This document shows positions 1 through 64,000 of a DNA stretch of 64,000 nt, in pieces; position 1 is the first letter of the stretch, and every line of letters begins with the position of its first letter. Source of the DNA: Acanthochlamys bracteata. Lineage: Eukaryota; Streptophyta; Magnoliopsida; Pandanales; Velloziaceae. The notes beneath the pieces were generated by a model. The model saw only the letters and a program-made list of their open reading frames with translations, searched no databases and was not told where the DNA came from. A program made the translations under genes and the position numbers. Where the stretch lies: contig CM034136.1 in the NCBI GenBank assembly GCA_019914995.1, positions 139,270-203,269 of the forward strand, read 5' to 3'.

Positions 1-2493
1 TTATAATATTTTATAAAATTTATTTAAATAATTTAGATTATTAGTTATTTTTTATATAGAATAAAAATATTTTTTGTTTCAAAAAATTTTATTTTAAAAG
101 AAATTCTAGAAACACCATGTTAATTATTTATTTGCATAAATATTTAAAAAATATTCAGTATTTTAACATTTTAAAAACAACAGCTATTTGATGATGTATC
201 AATGTATACATATATTCTATGAAAACAGGAATAATTTTAATTGGAGGGACAAACTTCAGCGGCCCATAAATAAAGTATCAAAAAGTTAAAGAATAAAAAA
301 TAAAAAATGTAGATCTTTTCCTCTTTCTTTGTTTCTTTCGGTGGTTTAATGGAAGCATAAAAAATGTTTTCAACATATCATCGTACAATTAATAATAAAC
401 TATTTGAGAGCCTAATAAAACAGCTTGCTTTTAATTCTGAGTTTCATATCCCATCCATCACGCAAAAATGTAATTATAAGAAGAATACGCGCTATACGTG
501 ACATGCATGCATGTAAATTTAAATGACAAATAGTAGGAAAAGGTTCATCGGGTTCATGAAATATTATATGCAAAAAGTTACGTAGGCATATTCTTTCAAT
601 CTTAGGCATATATTATGGAAATACTTTATACAATCTTAGTGAATTTTGACCAAAATTTTTGCTAATATAAACGAAAGAGTTTGTAAGATTTGCAAAAAAC
701 GTTGAAAAATAATAATATTTATATTTTTTATTATAAAACAAAAATGCGAGTATGAAAGGGACAGTGCAGTGTAATGCATTGAGAAAGTGGAAGACTTTTT
801 TATTTTATTTTATTCTTTTTTTTGTTCTTCGTCGGTGCAGCAAAGTAAATACAAGAATTTTTTTTTATAGAAGAACACAAAATTATTCGAAAAATGGGAT
901 GCACCAAATACATTCCAACAATTTTTGTCTAATGATAACATATCATCAATTAACATCATATATGTTGAGAATTGAACTTGTAATCTATTACAACTTAACT
1001 CTACAGTATTTTCATAATTATAATAATTAAAAATTATATTTTATGTATTAGGTGAATTAATTAATAGTTTAATTCAAATTATGCTGACTAAAATAAATTT
1101 TCAGAGATCAATCGATTATTTTCATGCTGCTTTATAAGGAAAGAGCTATTATATACAATAGCAGAATAACATTCAGCTAGCTATTTGAGAGCTGCATTAC
1201 AAGAATATTTCATACAAAATAATCAAAGATGAGCCAATTACGTAAATGAGATAATTTCATTAGGCATAAGATCAAGAATTCAATTACATAATAATCATAC
1301 AAAGAAGCAGTTAGAAAAAATATGAGCAAAGAAAAAAACAAAAACAAAAAGAGAATACAAACAAAGGGCTGTTTAATTGAGCAACACTTATACACTAGTC
1401 TCTACACTACATGAGCTTACTAACTTCACATCCTTAGGATTTTCTTTAATTACACTTATGTTTTATTGAGCTTGACTCAATTTATGAAAGAGATTATGTA
1501 CAATAACTTGAGGTCGTGATAGTTGTAACTACAAAAGTTGCGAGTAGCACTCAAGTGAGAAAAATTTGGCCAAACTCTTACGCTATGTTTGGTAATAGAG
1601 TACATAAAGATAAGAAAGGAGAAGAAGAATCAATTTCTCTATTTGGTTGCGAATTCACTATTTTGAGGACAATAGAATGGAGAGATTAGAAGGTAAAAAA
1701 AATACTGTTGAGGGATAATTAAGGTAGCAGGAAGAAGGAACGAGCTTATTACAAAGAAAACTGTGTGATAAGGGCATTTTTGTTTTTTTTATAGTGTTTC
1801 TTTCGTTTTTTTTTTAATTCAAACACAATTTATTTTTATATTTCTTTCTATTTACTAATTTATTCAAACGCTATCATAGTTTTTTTCTTTCCTTCTTTCT
1901 TCTTCTTTTGCTTATCTTTTTCTTTCTTTCTACTTCTATTTTTTTATGAAATCTTCATTTAAACACAATGATGTTGTAAGAAATTACGTGTTTGCGAAGA
2001 CTAAGTTACTTAAGACTTGTGCTGTAACTGCACCAGAGACTTAATGAAGTTTATGTGGTTTGAGAAGAATCGATTAATGCAATTGTGTTTGAGTATTGTT
2101 AGAACTTTTATAAAAATTAGTAAATTATATTTTTTTGTAAAGAATGGCCTTGTTTTGAATCACATTATAAAGTATAAAACATAACTGACGGTAACTGAAA
2201 AAAAAAATAATAAACTTTTCTACTTTATGTAATAATTTTATTTTTCTCTTTATGTTTTTATTATTTTGGATCAAATAAATTAACGAACCAAGAGATTAAT
2301 TAGGAAATCATATATATATAGTAGTGTCGATGAAATGGAAGGACCAAATTAAAATAACAAGCTGTCATAACAAGTTGAATTGATAATTATTTTTGTTTAG
2401 TGAGGATTTTTAGGACCACACTGTCCTAATAAGAGATACTCAGTGTCGGCCAAGATTTTCTTTTCCTTTTTTTTTTAATAAATTTTTTTATTT

Positions 2494-2759
2494 AAGACAT
2501 GTTTCAATTATAAAAACTTTCAATTTTTCCTTTTGGATTTTAAATTTCATCATTTTATGTATTTTAATTATTATTTCAAATTTATTTTTATTTTTATATT
2601 AAATTATATTTTTATCAAAATTTAATTCTAAATTTTATTTCATGTGTTTTAAATACTACTCTAAATTTTACTTTTATTAGATTTTATTTTTTAACGAATT
2701 TTATTTTTACGAAATTTACTTTCATAAAATTTATTTTTATGTAATTAAAATGCGCTCTT
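2494..2759. repeat. MITE-like AT-rich foldback element, family A
   Basis: A ~266-bp A/T-rich segment with imperfect inverted ends: AAGACATGTTTCAATTAT on the left, and AAGAGCGCATTTTAATTAC as the reverse complement of the right end. Other segments in this window share these ends (3776-4062, 21927-22196, 24957-25247, 36383-36646). It has no coding capacity. A target-site duplication could not be defined with confidence. Confidence 0.5.
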
Positions 2760-3775
2760 CTTTAGTGGAACGTGGACACAGTGCAGTCTTGTGTTCGCAT
2801 TATCTGGAAATCTATACATAAATAGCTTTTTTTATCTTTAAACAAACAACTAGGATTGATACTAATGCCGACAAAATGTTCAAATTTTATGTTAACATTT
2901 GCTATCCAAATATAATAATTTATTATAGTGTATGAATTGTTTGACATTCATAAATTTTTCAATAGAAAATTTTCAATTAAAGAATTTTCAATCAGACAAG
3001 CTGGAAACAGCAAGGAATGTGAAGATTCTAAAAGCTTCAAGAAAAAAAAAAAGCAATTACCCAATAATATAGTAAGAATCACATGAATTCAATCATTCAC
3101 AAAATTATATACTTCTAATCATTTGATTTTTAGATAAAAACTATAGTATTAAAATTCTTAGGAATACTTGTGCAGTTGAATCTCAACAATACGCAAATAT
3201 GCATCTTTAGCAACTGAAGCAGTTCTGAAAATTTTCTTTCATCTAGAAAACAAAAAAAAAAAAAAAAATGAAGAAGGTAATTTGCATAATTTTTTTGTTT
3301 CAATTGCTTTAAGGGCAGGGAATTAAAGTACAGAACCCAACTAATTCCAACCAGGACTCACAGTTTCAATTAAGTAACAGCAATTCATCAATATTTATAA
3401 CTCTGGCACTACTGTTATATTCTGCATAACTCTTAAATCATAAAATGAACATTGTTCTTAACCAAATTTTATTTTTTTAGTTTTCTGGAGAGTGAAGAAT
3501 GACTTTGTTCATGAAAAACTTTTGAACTACATACAAATGAAGGGCCCCTTAAATTTAGTTATTCTCTGACACACAAGATCATCCATGTACTATACACTTA
3601 TGTTATTACTACTACTGCATATATAGCACAAAAGAATCAACAAATTTTTGGTGTTCTTCTGTTCCTTCGTTTGTAGGCCTACCCTCTGCTTCATCTAAAC
3701 CAGATAATGTACACACGAATATACAGTTGTAATGTTTTTTTTCTATACTTGCTTTGGCTCGTATTTCGAATGAAT

Positions 3776-4062
3776 TAAGTGCGTGTTTCAAATACATATA
3801 AATAATTTTTGCGAAAGTAAAAAATAAAAAAGCAAAATTTATTGAAAATAAATTGAAAATAGGATTCAGTTTTTGTGTTTCACAATTTTTTTGAAATATT
3901 TTGAAAGTGAAATTTTAATTATTTTTAAAATAAGTTAAAAATAAAAATTATTTTTTAATATATATTTTTTAATTCAGTGTATATTTAGAATATATAAATT
4001 GTTCGAAATTTAAATTCTGATGAGTTGAAACTGAAGTTGGGGACTTCTAAAATACGTCCTAA
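3776..4062. repeat. MITE-like AT-rich foldback element, family A
   Basis: The left end, AAGTGCGTGTTTCAAATAC, matches the family A terminal consensus. The right end, read in reverse complement, begins AGGACGTATTTTAGAAG. The interior is A/T-rich with no ORF of interest. It lies about 250 bp upstream of the MYB start codon, so it may form part of that promoter region. The right boundary is approximate. Confidence 0.4.
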
Positions 4063-4309
4063 TTGTTATGGTGAATTACTTGCTACGGCTGGCAGACTGC
4101 TCGTTGATTTATTTCTTGCAAAAGCCGCACCACCTTTGATCGTGACATCTCTACTCATTTATCCTTTTTTTTAGCAGCTCATCTCCTTCCTCTTTTCAAA
4201 TTCTTTCTTTCCAGCCGACCGACGAAATAATCGAGTGTTTCTTCAAGGAAGGGATTCTCTTTAGCAGCTAGCTGTATTGCTTGCTCTTTCTTTCTTTCAG
4301 TTTCTGAAA

Positions 4310-5720
4310 ATGGGCAGGCCCTCTTGCTGTTACAAGCAGAAGCTCAGGAAAGGATTATGGTCACCTGAGGAAGACGAGAAGCTGCTTCGGTACATAACCA
4401 AGTACGGACATGGCTGCTGGAGCTCTGTTCCTAAACAAGCAGGTCCAAATATGTTCAACTGAATCTTCTCTTCATCTACTATTTCGTACATTATATATTC
4501 AGGTCGCCAGGAGTCTTAACGGTCGTTCTCGTGCAGGTCTCCAAAGGTGTGGGAAGAGTTGCAGGCTGAGATGGATAAACTACTTGAGGCCTGATTTAAA
4601 GAGGGGTGCATTTTCACAAGAAGAAGAAGACCTAATTATTGAACTCCATTCTGTTCTTGGCAACAGGTGCTCCATCTACCAAACTTCTTCATACCTACAA
4701 ATATGTTTCTGATGAATATAATGCTACATGTTTCTTTTGTTTTTTTTGTTCAGGTGGTCTCAGATTGCTGCACAATTGCCTGGAAGAACAGATAATGAGA
4801 TCAAGAACTTGTGGAATTCATGCATAAAAAAGAAGCTGAGGCAAAGAGGTATTGATCCTAACACTCACAAGCCGCTGTCGGAAATTGAAACAGTTGATGA
4901 TAAAGAGCAGAGGAAGACCACAGAGCTGAAGAATCCTGAACTGAAAGTACCACCATTGTTGAGTGACAGCACGACCACAAGGTGTTCGCTGAAATCCTCT
5001 CCCGTTTCTTCATCGTCCCGAGGAGCGTTTCTTGCCAGCAACGACGCCTTCTCAACTTACGTGCATCTTCCGCCGTTGAATTATTGCTCAGAAAACACTT
5101 TCAGTTACGAAAATCAGACGACTTCCGCCGGGTTATCGATGAATCCAAATTCCGTACTCTGGTTGAACCGGAACTATCGCATTTTCAATACATGCAGTAG
5201 TACTACTGCCTCTGCTACTGCTCCCGCGTTGTCGTCTCTATTGCAATCTACAAGATTTCTACCAACAGCAATGGGAATGAACTACTGGGACGGTACCAGT
5301 AGCAGCAGTAACGGAAGCGGCAGCATCACAAACAGCAGCAGCGGAATTGAACTGCAAAGTAGCAGTTCAATTTTTGACGCGAGTTTATTATCGTGCTCTG
5401 ATTTAACAACAGAAAAAGACCCGCAAATAAATCTTGAGATCGAAAACAACCACAACGACAACAACAATGATGATGATGATGACTTGAAATGGTCTGAGTA
5501 TCTCTACAACGGGTCCTTCTCCATGTCCTCGTCGGTGTTTCAGAATCCTGTCTATAATGATTTCAGAACTACGCAAGGACAGATTGCATTCGACTGTTTA
5601 AGTTCTTGGCCTCAGAATCAACAATCATCATCTACAATAACAGAACATGCTACCATGTACGGTAAGGAATTTCACAAAATATCAGCAGCTTTGGGAAATT
5701 TTTCTGATAACTGCTTGTGA
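4310..5720 (+). CDS. MYB86: R2R3-MYB transcription factor, MYB86/MYB55-like (subgroup 13)
   Basis: Three exons: 4310-4442, 4537-4666 and 4754-5720, all with GT-AG introns, giving 409 aa. The start is the first ATG in frame with the MYB domain and opens with [19 protein letters not shown], the subgroup 13 N-terminus. R2 (about residues 14-64) keeps its three tryptophans. R3 (about 67-117) has the usual aliphatic residue replacing its first tryptophan, then ALPGR-type residues as [16 protein letters not shown]. Introns sit at the canonical R2R3 positions. After the DNA-binding domain comes [14 protein letters not shown], typical of MYB86/MYB55/MYB61. The long C-terminus is Ser/Asn-rich with an acidic run just before LKWSEYL, a motif also found near the C-terminus of Arabidopsis MYB55/MYB86. 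Family members are nuclear regulators linked to secondary wall, stomatal or lignin traits. The exact ortholog is inferred, not proven. Confidence 0.9.
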
Positions 5721-6330
5721 AGAATTTCAGAAATGACAGTGATCAGTTATATTATTATACACAGAACAGAAGGAGACAGCAATTAATCCTTGTAATAAAC
5801 AATCAATCTAAACTTTAATTTTCTTATTATGAATTCTTGTTCAGAAGAAAACAGATGTGCGTTAATTTGCTGCAACTTTTTTGCTTTTTCTTGCTGTATA
5901 TAGTGGGACTATGTTAAAAAAATCAATAAAGCTTTGCTCCCTTTCAATTTTCTTTTTTTGTGTCATTGTCTCTGATGAAGATGATCGTAAGTTTCATGAA
6001 AACTTCTGCTAATTTTGTTTGTTTATATCCACCGACAGATAGCACAAAGATTGGAAAGAAATATTTTAGGTTTTATATATGTTAGTGATGCATAAGAGAG
6101 ATTAACATTGCTGTCATGAAAATTACTGAAATTTTTTTGATGATGACGTATGTTGTTGTTCAATTTCACTAACCAGTGTAAAGATAAAGACCTTCTTGAT
6201 TGATGAAAAGCATAAAAGTTTGAAAGGCATTTATTTTTTCGAAAAAGTTTTGAATTTCAATTGAAGCCTTCCTTTCTATTTTCTTTTCTACATAAAAAAT
6301 ATGAACGACAGTTGAACTAAGTCATTAATC
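5721..6330. other. MYB 3' flank and spacer before the P450 array
   Basis: Contains the presumed MYB 3' UTR, with possible poly(A) signals such as AATAAA near 5794 and 5924, followed by unremarkable A/T-rich DNA. No gene is seen. Homology to the P450 repeat unit begins abruptly near 6331, just before the string CAACCTGGTTGAGCG that marks each later unit. Confidence 0.6.
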
Positions 6331-7019
6331 AAACAACCTGGTTGAGCGAAAGTTTCAAACTTTGTAGGTATGTAATTAAAGAAGGCAGGATATGCAGGTG
6401 TTTCTAAGACTTAAAAACCCAAGAGAAAAGAGTGAAATATCTCGGTTGTTTCATTGAAGATGATGATGATATCATCGATGACGAAAACGTTTAGTTAGAA
6501 AGAAATTTAGAAGGAAGAAGAGAGCAAAGCAAGTCTTCGGCAATTCATTGAAGACGTTGTTAGCAGTCAAGATATACTTGCGTGTATCTAACATTTTATT
6601 AGTAGTCAAGATCAAAATCACTGTTGTTCACTTTGGTGTAATATTTCCATTCTCTATGGAAGAGTATCACTAACAAAGTTTAAACAGAAGCAACAACACA
6701 AACCTCAATTCAACTTGGAAAAGGAGCTGAAGATTAGTGTTCTAGAGTCTTACAGACATGAAATATTTTCAAGCTTTCGTGTGAATCATATTACGCAAGA
6801 CATTTTGGGCGGATAAAGAGCAACATCCACAAGTATGGTGTCCGTCTGTTCATGGTAAGAAGAAACTAAATTCAGTTGGCCCTCAAATGATTCATAAAGA
6901 TGTAGTTCTGAATTTCAAGTACTTTTAGACCAACTCAACTGTATCCATATATATACTGGCTTTATTCTCAGAACAAATATTCACATGTGGTTCATGGAAA
7001 TGAAACTAAGTTCCAATTA

Positions 7020-8438
7020 TCAGGAATTTAAAGGTTTTACTATAACAGCAAGACCAAATTGAGGTTGAAGTGTGCCTATGTTAATAGGGCGTGGTTCGGT
7101 GAGAGCGAGAATGAAAACCTCTGCAGCATCATTGCCAACACCATCTTAGCCTCAAGCATCGCAAAGTTTTGTTTGCTCAGCAGAAACCTGTCCATGTCAG
7201 TAAATAAGAAGTGGTCTCATGTCCCGCAAAGAAAATGTCTTGCATTCATCAACAACTTCATCCATGCTAAGGCTCAATCCATCTTTCTTAGAGGCAGAAT
7301 CAGTAGCACATGTCTCTAACATCAATCCAAGGAGATCATGTCCGTAACCAGAACTGGACCAGTCGACTCCTAATGATGCTAGTAAGTGTGTTGTTCATTC
7401 TTTCGAAGCCTCCATCTATGAAGATTCCACATAGTAGGAAGATACCTGCAAACACAGAAACGGATATATATGGGTTGAGAAGTTTCATTGCAATATTATT
7501 GTTTGTAAGAATCCATGCAGAGAGTAATACTGCATCCCAGGTATTGTAGGATTCAAGAATTTAGTCATTGCCATTAACAGCAGCTCCTGCTGAGCGAGGA
7601 AGGCTTCTTTTCCTTCTTTGAAGCTACTGCCGAAGGCAGTATGCAGATATGACATTTGCTGTGAGCTCTTTGAGTTGCTTGCACATATCAATCTCTTCAT
7701 CTCTCCATCCTTCAAACATGGAGATAGCGGACCCTATCGTCGGTCATCAACTCGTATCAAATCCAAAGGCAGATATCAGTGAAAACTTTTTCGAGATTTT
7801 TCAGAAATATGAACAAGGAAAACTACAAGTTTTTAAGTCTGACCTGAGTTTGTCCATATTGAATGCGGGAGCGACGATCCTACGATGTCTGGCCCAATCT
7901 TCACCACCTCAACGAGAACCAAGCCCTTCCCCATGAAACCAACGAAGGCTGGCAGCGCTTCAGGCTTTGGAAAGAAATAAACTTATTAGACAACACCTGC
8001 TTCACCATTTCTGGATCCGTAAGACATACCGTTGGCCTTTCCCAAACCAGTAGAAGAAGGTTCTACCTATATAATATACAAAAATACGTAAATACATACA
8101 GAGTATAAACAAGAATACATCATCGAAATAATATCAAACACCTTATGTGCAATGAAAATTGCTCACCATATTGAGAGGTCCACTTTATGATGTGAGGGAG
8201 AACTTTGGGTGTAATATCATGGTCACCAACATCCATGATCATCTCTTTAGCAGCCATGTTCATGTTTTTATGTCCATTAACGATCCTTTAATGATCTTGT
8301 AAGGTTCACCTCTCAACCCTTGCTGCTTTGCTTTTGTAGCCTTGTATGGCTTCCATATGTAAGTCTCAATTGTTTCCAAAGAAATGAAGAACATACCACC
8401 CATAAAGTTGCAGCCAACAAAATTAAAACGGAAACCAT
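7020..8438 (-). pseudogene. P450 pseudogene, array unit 1 (unit 6331-8448)
   Basis: Reading on the minus strand, remnants of all five exons of the intact genes at 22.6-27.5 kb can be followed: exon 1 at 8167-8438, exon 2 at 7844-8066, exon 3 near 7534-7755, then exons 4 and 5 fused from 7445 down to a stop at 7020. Exon 1 is 5 nt short of the intact 277 nt and exon 2 is 4 nt short relative to unit 7, so the frame is lost early. A ~450-bp deletion joins the middle of exon 4 to the end of exon 5 near 7170-7180 and removes intron 4, ExxR, the PERF region and the haem-binding cysteine loop. The remaining exon 4 also carries the T4-for-T5 frameshift at the FFAGHETT helix. It cannot encode an active P450. 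It shares private variants with unit 6 (GGGCGTGGTTCGG, TTTCGAAGCCTCC). Confidence 0.93.
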
Positions 8439-9131
8439 TTCATCAACAACCTGGTTGAGCGAAAGTTTCAAACTTTGTAGGTATGTAATTAAAGAAGGCA
8501 GGATATGCAGGTGTTTCTAAGACTTAAAAACCCAAGAGAAAAGAGTGAAATATCTCGGTTGTTTCATTGAAGATGATGATGATATCATCGATGACGAAAA
8601 CGTTTAGTTAGAAAGAAATTTAGAAGGAAGAAGAGAGCAAAGCAAGTCTTCGGCAATTCATTGAAGACGTTGTTAGCAGTCAAGATATACTTGCGTGTAT
8701 CTAACATTTTATTAGTAGTCAAGATCAAAATCACTGTTGTTCACTTTGGTGTAATATTTCCATTCTCTATGGAAGAGTATCACTAACAAAGTTTAAACAG
8801 AAGCAACAACACAAACCTCAATTCAACTTGGAAAAGGAGCTGAAGATTAGTGTTCTAGAGTCTTACAGACATGAAATATTTTCAAGCTTTCGTGTGAATC
8901 ATATTACGCAAGACATTTTGGGCGGATAAAGAGCAACATCCACAAGTATGGTGTCCGTCTGTTCATGGTAAGAAGAAACTAAATTCAGTTGGCCCTCAAA
9001 TGATTCATAAAGATGTAGTTCTGAATTTCAAGTACTTTTGGACCAAATCAACAATATCCATATATATACTGGCTTATTCTCAGAACAAATATTCACATGT
9101 GGTTCATGGAAATGAAACTAAGTTCCAATTA

Positions 9132-10562
9132 TCAGGAATTTAAAGGTTTTACTATAACAGCAAGACCAAATTGAGGTTGAAGTGTGCCTATGTTAATAGG
9201 GGCGTGCTTGTAGTCTGGTGAGAGCGAGAATGAAAACCTCTGCAGCATCATTGCCAACACCATCTTAGCCTCAAGCATCGCAAAGTTTTGTTTGCTCAGC
9301 AGAAACCTGTCCATGTCAGTAAATAAGAAGTGGTCTCATGTCCCGCAAAGAAAATGTCTTGCATTCATCAACAACTTCATCCATGCTAAGGCTCAATCCA
9401 TCTTTCTTAGAGGCAGAATCAGTAGCACATGTCTCTAACATCAATCCAAGGAGATCATGTCCGTAACCAGAACTGGACCAGTCGACTCCTAATGATGCTA
9501 GTAAGTGTGTTGTTCATTCTTTCTCGAGCTTCCATCTATGAAGATTCCACATAGTAGGAAGATACCTGCAAACACAGAAACGGATATATATGGGTTGAGA
9601 AGTTTCATTGCAATATTATTGTTTGTAAGAATCCATGCAGAGAGTAATACTGCATCCCAGGTATTGTAGGATTCAAGAATTTAGTCATTGCCATTAACAG
9701 CAGCTCCTGCTGAGCGAGGAAGGCTTCTTTTCCTTCTTTGAAGCTACTGCCGAAGGCAGTATGCAGATATGACATTTGCTGTGAGCTCTTTGAGTTGCTT
9801 GCACATATCAATCTCTTCATCTCTCCATCCTTCAAACATGGAGAGAAGGAATCTGCTATCGTCGAAGTCATCTTCATGTAGCAAATCCAAAGGCAGATAT
9901 CAGTGAAAACTTTTTCGAGATTTTTCAGAAATATGAACAAGGAAAACTACAAGTTTTTAAGTCTGACCTGAGTTTGTCCATATTGAATGCGGGAGCGACG
10001 ATCCTACGATGTCTGGCCCAATCTTCACCACCTCAACGAGAACCAAGCCCTTCCCCATGAAACCAACGAAGGCTGGCAGCGCTTCAGGCTTTGGAAAGAA
10101 ATAAACTTATTAGACAACACCTGCTTCACCATTTCTGGATCCGTAAGACATACCGTTGGCCTTTCCCAAACCAGTAGAAGAAGGTTCTACCTATATAATA
10201 TACAAAAATACGTAAATACATACAGAGTATAAACAAGAATACATCATCGAAATAATATCAAACACCTTATGTGCAATGAAAATTGCTCACCATATTGAGA
10301 GGTCCACTTTATGATGTGAGGGAGAACTTTGGGTGTAATATCATGGTCACCAACATCCATGATCATCTCTTTAGCAGCCATGTTCATGTTTTTATGTCCA
10401 TTAACGATCCTTTAATGATCTTGTAAGGTTCACCTCTCAACCCTTGCTGCTTTGCTTTTGTAGCCTTGTATGGCTTCCATATGTAAGTCTCAATTGCTCT
10501 CAAAGAAATGAAGAACATACCACCCATAAAGTTGCAGCCAACAAAATTAAAACGGAAACCAT
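9132..10562 (-). pseudogene. P450 pseudogene, array unit 2 (unit 8449-10572)
   Basis: Same structure as unit 1, with the exon 4/exon 5 fusion deletion near 9285-9300 and the same exon-disrupting indels. Its exon 3 start differs from the other deleted units: around 9842-9890 it keeps the string GGAATCTGCTATCGTCGAAG found in unit 7 and the intact genes, but follows it with a private change. Its spacer near 9040 also matches unit 7 (GGACCAAATCAACAATATCC) rather than the other units. Unit 2 is therefore a mosaic of deleted-type and unit-7-type sequence. Confidence 0.92.
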
Positions 10563-11257
10563 TTCATCAACAACCTGGTTGAGCGAAAGTTTCAAACTTT
10601 GTAGGTATGTAATTAAAGAAGGCAGGATATGCAGGTGTTTCTAAGACTTAAAAACCCAAGAGAAAAGAGTGAAATATCTCGGTTGTTTCATTGAAGATGA
10701 TGATGATATCATCGATGACGAAAACGTTTAGTTAGAAAGAAATTTAGAAGGAAGAAGAGAGCAAAGCAAGTCTTCGGCAATTCATTGAAGACGTTGTTAG
10801 CAGTCAAGATATACTTGCGTGTATCTAACATTTTATTAGTAGTCAAGATCAAAATCACTGTTGTTCACTTTGGTGTAATATTTCCATTCTCTATGGAAGA
10901 GTATCACTAACAAAGTTTAAACAGAAGCAACAACACAAACCTCAATTCAACTTGGAAAAGGAGCTGAAGATTAGTGTTCTAGAGTCTTACAGACATGAAA
11001 TATTTTCAAGCTTTCGTGTGAATCATATTACGCAAGACATTTTTAAGTGGATAAAGAGCAACATCCACAAGTATGGTGTCCGTCTGTTCATGGTAAGAAG
11101 AAACTAAATTCAGTTGGCCCTCAAATGATTCATAAAGATGTAGTTCTGAATTTCAAGTACTTTTAGACCAACTCAACTGTATCCATATATATACTGGCTT
11201 TATTCTCAGAACAAATATTCACATGTGGTTCATGGAAATGAAACTAAGTTCCAATTA

Positions 11258-12684
11258 TCAGGAATTTAAAGGTTTTACTATAACAGGAAGACCAAATTGA
11301 GGTTGAAGTGTGCCTATGCTAATAGGGGCGTGCTTAGAAGTTCGTGAGAGCGAGAATGAAAACCTCTGCAGCATCATTGCCAACACCATCTTAGCCTCAA
11401 GCATCGCAAAGTTTTGTTTGCTCAGCAGAAACCTGTCCATGTCAGTAAATAAGAAGTGGTCTCATGTCCCGCAAAGAAAATGTCTTGCATTCATCAACAA
11501 CTTCATCCATGCTAAGGCTCAATCCATCTTTCTTAGAGGCAGAATCAGTAGCACATGTCTCTAACATCAATCCAAGGAGATCATGTCCGTAACCAGAACT
11601 GGACCAGTCGACTCCTAATGATGCTAGTAAGTGTGTTGTTCATTCTTTCTCGAGCTTCCATCTATGAAGATTCCACATAGTAGGAAGATACCTGCAAACA
11701 CAGAAACGGATATATATGGGTTGAGAAGTTTCATTGCAATATTATTGTTTGTAAGAATCCATGCAGAGAGTAATACTGCATCCCAGGTATTGTAGGATTC
11801 AAGAATTTAGTCATTGCCATTAACAGCAGCTCCTGCTGAGCGAGGAAGGCTTCTTTTCCTTCTTTGAAGCTACTGCCGAAGGCAGTATGCAGATATGACA
11901 TTTGCTGTGAGCTCTTTGAGTTGCTTGCACATATCAATCTCTTCATCTCTCCATCCTTCAAACATGGAGATAGCGGACCCTATCGTCGGTCATCAACTCG
12001 TATCAAATCCAAAGGCAGATATCAGTGAAAACTTTTTCGAGATTTTTCAGAAATATGAACAAGGAAAACTACAAGTTTTTAAGTCTGACCTGAGTTTGTC
12101 CATATTGAATGCGGGAGCGACGATCCTACGATGTCTGGCCCAATCTTCACCACCTCAACGAGAACCAAGCCCTTCCCCATGAAACCAACGAAGGCTGGCA
12201 GCGCTTCAGGCTTTGGAAAGAAATAAACTTATTAGACAACACCTGCTTCACCATTTCTGGATCCGTAAGACATACCGTTGGCCTTTCCCAAACCAGTAGA
12301 AGAAGGTTCTACCTATATAATATACAAAAATACGTAAATACATACAGAGTATAAACAAGAATACATCATCGAAATAATATCAAACACCTTATGTGCACTG
12401 AAAATTGCTCACCATATTGAGAGGTCCACTTTATGATGTGAGGGAGAACTTTGGGTGTAATATCATGGTCACCAACATCCATGATCATCTCTTTAGCAGC
12501 CATGTTCATGTTTTTATGTCCATTAACGATCCTTTAATGATCTTGTAAGGTTCACCTCTCAACCCTTGCTGCTTTGCTTTTGTAGCCTTGTATGGCTTCC
12601 ATATGTAAGTCTCAATTGTTTCCAAAGAAATGAAGAACATACCACCCATAAAGTTGCAGCCAACAAAATTAAAACGGAAACCAT
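11258..12684 (-). pseudogene. P450 pseudogene, array unit 3 (unit 10573-12694)
   Basis: Carries the shared ~450-bp deletion junction near 11410-11425 and the common frame-breaking indels. Near its C-terminal end it has AACAGGAAGACC, coding for LPVIVKP as in unit 7 and the two intact genes, where most other units have AACAGCAAGACC (LAVIVKP). Its spacer shows a private replacement near 11040 (ACATTTTTAAGTGG for ACATTTTGGGCGG). It cannot encode a P450. Confidence 0.92.
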
Positions 12685-13374
12685 TTCATCAACAACCTGG
12701 TTGAGCGAAAGTTTCAAACTTTGTAGGTATGTAATTAAAGAAGGCAGGATATGCAGGTGTTTCTAAGACTTAAAAACCCAAGAGAAAAGAGTGAAATATC
12801 TCGGTTGTTTCATTGAAGATGATGATGATATCATCGATGACGAAAACGTTTAGTTAGAAAGAAATTTAGAAGGAAGAAGAGAGCAAAGCAAGTCTCTGCA
12901 ATTCATTGAAGACGTTGTTAGCAGTCAAGATATACTTGCGTGTATCTAACATTTTATTAGTAGTCAAGATCAAAATCACTGTTGTTCACTTTGGTGTAAT
13001 ATTTCCATTCTCTATGGAAGAGTATCACTAACAAAGTTTAAACAGAAGCAACAACACAAACCTCAATTCAACTTGGAAAAGGAGCTGAAGATTAGTGTTC
13101 TAGAGTCTTACAGACATGAAATATTTTCAAGCTTTCGTGTGAATCATATTACGCAAGACATTTTGGGCGGATAAAGAGCAACATCCACAAGTATGGTGTC
13201 CGTCTGTTCATGGTAAGAAGAAACTAAATTCAGTTGGCCCTCAAATGATTCATAAAGATGTAGTTCTGAATTTCAAGTACTTTTAGACCAACTCAACTGT
13301 ATCCATATATACTGGCTTATTCTCAGAACAAATATTCACATGTGGTTCATGGAAATGAAACTAAGTTCCAATTA

Positions 13375-14803
13375 TCAGGAATTTAAAGGTTTTACTATAA
13401 CAGCAAGACCAAATTGAGGTTGAAGTGTGCCTATGTTAATAGGGGCGTGCTTAGAACTGGTGAGAGCGAGAATGAAAACCTCTGCAGCATCATTGCCAAC
13501 ACCATCTTAGCCTCAAGCATCGCAAAGTTTTGTTTGCTCAGCAGAAACCTGTCCATGTCAGTAAATAAGAAGTGGTCTCATGTCCCGCAAAGAAAATGTC
13601 TTGCATTCATCAACAACTTCATCCATGCTAAGGCTCAATCCATCTTTCTTAGAGGCAGAATCAGTAGCACATGTCTCTAACATCAATCCAAGGAGATCAT
13701 GTCCGTAACCAGAACTGGACCAGTCGACTCCTAATGATGCTAGTAAGTGTGTTGTTCATTCTTTCTCGAGCTTCCATCTATGAAGATTCCACATAGTAGG
13801 AAGATACCTGCAAACACAGAAACGGATATATATGGGTTGAGAAGTTTCATTGCAATATTATTGTTTGTAAGAATCCATGCAGAGAGTAATACTGCATCCC
13901 AGGTATTGTAGGATTCAAGAATTTAGTCATTGCCATTAACAGCAGCTCCTGCTGAGCGAGGAAGGCTTCTTTTCCTTCTTTGAAGCTACTGCCGAAGGCA
14001 GTATGCAGATATGACATTTGCTGTGAGCTCTTTGAGTTGCTTGCACATATCAATCTCTTCATCTCTCCATCCTTCAAACATGGAGATAGCGGACCCTATC
14101 GTCGGTCATCAACTCGTATCAAATCCAAAGGCAGATATCAGTGAAAACTTTTTCGAGATTTTTCAGAAATATGAACAAGGAAAACTACAAGTTTTTAAGT
14201 CTGACCTGAGTTTGTCCATATTGAATGCGGGAGCGACGATCCTACGATGTCTGGCCCAATCTTCACCACCTCAACGAGAACCAAGCCCTTCCCCATGAAA
14301 CCAACGAAGGCTGGCAGCGCTTCAGGCTTTGGAAAGAAGCCAGAAACTTATTAGACAACACCTGCTTCACCATTTCTGGATCCGTAAGACATACCGTTGG
14401 CCTTTCCCAAACCAGTAGAAGAAGGTTCTACCTATATAATATACAAAAATACGTAAATACATACAGAGTATAAACAAGAATACATCATCGAAATAATATC
14501 AAACACCTTATGTGCACTGAAAATTGCTCACCATATTGAGAGGTCCACTTTATGATGTGAGGGAGAACTTTGGGTGTAATATCATGGTCACCAACATCCA
14601 TGATCATCTCTTTAGCAGCCATGTTCATGTTTTTATGTCCATTAACGATCCTTTAATGATCTTGTAAGGTTCACCTCTCAACCCTTGCTGCTTTGCTTTT
14701 GTAGCCTTGTATGGCTTCCATATGTAAGTCTCAATTGTTTCCAAAGAAATGAAGAACATACCACCCATAAAGTTGCAGCCAACAAAATTAAAACGGAAAC
14801 CAT
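13375..14803 (-). pseudogene. P450 pseudogene, array unit 4 (unit 12695-14813)
   Basis: Carries the shared deletion junction and common indels. Private features are AAGAAGCCAGAAACTT at 14334-14349, where unit 7 reads AAGAAGCCAAACTT and units 1-3 and 6 read AAGAAATAAACTT, and a shortened TA run (CCATATATACTGG) near 13305. The exon 5 remnant ends with the same Ala-for-Pro codon as most units. It is non-functional. Confidence 0.92.
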
Positions 14804-15497
14804 TTCATCAACAACCTGGTTGAGCGAAAGTTTCAAACTTTGTAGGTATGTAATTAAAGAAGGCAGGATATGCAGGTGTTTCTAAGACTTAAAAACCCAA
14901 GAGAAAAGAGTGAAATATCTCGGTTGTTTCATTGAAGATGATGATGATATCATCGATGACGAAAACGTTTAGTTAGAAAGAAATTTAGAAGGAAGAAGAG
15001 GCAAAAACAAGTCTCTCAACAATTCATTGAAGACGTTGTTAGCAGTCAAGATATACTTGCGTGTATCTAACATTTTATTAGTAGTCAAGATCAAAATCAC
15101 TGTTGTTCACTTTGGTGTAATATTTCCATTCTCTATGGAAGAGTATCACTAACAAAGTTTAAACAGAAGCAACAACACAAACCTCAATTCAACTTGGAAA
15201 AGGAGCTGAAGATTAGTGTTCTAGAGTCTTACAGACATGAAATATTTTCAAGCTTTCGTGTGAATCATATTACGCAAGACATTTTGGGCGGATAAAGAGC
15301 AACATCCACAAGTATGGTGTCCGTCTGTTCATGGTAAGAAGAAACTAAATTCAGTTGGCCCTCAAATGATTCATAAAGATGTAGTTCTGAATTTCAAGTA
15401 CTTTTAGACCAACTCAACTGTATCCATATATATACTGGCTTATTCTCAGAACAAATATTCACATGTGGTTCATGGAAATGAAACTAAGTTCCAATTA

Positions 15498-16921
15498 TCA
15501 GGAATTTAAAGGTTTTACTATAACAGCAAGACCAAATTGAGGTTGAAGTGTGCCTATGCTAATAGGGGCGTGCTTGTAGTCTGGTGAGAGCGAGAATGAA
15601 AACCTCTGCAGCATCATTGCCAACACCATCTTAGCCTCAAGCATCGCAAAGTTTTGTTTGCTCAGCAGAAACCTGTCCATGTCAGTAAATAAGAAGTGGT
15701 CTCATGTCCCGCAAAGAAAATGTCTTGCATTCATCAACAACTTCATCCATGCTAAGGCTCAATCCATCTTTCTTAGAGGCAGAATCAGTAGCACATGTCT
15801 CTAACATCAATCCAAGGAGATCATGTCCGTAACCAGAACTGGACCAGTCGACTCCTAATGATGCTAGTAAGTGTGTTGTTCATTCTTTCTCGAGCTTCCA
15901 TCTATGAAGATTCCACATAGTAGGAAGATACCTGCAAACACAGAAACGGATATATATGGGTTGAGAAGTTTCATTGCAATATTATTGTTTGTAAGAATCC
16001 ATGCAGAGAGTAATACTGCATCCCAGGTATTGTAGGATTCAAGAATTTAGTCATTGCCATTAACAGCAGCTCCTGCTGAGTTGGTATGCTTTTCCTTCTT
16101 TGAAGCTACTGCCGAAGGCAGTATGCAGATATGACATTTGCTGTGAGCTCTTTGAGTTGCTTGCACATATCAATCTCTTCATCTCTCCATCCTTCAAACA
16201 TGGAGATAGCGGACCCTATCGTCGGTCATCAACTCGTATCAAATCCAAAGGCAGATATCAGTGAAAACTTTTTCGAGATTTTTCAGAAATATGAACAAGG
16301 AAAACTACAAGTTTTTAAGTCTGACCTGAGTTTGTCCATATTGAATGCGGGAGCGACGATCCTACGATGTCTGGCCCAATCTTCACCACCTCAACGAGAA
16401 CCAAGCCCTTCCCCATGAAACCAACGAAGGCTGGCAGCGCTTCAGGCTTTGGAAAGAAGTCAACTTATTAGACAACACCTGCTTCACCATTTCTGGATCC
16501 GTAAGACATACCGTTGGCCTTTCCCAAACCAGTAGAAGAAGGTTCTACCTATATAATATACAAAAATACGTAAATACATACAGAGTATAAACAAGAATAC
16601 ATCATCGAAATAATATCAAACACCTTATGTGCAACTGAAAATTGCTCACCATATTGAGAGGTCCACTTTATGATGTGAGGGAGAACTTTGGGTGTAATAT
16701 CATGGTCACCAACATCCATGATCATCTCTTTAGCAGCCATGTTCATGTTTTTATGTCCATTAACGATCCTTTAATGATCTTGTAAGGTTCACCTCTCAAC
16801 CCTTGCTGCTTTGCTTTTGTAGCCTTGTATGGCTTCCATATGTAAGTCTCAATTGTTTCCAAAGAAATGAAGAACATACCACCCATAAAGTTGCAGCCAA
16901 CAAAATTAAAACGGAAACCAT
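15498..16921 (-). pseudogene. P450 pseudogene, array unit 5 (unit 14814-16931)
   Basis: Carries the shared deletion and common indels. Private features are CTGCTGAGTTGGTATGCTTTTCC near 16073-16095 (stated here in part: GAGTTGGTATGC), replacing GAGCGAGGAAGGCTTC in exon 3; GAAGAGGCAAAAACAAG in the spacer near 14995; and AAGAAGTCAACTT in exon 2. It shares GTAGTCTGGTGAG with unit 2. It is non-functional. Confidence 0.92.
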
Positions 16922-17613
16922 TTCATCAACAACCTGGTTGAGCGAAAGTTTCAAACTTTGTAGGTATGTAATTAAAGAAGGCAGGATATGCAGGTGTTTC
17001 TAAGACTTAAAAACCCAAGAGAAAAGAGTGAAATATCTCGGTTGTTTCATTGAAGATGATGATGATATCATCGATGACGAAAACGTTTAGTTAGAAAGAA
17101 ATTTAGAAGGAAGAAGAGAGCAAAGCAAGTCTCTGCAATTCATTGAAGACGTTGTTAGCAGTCAAGATATACTTGCGTGTATCTAACATTTTATTAGTAG
17201 TCAAGATCAAAATCACTGTTGTTCACTTTGGTGTAATATTTCCATTCTCTATGGAAGAGTATCACTAACAAAGTTTAAACAGAAGCAACAACACAAACCT
17301 CAATTCAACTTGGAAAAGGAGCTGAAGATTAGTGTTCTAGAGTCTTACAGACATGAAATATTTTCAAGCTTTCGTGTGAATCATATTACGCAAGACATTT
17401 TGGGCGGATAAAGAGCAACATCCACAAGTATGGTGTCCGTCTGTTCATGGTAAGAAGAAACTAAATTCAGTTGGCCCTCAAATGATTCATAAAGATGTAG
17501 TTCTGAATTTCAAGTACTTTTAGACCAACTCAACTGTATCCATATATATACTGGCTTATTCTCAGAACAAATATTCACATGTGGTTCATGGAAATGAAAC
17601 TAAGTTCCAATTA

Positions 17614-18830
17614 TCAGGAATTTAAAGGTTTTACTATAACAGCAAGACCAAATTGAGGTTGAAGTGTGCCTATGTTAATAGGGCGTGGTTCGGTGAGAGC
17701 GAGAATGAAAACCTCTGCAGCATCATTGCCAACACCATCTTAGCCTCAAGCATCGCAAAGTTTTGTTTGCTCAGCAGAAACCTGTCCATGTCAGTAAATA
17801 AGAAGTGGTCTCATGTCCCGCAAAGAAAATGTCTTGCATTCATCAACAACTTCATCCATGCTAAGGCTCAATCCATCTTTCTTAGAGGCAGAATCAGTAG
17901 CACATGTCTCTAACATCAATCCAAGGAGATCATGTCCGTAACCAGAACTGGACCAGTCGACTCCTAATGATGCTAGTAAGTGTGTTGTTCATTCTTTCGA
18001 AGCCTCCATCTATGAAGATTCCACATAGTAGGAAGATACCTGCAAACACAGAAACGGATATATATGGGTTGAGAAGTTTCATTGCAATATTATTGTTTGT
18101 AAGAATCCATGCAGAGAGTAATACTGCATCCCAGGTATTGTAGGATTCAAGAATTTAGTCATTGCCATTAACAGCAGCTCCTGCTGAGCGAGGAAGGCTT
18201 CTTTTCCTTCTTTGAAGCTACTGCCGAAGGCAGTATGCAGATATGACATTTGCTGTGAGCTCTTTGAGTTGCTTGCACATATCAATCTCTTCATCTCTCC
18301 ATCCTTCAAACATGGAGATAGCGGACCCTATCGTCGGTCATCAACTGATCATCAAATCCAAAGGCAGATATCAGTGAAAACTTTTTCGAGATTTTTCAGA
18401 AATATGAACAAGGAAAACTACAAGTTTTTAAGTCTGACCTGAGTTTGTCCATATTGAATGCGGGAGCGACGATCCTACGATGTCTGGCCCAATCTTCACC
18501 ACCTCAACGAGAACCAAGCCCTTCCCCATGAAACCAACGAAGGCTGGCAGCGCTTCAGGCTTTGGAAAGAAATAAACTTATTAGACAACACCTGCTTCAC
18601 CATTTCTGGATCCGTAAGACATACCGTTGGCCTTTCCCAAACCAGTAGAAGAAGGTTCTACCTATATAATATACAAAAATACGTAAATACATACAGAGTA
18701 TAAACAAGAATACATCATCGAAATAATATCAAACACCTTATGTGCAACTGAAAATTGCTCACCATATTGAGAGGTCCACTTTATGATGTGAGGGAGAACT
18801 TTGGGTGTAATATCATGGTCACCAACATCC
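17614..18830 (-). pseudogene. P450 pseudogene, array unit 6, 5'-truncated (unit 16932-18830)
   Basis: Carries the shared deletion and indels. The start of the gene is missing: homology stops at 18830 inside exon 1, after the CACCAACATCC string, and runs straight into the middle of the next unit's spacer (GCAACACATTTTTTGGGCGG). About 125 bp of exon 1, the upstream region, and the first ~690 bp expected of unit 7 are therefore absent here. Variants shared only with unit 1 are GGGCGTGGTTCGG and TTTCGAAGCCTCC. It is non-functional. Confidence 0.92.
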
Positions 18831-19058
18831 AGCAACACATTTTTTGGGCGGGTAAACAGCAACATCCACAAGTATGGTGTCCGTCTGTTCATGGTAAGAA
18901 GAAACTAAATTCAGTTGGCCCCAAATGATTCATAAAGATGTAGTTCTGAATTTCAAGTACTTTTGGACCAAATCAACAATATCCATATATATACTGGCTT
19001 TATTCTCAGAACAAATATTCACATATAGTTCAAGGAAATGAAACTAAGTTCCAATTTG

Positions 19059-20955
19059 TCAGGCATGTAAAGGTTTTACTATAACAGGAAGACCAAATTG
19101 AGGTTGAAGTGTGCCTATGCTAATAGGGGCGTGCTTGTAGTTCGGTGAGAGCGAGAATGAAAACCTCTGCAGCATCATTGCCAACACCATCTTAGCTTCA
19201 AGCATCGCAAAGTTTTGCCCAACGCATGATCTAGGACCGACTGAGAATGCCAGCAGCGCGTTTGGATGCCTGGAAGCTTTCAGGACACCATTCTCAAACC
19301 GTAGAGGATTGAATTTGTTTGCCTCTTCTCCCCAGTATTTCTTGTCCCTATGGATAAGTGCTATTGGTAGAAACAGGAGTGCACCTTTCGGAATCTTAAG
19401 GTGTCCTAACGTCATATCTTTTGTGGCACTTCTAGCCATAGTGACCACAGGTGAATAGAGCCTAAGCGTTTCTAGTAAAACCATGTTAACCTGCAAACAG
19501 ACATACACTCATTAGACTTGTTAGTGATTGATATACTCAAAACTGACATGGATTCAAGAGCCTTGATATACCAATTTTAACTTGGCAAGCACGTCCGCAT
19601 TTGGAACTTCAGCACCACATTCTTCGAGTACCTCTTTCCTTAGTGTTTCTTGCCACTCTGGATTTGTGCTCAGCAGAAACACTGTCCATGTTAGTAAATA
19701 AGAAGTGGTCTCATGTCCCGCAAAGAAAATGTCTTGCATTCATCAACAACTTCATCCATGCTAAGGCTCAATCCATCTTTCTTAGAGGCAGAATCAGTAG
19801 CACATGTCTCTAACATCAATCCAAGGAGATCATGTCCGTAACCAGAATCCTTGGACTCCAGTCGACTCCTAATGATGCTAGTAAGTGTGTTGTTCATTCT
19901 TTTCTCGAGCTTCCATCTATGAAGATTCCACATAGTAGGAAGATACCTGCAAACACAGAAACGGATATATATGGGTTGAGAAGTTTTCATTGCAATATTA
20001 TTGCTTGTAAGAATCCATGCAGAGAGTATTACTGCATCCCAGGTATTGTAGGATTCAAGAATTTAGTCATTGCCATTAACAGCAGCTCCTGCTGAGCGAG
20101 GAAGGCTTCTTTCCCTTCTTTGAAGCTACTGCCGAAGGCAGTATGCGATATGACATTTGCTGTGAGCTCTTTGAGTTGCTTGCACATATCAATCTCTTCA
20201 TCTCTCCATCCTTCAAACATGGAGATAGCGGAATCTGCTATCGTCGAAGTCATCAACTTCGTATCAAATCCAAAGGCAGATATCAGTGAAAACTTTTTCG
20301 AGATTTTTCAGAAATATGAACAAGGAAAACTACAAGTTTTTAAGTCTGACCTTGAGTTTGTCCATATTGAATGCGGGAGCGACGATCCTACGATGTCTGG
20401 CCCAATCTTCACCACCCTCAACGAGAACCAAGCCCTTCCCCATGAAACCAACGAAGGCTGGCAGCGCTTCAGGCTTTGGAAAGAAGCCAAACTTATTAGA
20501 CAACACCTGCTTCACCATTTCTGGATCCGTAAGACATACCGTTGGCCTTTCCCCAAACCAGTAGAAGAAGGTTCTACCTATATAATATACAAAAATACGT
20601 AAATACATACAGAGTATAAACAAGAATACATCATCGAAATAATATCAAACACCTTATGTGCAATTGAAAATTGCTCACCATATTGAGAGGTCCACTTTAT
20701 GATGTGAGGGAGAACTTTGGGTGTAATATCATGGTCACCAACATCCATGATCATCTCTTTAGCAGCCATGTTCATGTTTTTTATGTCCATTAACGATCCT
20801 TTAATGATCTTGTAAGGTTCACCTCTCAACCCTTGCTGCTTTAAGCTTTTTGTAGCCTTGTATGGCTTCCATATGTAAGTCTCAATTGCTCTCCAAAGAA
20901 ATGAAGAACATACCACCCATAAAGTTGCAGCCAACAAAATTAAAACGGAAACCAT
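19059..20955 (-). pseudogene. Near-complete CYP709B-like P450, array unit 7, single frameshift
   Basis: Five exons with consensus splice sites on the minus strand: 20679-20955, 20351-20577, 20033-20256, 19572-19946 and 19059-19490. Their lengths match the intact paralogs (277/224/224/376/432) except exon 2, which is 3 nt longer and in frame, and exon 4, which is 1 nt shorter. The missing base is one T of a T5 run near 19726 (ACATTTTCTTTGC against ACATTTTTCTTTGC), immediately before the I-helix AGHETT motif, so translation would shift and stop soon after. All other landmarks survive: an N-terminal hydrophobic anchor, WARHRR in helix [18 protein letters not shown] and [13 protein letters not shown] with the haem cysteine. 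It is either a very young pseudogene or an intact gene with a consensus error. The same T4 run occurs in units 1-6. Neighbours are decayed copies on both sides. Confidence 0.85.
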
Positions 20956-21651
20956 TTCATCAACAACCTGGTTGAGCGAAAGTTTCAAACTTTGTAGGTA
21001 TGTAATTAAAGAAGGCAGGATATGCAGGTGTTTCTAAGACTTAAAAACCCAAGAGAAAAGAGTGAAATATCTCGGTTGTTTCATTGAAGATGATGATGAT
21101 ATCATCGATGACGAAAACGTTTAGTTAGAAAGAAATTCTAGAAGGAAGAAGAGAGCAAAGCAAGTCTCTCGGCAATTCATTGAAGACGTTGTTAGCAGTC
21201 AAGATATACTTGCGTGTATCTAACATTTTATTAGTAGTCAAGATCAAAATCACTGTTGTTCACTTTGGTGTAATATTTCCATTCTCTATGGAAGAGTATC
21301 ACTAACAAAGTTTAAACAGAAGCAACAGCACAAACCTCAATTCAACTTGGAAAAAAGGAGCTGAAGATTAGTGTTCTAGAGTCTTACAGACATGAAATAT
21401 TTTCAAGCTTTTCGTGTGAATCATATTACGCAAGACATTTTTGGGCGGATAAAGAGCAACATCCACAAGCATTGTATCCTTCTGTTCATGGTCAGACTAA
21501 GAAGAAACTGAATTCAATTGGTCCCTCAAATGTAGTTGTTCTAATTTCAAGTACTTTTAGACCAACTCAACTGTATCCATATATATACTGGCTTTATTCT
21601 CAGAACAAATATTCACATGTGGTTCATGGAAATGAAACTAAGTTCCAATTA

Positions 21652-21860
21652 TCAGGAATTTAAAGGTTTTACTATAACAGCAAGACCAAATTGAGGTTGA
21701 AGTGTGCCTATGTTAATAGGGGCGTGCTTGTAGTTCGGTGAGAGCGAGAATGAAAACCTCTGCAGCATCATTGCCAACACCATCTTAGCCTCAAGCATCG
21801 CAAAGTTTTGTTTGCTCAGCAGAAACCTGTCCATGTCAGTAAATAAGAAGTGGTCTCATG
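21652..21860 (-). pseudogene. P450 3' fragment, array unit 8 (unit 20966-21860)
   Basis: Only the C-terminal remnant is present, from the stop at 21652 through the exon 4/exon 5 deletion junction (CAAAGTTTTGTTTGCTCAGC near 21800-21820) to a break at 21860, after TGGTCTCATG. The spacer before it differs from units 1-7 between about 21470 and 21540: it reads GTATCCTTCTGTTCATGG, closer to the reverse complement of the 3' flanks of the intact genes at 24.7 and 27.7 kb. Beyond the break lies unrelated sequence and a MITE-like element. Confidence 0.9.
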
Positions 21861-22597
21861 CCATGACGGCATTAGGGCAGGGATTATTCCTTGATGAAGT
21901 GGGAATTTCGATCATGTACCATGTTTAGGGTGTGCTTCAAAATTTTAATTTTTTTTGTCAAATTTAGAATTCTGCGAATTCAGTGTTTTAGTTATTCCTT
22001 GAATTGAGAACTTTATTTTTTTTTAATATTTAAAAATTCATCACTTTAAATTGTAGAACTTTACCTCCCACATTCAACCAATTTCTAAATAAAATTAAAT
22101 ATAAAAATTAAATTCACTTCTAATCTACTTTTTAAAAAAAAAATTATAAAATTTACTTCATTTAATTTATTTTCACGTTTTTGAAACGCGCACTTAGATG
22201 GTAGACTAAAATTTTGCAGAATCACCTAAACAAACAAAGGCAAAACTGTTTGGTTCATCGGTGCGAATACTCAAAGGTGCTGAAGAAGTGAACAACAGTG
22301 ATGTTGATCTTGGCTGCTAATGAAATATTATTGTTTTCATATAATATAGATATAGAAGTGACACATGTTAGGAATCTTCAATTGATTTCAGGAGATAAGC
22401 TTTGTTTTTCTTTCTTCTGGAGTTTCTTTCTGGTAAAACATTTGCGTCAGCAATGATATCATCATCATCTTCATTGAGAGAACTTAGATAATTCACCTTT
22501 TTCTTGGATTTTTAAGTTTTAGAAACACATAATATCCTGCCTTCTTTAATTACAAACCTACAAGTATTGAAACTTTCTCTCAACGATTGTTGATGAA
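21861..22597. other. Junction and promoter region of first intact P450
   Basis: Separates the minus-strand array from the plus-strand P450. It holds a family A MITE-like element (21927-22196). From about 22240 the sequence is almost identical to 25290-25644 upstream of the second intact P450, so this is a shared 5' region. The last ~150 bases resemble, inverted, the segment upstream of the array pseudogenes (AAACACATAATATCCTGCC and similar). No separate gene is seen. Confidence 0.7.
21927..22196. repeat. MITE-like element, family A, copy upstream of P450 A
   Basis: The left end, AGGGTGTGCTTCAAAA, and the right end, TTTTTGAAACGCGCACTTAG, form imperfect inverted repeats around an A/T-rich core. 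A near-identical copy sits at 24957-25247 at the same distance from the second intact P450, so it was present before those two genes were duplicated. Confidence 0.55.
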
Positions 22598-24486
22598 ATG
22601 GGTTCCGTTTTATTTTTGTCGGCTGCAACTTTGTTGGTGTTATGTTCTTCATTTCTTTGGAGAGCAATTCAGACTTATATATGGAAGCCATACAAGACTA
22701 CAAAGAGCTTAAAGCAGCAAGGGTTGAGAGGTGAACCTTACAAGATCCTTAAAGGGTCGTTAATGGAGATAAAAAACATGAACATGGCTGCTAGAGAGAT
22801 GATCATGGATGTTGGTGACCATGATATTACACCCAAAGTTCTCCCTCACTACTTAAAGTGGACCTCTCAATATGGTGAGCAATTTTCGTTTGCGCATAAG
22901 GTGTTTGATATTATTTCAATGATGTAGTACTCTTGTTTAAACTACGTATGTATTCACGTATGTGCATATATTATATAGGTAGAACCTTCTTCTACTGGTG
23001 GGGGGATAAGCCAAGATTATGCATTAGAGATCCGGAAATGGTGAAGCAGGTGCTGTCTAACAAGTTTGGCTTCTTTCCAAAGCCTGAATGGTTGCCTTCC
23101 TTCGTTGCTTTTATTGGGAGAGGCTTGGTTCTCGTTGAGGGTGAAGACTGGGCCAGACACCGTAGGATTGTCTCTCCCGCATTCAATATGGACAAACTCA
23201 AGGTGAGACTTGTAATTTTCCTTGTTCATGTTTCAAAAAATCTCAAAAAAGTTTCCACTGATATGTGCCTTTGGATTTGATACGAAGTCGATGACTTCGA
23301 CGATAGCAGATTCTGCTATCTCCATGTTTGAAGGATGGAGAGATGAAGAGACTGATATGTGCAAGCAACTCAAAGAGCTCACAGCAAATGTCATATCGCG
23401 TACTGCCTTCGGCAGTAGCTTCAAAGAAGGGAAAGAAGCCTTCCTTGCTCAGCAGGAGCTGCTGTTAATGGCTGTGGCTAAAATGTTCAATCCTAGAATA
23501 CCCGGGATGCAGTAATACTCTCTGCTTAAATTCATACAAGCAATAATCTTGCAAAGAAAATTTTGCAACCCATATACATCCTTGCTTTGTTTGCAGGTAT
23601 CTTCCTACTATGTGGAATCTTCATAGATGGAAGCTCGAGAAAAGAATGAACAACACACTTACTAGCATCATTAAGAGTCGACTGGACTCCAAGGATTCTG
23701 GTTATGGACATGATCTGCTTGGAATGATGTTAGAGGCATGTGCTACTGACTCTGCCTCTAAGAAAGATGGATTGAGCCTTAGCATGGATGAAGTTGTTGA
23801 TGAATGCAAGACATTTTTCTTTGCGGGACATGAGACCACTTCTTATTTACTAACATGGACAGTGTTTCTGCTGAGCACAAATCCAGAGTGGCAAGAAACA
23901 CTAAGGAAGGAAGTTCTCGACGAATGTGGTACTGAAGTTCCAAATGCGGACATGCTTGCCAAGTTAAAATTGGTACGTTAAGGCTCTTGATCCAGGCTCA
24001 GTTTTGAGTATATCAATCACTAACAGGTCTCATGAGTGTATGCTTGTTGTGCAGGTTAACATGGTTTTACTGGAAACGCTTAGGCTCTATTCACCTGTGG
24101 TCATGATGACTAGAATTGCTGCAAAAGATATGACTTTAGGAGACATTCTGATTCCGAAAGGCACAGTCCTTACGCTGCCAGTAGCACTTATCCACAGGGA
24201 CAAGGAGTACTGGGGAGAAGATGCAAACAATTTCAACCCTCTACGGTTTGAGAATGGTGTCCTGAAAGCATCAAAGCATCCAAATGCGCTACTGGCATTC
24301 TCAATCGGTCCTAGATCATGCGTTGGGCAAAACTTTGCGATGCTTGAAGCTAAGATGGTTTTGGCACTGATGCTGCAGAGGTTTTCATTCTCTCTCTCAC
24401 CGAACTACAAGCACGCCCCTATTAACATAGGCACACTTCAACCACAATTCGGTCTTCCTGTTATAGTAAAACCTTTAAAATCCTGA
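22598..24486 (+). CDS. Cytochrome P450, CYP709B-like (copy A), intact
   Basis: Five exons: 22598-22874, 22979-23202, 23288-23511, 23597-23972 and 24055-24486 (510 aa). It looks like a microsomal haem monooxygenase of the CYP72 clan. An N-terminal hydrophobic segment (about residues 2-22) would anchor it in the ER. It has WARHRR in helix C, AGHETT (oxygen activation) in helix I, ETLRLYSP (ExxR), FNPLRFENG (PERF region) and [13 protein letters not shown] with the axial cysteine. Phrases such as [13 protein letters not shown] and PQFGLPV match CYP709B. The exon 1 donor must be GTGAGC at 22875, because reading on runs into a stop. Family members include fatty-acid hydroxylases (wheat CYP709C1) and CYP709B3, linked to ABA and salt responses in Arabidopsis; the substrate here is unknown. 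It lies head to head with the decayed array and tandem with copy B. Confidence 0.88.
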
Positions 24487-25644
24487 GAAATTGGAACTTA
24501 GTTTCAGTCCTTGAACTAGATGCGAATATTTATGTATGAGAATAAAGCCACGTATAGATCCTCGGATTTTAGCGTAGCATAACTGTAACATATTATAGTA
24601 TATTGTATACTGTTGGTTTGGTCCAAAAGTACTTGAAATTCAGAACTACCAGTCTACCACCTTTAAAATCATTTGAGGGGACAATTTATGTATGAGAATA
24701 ACCAAGAACAGAAGGATACAATATTTGTGGATGATGTTGTTTACCTGCCCTAAATGTCTTGTATAATATGGTTCACGCTAAAAGCTTGAAATATCTCGTG
24801 TCTGTATGACTCTAGAACACTAATCTTCAGGTCCTCTTTCCAAGTTGAATTGAGCTTTGTGATGCTGCTTCTGTTAACTTTGTTAGTGATACTCTTCCAC
24901 AGAGGATGGAAAAGGTTTAGTTTTTAGTGAAGTGTGATGAAGTGGGATACCATGTTTAGGGTGTACTTCAAAATCTAGAAATTTTAACTTTTTTAGTCAA
25001 ATTTAAAGTTCAGCGAAGTTCACATGTTTAGTTATTCATGTAACTGAGAACTCTTTTTTAATTTTAAGATCTAAAAATTCACCACTTTAAAATTTAAATT
25101 GTAGAACTTTACCTCCCACTTTCAACTAATTTCTAAATAAAATTAAAATATAAAATTAAATTCACTTTTAATCTACCTTTGAAAATACTTTTATATAAAA
25201 CTCACTTTCATTTAATTATTTTCACGTATTTGAAACGCGCACTTAGATTGTAGACTAAAATTTTGCAGAATCACCTAAACAAACAAAGGCAAAACTGTTT
25301 CGTTCATCGGTGCGAATACTCAAAGGTGTTGAAGAAGTGAACAACAGTGATGTTGATCTTGGCTGCTAATGAAATATTATTGTTTTCATATAATATAGAT
25401 ATAGAAGTGACACATGTTAGGAATCTTCAATTGATTTCAGGAGATAAGCTCTGTTTCTTTCTTCTGAAGTTTCTTTCTGGTAAAACGATTTGCGTCAGCA
25501 ATGATATCATTATCATTTTCAATGAAAGAACTTAGAAAATTCACCTTTTTCTTGGATTTCAAGTTTTAGAAATACATAATATCCTACCTTCTTTAATTAC
25601 AAACCTACAAGTATTGAAACTTTCTCTCAACGATTGTTGATGAA
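24487..25644. other. Intergenic region between P450 copies A and B
   Basis: Starts with the 3' flank of copy A (24487-24940), matched almost base for base by 27532-27890 after copy B and, inverted, by the spacers of the array. A family A MITE-like element follows (24957-25247), then a duplicated 5' flank that mirrors 22240-22597. No independent gene is seen. Confidence 0.75.
24957..25247. repeat. MITE-like element, family A, copy upstream of P450 B
   Basis: Duplicate of the element at 21927-22196, with ends GGTGTACTTCAAAA and TATTTGAAACGCGCACTTAG. Small indels separate the two copies. It was carried along in the duplication that made P450 A and B. Confidence 0.55.
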
Positions 25645-27531
25645 ATGGGTTCCGTTTTAATTTTGTCAGCAGCGACATTGTTGGTGTTATGTTCTTCATT
25701 TCTTTGGAGAGCAATTCAGACTTATTTATGGAAGCCATACAAGACTACAAAGAGCTTAAAGCAGCAAGGGTTGAGAGGTGAACCTTACAAGATCCTTAAA
25801 GGGTCGTTAATGGAGATCAAAAACATGTACATGGCTGCTAGAGAGATGATCATGGATGTTGGTGACCATGATATTACACCCAAAGTTCTCCCTCACTACT
25901 TAAAGTGGACCTCTCAATATGGTGAGCAATTTTCGTTTGCGCATAAGGTGTTTGATATTATTTCAATGATGTATTCTTGTTTAAACTACGTATGTATTCA
26001 CGTATGTGCATATATTATATAGGTAGAACCTTCTTCTACTGGTGGGGGAAAGAGCCAAGGTTATGCATTAGAGATCCGGAAATGGTGAAGCAGGTGCTGT
26101 CTAATAAGTTTGGCTTCTTTCCAAAGCTTGAAGCGATGCCTGACTTCGTTGCTTTTATTGGGAAAGGCTTGGTTCTCGTTCAGGGTGAAGACTGGGTGAG
26201 ACACCGTAGGATTGTCTCTCCCGCATTCAATATGGACAAACTCAAGGTGAGACTTCTAATTTTCCTTGTTCATGTTTCAGCAAAATCTCAAAAAAGTTTC
26301 CACTGATATGTGGCTTTGGATTTGATACGAAGTCGATGACTTCGACGATAGCAGATTCTGCTATCTCCATGTTTGAAGGATGGAGAGATGAAGAGATTGA
26401 TATGTGCAAGCAACTCAAAGAGCTCACAGCAAATGTCATATCGCGTACTGCCTTCGGCAGTAGCTTCAAAGAAGGGAAAGAAGCCTTCCTTGCTCAGCAG
26501 GAGCTGCTGTTAATGGCTGTGGCTAAAATGTTCAATCCTAGAATACCCGGGATGCAGTAATACTCTCTGCTTAAATTCTTACAAGCAATAATCTTGCAAA
26601 GAAAATTTTGCAACCCATATACATCCTTGCTTTGTTTGCAGGTATCTTCCTACTATGTGGAATCTTCATAGATGGAAGCTCGAGAAAAGAATGAACAATA
26701 CACTTACTAGCATCATTAAGAGTCGACTGGACTCCAAGGATTCTGGTTATGGACATGATCTGCTTGGATTGATGTTAGAGGCATGTGCTACTGATTCTGC
26801 CTCTAAGAAAGATGAATTGAGCCTTAGCATGGATGAAGTTGTTGATGAATGCAAGACATTTTTCTTTGCGGGACATGAGACCACTTCTTATTTACTAACA
26901 TGGACAGTGTTTCTGCTGAGCACAAATCCAGAGTGGCAAGAAACACTAAGGAAGGAGGTACTCGAAGAATGTGGTGCTGAAGTTCCAAATGCGGACGTGC
27001 TTGCCAAGTTAAAATTGGTACGTTAAGGCTCTTGATCCAAGTTCAGTTTTGAGTATATCAATCACAAACAGGTCTCATGAGTGTATGCTTGTTTTGCAGG
27101 TTAACATGGTTTTACTGGAAACGATTAGGCTCTATTCACCTGTGGTCATGATGACTAGAATTGCCGCAAAAGATATGACTTTAGGAGACATTATGATTCC
27201 AAAAGGCACAGTCCTTACGCTGCCAGTAGCACTTATCCACAGGGACAAGGAGTACTGGGGAGAAGAGGCAAACAAATTCAATCCTGTACGGTTTGAGAAT
27301 GGTGTCCTGAATGCATCAAAGCATCCAAATGCGCTACTGGCATTCTCAGTCGGTCCTAGATCATGCGTTGGCCAAAACTTTGCGATGCTTGAAGCTAAGA
27401 TGGTGTTGGCACTGATGCTGCAGAGGTTTTCATTCTCGCTCTCACCGAACTACAAGCACTCCCCTATTAGCATAGGCACACTTCAACCACAATTCGGTCT
27501 TCCTGTTATTGTAAAACCTTTAAAATCCTGA
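25645..27531 (+). CDS. Cytochrome P450, CYP709B-like (copy B), intact
   Basis: Five exons: 25645-25921, 26023-26246, 26333-26556, 26642-27017 and 27100-27531, with exon lengths identical to copy A (510 aa). The same landmarks are present: hydrophobic N-terminal anchor, WVRHRR in helix C (A has WARHRR), AGHETT, ETIRLYSP, FNPVRFENG and [13 protein letters not shown]. The copies differ by scattered substitutions, several around residues 100-135 (for example KLEAMPDF against KPEWLPSF). That stretch lies near the B-C region of P450s, where substrate recognition residues often sit, so specificity may have diverged. The start codons are 3047 bp apart and the copies share 5' and 3' flanks, marking a direct tandem duplication. 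The substrate is unknown; the ER membrane is the expected location. Confidence 0.88.
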
Positions 27532-28330
27532 GAAATTGGAACTTAGTTTCAGTCCTTGAACTAGATGCGAATATTTATGTATGAGAATAAAGCCACGTAT
27601 AGATCTTCAGATTTTACCGTAGCATAACTGTATACTGTTGGTTTGGTCCAAAAGAACTTGAAATTCAGAACTACCACCTTTAAAATCATTTGAGGGGACA
27701 ATTTATGTATGAGAATAACCAAGAACAGAAGGATACAATATTTGTGGATGATGTTGTTTACCTGCCCAAAATGTCTTGTATAATATGATTCACGCGAAAA
27801 GCTTGAAATATCTTGTGTCTGTATGACTGACTCTAGAACACTAATCTTCAGGTCCTCTTTCCAAGTTGAATTGAGCTTTGTGATAATAAAAGATTTCTGA
27901 AGGCAAGGATTGAATAGACCGGAGGAGAAACAACTTCTGGTCAGGATCAGTACAACAGATGCGAGGAATGGGTGGTGCTGCTAAAGAGTACAACTAAAAT
28001 TTTTTTCTTCTGAAAAAACAACCAGCAACAACAGAAACACAAGCTTCTGCATGCATGAAGGAGGCATTTCGTCGAACACTTCCTTCTCCTTAGTGCTCAA
28101 CCTCAAATCTCAAATTGTCAGAATCACTTCTAAATTTCTTCCCTTCAACAAAAAATTTCACTACCACTAATGCAATCTAATTAACCAACAGCGGCATGTA
28201 TACGGAATCCCTTTTAATATTCCGTTCTCTTCAACAAGCTGAAAACTACAACAAGCATTCGTACGCCGAAAAATTCCATGTTATTGGTTCTAGTTTCAAA
28301 CCACCTAAGCCCAGTTCTTTGTTCTCAAGT
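27532..28330. other. 3' flank of P450 B and spacer
   Basis: The first ~360 bases match the 3' flank of copy A, including GAGAATAAAGCCACG with a plausible AATAAA poly(A) signal. The similarity ends near 27885. The remainder (27890-28330) leads into a decayed PPR gene. A 62-codon ORF at 28196-28384 has no recognisable domain except that its end runs into PPR-like sequence. Confidence 0.6.
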
Positions 28331-28888
28331 TGTAAATACGTTCTGTTTTCTCGGCTGTTTGGTCGATGCACTCAAGATGTTTGACAGATTGCCTTAAATA
28401 ATTTCTTTCCAACGGAACTTGATTGCTAAAGGGCTCGTAGATACTAAGCAGTTTTCTGCTGATTTAGAGGTTTATGATGATATTGTTGATGAGGGTTGAG
28501 GAGGGTGATAATTTCACGTATCCGTTAGTACTTACAGTTCAATGATAGAAGATTATGACATTCTTCCAAGTATGGAGCACTACTTGTGTATATCAGACCT
28601 TTACAGCAGATTCGGTCACCTGGATGCAGCCTGGGAGTTTATTCAAAAGGTGTCTGTGGAAACAAATATTGATACCCTAGGACGTCTGCTAGCATCCTGT
28701 AAACTTCACAGAAGAGCGGACCTTGCTGAAGTTGTGGAAAGAAGGAATTTCAAAAAGTAAACGCAGACGAAGGTTATTATATCCTTTTGTCTAACATACA
28801 TGCTGCTGCAGGAAGATGGGGAGATGCAATGAAGGTTAGATCAGACGTAAGAGATGGACTGATAAAGAAACGTTCCTATAATTACTGA
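28330..28888 (+). pseudogene. Decayed PPR protein gene (E-type C-terminus)
   Basis: Fragments in several frames resemble a plant PLS-class pentatricopeptide repeat protein. Around 28372-28530 there is KMFDRLP, NLIAKGLVD, then EVYDDIV, GDNFTYPLVL, interrupted by stops. An open stretch at 28542-28760 reads SMEHYLCISDLYSRFGHLD followed by LLASCKLHRRADLAEVV, the usual end of the PPR tract and E motif. After a frameshift near 28755 it continues with EGYYILLSNIHAAAGRWGDA and KVRSDVRDGLIKK before a stop at about 28886. The internal repeats expected between the two parts are missing. Intact relatives act in organelle RNA processing or editing; this copy cannot. Boundaries are approximate. Confidence 0.8.
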
Positions 28889-29756
28889 AAGGAATTATTG
28901 AAGCCTTTCATCAGCACGGAATATTTCAAGTCGTGAAAGCAGCATCTTGTGCTTGATGAAGGTTAGAATTATTTTTGACGTCAAAGATAATCTTCAGCAA
29001 ATCTCTCGACATCTAAAAGGAGTACAACCTAGATAATTCCTTGAAATCAAGCAGTTTGCATGGGCTCCTTGATAGTTCTTACCAAAAGAGTGAATATTTG
29101 GAATAAGAAAAGATTAATGACAGAAACGTGAACCTAGCATATAGTCTTCTATTAAAACCTTGATTGAAGGGATTCTGAAACATGCAGATATGGAGCAATC
29201 AACCTAGCAGTATCTAATCATTTGAAATGTCATCATTCAATTCTGGAAAACGTCCAGTTTGCAGAAGTTTGGAGATTGCCAAGGAGAGTCCTGGCAAAAT
29301 ATTATGGCGCCCATCTATGACCATATTTAATGAAGAATTACCACCTCCAACCCCATCTCCCCAGACACCTCATGATAGCACATTAGTTGGTTGTCTCTTC
29401 ATTTCCAATGCTTGGAGAAACAGAGAAGGATTAAAATAGTGAAACCAGCCAATTTTTCATTCCTCAAAGGTGCCACAAATCAGAAATTGGAAGGTAAAAT
29501 TCAATCTGTCTTCTGCAGAGATTTTAGAGGTCATACGTTGCGCCATCTGAAGTAATGGTTGAATAAACCCTATCATTGTAGCGTATGTTCTTGTCAGATA
29601 CGATGAAATGAGTACATTTTACAAATCTTCAACAATGCCTTATTATAAGCAGCACTATTATGGGCTTAAAGCGACTTGTGTTTGTCAATGCCTTTCATAC
29701 TACTTGTATAGAATGATATTCTCATGAATTTTCATAGATTGAGATTCTATGGATGT

Positions 29757-30045
29757 TTGAGCGTGTTTGGATTTTCATTTTTCCAACTAAAATTTTCAAT
29801 TTTTTATTCATACTTTTCAATACATATTTTATAAATATTTAAAAATTTTATTAAAAAATTTAAAAAGTGTAAAAAAATTTTATGTAATGAGATTTTGTTA
29901 TTATAGTTTTATTATTTTTTTAAAAATAAAAAAATAGAACTTATTTTTAAAAAAAATAAATATTTTATATTTCAAAAAATTTCTATTTTATAAATAATTT
30001 CAGTCCAAAAGACTTTTATATAAAGTATATTTTATAGTTCTGAAT
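29757..30045. repeat. AT-rich foldback segment, family B
   Basis: An A/T-rich stretch beginning GAGCGTGTTTGGATTTTC. Its inner sequence (TATTTTATAAATATTTAAAA, then GTAAAAAAATTTTATGTAAT) recurs with variation at 32905-33150, 45285-45535, 45547-45765 and 49395-49595. Complementary runs of T and A on either side of the centre suggest a foldback. Boundaries are approximate. Confidence 0.4.
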
Positions 30046-32904
30046 AGTTAAAGCCCTACTGCCCTACCTTTGGCATTATTTCTTGCTTCGGTATTGTTGT
30101 GCTTGAAACTTCCAAGAATGGGTATCTACACACTGCTTGGAATATTCTTCTGTGTTTCTAGGAGTTTGTCGGTAGCTTGGCCTAAAAGGCATGCTTACTA
30201 ATATTTTTACTTCATTTTTTTCTAAAAAATTTATTTTCAACTCATTTTTAAATTAAGTAAACATAAAAAATTAAACTCTCTTCTAAACTTAACTTCTAAA
30301 CTTCTAAACTAATTTTAATAACAAATAAATACAAAAATTAAACTCATTTTTAAATTTCGCTTGTGTGACGAATTTTGGATTATTTTCAAAACCAATTGCT
30401 AATGAAAAAAATGAACCAAAATCTGTATGAATATCATTTCAGAATCATTGATAAGCAATGTGGAACTAAATTATTTTTTAATAATTTGTTTTAAATAATT
30501 TACTTTCGAAAACTCATTATCAAAAAATCTAATTCAGCGAAAAAAAAACGAACCTTAAGAGTTCACGCAGCGTGTTGCGTTCACGGGTTGTATGGAACTT
30601 CCTTTTCATGTTTTAGGGACTGCTCGAACTTCTGTTGCAATAGATATGTTTGAAATTTGTATGACGCTTATAGAGATTGGAAAATGTTTCCCTGTTATGG
30701 CATGGAAGTAGGTTACTTAATAGTGGAAACTTTGGATTCACTAGCCACATGCAATGGATTTAAAAGTTCATGGTGATGATGGACCCATCTTGTCCTGCTC
30801 CATGGAAGTTTCTGTTTGAACCAGCGCACACCTTCTAACAGTTTTGCAAATTCGAAAGGATTCACATTGGAAATGATTGTCTTTGATTCGATTTAAAACT
30901 GTGCTTGCTAAGACCAGGCATAAATTCTTCATATAGGACCCTTCATCTGTTATCATTCAATATGGTGGGATCCTTAAGTTTTATTATATGAACATGATGA
31001 GCACTGCAAATTTGAGCTGGGAATAATATCTTTCTTCGTAGCTCTATAGTACTGATTCTTTTTTGAAGTTGTGGTTTTGAAATGCTTGGTGTTTTGAATC
31101 GAGTGCCAAATCTGTATGCAGAATCAACGAGTTACGTATTCCTCACTGGAAGAAAACCGTGTATAGTTGTCGAAGATCGTTTTGCGATATAGCAAATCTT
31201 GGATAAGTTCTTCTTGAGGTTGTTTTCTGAACACCTGTGCACAGAAACAAAATTTTTCGAGCACAATATATACCAAATGAATCCATTCTTAGATAGTCCT
31301 TTTCAGCAGTGTTTGTATTCCTGAAGCAAAAATTGAACGCAATCTCGTTTTGATAAGGTTGTCTTTGGTTGAGACTGCTGTGGGGACTTTTTAAATCATC
31401 TCCCTTTATCTGGATTCTTTTTATTTTGGCTTGTTATTGCTACTGCATAAAATTGTCAAATCTCCAAAACATTAATTTGTTTTGCTGATTTCTAAAAACA
31501 AAACAAAAAACCAAAAAAAAAATGGTATGATTTCAAAAGATGTTCGGTGCTTTCTTTTTAATTATTTGATTGTATGCTTTCAATAGAGAGAAGATGTTCC
31601 ATGCTTTTCTTCTTAGTTTCATGATTCAAGAACATCTGCAAGCATCAGGAATAAGTTTTCTTTTAGTGTGCGGTCTAAGAACAAGCATCGCTATTAGATA
31701 GATGCTAATCATCACCACGTCCTAAGCCACTAATATTCATTTCCTTTTCTGGTAACCGGAATCTAGTGATTCAAATCAGTAACTAAACTTAAGCAGAGCT
31801 TTATAATGAAGTTACATTATGTAACTTTTAGTTTAAGGATTTTAAGTATTTTTTCTTTATATCAGATCGATGTTTCCTAGCTAGCATGTCTGACTTTAGG
31901 AAAGTTAGTTCATTGGAAGAGAGAAAATCGCACCTCATTATTCTGTATTAATTTAATCCGCACATTCCAATCTATTGCCAATTAACAGTATGCAGTTTTT
32001 GCGCAGTGTAATGGTTTATGTTGGACCTCCATCTTATATTAAAAGTCAGATTAATAGCGTGTAATATTTGGTGAGTCTGAATGGACAAACTAGTTTGGTG
32101 AGTAAGAAGCAAATTAGTAGTGTAGGAGTCAAAAATGATATTCAAATAAATAATTGACTAGCTAATTTTGAAGTGAGATAATAATCGTTTTGAGTTGAAC
32201 TAAGTAAACTCTGACTTGATAGATTCATTAATTTACGCTTTTTAATAATTTTATATTGACTGAATAGTGAAATAGTATGTATTTATAAATGATATATGCT
32301 AATTTTTAAAAAATTGGTCTATTTATTTAGTATAGGGATTCAGTTTTGCAGTTTAGTTAAAAGTTCCGGCAACACTTTTGGGGGTTCTGAATTATCTGAT
32401 GTCCTACTCGTTTTATAGGCAGATTTTTCTGGTTCCTGCATGAGTTCAATGCGTTTGAAGTTATTCCAAACGATGGCGTCTACGTATTATATACGTCCAA
32501 ACAATGAATACATCATGCTGTATACTGTATTGTTGTTCTGGTACCAGCATCATCATATGTATAATAATCGATGCATGAGATTCATGAGCAGGGTTATCAG
32601 CCAAAGGTTTCAATTAATGAAAGCCACAAGATAGCACCACCTACATTTTCATCAGATCACCTCTTTAAGTTCCCTATAACTGCAGTAATTTAATAGTAGT
32701 TTTGGCCTTATTTATTTAATTAGATGCATTGTCTTTGGATTCACGGGTTGCATGGATGTTTCTCTTTTTGCTATATATAGACTTATTAGGCATTAATTAG
32801 CTGCATATAGATAAAAGGCTTTATATGGATATGGACAACCTCTCCTTTCAGATCAATTTTTACAACCCACGAACTTTTTGACATGGATGGATTTGTGGAT
32901 CTGT

Positions 32905-33150
32905 TAGGTTGCGTTTGAAAGTATTTATAAAATAAATTTTTTTTTAAATAAAAAATATTTTTATTTTTTTGAAAAATAGATTTTATTTTTATTTTAAAAA
33001 AATAATAATAAAAATTTATTACATAAAATTTTATATATTTTTTAAATTTTTAAATAAAATTTTAAATATTTATAAAATATATATTAAAATCTATCAAAAT
33101 AAAAAATTAAAATAGAACGTCTGAAAAATGTAATCCTAAACGTATCCTAA
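32905..33150. repeat. AT-rich foldback segment, family B
   Basis: Begins GGTTGCGTTTGAAAGTAT and ends near AATCCTAAACGTATCC, with an A/T-rich core that reads similarly on both strands around TTTTTTAAATTTTTAAATAA. It resembles the segments at 45285-45765. No coding potential; limits are approximate. Confidence 0.4.
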
Positions 33151-36100
33151 AACAAGCACATGACGAAAATGGTCCGATGTAGTGTCCGCTCACTACTGAA
33201 ACCATTTGCAAAATCACTGAACATAATTAAACACAGAAAAGATAGCTTTGCAAAAATTATTGATTTGGCTGTTCAAGCAAATGCGTGGATGCAGTAGTTA
33301 ACAGTACAAAATAAATTGCGTCTCAGTCCTTTATTATTATTGATCATTAGAATGTGAGTATTGTGATCCATGGCAAACTTTTAAAAAAAATTTTATTCTT
33401 AATTCGCAGCTCTTGACGTTTTAGTGCGTGTTTTTTTTTAATTTTAAAAATGAGTTTTTAAAAAGTAAATTTTTAAAATTGAGTTGTTAAAAATAGTATT
33501 ATTAAAAATAATATATTTTTTTGTATTAAAAAATATGTTAAAAATAATTTTTTAATAGAAAAGAAATAACTTCTGGTGTAAAAGAACGCTTAGTGCATAT
33601 CAGATATATATGTATTCTGAATGCAAACACTGTGCACTGTCTCATTAATGTTTTGATAAGATTATTATTTTTTCTGGTTGATAGCATTGTTTTGTAGGTA
33701 GCGTATGTGAATTATTTGGATTTTCTTCTTGTTATATATGGATCTCTCGTTGCTACTTGCACTGACTTGTCACTGTTGAAAACGGTAGTTTTGATCATTG
33801 AATATCTCTTCATTGATTAATTGATTAATCTTTTGTGTATGAAAATTTTATGTATTTGATTTATAGATTGTTGACTACTCTTGTAATTCTAATTTTCTGT
33901 CTGAATTAGAGTTTTAATTATTTCACATATTTTAATGTGTTATATAAATTCAATATTTCATTTCAGCATCACTATATAAAAAATTCTAAATAAAATTAAA
34001 ATATAAAAATTAAACTCTATTTTTAACTCACTTTAAAAATAATTTAAATACAAAAGCTAAACTCTATTTTAACTTATTTTTTAAAAAAATTTATATTTAT
34101 TTTTTACTTTTGTGAAATTTAATTAAATGTATTTAAAATACGTCCTATATCGAACTCTGAAAAAAATATCCAATGCTTTCATTATTTTTTATTTTTTCTT
34201 TATATCTGTTCTGATAATTAAAAATTTTCATTTAGAGTATACATTTTTCATCCTCACAGTTCAAGTTTTTCTTAAAAAATTATTTTTGACTTATTTTAGT
34301 TATATAAAAAAATACTAAAAATTATTTTTTAAATGTTTTCTTCTAAAAAATATAAATATTAGATATGCTTTTAATAATATTATTTATAATAATTAATAGT
34401 TTATTTTTAATATTTTACTTTTAACTTAAAAAAACAATTCTTTGGAGTTAGTGATTAATGAGCTTTATATTATCATTCATGGGACCCTAAACACCATCCT
34501 ACGCACGTGCGTCACGAGAGATCATGTGAACTGCAAGTGCAATAATTTTGCCGTCTTCTATTAACATTCCATCATATATATAAATCTTGTAATCATAAAT
34601 AAAATGTTCTGTTTTTTGCTTTGCCATAACAAGTTCAAAGTACTTCTTCCCATAGTTGTCGTGCTCGAATCGATCCAAATAATTCGAATTTATAAAAAAA
34701 ATTATTTATACAATTAATTCATTTGATCCACTTTAATTTGATCAATCTGTTCGAATCAACTAGATTAAATAAAAATTTAAAAATTTAAACTAATAATATA
34801 TTTAATATAAAATTAATTATTAATAATTTTATATTAAAAAATATATAATTTAAATTTTGTATTTAAATATAATAATATAAAAATAAAATTAATTATTTTT
34901 TATTTATAAGTACTTCTTACGAACTTCAGCAAAATTTTTTTATCCTAAGCGCTTATCGAATGTCTTATTAATAAATACATGTTATTCCTTTAAGCTTGTT
35001 TACCCAATCCATTAAATTTATTTTTAATATAAAATAATTAATTAATTAAAGTAATTTATTTTTATCAATTTATAAAAATATTTTTTATAAAAATTATTAA
35101 AAAGTACTGTCAAATACTATTTCTGAGCGTGTTTCAATCAAATAAAATAAATTGTATAAAAATAGTTTTATTTATTTTGAAACAAACTAAGTAAATAATC
35201 TAATTTAATTCTGAAGAAAAAAATTGAGTTACGTAAAACTAAAATAGTCTTTAATTTGTCATGATCCTTTAAAGAAGCCAATTGATAACTAAAATAAGTT
35301 TTTTTTTTTTTTTTTTTTTTTCAAAACAACTTCTACATGACTTCTTATAAATTATTTATGAAAACAAATTTTTTCTAAATATTAAAATTTTAAGAAAATA
35401 ACTTCCCTAAAAGAAAATTAATAAAATCTCAAGGATCTTAGATATCTAATCATTAGTCAAAATTTTTAATGACATCATAAGTCACTCTCCACATTAATTA
35501 GGACCACAACTTCTAATCAATTGCAATGAGATGAGATAGGTTTTGTCACTTTATAATCTTTTCCTTTTTTTAAATGACAGCTACTGTCGTTATCTCTGAG
35601 TTAAGTATTATTATTATTATTATTATCTTCGGCTTAAGAATGTATTATTATTATTTAAATTTATGTATAAAATTATTTAATATTAATATTAAAAATTTAT
35701 AAAATATTATAATAAAATTAAATAAATAAAAATTATTTCCAAACACTATCTCACTCCGCCTACATTCTGGGTGCATTTTTTTCGCACCGAAGTCACTTAT
35801 CTTCTATAAAAAATTATTTTTAATTTATTTTTATTATAAAAAAATACAAAAGATTATTTTAATTTATTTTTTAATACAAAAAATATATATTATTTCTAAC
35901 AACATTATTTCTAAAAATTTATTTCCAAAAAACTCGCAAGAAAGCACCCTTTGTTCCATTAAAGTTTAGAAGACTTGTCTCATGTGATCAACCCTTAATT
36001 AATTAAATAATCCATACAAATCCATAAACACTTAAACTAACCATTGCTTTGTTTGCAGATTATTGGATTATTAAAAACATGCAACACTTCCAACAATCTT

Positions 36101-36382
36101 GCACATGTAGGGAATTAAAGGATCTTAAATTCTTAATTAGGTCATTTGAGGTCAATCTCATTATCTTATCTACCCTCTATCCACTTAATCATTTTTTTAA
36201 TCACTTGTAAGCTTTATTAGATAGAGACGTTTGCTTTTAACTAAAATTATGCATGAACGACAGTGCACTAGCTGACTTGAGCACTGATTTCAGTCTCAAA
36301 AAAGTTTCACAATCTTGATTGAGAATTTCTTAACCTAGCTATTGACTTGTTTTATTTAGGTAAAAATAGACCTTGACTTTAG

Positions 36383-36646
36383 TAAGAGGTTGTTTAGAGT
36401 TGGGGCTTGTTTCTCTAGCTCCACTTCTTTCGTCCAAATTTTAAGTTCGATCATTTTACATATTTTAATTGTCACTCCGAATTTTAATTCTATTTTTACA
36501 TCGAATTTTATTTCTAACAAAATTTAACTTCAAATTTTATTTCATTTATTTCAAATGTCACTTTGAACTCTGCTTTCACCGAATTTTATTTTTATAAAAT
36601 TTTATTTCACAAAATTCAGTTACGTGTATTTAAAATACGCTCTTAC
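36383..36646. repeat. MITE-like element, family A
   Basis: The left end, TAAGAGGTTGTTTAGAG, and the reverse complement of the right end, TAAGAGCGTATTTTAAATAC, are related, and both are preceded by AGTAAG or AAGTAAG. The interior resembles the element at 2494-2759 (repeated AATTTTATTT blocks). It is a non-coding foldback element; the target-site duplication is uncertain. Confidence 0.45.
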
Positions 36647-37475
36647 TTAAATTGATATATTCTTTTAAAAAAATATTATTTTATATAAAATTTAGTATAT
36701 AAAATTTATTTATATTTTTTTAAAATATTATAAAAATTTTTAATATAAAAAATTATAAATTACAAATACAAATAAAATTAAAATGGAAAAGTTGACCATC
36801 ACTAAAGGTATATATTTCACTTTTCACTTATATTCTATAAAAATATATTTCAATTTACTTGTTATTATTAAAAAAATAAATTAAATTATTTTAGCTCATT
36901 TTTACTAAATAAATTCATTTATAAATATAGTACTTTATTTTTAATAATTAACTTTCGGTCTAAACAATTCAACAGGTTGAATATTATTGTGAAAATCAAT
37001 TTTTGTTACATTTTTATTAATAATAATAATATTGTATTATTATATATAACGAAGAAATGGGAGAGAGAGAGAATCCTGGAAGAAATACAAAGAAGAACTT
37101 ATCTAGATTGCATTCCAATTCAAACCATCTGACGTTTAAGATATTAAATATTATTTAACATATAAATACTAAATTAATTAATTAATTAAGTTAATCAAAC
37201 TGAACTCCATCCGGATTATTTACTTTATCCATTCATTACTACTCCTAACTTTTATTATTGCTAGAGAGTAAAAAATGAAAAAAACTGTTAAAATAGAAAT
37301 GACAAAAATAAAAAAGAGATTAAAATTATGACAAATTTATAAATTGTTTTTATAAATATTATTTTAAAATTATTGATAACTAGCAATGTTAACCATCAAC
37401 CTATCTTCACCGACTGCTCGAAGGATTGAAGCTAAGCTCAACGCAAGAACACCCTCATCTTTCTTCTTTCGAAGC

Positions 37476-37483
37476 TATATAAA
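37476..37483 (+). promoter_or_regulatory. Candidate TATA box of PIF3-like gene
   Basis: TATATAAA sits about 530 bp before the predicted start codon at 38008, followed by a T-rich segment. If used, the transcript would have a ~500-nt 5' UTR. It was assigned from position and motif only. Confidence 0.4.
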
Positions 37484-37748
37484 GTTTATTTCTTCCCTGC
37501 TTTGATATCTTTCTTTTTTAATTCTCTTTTGTGTAGTTCCGCATCTTGGGATCATTAGAAATTGAACTGTTTTGCCTTTAAAAAATTGATTTTTGTTTAT
37601 AGGTTTATTAAAGTTGGTGTCTCTTTCTATTCGGGGCAGAGTTGCTTGAAAAAAAAAAAGATTGTTGAATATTTTCATTTGTAGTTGAGGGGTCTGAAGA
37701 TTTGCTGAGGGAGCTTTAGGAAGAATTTAGTTCTGCTCGTTTGTGGGT

Positions 37749-37996
37749 ATGTTTTGTCTGCTGATGTGGCTTTTCTAGCGGAAGGTGAAGAAAAAAGTAG
37801 ATCTTGTGTTGTGATTTGGATCTTCCTGAAGAAGTTTAGACTCGTCAAAGATGGTTTCTTGGAGTGATTACAGACACAAGTAATCACTCGCTGGTGGCTG
37901 CTGTGATCCAAAACTGAAAAGGAACTTGAAGAGGAGGAACAGTTTTGAGCTAGTTTTTTTTTTAATAGGAACAGAGGAATGAAGTTGCAGATTTAG
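37749..37996 (+). promoter_or_regulatory. Three short upstream ORFs in the PIF3-like 5' leader
   Basis: If transcription starts near the TATA box at 37476, the leader contains three small ORFs: 37749-37778 (9 codons plus stop), 37851-37883 (MVSWSDYRHK) and 37979-37996 (MKLQI), the last ending 11 nt before the main ATG. Such ORFs commonly lower translation of the main frame. Their presence in mature mRNA depends on the true start site and on any leader intron, which I cannot determine. Confidence 0.4.
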
Positions 37997-38007
37997 AAGA
38001 AGGCATC

Positions 38008-40487
38008 ATGCCACTCTCAGAGGTCCATCAAGCAGCAAAGAGTAAACTTGAGCGAAGCCAAACCTACAAGATGAGCAATTGCTCCTCTGATGTCTCTTCT
38101 TTCATGTAAGTTCATTTCTCTTTCTTTTTGTTACATATATGTAAATCACTTGTTTTATTGCTTTATCCTGGAAATTTCAATTTCTGCATTAGATAAATCT
38201 TTCTCTATTCTATATGCTTGTTAACATGAACTTTTATAAAAACTTCTGTGGAGAATGAAGGCCAGAGAATGATTTTGTGGAGCTACTCTGGGAAAATGGT
38301 CAGATTATGATGCAAGGCCAATCCAATAGGCCTAAGAAACCTAACTCTGCAAATGCTTTCCCTGCCCACAATGGCAAATTACCGCAAGAGAAGGAAACCA
38401 ATAGTCCGAAATCAGGTAAGTTTACAACCTCAGAGGTAGATTCAATGGTAAATGATTTATCACCGGGTGTCCCAAGTGCCCCAGATGATGACATTGTGCG
38501 TTGGATGAATTACCCAATGGAAGACCCACTGCAGAGTGACTACTGCTCTGATTTCTTCTCTGAATTCCCGGGGTTCAATTTGAATTCGTTGACAAACAGT
38601 AACAACAATTCAGTGCCTCCAACAGCAGATAGGGGCAATGGTTTTGCAGCGACTAGGGACTCACATAATAATGTAGAACATGGAAATCGTCTGAGGCAGG
38701 TGGCAGGTGTTTCAGATTCTAGTAAGGCTAAAGCAAGCCAATATTTCCCGCTGCCAGTTGCTGTTGAAAAATCAAGAGCTTCTGAATTTGGAGGCAGCAG
38801 TAATAACAATGTGCATCAAGGCGATCACCATAGGATTCAGAAGCAAGACACCACTGCATCGAAGCCAATTCGGTCAAGCAGTAATATGGGCGTGATGAAC
38901 TTCTCCCATTTTTCAAGACCAGTTGCCATTGTGAAGGCAAATCTCCAGAGTGTTGATAGGTTGAGAAGCAATGCGAAGGCCATGACTGCTACAGCTACAA
39001 ATCCGATTGAATCAACACTAGTTGATTCAGCAAGCAATTTTAAGAGTGTTTCAGAGGTTGACGGCAAACCAGCTTCTTTGTTGCCACCGCCTCCCAATCA
39101 CAAGGTTGAGTTGAGGCCATCATGGAGACCTAACCATGAGACTGCTTCCACGATGAATGCTGTGTGTCAGGAAGAATTGCCGAGACAAGATGGTGCTAAC
39201 AAGGGTAGTAGTCCACCTGATAATGGTAACCATTGTGGTTCGAGCTGTGCAGCAAGCACAGGTGTTGTAAGGGTTGACACAGAGAAGGGTCCTGAAGCAG
39301 TTGTTGCATCTTCAATGTGTTCTGGTAACAGTGCTGGAGCGACATATACTGATCCTAAGCAAAAGGGAAAGAGAAAGAACTGGGAAGGAGATGAATCTGG
39401 AGACCATAGCGAAGTATGTATTCATTACCAACAAACTACTATAGATGATGGGCAATTTTTTTATTTGAGATGTTTTGTATGTGAAGATTTTAATATCATT
39501 TCCATATGAATTCCTTGTAGGATTTGGAAGACAAGTCGATAGGCATCAAGAAACCTGCAACTGGGAAGGGCAGTTGTGCTAAGAGGACTCGGGCTGCTGA
39601 AGTACATAATTTATCAGAAAGGGTAAGAATTGAATTTATCATTTCATTCTGGTTACTTTCTTTACTGATGAGTATCAATGATATGGTAAATCATGTTGCC
39701 ATGACATGAGCAGAGACGAAGAGACAGGATCAATGAGCGAATGCGTGCACTGCAAGAGCTCATTCCCAATTGTAATAAGGTACTATCCGAATCACGATCA
39801 ATAATGCTTTCAATTGGCTTAATAAATTTGTCTAAATAAATATGAACCTCTATAGGTGGATAAAGCTTCAATGCTTGATGAGGCCATAGAGTATCTGAAA
39901 ACGCTTCAACTCCAAGTTCAGGTACCAAGCTTTCACCGACTGTAATGATTCATGTTGGTTATTGTTAATCTAACCTTCTGATACAGAAGTTTTTCTTCAT
40001 CCTGCAGCTCATGTCCATGGGAAGCAACCTATGTATGTCGCCTATGATGCTACCTGCTGGCATGCAACACATACGAGCACCTCCTCTGACGCCCTTCACA
40101 CCAATGGGCGTAGGTATGGGTATGGGGATGGGAATGGGTTATGGAATGGGAATGCTTGACATGGTTGGGAGCTCTCTGATTCCGGTACCTCCCATGCATG
40201 GATCGCAATTTGCTTGCCCGACAATTCCAGGAGCACAAAGCCTGCATGGGATATTTGGAATCCCTGGACAGAGTGTTCCCATGCCAATGCCTCGCCCAGC
40301 GCCTTACACATCTATCTCAGGCCCTTTCACGAAGGGAAGCTGCAATATTCCGGAAATATCAGGTGCTGGGACCAGTGTGATGCCTGCAGGGGATGCAGCT
40401 GCTAATTTGATTTTGAAGGACCAGCAACAACAGCAGCAACCTCCTGTAAATTTAGCGACTAGTGAGAAACCTGATGCTGCTGATTGA
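38008..40487 (+). CDS. PIF3: Phytochrome-interacting bHLH transcription factor, PIF3-like
   Basis: Six exons: 38008-38105, 38261-39413, 39521-39622, 39714-39779, 39856-39921 and 40008-40487 (654 aa, all phases agree). The protein starts [15 protein letters not shown], an MPL-type N-terminus as in PIF3. Residues 40-47 (ELLWENGQ) form the phyB-binding APB motif. Residues about 108-140, with [11 protein letters not shown] and [12 protein letters not shown], resemble the phyA-binding region of PIF3. The basic helix-loop-helix (about 442-491) has [20 protein letters not shown], with the His/Glu/Arg set that reads G-boxes, and its exon junctions match other PIFs. The C-terminal exon carries a Met/Gly run ([11 protein letters not shown]) also seen in PIF3 homologs. 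The product should be a nuclear, light-labile repressor of photomorphogenesis. PIF3 is preferred over PIF1 because of the N-terminus and the Met/Gly run; orthology is inferred. Confidence 0.9.
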
Positions 40488-42136
40488 CTCCAGTATTCAT
40501 ATATGGATTAAGAGTCTTCATCAGTCGCTGTTAGCAAGTGCTGTTAACCCACACAAATGAATTCGGTTGATGCTAGTGGTCAGAAAGAAAGCATCGGGCA
40601 GGTCATTTTGGTTTATAAGTAACTGATTGTGTGTTTATGTTTTATAAAGGAAACAGAACTTGAACTGCTATCCTGGATTTTGATTTGAGGCACAAAACCC
40701 GAAGGTGCTTGCCAATAGGTTTTCACAGAAAACGTGCATTGGCCTGCCATCCAAGCAGCTATCCTCATGTTAGCGTTCTGATATATAAGAAGCTCTCCCT
40801 AAACTTCAAATGGGACTTTTGTCGAAATTCAGGAGCGGCATTTTTGGTGCAGTTGCACATTGCTGAAGAGCTAGGTGGAGATTAAATCCACTGAACTTGA
40901 ATGTAAAACTCGCAGTCCTGGGGAAGCGTTTTCCTTCAAAGTTGTACATTTTCATGAGGAGAGCTTTTACTTGTACTCTAAGCATTTTTTGTTTTCTATA
41001 AGCATTGTTATCAAATAAGAGCTTCTATTTTATTTTATTTATTCTTTTTCTATTTACCCCCCAAAGTCTAGTGGTATAGATTTCTAATATAGTCAATTTC
41101 TGTACCTTTGCAATGCAGAGTTCATATGAGATTCAATTCAAAGACAATTTTTTCAACTTGTTAACATTCATTCTGAGAATTTCTTTCAAATTGCACTTGG
41201 AGTCTCTTTTTCTTTGTAGATATGAGGATGAATAAAACAAAAAGAATTTTTGTAATAAAGCTCATCTCTTTGTATCAGGGTGCTACTTGTAATCAATCAG
41301 AAGTTTGTTGAAACCTTTTTCATTGGTAATTGAAGCTGTGAGGCCATTCAGATTCTTGTATTCATTGCTGAACCAACGAGATCATGTTTGTGCTTATAGA
41401 ATTCTAATAAAAATCATTAGAACCTTTCAGAATGCTACATGGTGAGAAAGCTTTGATTTTTTTTTTTTTAAATGGTCCTCCAGCAAATTAGCAAGTTATT
41501 TTAGTATTTATATTATATAAAATAATCCGTTGACCTTGCCTTCTCTTATTTGCATTTGAAACTGCAGATCATAAAATACAAACTATTACTATTTGAAGGT
41601 TCGCATTAATCAAGCTTATCATTTTCCAAAAATGCGTAAGGGCATGTTTACATTTCTTAAACTCACTTTCTGAAAATAAATTATAAAAATAAATTTGGAG
41701 TTAAAAATAAATTTTTGTAATTGTTTAGTACTAAAAATGAGCTTATAAAATAGTTTTTAGTTATAAAATTTTAATTTTGAAAGTGAAACTTTTGGCAGAA
41801 AATTTTAGTTTTACTTTTTTGGTGTTAATTTTATTTTGAAAGTGAGTTAAAATTGAAAATATTTTTTAAAATAAGTTTATATGATATGTAAACATGTCCT
41901 AAATATCATATCATAACAAATATTTAGACGTGTTTTAAAAGTTTGGATGGGCTAAGCATTGGCTGTTTGTAATTTGGGCCAACTGGATCAAACTAAAACG
42001 GTGGCCTAATTGGTTTATGGACCTTAATGGGCTAGCATTGTCATGTACCAAACAAATTCATTAAAATCTTTTATAGAAAATAGAAAATAATATATTACCT
42101 TCATTTCATTTCTTTTGTTTTTGTTCTTGAAGATGG
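40488..42136. other. PIF3-like 3' flank and spacer
   Basis: The first ~550 bases are probably 3' UTR. A 66-codon ORF at 40685-40885 within it has no recognisable domain. Beyond about 41050 the sequence is A/T-rich. A Harbinger/Tourist-like MITE lies at 41640-41899. Near 41975-42035 there are GGGCC/GGGCT strings (TTTGGGCCAACTGG, AATGGGCTAGC) of the TCP-type site II kind, upstream of the PPOX copy. Confidence 0.5.
41640..41899. mobile_element. Harbinger/Tourist-like MITE with TAA target duplication
   Basis: The element starts GGGCATGTTTACATTTC and ends GATATGTAAACATGTCC. Reverse-complementing the right end gives GGACATGTTTACATATC, so the terminal inverted repeats agree over ~15 bases with one inserted base. 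TAA flanks both sides (41637-41639 and 41900-41902), the 3-bp target-site duplication usual for PIF/Harbinger elements. The length is 260 bp, the interior A/T-rich, and no transposase is present. Confidence 0.75.
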
Positions 42137-45127
42137 ATGAACTCAGCCGTGTTCTCCACGACCGTCTTCCCGCCAACAGCTCTCTCTTCTTGTACTCGCA
42201 GGTGGCGTCGTGGGACCCACGTGATCCGCTGCTCCTATTTATCAATAACACCCTCTCTCCAATCTCCGACGGGTCTTGGAGGCGGCGGCGATGCTGTGGA
42301 GTGCGTTGTTGTCGGTGCCGGAATCAGTGGTCTAACAACTGCCACGCGCTTGTTCGGAAGGCTATGGATGGAGTTGTAGTTACGGAATCGAAGGAGAGGG
42401 CGGGAGGGAATATTAATGACTGTGGAAAGAGATGGGTTTCTTTGGGAAGAAGGGGCTAACAGTTTCCAACCCTCTGACCCCATTCTCTCCCTTGAGGTAA
42501 TGAAAAAGTTTCGAAGTTCAGTAGAAATTTTGTGCTTTTTTTTTGGGTCAATTGTTGTGGTTATTATGTGGGTAAATGGATTGGTTTGATAAAAATCTCA
42601 TCTTGGTTATGTCTGCTGTCATTTGTGCATGTTGAGTTTGGTGTTTTTGGTGATACCCACTGTGGAACTTGATGAGCATTGATGTGTTTCTCTGATGAAA
42701 ATCCCATGTTCTTGCTTTTATGATTCACGTATGAATTGCAAAGTGGTTTAGAACAATGTTAATGGAAAATGCTTACTTCATATTTGCAAATGGGGTATTT
42801 CTTTAGTTCTGTTAGCTAAATGTTACTTGAACTTGCATGATTATGTGCAATGTAGTGAATGTAGATAGTCTACATGCTAATGTTGATAAACCATCAATAG
42901 CCATGTGTATTATTTTAAGAGTCTATATCACTATCTGATTTCATATTGGCTCCACTTGTTTTTATCATCAATTATGATTTAACTTTATTATGTATGTACA
43001 GGTTGATAATGGCTTAAAGGATGATTTAGTACTAGGAGATCCCAATGCTCCACGTTTTGTCCTATGGAATGGACATCTGAAGCCAGTTCCATCAAAACCA
43101 ACTGATCTTCCGTTCTTTGATGTAATGAGTTTCCCTGGTAAAATAAGAGCTGGTCTTGGCGCTATTGGCCTTCGGCCTCCTCCTCCACCGGTTTGTCCTC
43201 TTGACATCTCTTAAGACATCAGTTCGGATGATAAAAATCAGAAAATAAAACGAAGGCACTTGGCTTTGAATATAATTCCAGGGTCGTGAAGAATAGTTGA
43301 AGATTTCGTTCGCCGTAACCTTGGAGATGAAGTTTTTGAACGTCTCATAGAACCATTCTGTTCAGGTGTCTGTCCTTTTTGTAACTTTTACCTATTGCTC
43401 AATGAATCTTTTGAAGAAGGAATAGCATGAATTAAGTCCGAGATGTTATCTGCTGTAAAATTAGCATGTCCCATCAATTCTGCATCTGATTAGACTGTGA
43501 TGATCCTCCATCTTTAAAGTTACTGGTACTTGCTTGGTGTTAGTGAATCTGCAGTCATATCCTTTTATAGATCGCTTGAATATATTCCTTGACCATATAC
43601 AGCAAACTTGCAACCATGATCAACATAATTAAGTTTGTGCTGGAAAATAACATTCTACGTAATGATGATTGTATATGATTTAGCTTATCATGTGTAGCAA
43701 TATGGTCACTGGCCTTCAAATTGTTGTAAGCTGTCTTGCATACTTTATCCTTTGTTTATTGTTGTTGTTTTTTTCTTGAAAAAGTTGTTATATGTTAGCA
43801 GCTTTAAACTTTTTGCATGTTATGACTTTTTTGACATGCTCTGCGCTCTCTAGAATGATGCCGCCGAGGCATTGTTAAATTTCTACTACCCTCCTGTCGC
43901 AGCAGTATCTGTTTCATATCCAAAAGAAGCTATTCGGAGAGAATGCTTGATAGATGGCGAGCTCAAGGGATTCCGCCAGTTACATCCTCTCAGTCAAGGG
44001 GTTGAAACTTTAGGTACTACTTTGTTTTTATTTTGGTAGACTCATAGTTCACTGTAAGGACTGTAGTCAATTTTTGAGAATCAAGCAAACAGAGATTAGT
44101 ATTGTTCTGAAGCTTATGTATGCACCAGTGCATGCCTTACAAGCTTAATTTAGTGCACATTGATGTGTATACTTGTTGTGGAGCATAAATCTATTCCTGC
44201 CTGTATCTAATGTGATGTATACACTGCGTACATACTGCTAGCATGCAATATGATCCAAAAATTTTAATAAATCTATAATAATATTGTTTCTATGATTTTG
44301 ATCCGCAATTATTCCTGGCTGAGCTTCCTATCTTAGAGTTTCTAAGTAATAATTTACTTTGCATCTGTCAACAGGAACTACATACAGCTCCGCTCTCTTC
44401 CCTAATCGAGCTCCATCTGGAAGGGTCCTGCTACTAAACTACATTGGAGGTGCTACTAACACTGGAATCGAATCTAAGGTATGGCTTCGTCTAGTATTGC
44501 ATGTCTACAAGTTTTAACTGGTTAGTCTAGTTCATTTTTAGATTTTAGTATAGATAATGCATATTGCTATTTGTATCGTAGCCATGAATATGTCTGAAGT
44601 TTCTTTCTGGTGAATTATCTGCAGTTTTATATCTCCTCTCTTGTTTATCGGTTCAATATTCGGATTATTTCTGGGAAATTATCAACCTTGTGATATTGAA
44701 TAGGGAAGAATTGGTTCCTTAAATCGGTGACCCAATTAACTTTGTTCTTTTCTTAGGCCCCGTCTTTCAAAACTTACAAATAAATTTGCCAAACAGAACT
44801 TTTCTTACTTCAAACCTCCCCACTAACTGTCTGCAGAAGGAGAGCGAGCTTGTGGAAGCTGTCGATCGAGATTTGAGGAAAATGTTGATTAGCCCAACTG
44901 CAAAGGACCCTCTTGTACTCGGAGTAAGGGTATGGCCTCAGGCTATACCACGGTTCTTGGTCGGTCATCTTGAAGCTACAAAAGGTGCACTGAAGAAGGG
45001 TGGGTTCGAAGGATTGTTTCTGGGTGATAACTATGTTGCTGGTGCAGCCTTAGGCCGGTATGTGGAGGGTGCTTTTGGGACTGCTGCTGAAATTTCAGAT
45101 TATCTATCTCAGTATGCATACAATTAA
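42137..45127 (+). pseudogene. Broken plastid protoporphyrinogen oxidase (PPO1/HemG-type) paralog
   Basis: Recognisable exons: 42137-42496, 43002-43190, 43282-43365, 43854-44013, 44375-44478 and 44837-45127. Intact PPOX oxidises protoporphyrinogen IX to protoporphyrin IX in the tetrapyrrole pathway. Exon 1 has a transit-peptide-like start, then the FAD dinucleotide motif VVGAGISGL, but the frame shifts after it (near 42345) and again before the TVERDGFLWEEGANSFQP part (near 42415). Exon 2 is clean (KDDLVLGDPNAPRFVLWNG). Exon 3 has a 1-nt loss and immediate stop after GREE. Next come the NDAAEALLNFYYPPVAAVS exon, the TYSSALFPNRAPSGR exon and a full C-terminal exon ending YVEGAFGTAAEISDYL. The middle of the protein, about 170-190 residues between the CSG and NDAAE segments, is missing: the 488-bp interval 43366-43853 shows no such exon. 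It cannot make a normal enzyme. Confidence 0.85.
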
Positions 45128-47546
45128 TCCTTTCCCTATGGAGGTATTATATAGCTCAAGGCTCTGTGTTGTTGATAGTATAAGTTGGCAGAGCAGCTTA
45201 GAGTTGCGTGCCATTTACTTTTTTCTTTCTGCGTGTAAAAATTTTTGAGCTGATAAACTATTTATGTATCACTGCGGTGTATTTGGTTTAGCTTTCCAAA
45301 AGTTACTTTTCAATTTTTTCTTATTTTATATTTTTTAATATATATTTTATAAGTATATAAAAAATTTATTTAAAAATTTAGAAAGGGTAAAAAAATTTTA
45401 AAGAGTGAGATTTTTTTATTGTATATTTTTATTATTTTTTTGAAAGTAAAAAAAATAAAGCTCGTTTTTAAAAAAAATAAAAATATTTTTTATTTTAGAA
45501 AAATTTTATTTTATAAGTATTTTTAAACGCCTTCTAAATAATTTTGGTGGCGTTTGACATTACTTATTTTAAAAATATTTTTTAGTATATTTTTTACAAA
45601 TATTTTAGAAAATTTATTTAAAAATTTATAAAATATAGAAAAATTTTACGGCAGTAACTTTTATTATATATTTTATTATTTTAAAATAAAAAAAGTAAAA
45701 TTTATTTTTTAAAAAAAATATTTTTAAGTTTAGAAAAATTTTATATCAAAGCATTCCTAAAATACTAAAATAGTTTGATGATGTTTCTAAGATTGATTCT
45801 GTGATTGGTGAGACAAAATCCAACAAACTGGAAACAAGAGGCGTGCATTCCTTTCAGTTGTTTTGTAGACCTTAATAAAGACTTCACATTTTCAAGAGTT
45901 GGTAATCTTCTTTTCTCTATGATTGAACAAAATCTTTGATTTCCTGCTTCTTTCACTTGCCTTCTCCCTAGGTTTTGGTTTGCAATCCATCATGGGAACA
46001 TTCATTCCATCCCTATTTCCTACATAGAATTTTCTTATTTATTCCACACATTTGTCTTAAGAGTAGCAAACCTAATTCCAAGAGGGTCTTGTCTTGTGAT
46101 GAAAGTAACACAAAGCCTAATTTCCATGAAGCAACATTCCTTTGCATTCCCCAATAAGGATAAGGTTTTAAGTTAGTACATTGTTTCCCTCAACACAAGA
46201 ACTCTTTTTTTAACTTTTAAATTCACTTTGTTTTGTTCTTCATGCAACGCACCAACACAAAACAAAACCAAGAAATTGTTTGTCAAAGGGCAGTTATCCT
46301 TAAAAAAAGTGCTAATATAGATCTTCTTCAGTCTTTCATTGCCATTTGATGTAAAAAAAAAAAAATTAAATAAAAAAATTTTTAAACTTTTTAAAAATAA
46401 GTTTTAATTTTTTATTTTAAAAAAATTAAATTTTACAAACTAATTATTTTATATTTTTTAAATTATAAAAAATTTATTTAAAAATATAAGCTAAAAGATT
46501 TTGAAACATATTGCCAAACAGTAGTGCCGTATTCTGTGATGTACCAGTTGCTCCTAAAATATATTCGTTTAAACAGTACCCTTCAACTTCAACCACTGCA
46601 GTATTCTTGGCTTTGGATGAAAACTTGCCTATTCGTGCGTTAAAAACATTAGGTAAAGAGTTCTTCTCAAAATTGGAAAGTAAAATAACTACATATTATG
46701 TTTAGTTAATAAATCATCTTTCATAGTTTTTATATACCCAAGTCTTCTTTAACCTTGCGTCTACTTTTTTAGAACTTATTTACTTTATTCTAAATATATA
46801 ATTCAGAAGTATATTTTTTAACAAAATGGTTACGTTGTATATTTGTTTTTATACAAATATACTAGAATTTTATTTTTATGTAAATAAAACACGTTTTAAA
46901 AAAAAACATTTTCGAACATATTCATATTTTGCGAAACGAGCATTGAAAAAAAAATTTTTGTTTTATTTTTTTGAGTTGTTTGTTAAGGAGAGTTGTTGGT
47001 TGGTCACATCAGAATTTTTTGCTCTTTTTTGTTTTCAAAGTTGATTGCACGTCTCCTTGGAGTTTCTTTCATGTATTTTTTTTTTCTTTCGTTTTCTTTT
47101 CTCAAAGCAATAAAAAATTATATCAAAGCAACTTTTCTCAAATAGCAAGTTTCAAATCATCATAGTGTCCCATTCTGTTTTTAGGGCATCTTTTAATTAC
47201 AGTCAAACTTTTTTAAAAAAATTTTAAATTTAATATTTTATATATTTTAATTATTATTTTTATATATATCACTGAATTTATACTTTAATCATTTAATAGT
47301 ATTTTTAAAACTATTTTTATTTTAAAAAATAATTGGTTTAAAAATAATAATAAAATTTTACAATATAAAAATTTAGTAAATATTTAAATAAAATTATAAA
47401 AAATTATAAAAACTTATTAAAAATATATATTTTTAATTAAAAATTAATTTTTTGAAATGGAATAGCTCCTTACATCTTTCCCCACTTTAATTTCTTCCTT
47501 AATTAGCTTGTTTATTGAATTTTGTTTCACTGCTCAAAGTTCTAAA
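45128..47546. other. AT-rich intergenic region with foldback repeats
   Basis: Begins with the residual PPOX 3' flank. Two adjacent A/T-rich family B segments lie at 45285-45535 and 45547-45765, with further similar A/T runs at 46350-46500 and 47185-47460. Short ORFs (for example 46511-46705, 46826-47044) show no domain. No gene can be supported before the Aux/IAA start. Confidence 0.55.
45285..45765. repeat. Two adjacent AT-rich foldback segments, family B
   Basis: The first runs from TTGGTTTAGCTTTCCAAAAG to TATTTTTAAACGCC. The second begins GGCGTTTGACATTACTTAT and ends near 45765 (AAAGCATTCCTAAAA). Both contain an AAATTTATTTAAAAATTTA core and a second half rich in AAAAAAAATA runs, complementary to the first half. 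They look like nested or tandem insertions of related elements. Confidence 0.45.
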
Positions 47547-48436
47547 ATGGGAAAGCAACGAAAGAGTTCTTCTTCTTCTTTTTCTTCAGTTGACAGCAGC
47601 AGCACCTACCCTGCAACATTAATCTCATCAACTGCTACTTCTTCTTCAAGGAGAGATTACTTGAGCACTGATGATCTCATCAACCTAGGTCTCAACATTT
47701 CACCAATAAATTCATCAACAAGGTATTTAACATTTGAAACATGTTAATTAAGATTTTCCCTCTCTTTAATTATTATGTTTCTCTTTTCTTTCTTATTTAC
47801 TGGCCGGAGAATTCATCCAATTTATTTAGGGATTGGCCGCCGATCAAACCGTTTCTAAGGAGCAGAGTGCTCGCAGCCGCCGCAACAAATAATTCAAACA
47901 ACAACAAAAATCAAAATCACCACCGTCGCCGGGAAACATTTTTTGTGAAGGTCTACATGGAAGGAATTCCAATAGGTAGAAAATTGGATTTGCTTCAACA
48001 TTCAGATTACCAAGGTTTAATCGCGAAACTTTCTCAAATGTTTCCAACAACAACGACCATACTCACGCCGCGTAAGTAAATTAAATTTTGTAAAAAAAAC
48101 TTTCCCAAATGTTTGATTTGATTTGATTTATGGTAATTAAATCCTGCATTATGCAGTGGCCGACCTTGATCTTAAGCAAGCTTCTTCGTTCAATAATAAA
48201 AATTACGTTCTAACTTTTGAAGATAAAGATGGAGATTTGATGATGGTCGGCGACGTCCCTTGGGAGTACGTTAATTTCGTTCATGATTCTTTTTTTTTTC
48301 AGTTTCTAATATATATAGGAGATGAATTAATGTTGTTAATTATACTTCAATTAATTTCGTGAAAAAATTAATTTTTCGCAGGTTATTTTTGACAACTGTG
48401 AAGAAATTAAAGATCACAAGAGTCGCTAAATGTTAG
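47547..48436 (+). CDS. Non-canonical Aux/IAA repressor, IAA20/IAA30-like
   Basis: Four exons: 47547-47722, 47830-48071, 48157-48265 and 48382-48436 (193 aa, phases agree). The start at 47547 gives [19 protein letters not shown], like the Ser-rich N-terminus of IAA20/IAA30. Domain I is a weak EAR-type motif, INLGL (residues 45-49). In place of the domain II degron core GWPPV/I there is RDWPPI (residues 59-64), with Asp for Gly. Domains III and IV form the PB1 fold: [18 protein letters not shown] supplies the basic face, including the conserved lysine, and [15 protein letters not shown] the acidic OPCA-like face. The C-terminus ends [11 protein letters not shown]. Aux/IAA proteins repress ARF transcription factors in the nucleus and are degraded via TIR1/AFB when auxin is present. 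This one is expected to be long-lived because its degron is altered. Confidence 0.85.
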
Positions 48437-50002
48437 AGTTCGATGGATTAATGTTTTTTTTTGTTTTTGGGTTGAGCATGTTTGTATAGTGGGAACCGTT
48501 GATTGTGATGATTATTATGGTTATAAGAAAAAATTTAGTAACTATATGAATATAATACAGAATAACTTGCTAATGAAGATGCTGGCTTTAATTTTTTCTG
48601 TAATGCTCTCTCTTTAAAAATTAATGCATAAATTTTTTAAAAGTGTTTAAGGTTTAATTAACTCGTGCTTCCCGTAATGACGACAAGCATGTTTTTGGTT
48701 TACTTTTCATGAATTTTATAGTAGAATATTAAAAAAACATATCGAGATTAAAAGAATATAAAAAATAAAGTATGCGAAAGAATATAAATTTTTGTATGAC
48801 ATGAATTTATTTTTCATCTTTTTTTTAAAAAAAAATTTAGTAATGTTGGTGATGTACAACATGGATTCATGTCGCTCTTAATTATTTTCAAAGATTTCAA
48901 TTTTTAATTTCTGAAAGAAACACACTAATGATGAAGATTACTTCTATAGCATTACCTAATGATGATTCCGTTGAAACCAAACAAGAAAGAAGATTTCATT
49001 CTATATCTTGTTTATTATTTGATCTAAAGCTGTATTTTAATTGGTTGAAATAATATTTTTAAAATTGAATTAGCTAAAAATTGAGCTTGATAGAAAATAA
49101 TTCAGAGTAAACTAAAACATAAAAATTAAATTTTTTAAAATTGAACAAAAACTATTAGTTCTGTATAATTAAAATGCACCTTATAAATAAGGTACTTATG
49201 AAATAAAATCTTATTGGTTGAAGTTAAAAAGGTTACTAATTTAAGGACCACTGTTATTTCTTAAAGCAAAAGCGTAATTATAATAACAACATAAAAAAGA
49301 AAAGTGTTGCACAAGCTTCTTAACAATAATAACTCAAAAAAAAGTATCACGAAATTATTCAAATAACCGATCAAATTAAGGGAAAATTTGAGAGTGATTA
49401 TAAATTGAAAATTTTTTAAAATAGAAAATAGTTTTATTTTTTTTATTTTAAAAAATAAAATATATAATAAAAAAATTTTAATACGTAAATTTTTTTTATA
49501 TTTTTTAAAACTTTAAATAAATTTTCTAAATACTTATATAATATATATTAAAATATAAAATTAAAAATTAAAAAAAAAATATTTGAAAAACGCAATTCCT
49601 CCTTAACGGTTAAACGCCGAGGAGGTACAACTCCTTTCTTTAAAAAAATCATATATATTTCTCTTAATTATTTGCACAAAAATTATTAATTTTTTTCTAC
49701 AAAGTGCAATAATTAAGTTTTATTATAATAAAAAATTTAAATATTTTAATGGATCCTGTGATGTTGATGGTCTGTAGCATATGGGCCACAATGGGCTTTT
49801 GTTTGAAAGGGCTAATATGCTATGGCCTTAATAGGACGGTATTAATCTGAGCCGTTCGTGAAGCTAGTAGGCTTTCTTTCGTTCCTAGGTTCAGCTTGTG
49901 TGGATCTGGTATATAATAAAACGATCTAAAAGTTAAAAAAGAGAGAAAAGTTTCGAAAAATTAGAAGGAAAAGATTGAATTATTTTTTTGAACGAGAAAG
50001 AG
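48437..50002. other. Intergenic region between Aux/IAA and BSH genes
   Basis: A/T-rich with no supportable gene. A family B foldback segment lies at about 49395-49595. Near the right end, site II-type motifs TGGGCC (49782-49787) and TGGGCT (49792-49797) and a TATA-like ATATAATAAA (49911-49920) suggest the BSH promoter. Confidence 0.55.
49782..49920 (+). promoter_or_regulatory. Putative BSH core promoter: two site II motifs and TATA-like box
   Basis: TGGGCC at 49782 and TGGGCT at 49792 form a closely spaced pair of TCP-binding site II elements, common in plant housekeeping promoters. TATAATAAA at about 49912 lies 90 bp before the start codon at 50003. The assignment rests on motif and position only. 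Confidence 0.4.
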
Positions 50003-53000
50003 ATGAAATCTCTCGCGCCAACTGGTTCTAGAGGACCCCTCAAGTTTCGAATGTGAGCTTCCTTTGAATAATTGTTTTTTTCTAGGTTCTGTTCGTGATT
50101 GCTTGATTATGTTAATGTCCGATCTTGCTTTCTGTTTCTTGTATTTATTTTCGTAATTCTTGTAATACATTATCGCTGGAATTTTACACTTATAAACTGG
50201 AAAAGATTGATATTTGGTGGAAACACCAAGTTGGGAGCTAGGGTTTCAGTTGAACAATAATTGGAAAATTCCCTTGCTGTGTGGTTTTGCTTTCTTTTTT
50301 GTTTGTTTCTTTTCTTTTCGCCTGTTATTATGACATATTACTGATTGAATTTAAACCTGTGAACGGGAAAGGAACTTATCTTTGGTGAAATTTTCAAGTT
50401 GATTCTACTGATGTGCTGCTGCTTTCTGTTTCTAAATAAGTTTTATACTCGAAAATTTGGTCGTTAATAGAAAAGATCGTTTTAGGGAAGACCAACTTTG
50501 GGTTTCTCTCTCCTGTGTTGAATTTTTATGAGAAAAAAAAGGTGGTACCTCAGGAACACTCTCAACTTATGTATCTTAGATGGTTAAGTTTTCTTCTGAA
50601 GATTGCCCACTCACTCCTCTTTTACATGTTCATGTTGTGGTACAGGCCAACTGCTGAAAATCTTGTTCCTATTCGTTTGGATATTGAAGTTGATGGAAAG
50701 CGGATTAAAGATGCTTTTACTTGGAATCTTAATGGTATGCCTAATAAAATTTAGAACAATTGCTGATGGAATTTCTTTACTTGGAACAGGTTTTTTGTAA
50801 TCCCTTGTTATCATTTTAAAAGGATAAGAATCACATTTCAGTTTACAAAATTTGTTTCTGGGGATAACTGTCGCTGATATGTGCGTTTATTTGCTTTTAA
50901 AAGATCCTGATTTGGAGGTTGTTAGCTTTGCGAAAAGAACAGTCAAAGATCTGAAGCTGCCTCCAACGTCTGTGACGCAGATTGCACAGTCTATACAGGT
51001 AGGTCAGTTGTTTTTGCCTATGCTTCATTAGCTCATGTGTTAGTTTCATAGGATTTGCTTTACAGCCAAAATATCATTGACGCTAGTTCATGCCGTCTGA
51101 AGTATAATCTTTTTACTAGATTCCTGTAGGGTAGGTTTTGTCATTTTAGTAAAGGTAGCTATATTTTTGTGTCGTTTTGTTCTTGTACTTCTCATGTAAA
51201 AGAACTTTGTTGTTTATACAAGTACTTCATACTTTTTATATGGTCTTTAGAAGTACTTATAACTGTTAAGCTGCCTCCAATATCTTTTTGACTGGATTTT
51301 TCTACAGACACAATTGGCAGAATTTCGTTCATACGAAGGGCAGGAAATGTTCTTCAGAGAAAAGATTGTACCCCTCAAGGTTGAAACTCAAATACAGAAA
51401 TGATTCTTGGTAGAAATTTTCATATTTTAACAGTTCACATGCAATTTTTGTTCATGGTTTGCAGCTCGACTTTCGAGTAAACAATACTGTAATAAAAGAT
51501 CAGTTTTTCTGGGTGAGTTCTTAGTGTGTATTCATACAATTTTGCTAATCTTAGCTTACATTTTCATAAAGCTATATCTTGGTAGGCTACTTGATAACCT
51601 CATGTGTGTACTTTTTTCTCTTTTCTTTTCTTGGAATCAGGATGTTAGCAACTTTGAAAGTGATCCAGATGAATTTGCCAGAAGACTTTGTACAGATTTG
51701 AATATCAAAGATCCTGAAGTTGGGGTAAGCATCAAAAGTATCCAACTAACTAAACAGTAGAATTGTTTCTGTAGGTTAAATTACAAATTTGGATAATATG
51801 CTCAGCCTGATAAGTAATGCTGTTTCATCAATCATGATGAAACTATACGTATGCATAGTCATGGTAGTATAGTATCATAGAGTTGTGATGCGTCATCTTA
51901 AGCAGCTACTGTAAATTTGTACATGCAGGGCAACTAATATGTTTTTGAGTGTAGAACGCCACATGAATTTTGCCTTGATAGTGTGAGGCACTACATACAC
52001 TTTTGACCCCACGCAAGTGGGATAAAGGCTTAGTTTGTTGTTGTTGTTGTGTGAGGCACTACACATAGCTCTTAGGTGTTAGGCTTCCACTAGATGATTT
52101 GTATGCATTATTTCAGTGTTGCTGGTCTTATTTCCAACTGTTATTGGATAATTACTTCTTTGAGATGCTTGAATTGATTTCAAGGAATTAGTGTGAGGGT
52201 AGTACATTGGTGCTTGAAGCAAAATGTACTATCTAAGCTCGGAGAATACCTTTATATATGAAGTAACAACTTCTGCAGTAATTTTGCACTGATTGTCTTC
52301 TGGGCTCATTTCTTCTAATTTGATGAAATTTATTTACCTATTCCTGCAGCCAGCAATTGCTGTTGCTATTAGGGAGCAGCTTTATGAGGTCAGGCAATTT
52401 TCTTTCATGTTCTAATTCTAACCTATCAAATAGCACTCAAAATAGAAGAAAGCATCTTTAAGAGTTGTAATTCCAGCAGTATGTTAATGACATGTTTCAC
52501 AAATCCCCTTCCTTTGACTGCAAAAGTTCCATTTGTCAGTTTAGCCTTAGCTAGTCATGACCTAAACCAACTCAGGAAAACCAACAAGAAAGAGAGGGCT
52601 CGCTCTCATTGGACGAAACCTCTACAAGACTCATTACAAGGTGTTCATCATGGCTTCTTAACATGACTTGCAACAAAATATGCTCTTCCGAAAGATTACA
52701 ACTTTCTCAAATTCTCTTAGATTAGCATGGTTTGCATGAAAAGGCGCCAGCTACTTCTCTGTAATGATTATAATCAACTTGAGAGATGATATATTATATC
52801 ACTGACTAGACTGCAGCGGTTTTAATATTAGATATGTGACATTAAGCAGTGATTGTATTTTGACTTGACCATGCTGCAGTTTGCAGTTCATAGCATTACT
52901 TCTGCAAGAGAATACAGAATGGGCAAAAAAGCCCGGAAAGGAGCTGAAAGTGCTACACCTAGGTATTATCCTGTTTATGCATTTGATTCAGTTACCTATA

Positions 53001-54474
53001 ATTACCAGATTGATTGGCATGGTTTCTAGAAAGGTTAATATTGCTTTATGCTCTTGCCACAGCAAATGGAGTAATAATGCTACAGACTTGATGAAATTAT
53101 TCAGCAATAAAGCTAGTGTTGTGCGGTAAGCTTTTCCTGCTAAATTGTGCGTTACTAGAGCAATATCGAAAAATATAGGCTTGCCTATCAACAGTTGTTT
53201 AGCTGGTAGATAGACCAAGATTACAAGAACTTCTTAGTAGTTTAGGAAAGGATTGATTTGTTCTTGCATATTTAACTAAAAAGAAGATATTCCAAAATTT
53301 AAGTCGTGAAGGCACAGAACATAATAGCTAGGATTTGTAAGTGCTTAAGAAGACTCCTTTACTCTACAGAAAGTTTGATCACTATGTGCAGTTTTAACTT
53401 CAGAAGACTTGATTATACTGCCATAAGTTAAGAGGGTTTAGGGTCTCAGCTATTTGCTCAGAGTTCGCTAAGTAACTATGTATTGAGTTCTGCATGTGCT
53501 GATAGGCCTCCATTTAAATATCGTATAAGATGCAAGTTTACAATCCTTAATAGGATAGCTAGCTACACCGAAACAAGATGGTGATATGTTTCTATGGAAG
53601 GCAAAAGTATTGTGTCTGGTTACATCATCAGAGCATCTACATCAATGAAAAGAAAGGTGCACCCATATACCAACACCTAGAACATCGACATCTATGTTTG
53701 TAATGTATTACTCTAAGTGGCGCTTGAACATCTATGGTAAATTTCATCACTTATAAGCTTTCATTCAAAAGTGGAAAGGGGGAAGAGAGAAGATAGTTGT
53801 AAGCAACAATATCAATATCACCAATGAGCTGTCAGTAACACTCTTTACATGCTGTCTGTGGTGTGACACTGATTCATGCCTTTCTTGATTGTTTTATGGA
53901 ATCATCTGTGGATTGTTATATATTGATACAACTTTGTAGTTCTTTCCATCAGGAAAAGAAAGGATTGGTGCTTCTATGAGGCCATCATTGATGTACTATC
54001 GAATGAAGAAGCTGAGGCTTTAGATGCAAAAGACGAGAGAAATTTTCGGTGAGCTCATTGTCTGTTTTCTGCAATGATCCCAAGAACTCGCTAGCGAAAC
54101 CCTGATGATGATGCTACAGGGATTTTGTTCTAATGACTATTAACTAAACCAACTGCACCTGGAGCTAGTGAATGTCGTATTTGTGATTTGCAATAACTGT
54201 TATTGCATGTAAGTGTGTCTAACTTACTTGTAAATGAGCTTTTAGAAAGTAAGCTTATGAAAAATGAATTGTTAGGAAGTGAGTTTGAGAGAATAAATTT
54301 ATAAGTAAATATAGGAAGTCATTGGAAACGAGTTTTTGGAAAAAAGAAAGTCACTCTCGAGTCACTTATGGACGGTGAAGTAAACAAGGTAATATTATTT
54401 TCTTTGTTATTTCTGACAGGTTTAAGAGAAAACTCGATGAGCAGAAAGAAAGCTTTCAGACGACACCACGCTAG
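50003..54474 (+). CDS. BSH: SWI/SNF chromatin-remodelling subunit SNF5 homolog (BSH)
   Basis: Eleven exons: 50003-50052, 50646-50734, 50904-50998, 51308-51379, 51465-51512, 51641-51724, 52350-52388, 52880-52962, 53063-53125, 53953-54048 and 54420-54474 (257 aa, all phases consistent). The first exon encodes [16 protein letters not shown], continuing into [19 protein letters not shown], which aligns with the start of Arabidopsis BSH. The body is one SNF5/INI1 domain with two repeats, recognisable in [11 protein letters not shown]...DAFTWN and VPLKLDFRVNN...DQFFWD. It continues with [22 protein letters not shown] and VVRKRKDW. BSH is the only SNF5-type subunit of plant BAF-like complexes and acts in the nucleus to assemble the remodeller. 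Here the C-terminus ends [12 protein letters not shown], beyond the DERNF region where the Arabidopsis protein stops. Very short exons (39 and 48 nt) make transcript support desirable. Confidence 0.92.
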
Positions 54475-55480
54475 GCATACATGTAAACTATTGCTGCCAT
54501 TCTGTTCGAAGGTCTCTTAAATCAGTTGTCACATGTATCTCAGAAAACCAACTGTTATTTTGTTAACATTTTTCTTTATCGTGATTTGTGATTTGAGAAC
54601 GTTGCAAATGAACAAACTGTAATTTAAGTTAACAAGTTGTGAAACGAAATTTATACTATTTTCTCTCCCTTTTATATTCTGCATGCGAACGGTGAAGAAA
54701 AGGAGCTTCGTGAAAAGCTTATAGCTTTCGGCGGTTGGCAAACAGCTTGTAGCTTCTGATTCTTTCTTCCAGACTGTTTGTTTGTTCATGGTGCTATTCT
54801 CTCGCAAAATAGAAGAAGAATTATTCTAATCGTTACAAGTTGTAATGGGCCATAAGCACAACCTGGCTTTGGGCCAGTGTGTCCTTTACAAATGTATTCC
54901 ATTATTACGGGCCCAATACCAACAACTTTTTCAAATTTTTAAAAAGAAAAACAGCAAAAAGAAAAAAAAAGGGACTTAAAGTATTTATCAAGTTGTCAAA
55001 ATTTTATTTTCTTATTTTTTTCTTGAGGTAAAGTTTGTGCATTTGTCGCTATCCACTTTCAGTTATGCGACGTTATTATTCGTTTGCGCCTTTTACAAGA
55101 ATTAACTAATTTCTAATTTTGAAGTTGTTAGCTTGTAGCAACCGGTCAACCTCTCTGCTATCACAACGATACAAACAGCAGATGTAAAAAAAAACTAATA
55201 CATCTGTGGAGATCTATACATGTGATTGCTCGACTTAAACTAACTACGTTTACTTGTGCAGCAACGTGTCGTCGAGATCCATTACCTACTGATTCGAATA
55301 ATAATCCAACGCAGCAATAACAATAATAATTCATTATAATAGTAGTTATTTATATAAATTTTTATATCGAGATCTGTGGTCAAACCGTGTTACTTAGTTC
55401 ATAAGGATGTATTAGGTGTGTCGGTGCTGCAGGCCGGCCACCGGCTCCGGCATGGCCCTTAAACGTGCCAGCAAAGCATA
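54475..55480. other. BSH 3' flank and spacer before RCI2
   Basis: The presumed BSH 3' UTR is followed by A/T-rich DNA. GGGCC strings occur at 54847-54852, 54874-54879 and 54909-54915. A purine-rich stretch lies near 54945-54972. No gene can be supported; the minus-strand ORF 54529-54807 has no domain. Confidence 0.55.
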
Positions 55481-55488
55481 GGACGAAT

Positions 55489-55708
55489 CACGTGACACTG
55501 ACAAGTGTAGTTCGCCACGTGTCATTATTCTGAAGAGTAACAGTTTTATTGGAGCAGTTTAAGTTTGAAAATTTTCGACTTCAGTCGTGTCAAACGGTTG
55601 TGCTTGAAGTACACGTGTCAACTTTAGCAGTTACGTAAAATGTGGTTAACGGTAATAAACCAGTTATCGTTCCACGTAGCAGTGTGCTCACACGCATCTT
55701 CGCACGTG
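55489..55708 (+). promoter_or_regulatory. Cluster of four CACGTG (G-box/ABRE-type) motifs upstream of RCI2
   Basis: CACGTG occurs at 55489-55494, 55516-55521 (in GCCACGTGTC, a strong ABRE form), 55612-55617 (ACACGTGTC) and 55703-55708 (GCACGTGCC). A further ACGT core in CCACGTAGC lies near 55673. All lie 10-230 bp upstream of the TATA box. Such clusters bind bZIP (ABF/AREB) and bHLH factors and would fit ABA, drought, cold or light responsiveness, as known for RCI2 genes. Binding is inferred. Confidence 0.7.
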
Positions 55709-55718
55709 CCTTTCCTTC

Positions 55719-55725
55719 TATAAAT
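55719..55725 (+). promoter_or_regulatory. Candidate TATA box of RCI2 gene
   Basis: TATAAAT lies 106 bp upstream of the start codon and directly after the last CACGTG motif. Transcription would begin about 30 bp further on, giving a short leader. Confidence 0.6.
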
Positions 55726-55824
55726 GCCTAACAACAGAGTAGTTGTTCTGTTCTTGTTTTGCTCTCTTTGGTTTCGATCTCTGTTTTTTTTAGAAGAAGA
55801 GAAAGGTTTGAGTTCTTGAGAGAG

Positions 55825-56113
55825 ATGGCAGACGTTGGTACTGCGACCTGCATCGATATCTTGATCGCCATCATCCTGCCACCGCTTGGTGTTTTTTTGA
55901 AATACGGTTGCGCAGTATGTTGAATATTTTTATCGATTTGCTTGTGCTAGCTTTATCTCTGAGAAAAAAAAGTTGAAATCTTGGTGCTTGACTTGGGTGT
56001 TTTGATTTTTGTTGTTTGTATAGGTGGAGTTTTGGATCTGTTTGGTGTTGACATTCTTGGGTTACCTCCCTGGAATCATCTATGCTGTCTGGGCTATCAC
56101 CAAATACCCTTGA
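55825..56113 (+). CDS. RCI2: RCI2/PMP3-family small hydrophobic membrane protein
   Basis: Two exons, 55825-55914 and 56024-56113, encode 59 aa. Two transmembrane helices are obvious: CIDILIAIILPPLGVFLKYG (about residues 9-28) and FWICLVLTFLGYLPGIIYAV (about 33-52), with the hallmark LPPLGVFL and LPGIIYA strings. The intron position in front of VEFWICL is the usual one for plant RCI2 genes. The protein is slightly longer than Arabidopsis RCI2A (54 aa) because of the MADVGTATC start and the ITKYP end. Family members sit in the plasma membrane, help keep membrane potential and ion balance, and are induced by cold, salt and ABA. The upstream CACGTG cluster fits stress regulation. Which RCI2 paralog this is cannot be decided. 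Confidence 0.93.
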
Positions 56114-57534
56114 ATGATTTATAATGGAGAAAGAAAAGAGGAAGAGAAACATCTGCGTTGATTATGAATATCTCACTCTTCTTGTGTTCTTATTCTTGCT
56201 TGAATCATATGTAGCTATGTACTATTATTGTTAATTTCTAGTATTTCACTCTATATTATTGTGATTATTATTATTACCTTATTGAAGTTAGAGCTTTGGG
56301 TTTTCCTGTTCTTGACCTCCCTCCTTCATCTGTGTGCTCCACCTTTTCTTCTGTTGTATGTTTTACTTTGGTTTTCTTCTTTCTTCAATGAAAAAAGAAA
56401 AAACTTTACGCAATTCATTTGCTTCTATATATAAATTTGCTACAATTTCACCTTCTGTTGATTCTCCAATTTCTTTTCCTCAGCTATGTATGCAAGTATT
56501 TTTGCAATCATTTTTTCATATATCAAGCTGCTTCATCATTAAATTCAAACAAGATGTTCTCGGTATTTGGGTTTTCTTCTCTGGAATGAAAACATAAATC
56601 AGTGCGGTCTTATCACAATGGAATTTAAGAGAGAATTCCAGAAAAACAATTAAAGTTAAATTCAAAAGTTAGTGGAATATCGAATGTGATAATGAATTGA
56701 TCAACATTATTATTATTATTTAATTTTTGCTTTTGATGATAATGAGATGTTGGTTGATGGTTCAACTAATAAAAACTTAATTATAATAAACACTATAGTG
56801 ATACGTAAAACTCTATTAATTGGAAATCTTTTGGTTCTCAAGGTCTGCATCAAATGAAGTTAAGATGCAATGACAATAATTATTCTACAAGATTTTTCTT
56901 CAGCTTTACTCTTCTAAAGTGTTTTTTTTTTTTTTAATTCAGAAATAATTTTTTTCAGCCAAAAGTTTATCTTCGGCGATTCTTTATATGTTTTTTTCAT
57001 TAAGACAAATTTTGAAAGGAATAAGTATCGCTTTTCATAGGGGTAATCTTTTCTGACTTCAAGGGCTTGGAATAATCTTTTCAATAAAAAGATAAATCTA
57101 AGCATATTATGGTATGCATTAACAATCTTTATTGACTTTGTTGTAGTGTTTGTTTATTTTCAAATTTAAAATAAAACTTTTATTTTCAAACTTATTTTTT
57201 ATACAAAATTTTGTTTTTTAGTAAATTTAATTTTAATTTTTAACTCACTCTTATAAACTCACTTAAAATAAATTAAATTTATTTCAAGCTTAAAAAAATT
57301 AAGTTTAAAATCAAGCTTAACACACTCCTATTAGTAATTTTTCACAATTGGGCCTTAAATAAATTGTTTCTAGTAGGGTTTTTTGATTAGCACAGGTCCA
57401 AATTAGGCCCAACATCTAAAATAAATTGTTACCCTAATCACAGATTGGTTGCACCACAAACCCATTCCATCATCACTATGAACACTTGCTCTACAACCTT
57501 TTACTGCAACAACAACACGCAATCAAACATTTTA
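56114..57534. other. RCI2 3' flank and spacer
   Basis: T-rich 3' UTR-like sequence up to about 56600, then A/T-rich DNA. The ORFs at 56228-56434 and 56334-56597 are low-complexity and overlap the expected 3' UTR. GGGCC/GGCCC strings occur near 57351 and 57397, a little upstream of the MADS remnant. Nothing else can be supported. Confidence 0.55.
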
Positions 57535-57630
57535 ATGGCGAGGAAGAAGGTGAAGCTTGCAGTGATCGAGAACGAACAGATGAGGAAATCAGTACTGAAG
57601 AAGCGAACTGAAGGCTTGTTTCTCAATGTC
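57535..57630 (+). pseudogene. Type I (Mγ-like) MADS-box gene fragment
   Basis: The reading starts MARKKVKLAVIENEQMRKS and continues with VLKKRTEGL, which matches the first half of a type I MADS box (AGL80-like genes begin MARKKVKLA). After about 30 residues the similarity ends: the second half of the MADS domain (the KKVSELSTLCG region) is absent and the frame continues into unrelated sequence, stopping at 57735. Intact Mγ genes act in central cell and endosperm development. This remnant lacks most of the DNA-binding and dimerisation domain and is probably dead. Confidence 0.75.
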
Positions 57631-57639
57631 TTTTTCTTC

Positions 57640-58623
57640 ATTGTTGTTTTGCATAGACGAGATAAGGAGCCGTTCAACTTTGGTAAAAATAGAATTCTTT
57701 CCAATTATATAATTTCAATGAAATATCAATTCTGATGTTGATAAGTATCAAAACGGTCAAAAGCCTAAAATGTGAATTCTGTTGATGTGATCCATCTACA
57801 AATTACAACTGAAAAAATGTTTGTCATCTCTACCAGCACAAGTATTCATTCAACGATTTTATTTGTATATTGAATTATACTTGAACGCGTTCGACATGTT
57901 ATCCATATTCCTTTGATTAATTTCACTACATTACAATGACTTTATACTATTTATCCCGCGAATATGATACTAAGAAAATTGATTGAATTTGTAGCCAAAC
58001 CAACTAGTACTACCATAAGAACATCAGCCAAATTGATACAGGGCAACTGCATCACTAACTGATATACACTTTCATGTTCACCAAGTACCGCTATGTTACT
58101 TGGAAAAATTCTAAATATATATATATAGTTCAAGCTTGGTTGCAAAAGACTCAAATCATCATCATCAATTTATTGAGGAAAAATAAATAAACATTAAAAC
58201 ACTTGCAGGTTAAATTGAAAAGAAAAGTAAGATTTCAATGAGATTGTTTGGAGCACAATGGAAGCAAATGCACAATATATGCACCAAACTCCATCTCAGT
58301 TAAAAAGTTTCCTGAAATCCTGGTCAAGAACAAAAAAGAATCTATACACTACGGCTGCTGCTTAAAAAAGTTTGATCTCTTCCGAGAAAATGCTCAGTTC
58401 CTATAGTACATACATACAGAAACCACTATTTATCATCACCAAAAAGGATACATATCTTACCCATTCAAAACTTTGATTGCAAATGATTGCAAATTACATC
58501 TGTATTAGCGGAACGCAGCATATGCTCTGGAGAAACAAGTAGCCTTGTGAATTTTACTGGGGGAGATCTCTCAAAAATATATCACGTCCATCCCTTAACC
58601 TCTAGGGCTTTCATCTACCGTCA
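57640..58623. other. Spacer and CAND1 3' untranslated region
   Basis: From 57640 to about 58200 nothing recognisable is seen apart from A/T-rich DNA with an (AT)n run near 58114-58126. The stretch next to 58623 should contain the minus-strand CAND1 3' UTR. The plus-strand ORF 58487-58807 overlaps the CAND1 last exon and is an antisense shadow. Confidence 0.5.
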
Positions 58624-61600
58624 TCACTCTGAACGCACAGAATTGTATTTCTCAGCGAGCGATGGGTTATTCATGATGTTATTCTTCATCATCTTGAACC
58701 GCATACTACAATCTCCACCACTGTATAGAAACAAGGATAAATTTTGGAAAAAAATTAGTCAGAGAACTGATAAAACAGTGCCAGGCTTTAGAGATATATT
58801 GAAATGAATCTAATCTTTCTACCATATAATTCTAAATAAGAGTTGCATCTGAAATTCAGAACACTGAAATTTGCATTTGCTGGTGTATTCAGGTAATTGC
58901 ACAGAAAATAGATGAGAACCAGTTAACTTTTGTCTTTGTTAACCTCTAAAAACATGCACAATAGTGATGGCATATTATTTTGAAGACTTGAAAGTTTTTA
59001 GTGTGGTTTGTTCTGAACTCAGCTATCGCAGGGTAGCAAATTTAAGTGAATTAACAGGCCAACACCTGAGGGTTTTATTATTGAGAAACTCAGTATAAAC
59101 CACTTAAGAGTTAATTAGGAGTCTTATACATTACGTTTAAAGTAGACTTCATGTGCTGAAAGATAGCCTTCTTAGCAGACATGGAGTTGAAGTCTTCTAC
59201 TAACATGAGGCAATGCAAATATTGTAAGACTCCAGAGTCTAGGTAAGCACTGGATAATGTCATATCAAGAGATAATAGCAAGGGCATATTAAAAAGAATT
59301 GAAAAATAAAAGAAGAAAATACTTGTGTGTGCAAGCACAATAGAGAAAGCTGGTGGCTCCATCTTTGAGAGAGAGCTTACAAGAATACCAAGAATCTGAT
59401 AAAAATTAAGAAAATTGTGACCTTATGCGGTTCAAGGAAGATATAGCCCGCAAAGCACTTCTGATCATATCCTCGTTGCGGTCAATTTCTTGCTTCACAG
59501 CATCCATCTTCGGTTTATGACCGATGGTCTTCTCCAGAGGTTCAAGCAATGAGTCAAGAACTGGTAAAAACAACGGAAAGGAAAACATCATTTGATGCAA
59601 CATGAAATTTCTGACAAGTAGCTTGTCCAGTTTTAATACCAACCTGCGAGAACAGCAGCAGGACACTTGTATGCGAGCTTTGAAAGAATAAGATGGCAAG
59701 GCATCTTTACATCATAGTGGTCTGAAATTTGAAGAAAACAGATAATCACACGCGTCATGAAATTAAGAAGTCTGAAGATTAATGGCTTATGAGCAACTTC
59801 TTTGCACAAACAATTGAGCACCTTTCAATGCATAAGATTGGAGTACTCACCAGATAATCCAGATATGAGATAAGGGACAATGAAGGAAGAAGGATTGACT
59901 TGATCAAGACAACTATCCAGCAGCATATCTACACACTCAAATGCTGCTTTTCTAAGCTCAAGGCCATCATCAACTGTGTGCTTGAAGGGACCAAGATCCA
60001 CTGTCCGGATTAATTCTTGCTGTAAAGAAGAAAGAATGAGAATTGGGAGAGGACAAACTTGTCAAAATGCAAGGAGTCTGGTATTAACAGCTCAAATCAA
60101 AGATGAAAAGATCACTGAAAAATCATGAATAGCAGCTTCTATATATTGAAACCCCAATACTCTATATTGTAGCTAAATCCCATTATATATATTTAGAACC
60201 AACACAATTTAACTGCGATCTGTAGAATAATTTCCTGAAGAGCTCCTTAACTTACTACAAGATTATCCGCATCCATCACTGCAAGATCTCACAGGCCATG
60301 CAATTCATATAACAAGAACAGCATATCTAAATTGCAGCTCAAAGTTTTAGAACTCCATAACAAGTTGAAGCATCATGCATCGAGTACGCTACGTTGACAT
60401 ATTCAAGACTTCCCAATGCTGATTGAAACTGACATTAGACCTAGTTATTAAGGTGCCAAGGGCCCCAATTTCTCTTGGCATGCCTTTAGTTACATCCACT
60501 AGCCCTAGGATAGTCAAAAGGCAAAATTTTCAAAGGATTATGCGCCTCTACACACTATCATGTCATGTCCAATACCCCAAAAAAAGGAGGAAATAAGAAG
60601 TAAGAGTGACCAAGCAGCCGTAAGACCTAAGCACCCCTAGATAAAGTTAAAAGCAGTATGTAGTAGAACTTAAATAATAAATAGCAATCAGTGGCATGAA
60701 CATGGACATGAAGCTGGAACAACTTCTGGTTCAATTCATTTTTCAGGGCTCATTGCCAGTGAAAGGACTTGACACAAGAGTATGCCTGACAAAGTACTTG
60801 AAATAGGAACTACACAAACCAAACCTACCTTTACCACAGTTTGATCATATAAAAGAGGTAAGAGTTCTGGCAAAAGCCCCTTGATAAGATTTGCTTTATT
60901 GTGGGCAGCTGTACTAAGTGCCAGTACAGCTGCACGTCGAACATGCTGCAAATTAAAATATATATATCAATGAACAGGGAATTTCATAAGGATATCAATA
61001 CACACACCATGCAATAAAGTTACTTATGACCTACTCGATCACTATCTTTAATTAGCATCAAGAATGTAGAAATCTCTGAATGCAAGATCTCATCTATTTT
61101 TTCAGGACGTTCGACTATGGAATACTTGACTGCAATGACAACCGTCGCTCTTGTGAAAGCAGCTGGACTTGAAGTTCTGACCTGCAAAATGTTTCATTTT
61201 TAAGATTGTAACATGCAAAAAAGAGAAATAAATTAAAAGTAGCATGCACATTATAACCTTCAATGCAGGAACAAGCTTCTTTGGATCAATAAGTGCAATT
61301 TTCCCTAAACATTCTGCAACTACATTGCGAACTCCTTCTTCCTCACTTTCACAATGGTTAAAGAGCAAATTCAGTATCTTTTCAACATAGGAATCTTGAA
61401 GTTCACCCTTCCTAGCTTGATCTGTGGACTGCCTAGAGATAACCTAATAATTTTGTTAAAAAAATTGTTAAGTGAACATTTAAAGAGATACTTTCCTATC
61501 ATATGAAGAATGCTAATGATGCAATATCAAAAGAGAAGCTACAACAGAACCACTTGATCTACCTCTTTCAAGGAGTGGAGCAAAAGGTACTGCTTCTTCT

Positions 61601-64000
61601 GTTGATTATCAATCTGGTCCAATATAAATGGCAAGAATTTTGACAAATTGCCAACAGCTATATTTCCAAGAGCATACGATGCAGCAGATTTTATCTCTTC
61701 AAAAGGTGACTGGAATGACTCAATGACAATGCTTTCTATGTTAGTGTGCCTGCTAAGATCTTTCCTCCTCCCAATGTCCCCTAGGCATAATAAAGCCAAG
61801 TGTTGCTTAGCCTGAAATGGAAATAATGAATGTGTCAAGCAGCACAGATCAGTTGGTGAAAAGGAGTGATTTCTGAAGAAAAGAACGACATATTACTAAA
61901 CATCATGAATTAGAACATAATACAGAATATCTTAGGGAAGAGTCTTCAAAATCTCCAAATATCATTTTTTCAAGTAATTGAGAACTGAAGAATGGCAAAC
62001 TTTTATGGGACAGATAAATTGCACAGACAGCTAGTACCAAATGAGGTTTCTTAAACTGTCACAAAAACTGCATGGATAAGTAGATTAAAAAAGTAACGTT
62101 CTACTAAAAGTAAATGGACCGTGATTTCACTAGGTTGCTAACTTACTGTATTGAGCGTGCGCACATAAAACAACAAAGTATAATAGACACATATAACAAG
62201 AGGAAGTAGGAAACGAACTCACAGAATTTGTGTTACTATCGCTTCTTAGAATTCCTTTAAGCATTTCAACTGTGGAAGCACACTTCTGATCACCAGCCGT
62301 TAAGCAAAGTTCGGCAACACATTGAGCAATTGAATATAAAGCCTGCTTAGCTAGGCCTCCTGACTGCGGAGATGGTTTTGCACTTGAGAGGAGTGATTCT
62401 AACAGCGAATCAAAACTTGTATTGGCTGAATGAACCAAAGAGCCGTAGAAGTTTTGAAGTGCCTGCAAATTGAAATGAATTAATAATTTATTTGAAGAAG
62501 AAATATAAGAAAACGAAAAAAGGAACTGCATTCTTATAAAAAGTATATCACAAAGTGGGCCTTACTTGCAGAGCTTGGCCCTGCAACAAAGAGCTCCGAA
62601 CCAAAATCAGCGTCTGAGGAAGGACTTTATGTCTCACAGCTTGGCCAACACTTTCACTAGATTTCCTATCGGTCATCAGTGTGCAGCACAGCTCCAAAGC
62701 AAGAGCAGTCATATGCAAGTCAGTGTCGCTGGAGGATGAAAAAAAAAACAACTTAGAATATGGCCCCTTGGAGATGGAATAAAGATGGAATGTGTAGCAA
62801 GAGCAGAACCTTATAAGAGTTGAAAGTTCAACAATAATAGCTTCATAAGAAGCTGAACCAATTTGATCACCGTACGCAATAACAAGGGAGTTTAGTGTAG
62901 CAAGTGTAGCCTGCCTTAATGCCCTGTTGGCCTGAAAGAAGATAACAAAGACCATGTGAGCATCTAAAGGTTAATTGACCAATAGCTAAATTACTGTTCA
63001 GTCACAAATCACAATGACAATGCAATAAACATGTAGTCTCATGCACTCTACGTAAGCTATTTGAGGCATACCTTTCGAAGAAATGTTGTAAGGTCTGAAA
63101 CTACTTGATCTAAAACAGAAGACAGATCTATTCGGAGTGGTGAATTAGCAATTACTGAAAATGCCTGCAAAAGACACCAAGTGTTAACAGACCTTCCACA
63201 CATAGTTGAGCAAAAAGATAAGCGCATTGACACGTCATCATGTATTACTAACATTCAAGAAATTTGGCGAAAGGCGGCGATTGAATAAAGGAGTACAATG
63301 AAGTTGCAGCAAGTACCAACTTATACTAGAAAACATACAACTAATGGAACATTGCTAATAGCTGCTGGCAGATTGCATTTGCAGAGAGCTATTGATCATT
63401 AGCAAAACACAATCATCTAACATGTATGGGTTGCAAAATTTTAGAAAACACCCAATGTCTACCGTGTAAACAGATTTTAGAATCACATGAGATTAGAACG
63501 TACTAGCATTACAGGCATATGTAAGAAAAAAGATAATTTGAACAACAGCATTTGAAATAGGAGTATATGATAATGTCTCCTCAGTCTTACTTTTACAGCT
63601 GTGAGGCGGGTAATCTCATTTCCCATACGATCAACAAGGATTGGCAGGCATGTATTTAACTCTGATTGGAGATCATCACCGAAAGTGGAAATCACAATGC
63701 TCATGCAAGATATGGCGCACTCCTTAACTTCCTGGTATCCAAGTTAAGGTTACAAGCCATGATAAGAATAATTTAAGAGCAAACTATGTTAGACTGACCT
63801 GATCTTGATCTTGGTTAGCTAACCGTGTCAAGATGGCCTTGTATATTGGACCAACATATGGTTTGTAATTCAGATTAGAAGTCTATATCAAAGAACTTAG
63901 TATTAGCATATAGACATATGAAACTGGAAACAAAAACAAAAATAAACCCACGTCAGACCTGAATATTTGGACGAAGGACGTGAACAAGTTCTCCACAAAC
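58624..64000 (-). CDS. CAND1: CAND1, cullin-associated NEDD8-dissociated protein 1 (C-terminal ~688 aa; runs off window)
   Basis: Fifteen exons on the minus strand: 64000-63959 (partial), 63882-63799, 63731-63591, 63164-63072, 62931-62810, 62728-62566, 62462-62223, 61811-61563, 61443-61258, 61181-61035, 60945-60829, 60019-59851, 59721-59644, 59560-59422 and 58720-58624. Phases are continuous and give ~688 codons of an expected ~1220. The protein is a run of HEAT repeats. Diagnostic stretches are LALLCLGDIGRRKDLS, AASYALGNIAVGN, VAECLGKIALIDPKKLVPAL, HVRRAAVLALSTAAHNK and RNEDMIRSALRAISSLNRI. CAND1 binds un-neddylated cullins and exchanges substrate receptors of SCF-type ubiquitin ligases, including those in auxin signalling. 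The final exon (GGDCSMRFKMM to NSVRSE) lies beyond a 701-bp intron and departs from the usual C-terminal sequence more than the rest. The N-terminal half is outside the window. Confidence 0.93.

Follow-up and report, generated by a model that had tools for sequence, protein, structure and literature searches.

A truncated P450 pseudogene in a probably young tandem array within a local P450 gene cluster

The window, the whole 64-kb stretch of DNA analysed here (C11:139270-203269), contains several related P450 genes in a cluster, with the minus-strand copies U1–U8 at its left and the plus-strand genes G1 and G2 at its right. The repeated part of this cluster is probably a single truncated P450 pseudogene that has formed a tandem array, young and without function. 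A 449-bp deletion is common to six units and one fragment, and the core-keeping copy of the family has the same tandem fusion. As we picture the history, unequal crossing over would recently have multiplied the 2.12-kb unit without selection, some sequence being exchanged with U7-like copies, with G1 and G2 presumably remaining the working genes. Assembly-wide searches covered 195.5 Mb in 557 contigs.

Layout of the cluster and the lost catalytic core

In self-alignment, the array repeats head to tail with a period of 2.12 kb and an identity of 98.4–98.7%. The original prediction had counted eight units of ~2.12 kb; the period stands, but only U1–U5 are complete, U6 being truncated, U7 retaining the catalytic core, and U8 amounting to a fragment of 899 bp. 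A short filler (21861–21916), which partly resembles the G1/G2 boundary, separates U8 from the upstream region of G1.

Table 1. Features of the P450 cluster, in window positions
Feature	Position	Strand	Basis
U1–U5, five complete units of 2.11–2.12 kb	6331–16927	-	self-BLAST and alignment
Content of each unit U1–U5: promoter piece, 3' flank, exon-5 tail, junction, exons 4–1 of the P450 gene		-	
U6, right-truncated, without the first part of exon 1	16928–18831	-	self-BLAST
U6/U7 join, doubtful, homology not evident	18831/18832		sequence comparison
U7, catalytic core kept	18832–20961	-	exon model
U7 exons	20679–20955, 20351–20577, 20033–20256, 19572–19946, 19059–19490	-	
U8, fragment of 899 bp; junction as in the units, 3'-flank states different (alignment columns 510–592)	20962–21860	-	
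G1, intact five-exon P450 gene encoding 510 aa; head-to-head orientation to U7	22598–24486	+	
G2, intact five-exon P450 gene encoding 510 aa; in tandem with G1	25645–27531	+	

The deletion junction, AGTTTTGTTTGCTCAGC, lies at 7165 (7165–7181, in U1), 9284, 11410, 13526, 15650, 17759, and 21804 (n = 7). Compared for differences that would speak against an array, the junctions proved identical in 7 of 7 cases, as predicted, and the junction occurs nowhere else in the assembly: a 29-mer across it gives 7 matches assembly-wide, all within the array, and its reversed control gives 0. Measured against U7, the stretch absent from U1–U6 and U8 is 19218–19666 (449 bp), in agreement with the predicted loss of ~450 bp. 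By the exon models it runs from late in exon 4, across intron 4, into the first part of exon 5, and the ETLR and FNPLRF motifs and the haem cysteine all fall inside it, so that U1–U6, as enzymes, lack ExxR, the PERF-type motif, and the haem-binding FxxGxxxCxG. A TTTG tetramer sits at each edge of the deleted stretch and the units carry two extra T at the join relative to U7; the deletion is of the end-joining type. Enzyme dosage is excluded as an explanation of the deleted units, as was originally held.

G1 matches PF00067 with 283.2 bits (curated cut-off 22.8; E = 4.7e-84); the Pfam scan covered G1, to which G2 is 94% identical over the C-terminal 172 aa. The translations of both genes contain ExxR, the PERF-type motif, and the haem-binding FxxGxxxCxG. 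Among the 60 solved-structure matches listed, of 163, the best are distant P450s, 3A4 and 4B1. The two genes presumably resemble the CYP709B genes of Arabidopsis. One Arabidopsis CYP709B member is tied to salt and ABA response in one report (PMC3819737).

The reading frame of U7 is clean except for one missing T (T5 to T4, exon 4) and one extra codon (exon 2). Over exons 1–3 and 5 (1155 nt), dN/dS is 0.41 for G1–U7 and 0.39 for G2–U7, resembling the 0.45 of G1–G2, so the evolution of U7 seems, over most of its past, to have been that of a functional gene; its lone frameshift could be a late event or an artefact of the consensus. The description of the repeated P450 as dead thus fits the deleted units, which cannot make a P450, better than it fits U7, which is broken by just one base in a T-run.

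Order of events in the array

The prediction that the deletion preceded amplification, or spread by conversion, is borne out. U8, which has a different 3' flank and is more diverged, has the same junction, the same two extra bases, and the same two changes near the junction (alignment columns 878 and 889) as U1–U6; the deletion is therefore older than the amplification or was conversion-spread. A single alignment runs unbroken over the U7/U8 boundary, as it does over the unit boundaries, so that the tandem fusion is present in the core-keeping copy too and unequal crossing over had a substrate. It had also been argued that amplifying a gene after its loss of function is unusual and calls for some other role. 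That argument weakens here, because the units sit in an existing tandem P450 family whose spacing the array repeats, and unequal crossing over can multiply any copy.

Isolated one-column substitutions among U1–U6 number two (columns 732 and 764), both matching U7, and a tract of U2 at columns 609–630 likewise matches U7; together these point to exchange with U7-like sequence. Isolated substitutions private to one unit number 0 in the 12,501 bp of U1–U6. At face value this would make the amplification very young; private sites could, however, also have been lost when a consensus was built from nearly identical units. Dating by substitutions per site, which had been proposed as a check, would accordingly mislead, since most of the differences fall in clusters and small indels abound among them.

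A 38-mer of the unit, searched with up to 3 mismatches in the whole assembly, has seven copies, all at the array, and no further units were found on other contigs. As assembled, these seven copies fall short of the long head-to-tail array of many copies that defines satellite DNA. Other traces of the family were seen elsewhere: a P450 fragment at C7:4895229-4896692 is ~81% identical to G1/U7, its matches split over several frames, and C11:362791-363168 carries the promoter and exon-1 start of the same P450 family (~84% identical), with no match to the rest of the gene in the surrounding 9.9 kb.

Fidelity of the assembled array

The principal competing explanation is that the copy number is largely a product of assembly, with the true number of deleted copies in the genome being one or two, or else far higher, with misjoined ends, and with no array as written. 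One observation in its favour is at the very start of the contig, where C11:1-560 equals window 18832–19390, the 3' end of U7, with 0 substitutions and 2 indels. This copy continues with the natural 3' flank to C11:711 and then runs into a retrotransposon, and not into U6. Because the 560 bp recur at C11:1 beside a different neighbour, the join at 18831/18832, which has no evident homology, is doubtful. A 43-bp stretch of U7 intron 4 occurs once assembly-wide (≤3 mismatches), so U7 and C11:1-560 probably represent a single locus twice over, whether through a misplaced contig or through a second haplotype. An N run of exactly 2600 follows at C11:12670; it may be a scaffold gap, in which case the sequence before it would be a 12.7-kb contig.

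The 560-bp identity also suggested an inverted block of 158 kb (C11:1-158100 flipped, so that C11:1 would meet U7). Synteny with C8 argues against it, and the identity is explained more simply by a small contig put in the wrong place or by a second haplotype, provided that the 2600-N run is a real gap. Beyond the retrotransposon, C11:11077-17000, of which 2600 bases are N, has no window match that would mark a P450 unit. Telomere repeats, scored as two consecutive exact units, are absent from the 10 kb at either end of C11; at four other contig starts they are present on C12 and on C10 (after 2500 N) and absent on C18, and the start of C1 is all N.

The element at C11:742-11076 is an LTR retrotransposon with 2.6-kb LTRs that are ~93% identical, presumably of the Ty3 type by motifs in its open frames. 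Its LTR differences are clustered and CG-linked: the pair has an indel-to-substitution ratio of 0.91, and of its 73 clusters 50 lie near a CG (expected 32), a count reached in 0 of 2000 placements. Dating this element by LTR divergence may overestimate its age.

The differences between the units also look in part like consensus errors. Against U7, the gene half of all six units shows 1.36–2.00 indels per substitution, with every indel ≤3 bp and with 12–18 deletions and 1–3 insertions per unit. The corresponding ratio is 0.06 for U7–G1, 0.03 for the G1–G2 genes, and 0.20 for the whole G1–G2 units, which by subtraction leaves 19 indels and 49 substitutions outside the genes. By Fisher's test, the indel excess (U1–U7) has p = 1e-10 against U7–G1 and p = 0.001 against G1–G2 outside the genes. 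The excess is not uniform across comparisons, the ratio being 0.24–1.33 between units, 0.79 for U8–U2, 1.62 for U8–U6, and 0.23 for the 3' flank of U7–U2. Those indels that every unit shares may be genuine mutations passed on by descent.

Pooled over the units, 7 of 14 variable clusters lie ≤3 bp from a CG (expected 3.6, p = 0.044), as do 7 of the 10 complex clusters (expected 3.0, p = 0.009). Pairwise, CG enrichment reaches p < 0.05 in just 1 of 15 unit–unit comparisons, and it is found in 0 of 6 comparisons of a unit with U7. The U7–G1 control, which represents real divergence, is itself mildly enriched (21 of 43 clusters, expected 14.8, p = 0.034), an effect expected of deamination; CG linkage by itself is therefore no proof of error, and deamination may contribute to the CG-linked differences. 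The controls G1–G2 genes and G1–G2 units show no CG excess (p = 0.23 and 0.27, respectively). The evidence for an error signature is thus partly mixed. Nanopore basecallers leave consensus errors at methylated motifs and at homopolymers, according to one report that concerns bacterial Dcm sites (PMC6591954). We infer that the array is methylated and that its sequence is an unpolished long-read consensus, the sequencing method being deduced in the same way.

Several observations speak for the array as a real structure. The window contains no N bases, and the same junction recurs in six in-phase units and in the diverged U8. Assemblers collapse arrays more often than they expand them. The neighbouring genes are collinear with C8, where a PIF-like gene, a P450, a MYB gene, and a fourth gene follow one another at 9.372, 9.398, 9.412, and 9.424 Mb, and the same four genes are mirrored on C11 at 178, 158–167, 144, and 136 kb. 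This synteny supports the assembled position of the array beside the MYB gene. Set against the duplicated contig start and the doubtful join, these points make an array created by assembly unlikely, and a young pseudogene array remains the preferred reading. The unit differences, the exact copy number, the age of the array, and the join at 18831/18832 are nevertheless, in our judgement, not to be trusted.

The region C8:9371847-9424300 is collinear with the window at a protein identity of 68–76%, as after a whole-genome duplication. A decayed P450 copy with six stops (9395685–9395972) lies inside this partner region.

Possible products of the deleted units

The minus-strand copies lie inverted, head to head, with respect to the plus-strand genes G1 and G2, an arrangement in which read-through or hairpin RNA could give rise to siRNAs that damp the P450 genes. 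The locus does contain inverted copies with perfect 21-nt matches to their potential targets, as an inverted-repeat siRNA locus would. Distinct 21-mers of the array are shared with G1 (302) and G2 (291), cover 717 of 1890 and 628 of 1888 gene positions, respectively, and include longest exact matches of 67 and 83; U7 shares 486 with G1 and 523 with G2, and U8 shares 40 and 30. Because the array and U7 have 21-mers in common with G1/G2, siRNA production would be possible. Such matches, however, follow from family relatedness alone (~88% identity), and the core-keeping U7 has more of them than the amplified units, so that amplification would not be needed for silencing. A promoter scan of 20900–22600 used a bacterial-type consensus and is uninformative for a plant. 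On balance we consider a silencing locus very unlikely, and it is highly improbable that loss of the core turned a P450 copy into a trans-acting silencer, with siRNAs from the units tuning G1/G2 and copy number setting the strength.

A close known likeness is the soybean CHS I locus, with inverted CHS repeats and a copy number that can change by non-allelic recombination (PMC6710647). Like the array, that locus consists of inverted, repeated copies of one gene family; it differs in that siRNA output and a phenotype are reported for it. Were silencing to be true here, the cluster would add a P450 family to the natural examples of which the soybean locus is one.

We give almost no credence to the alternative that the deleted units yield a useful truncated protein or RNA and that selection raised their number. 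In its favour are the identical junction and the promoter-proximal piece present in every unit. Against it, all six units as assembled carry frame-changing exon indels relative to U7, though consensus errors may account for some of these; the longest frame between stops in U1–U6 has 113 aa; and the haem-binding end is lost.

A functionless array of one truncated pseudogene, the reading we prefer, has a familiar setting. Tandem pseudogene clusters in plant P450 families comprise intact and truncated local duplicates and are attributed to unequal crossing over. The present cluster is like these in its local tandem duplicates, intact and truncated, and differs in that one truncated form is itself repeated, as assembled, at least six times in near-identical copies. 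Its wider meaning is mostly cautionary: in plant assemblies, tandem pseudogene arrays of recent origin can hold clustered consensus-type errors and duplicated ends, and dating or copy counts taken from the assembly alone would therefore mislead.
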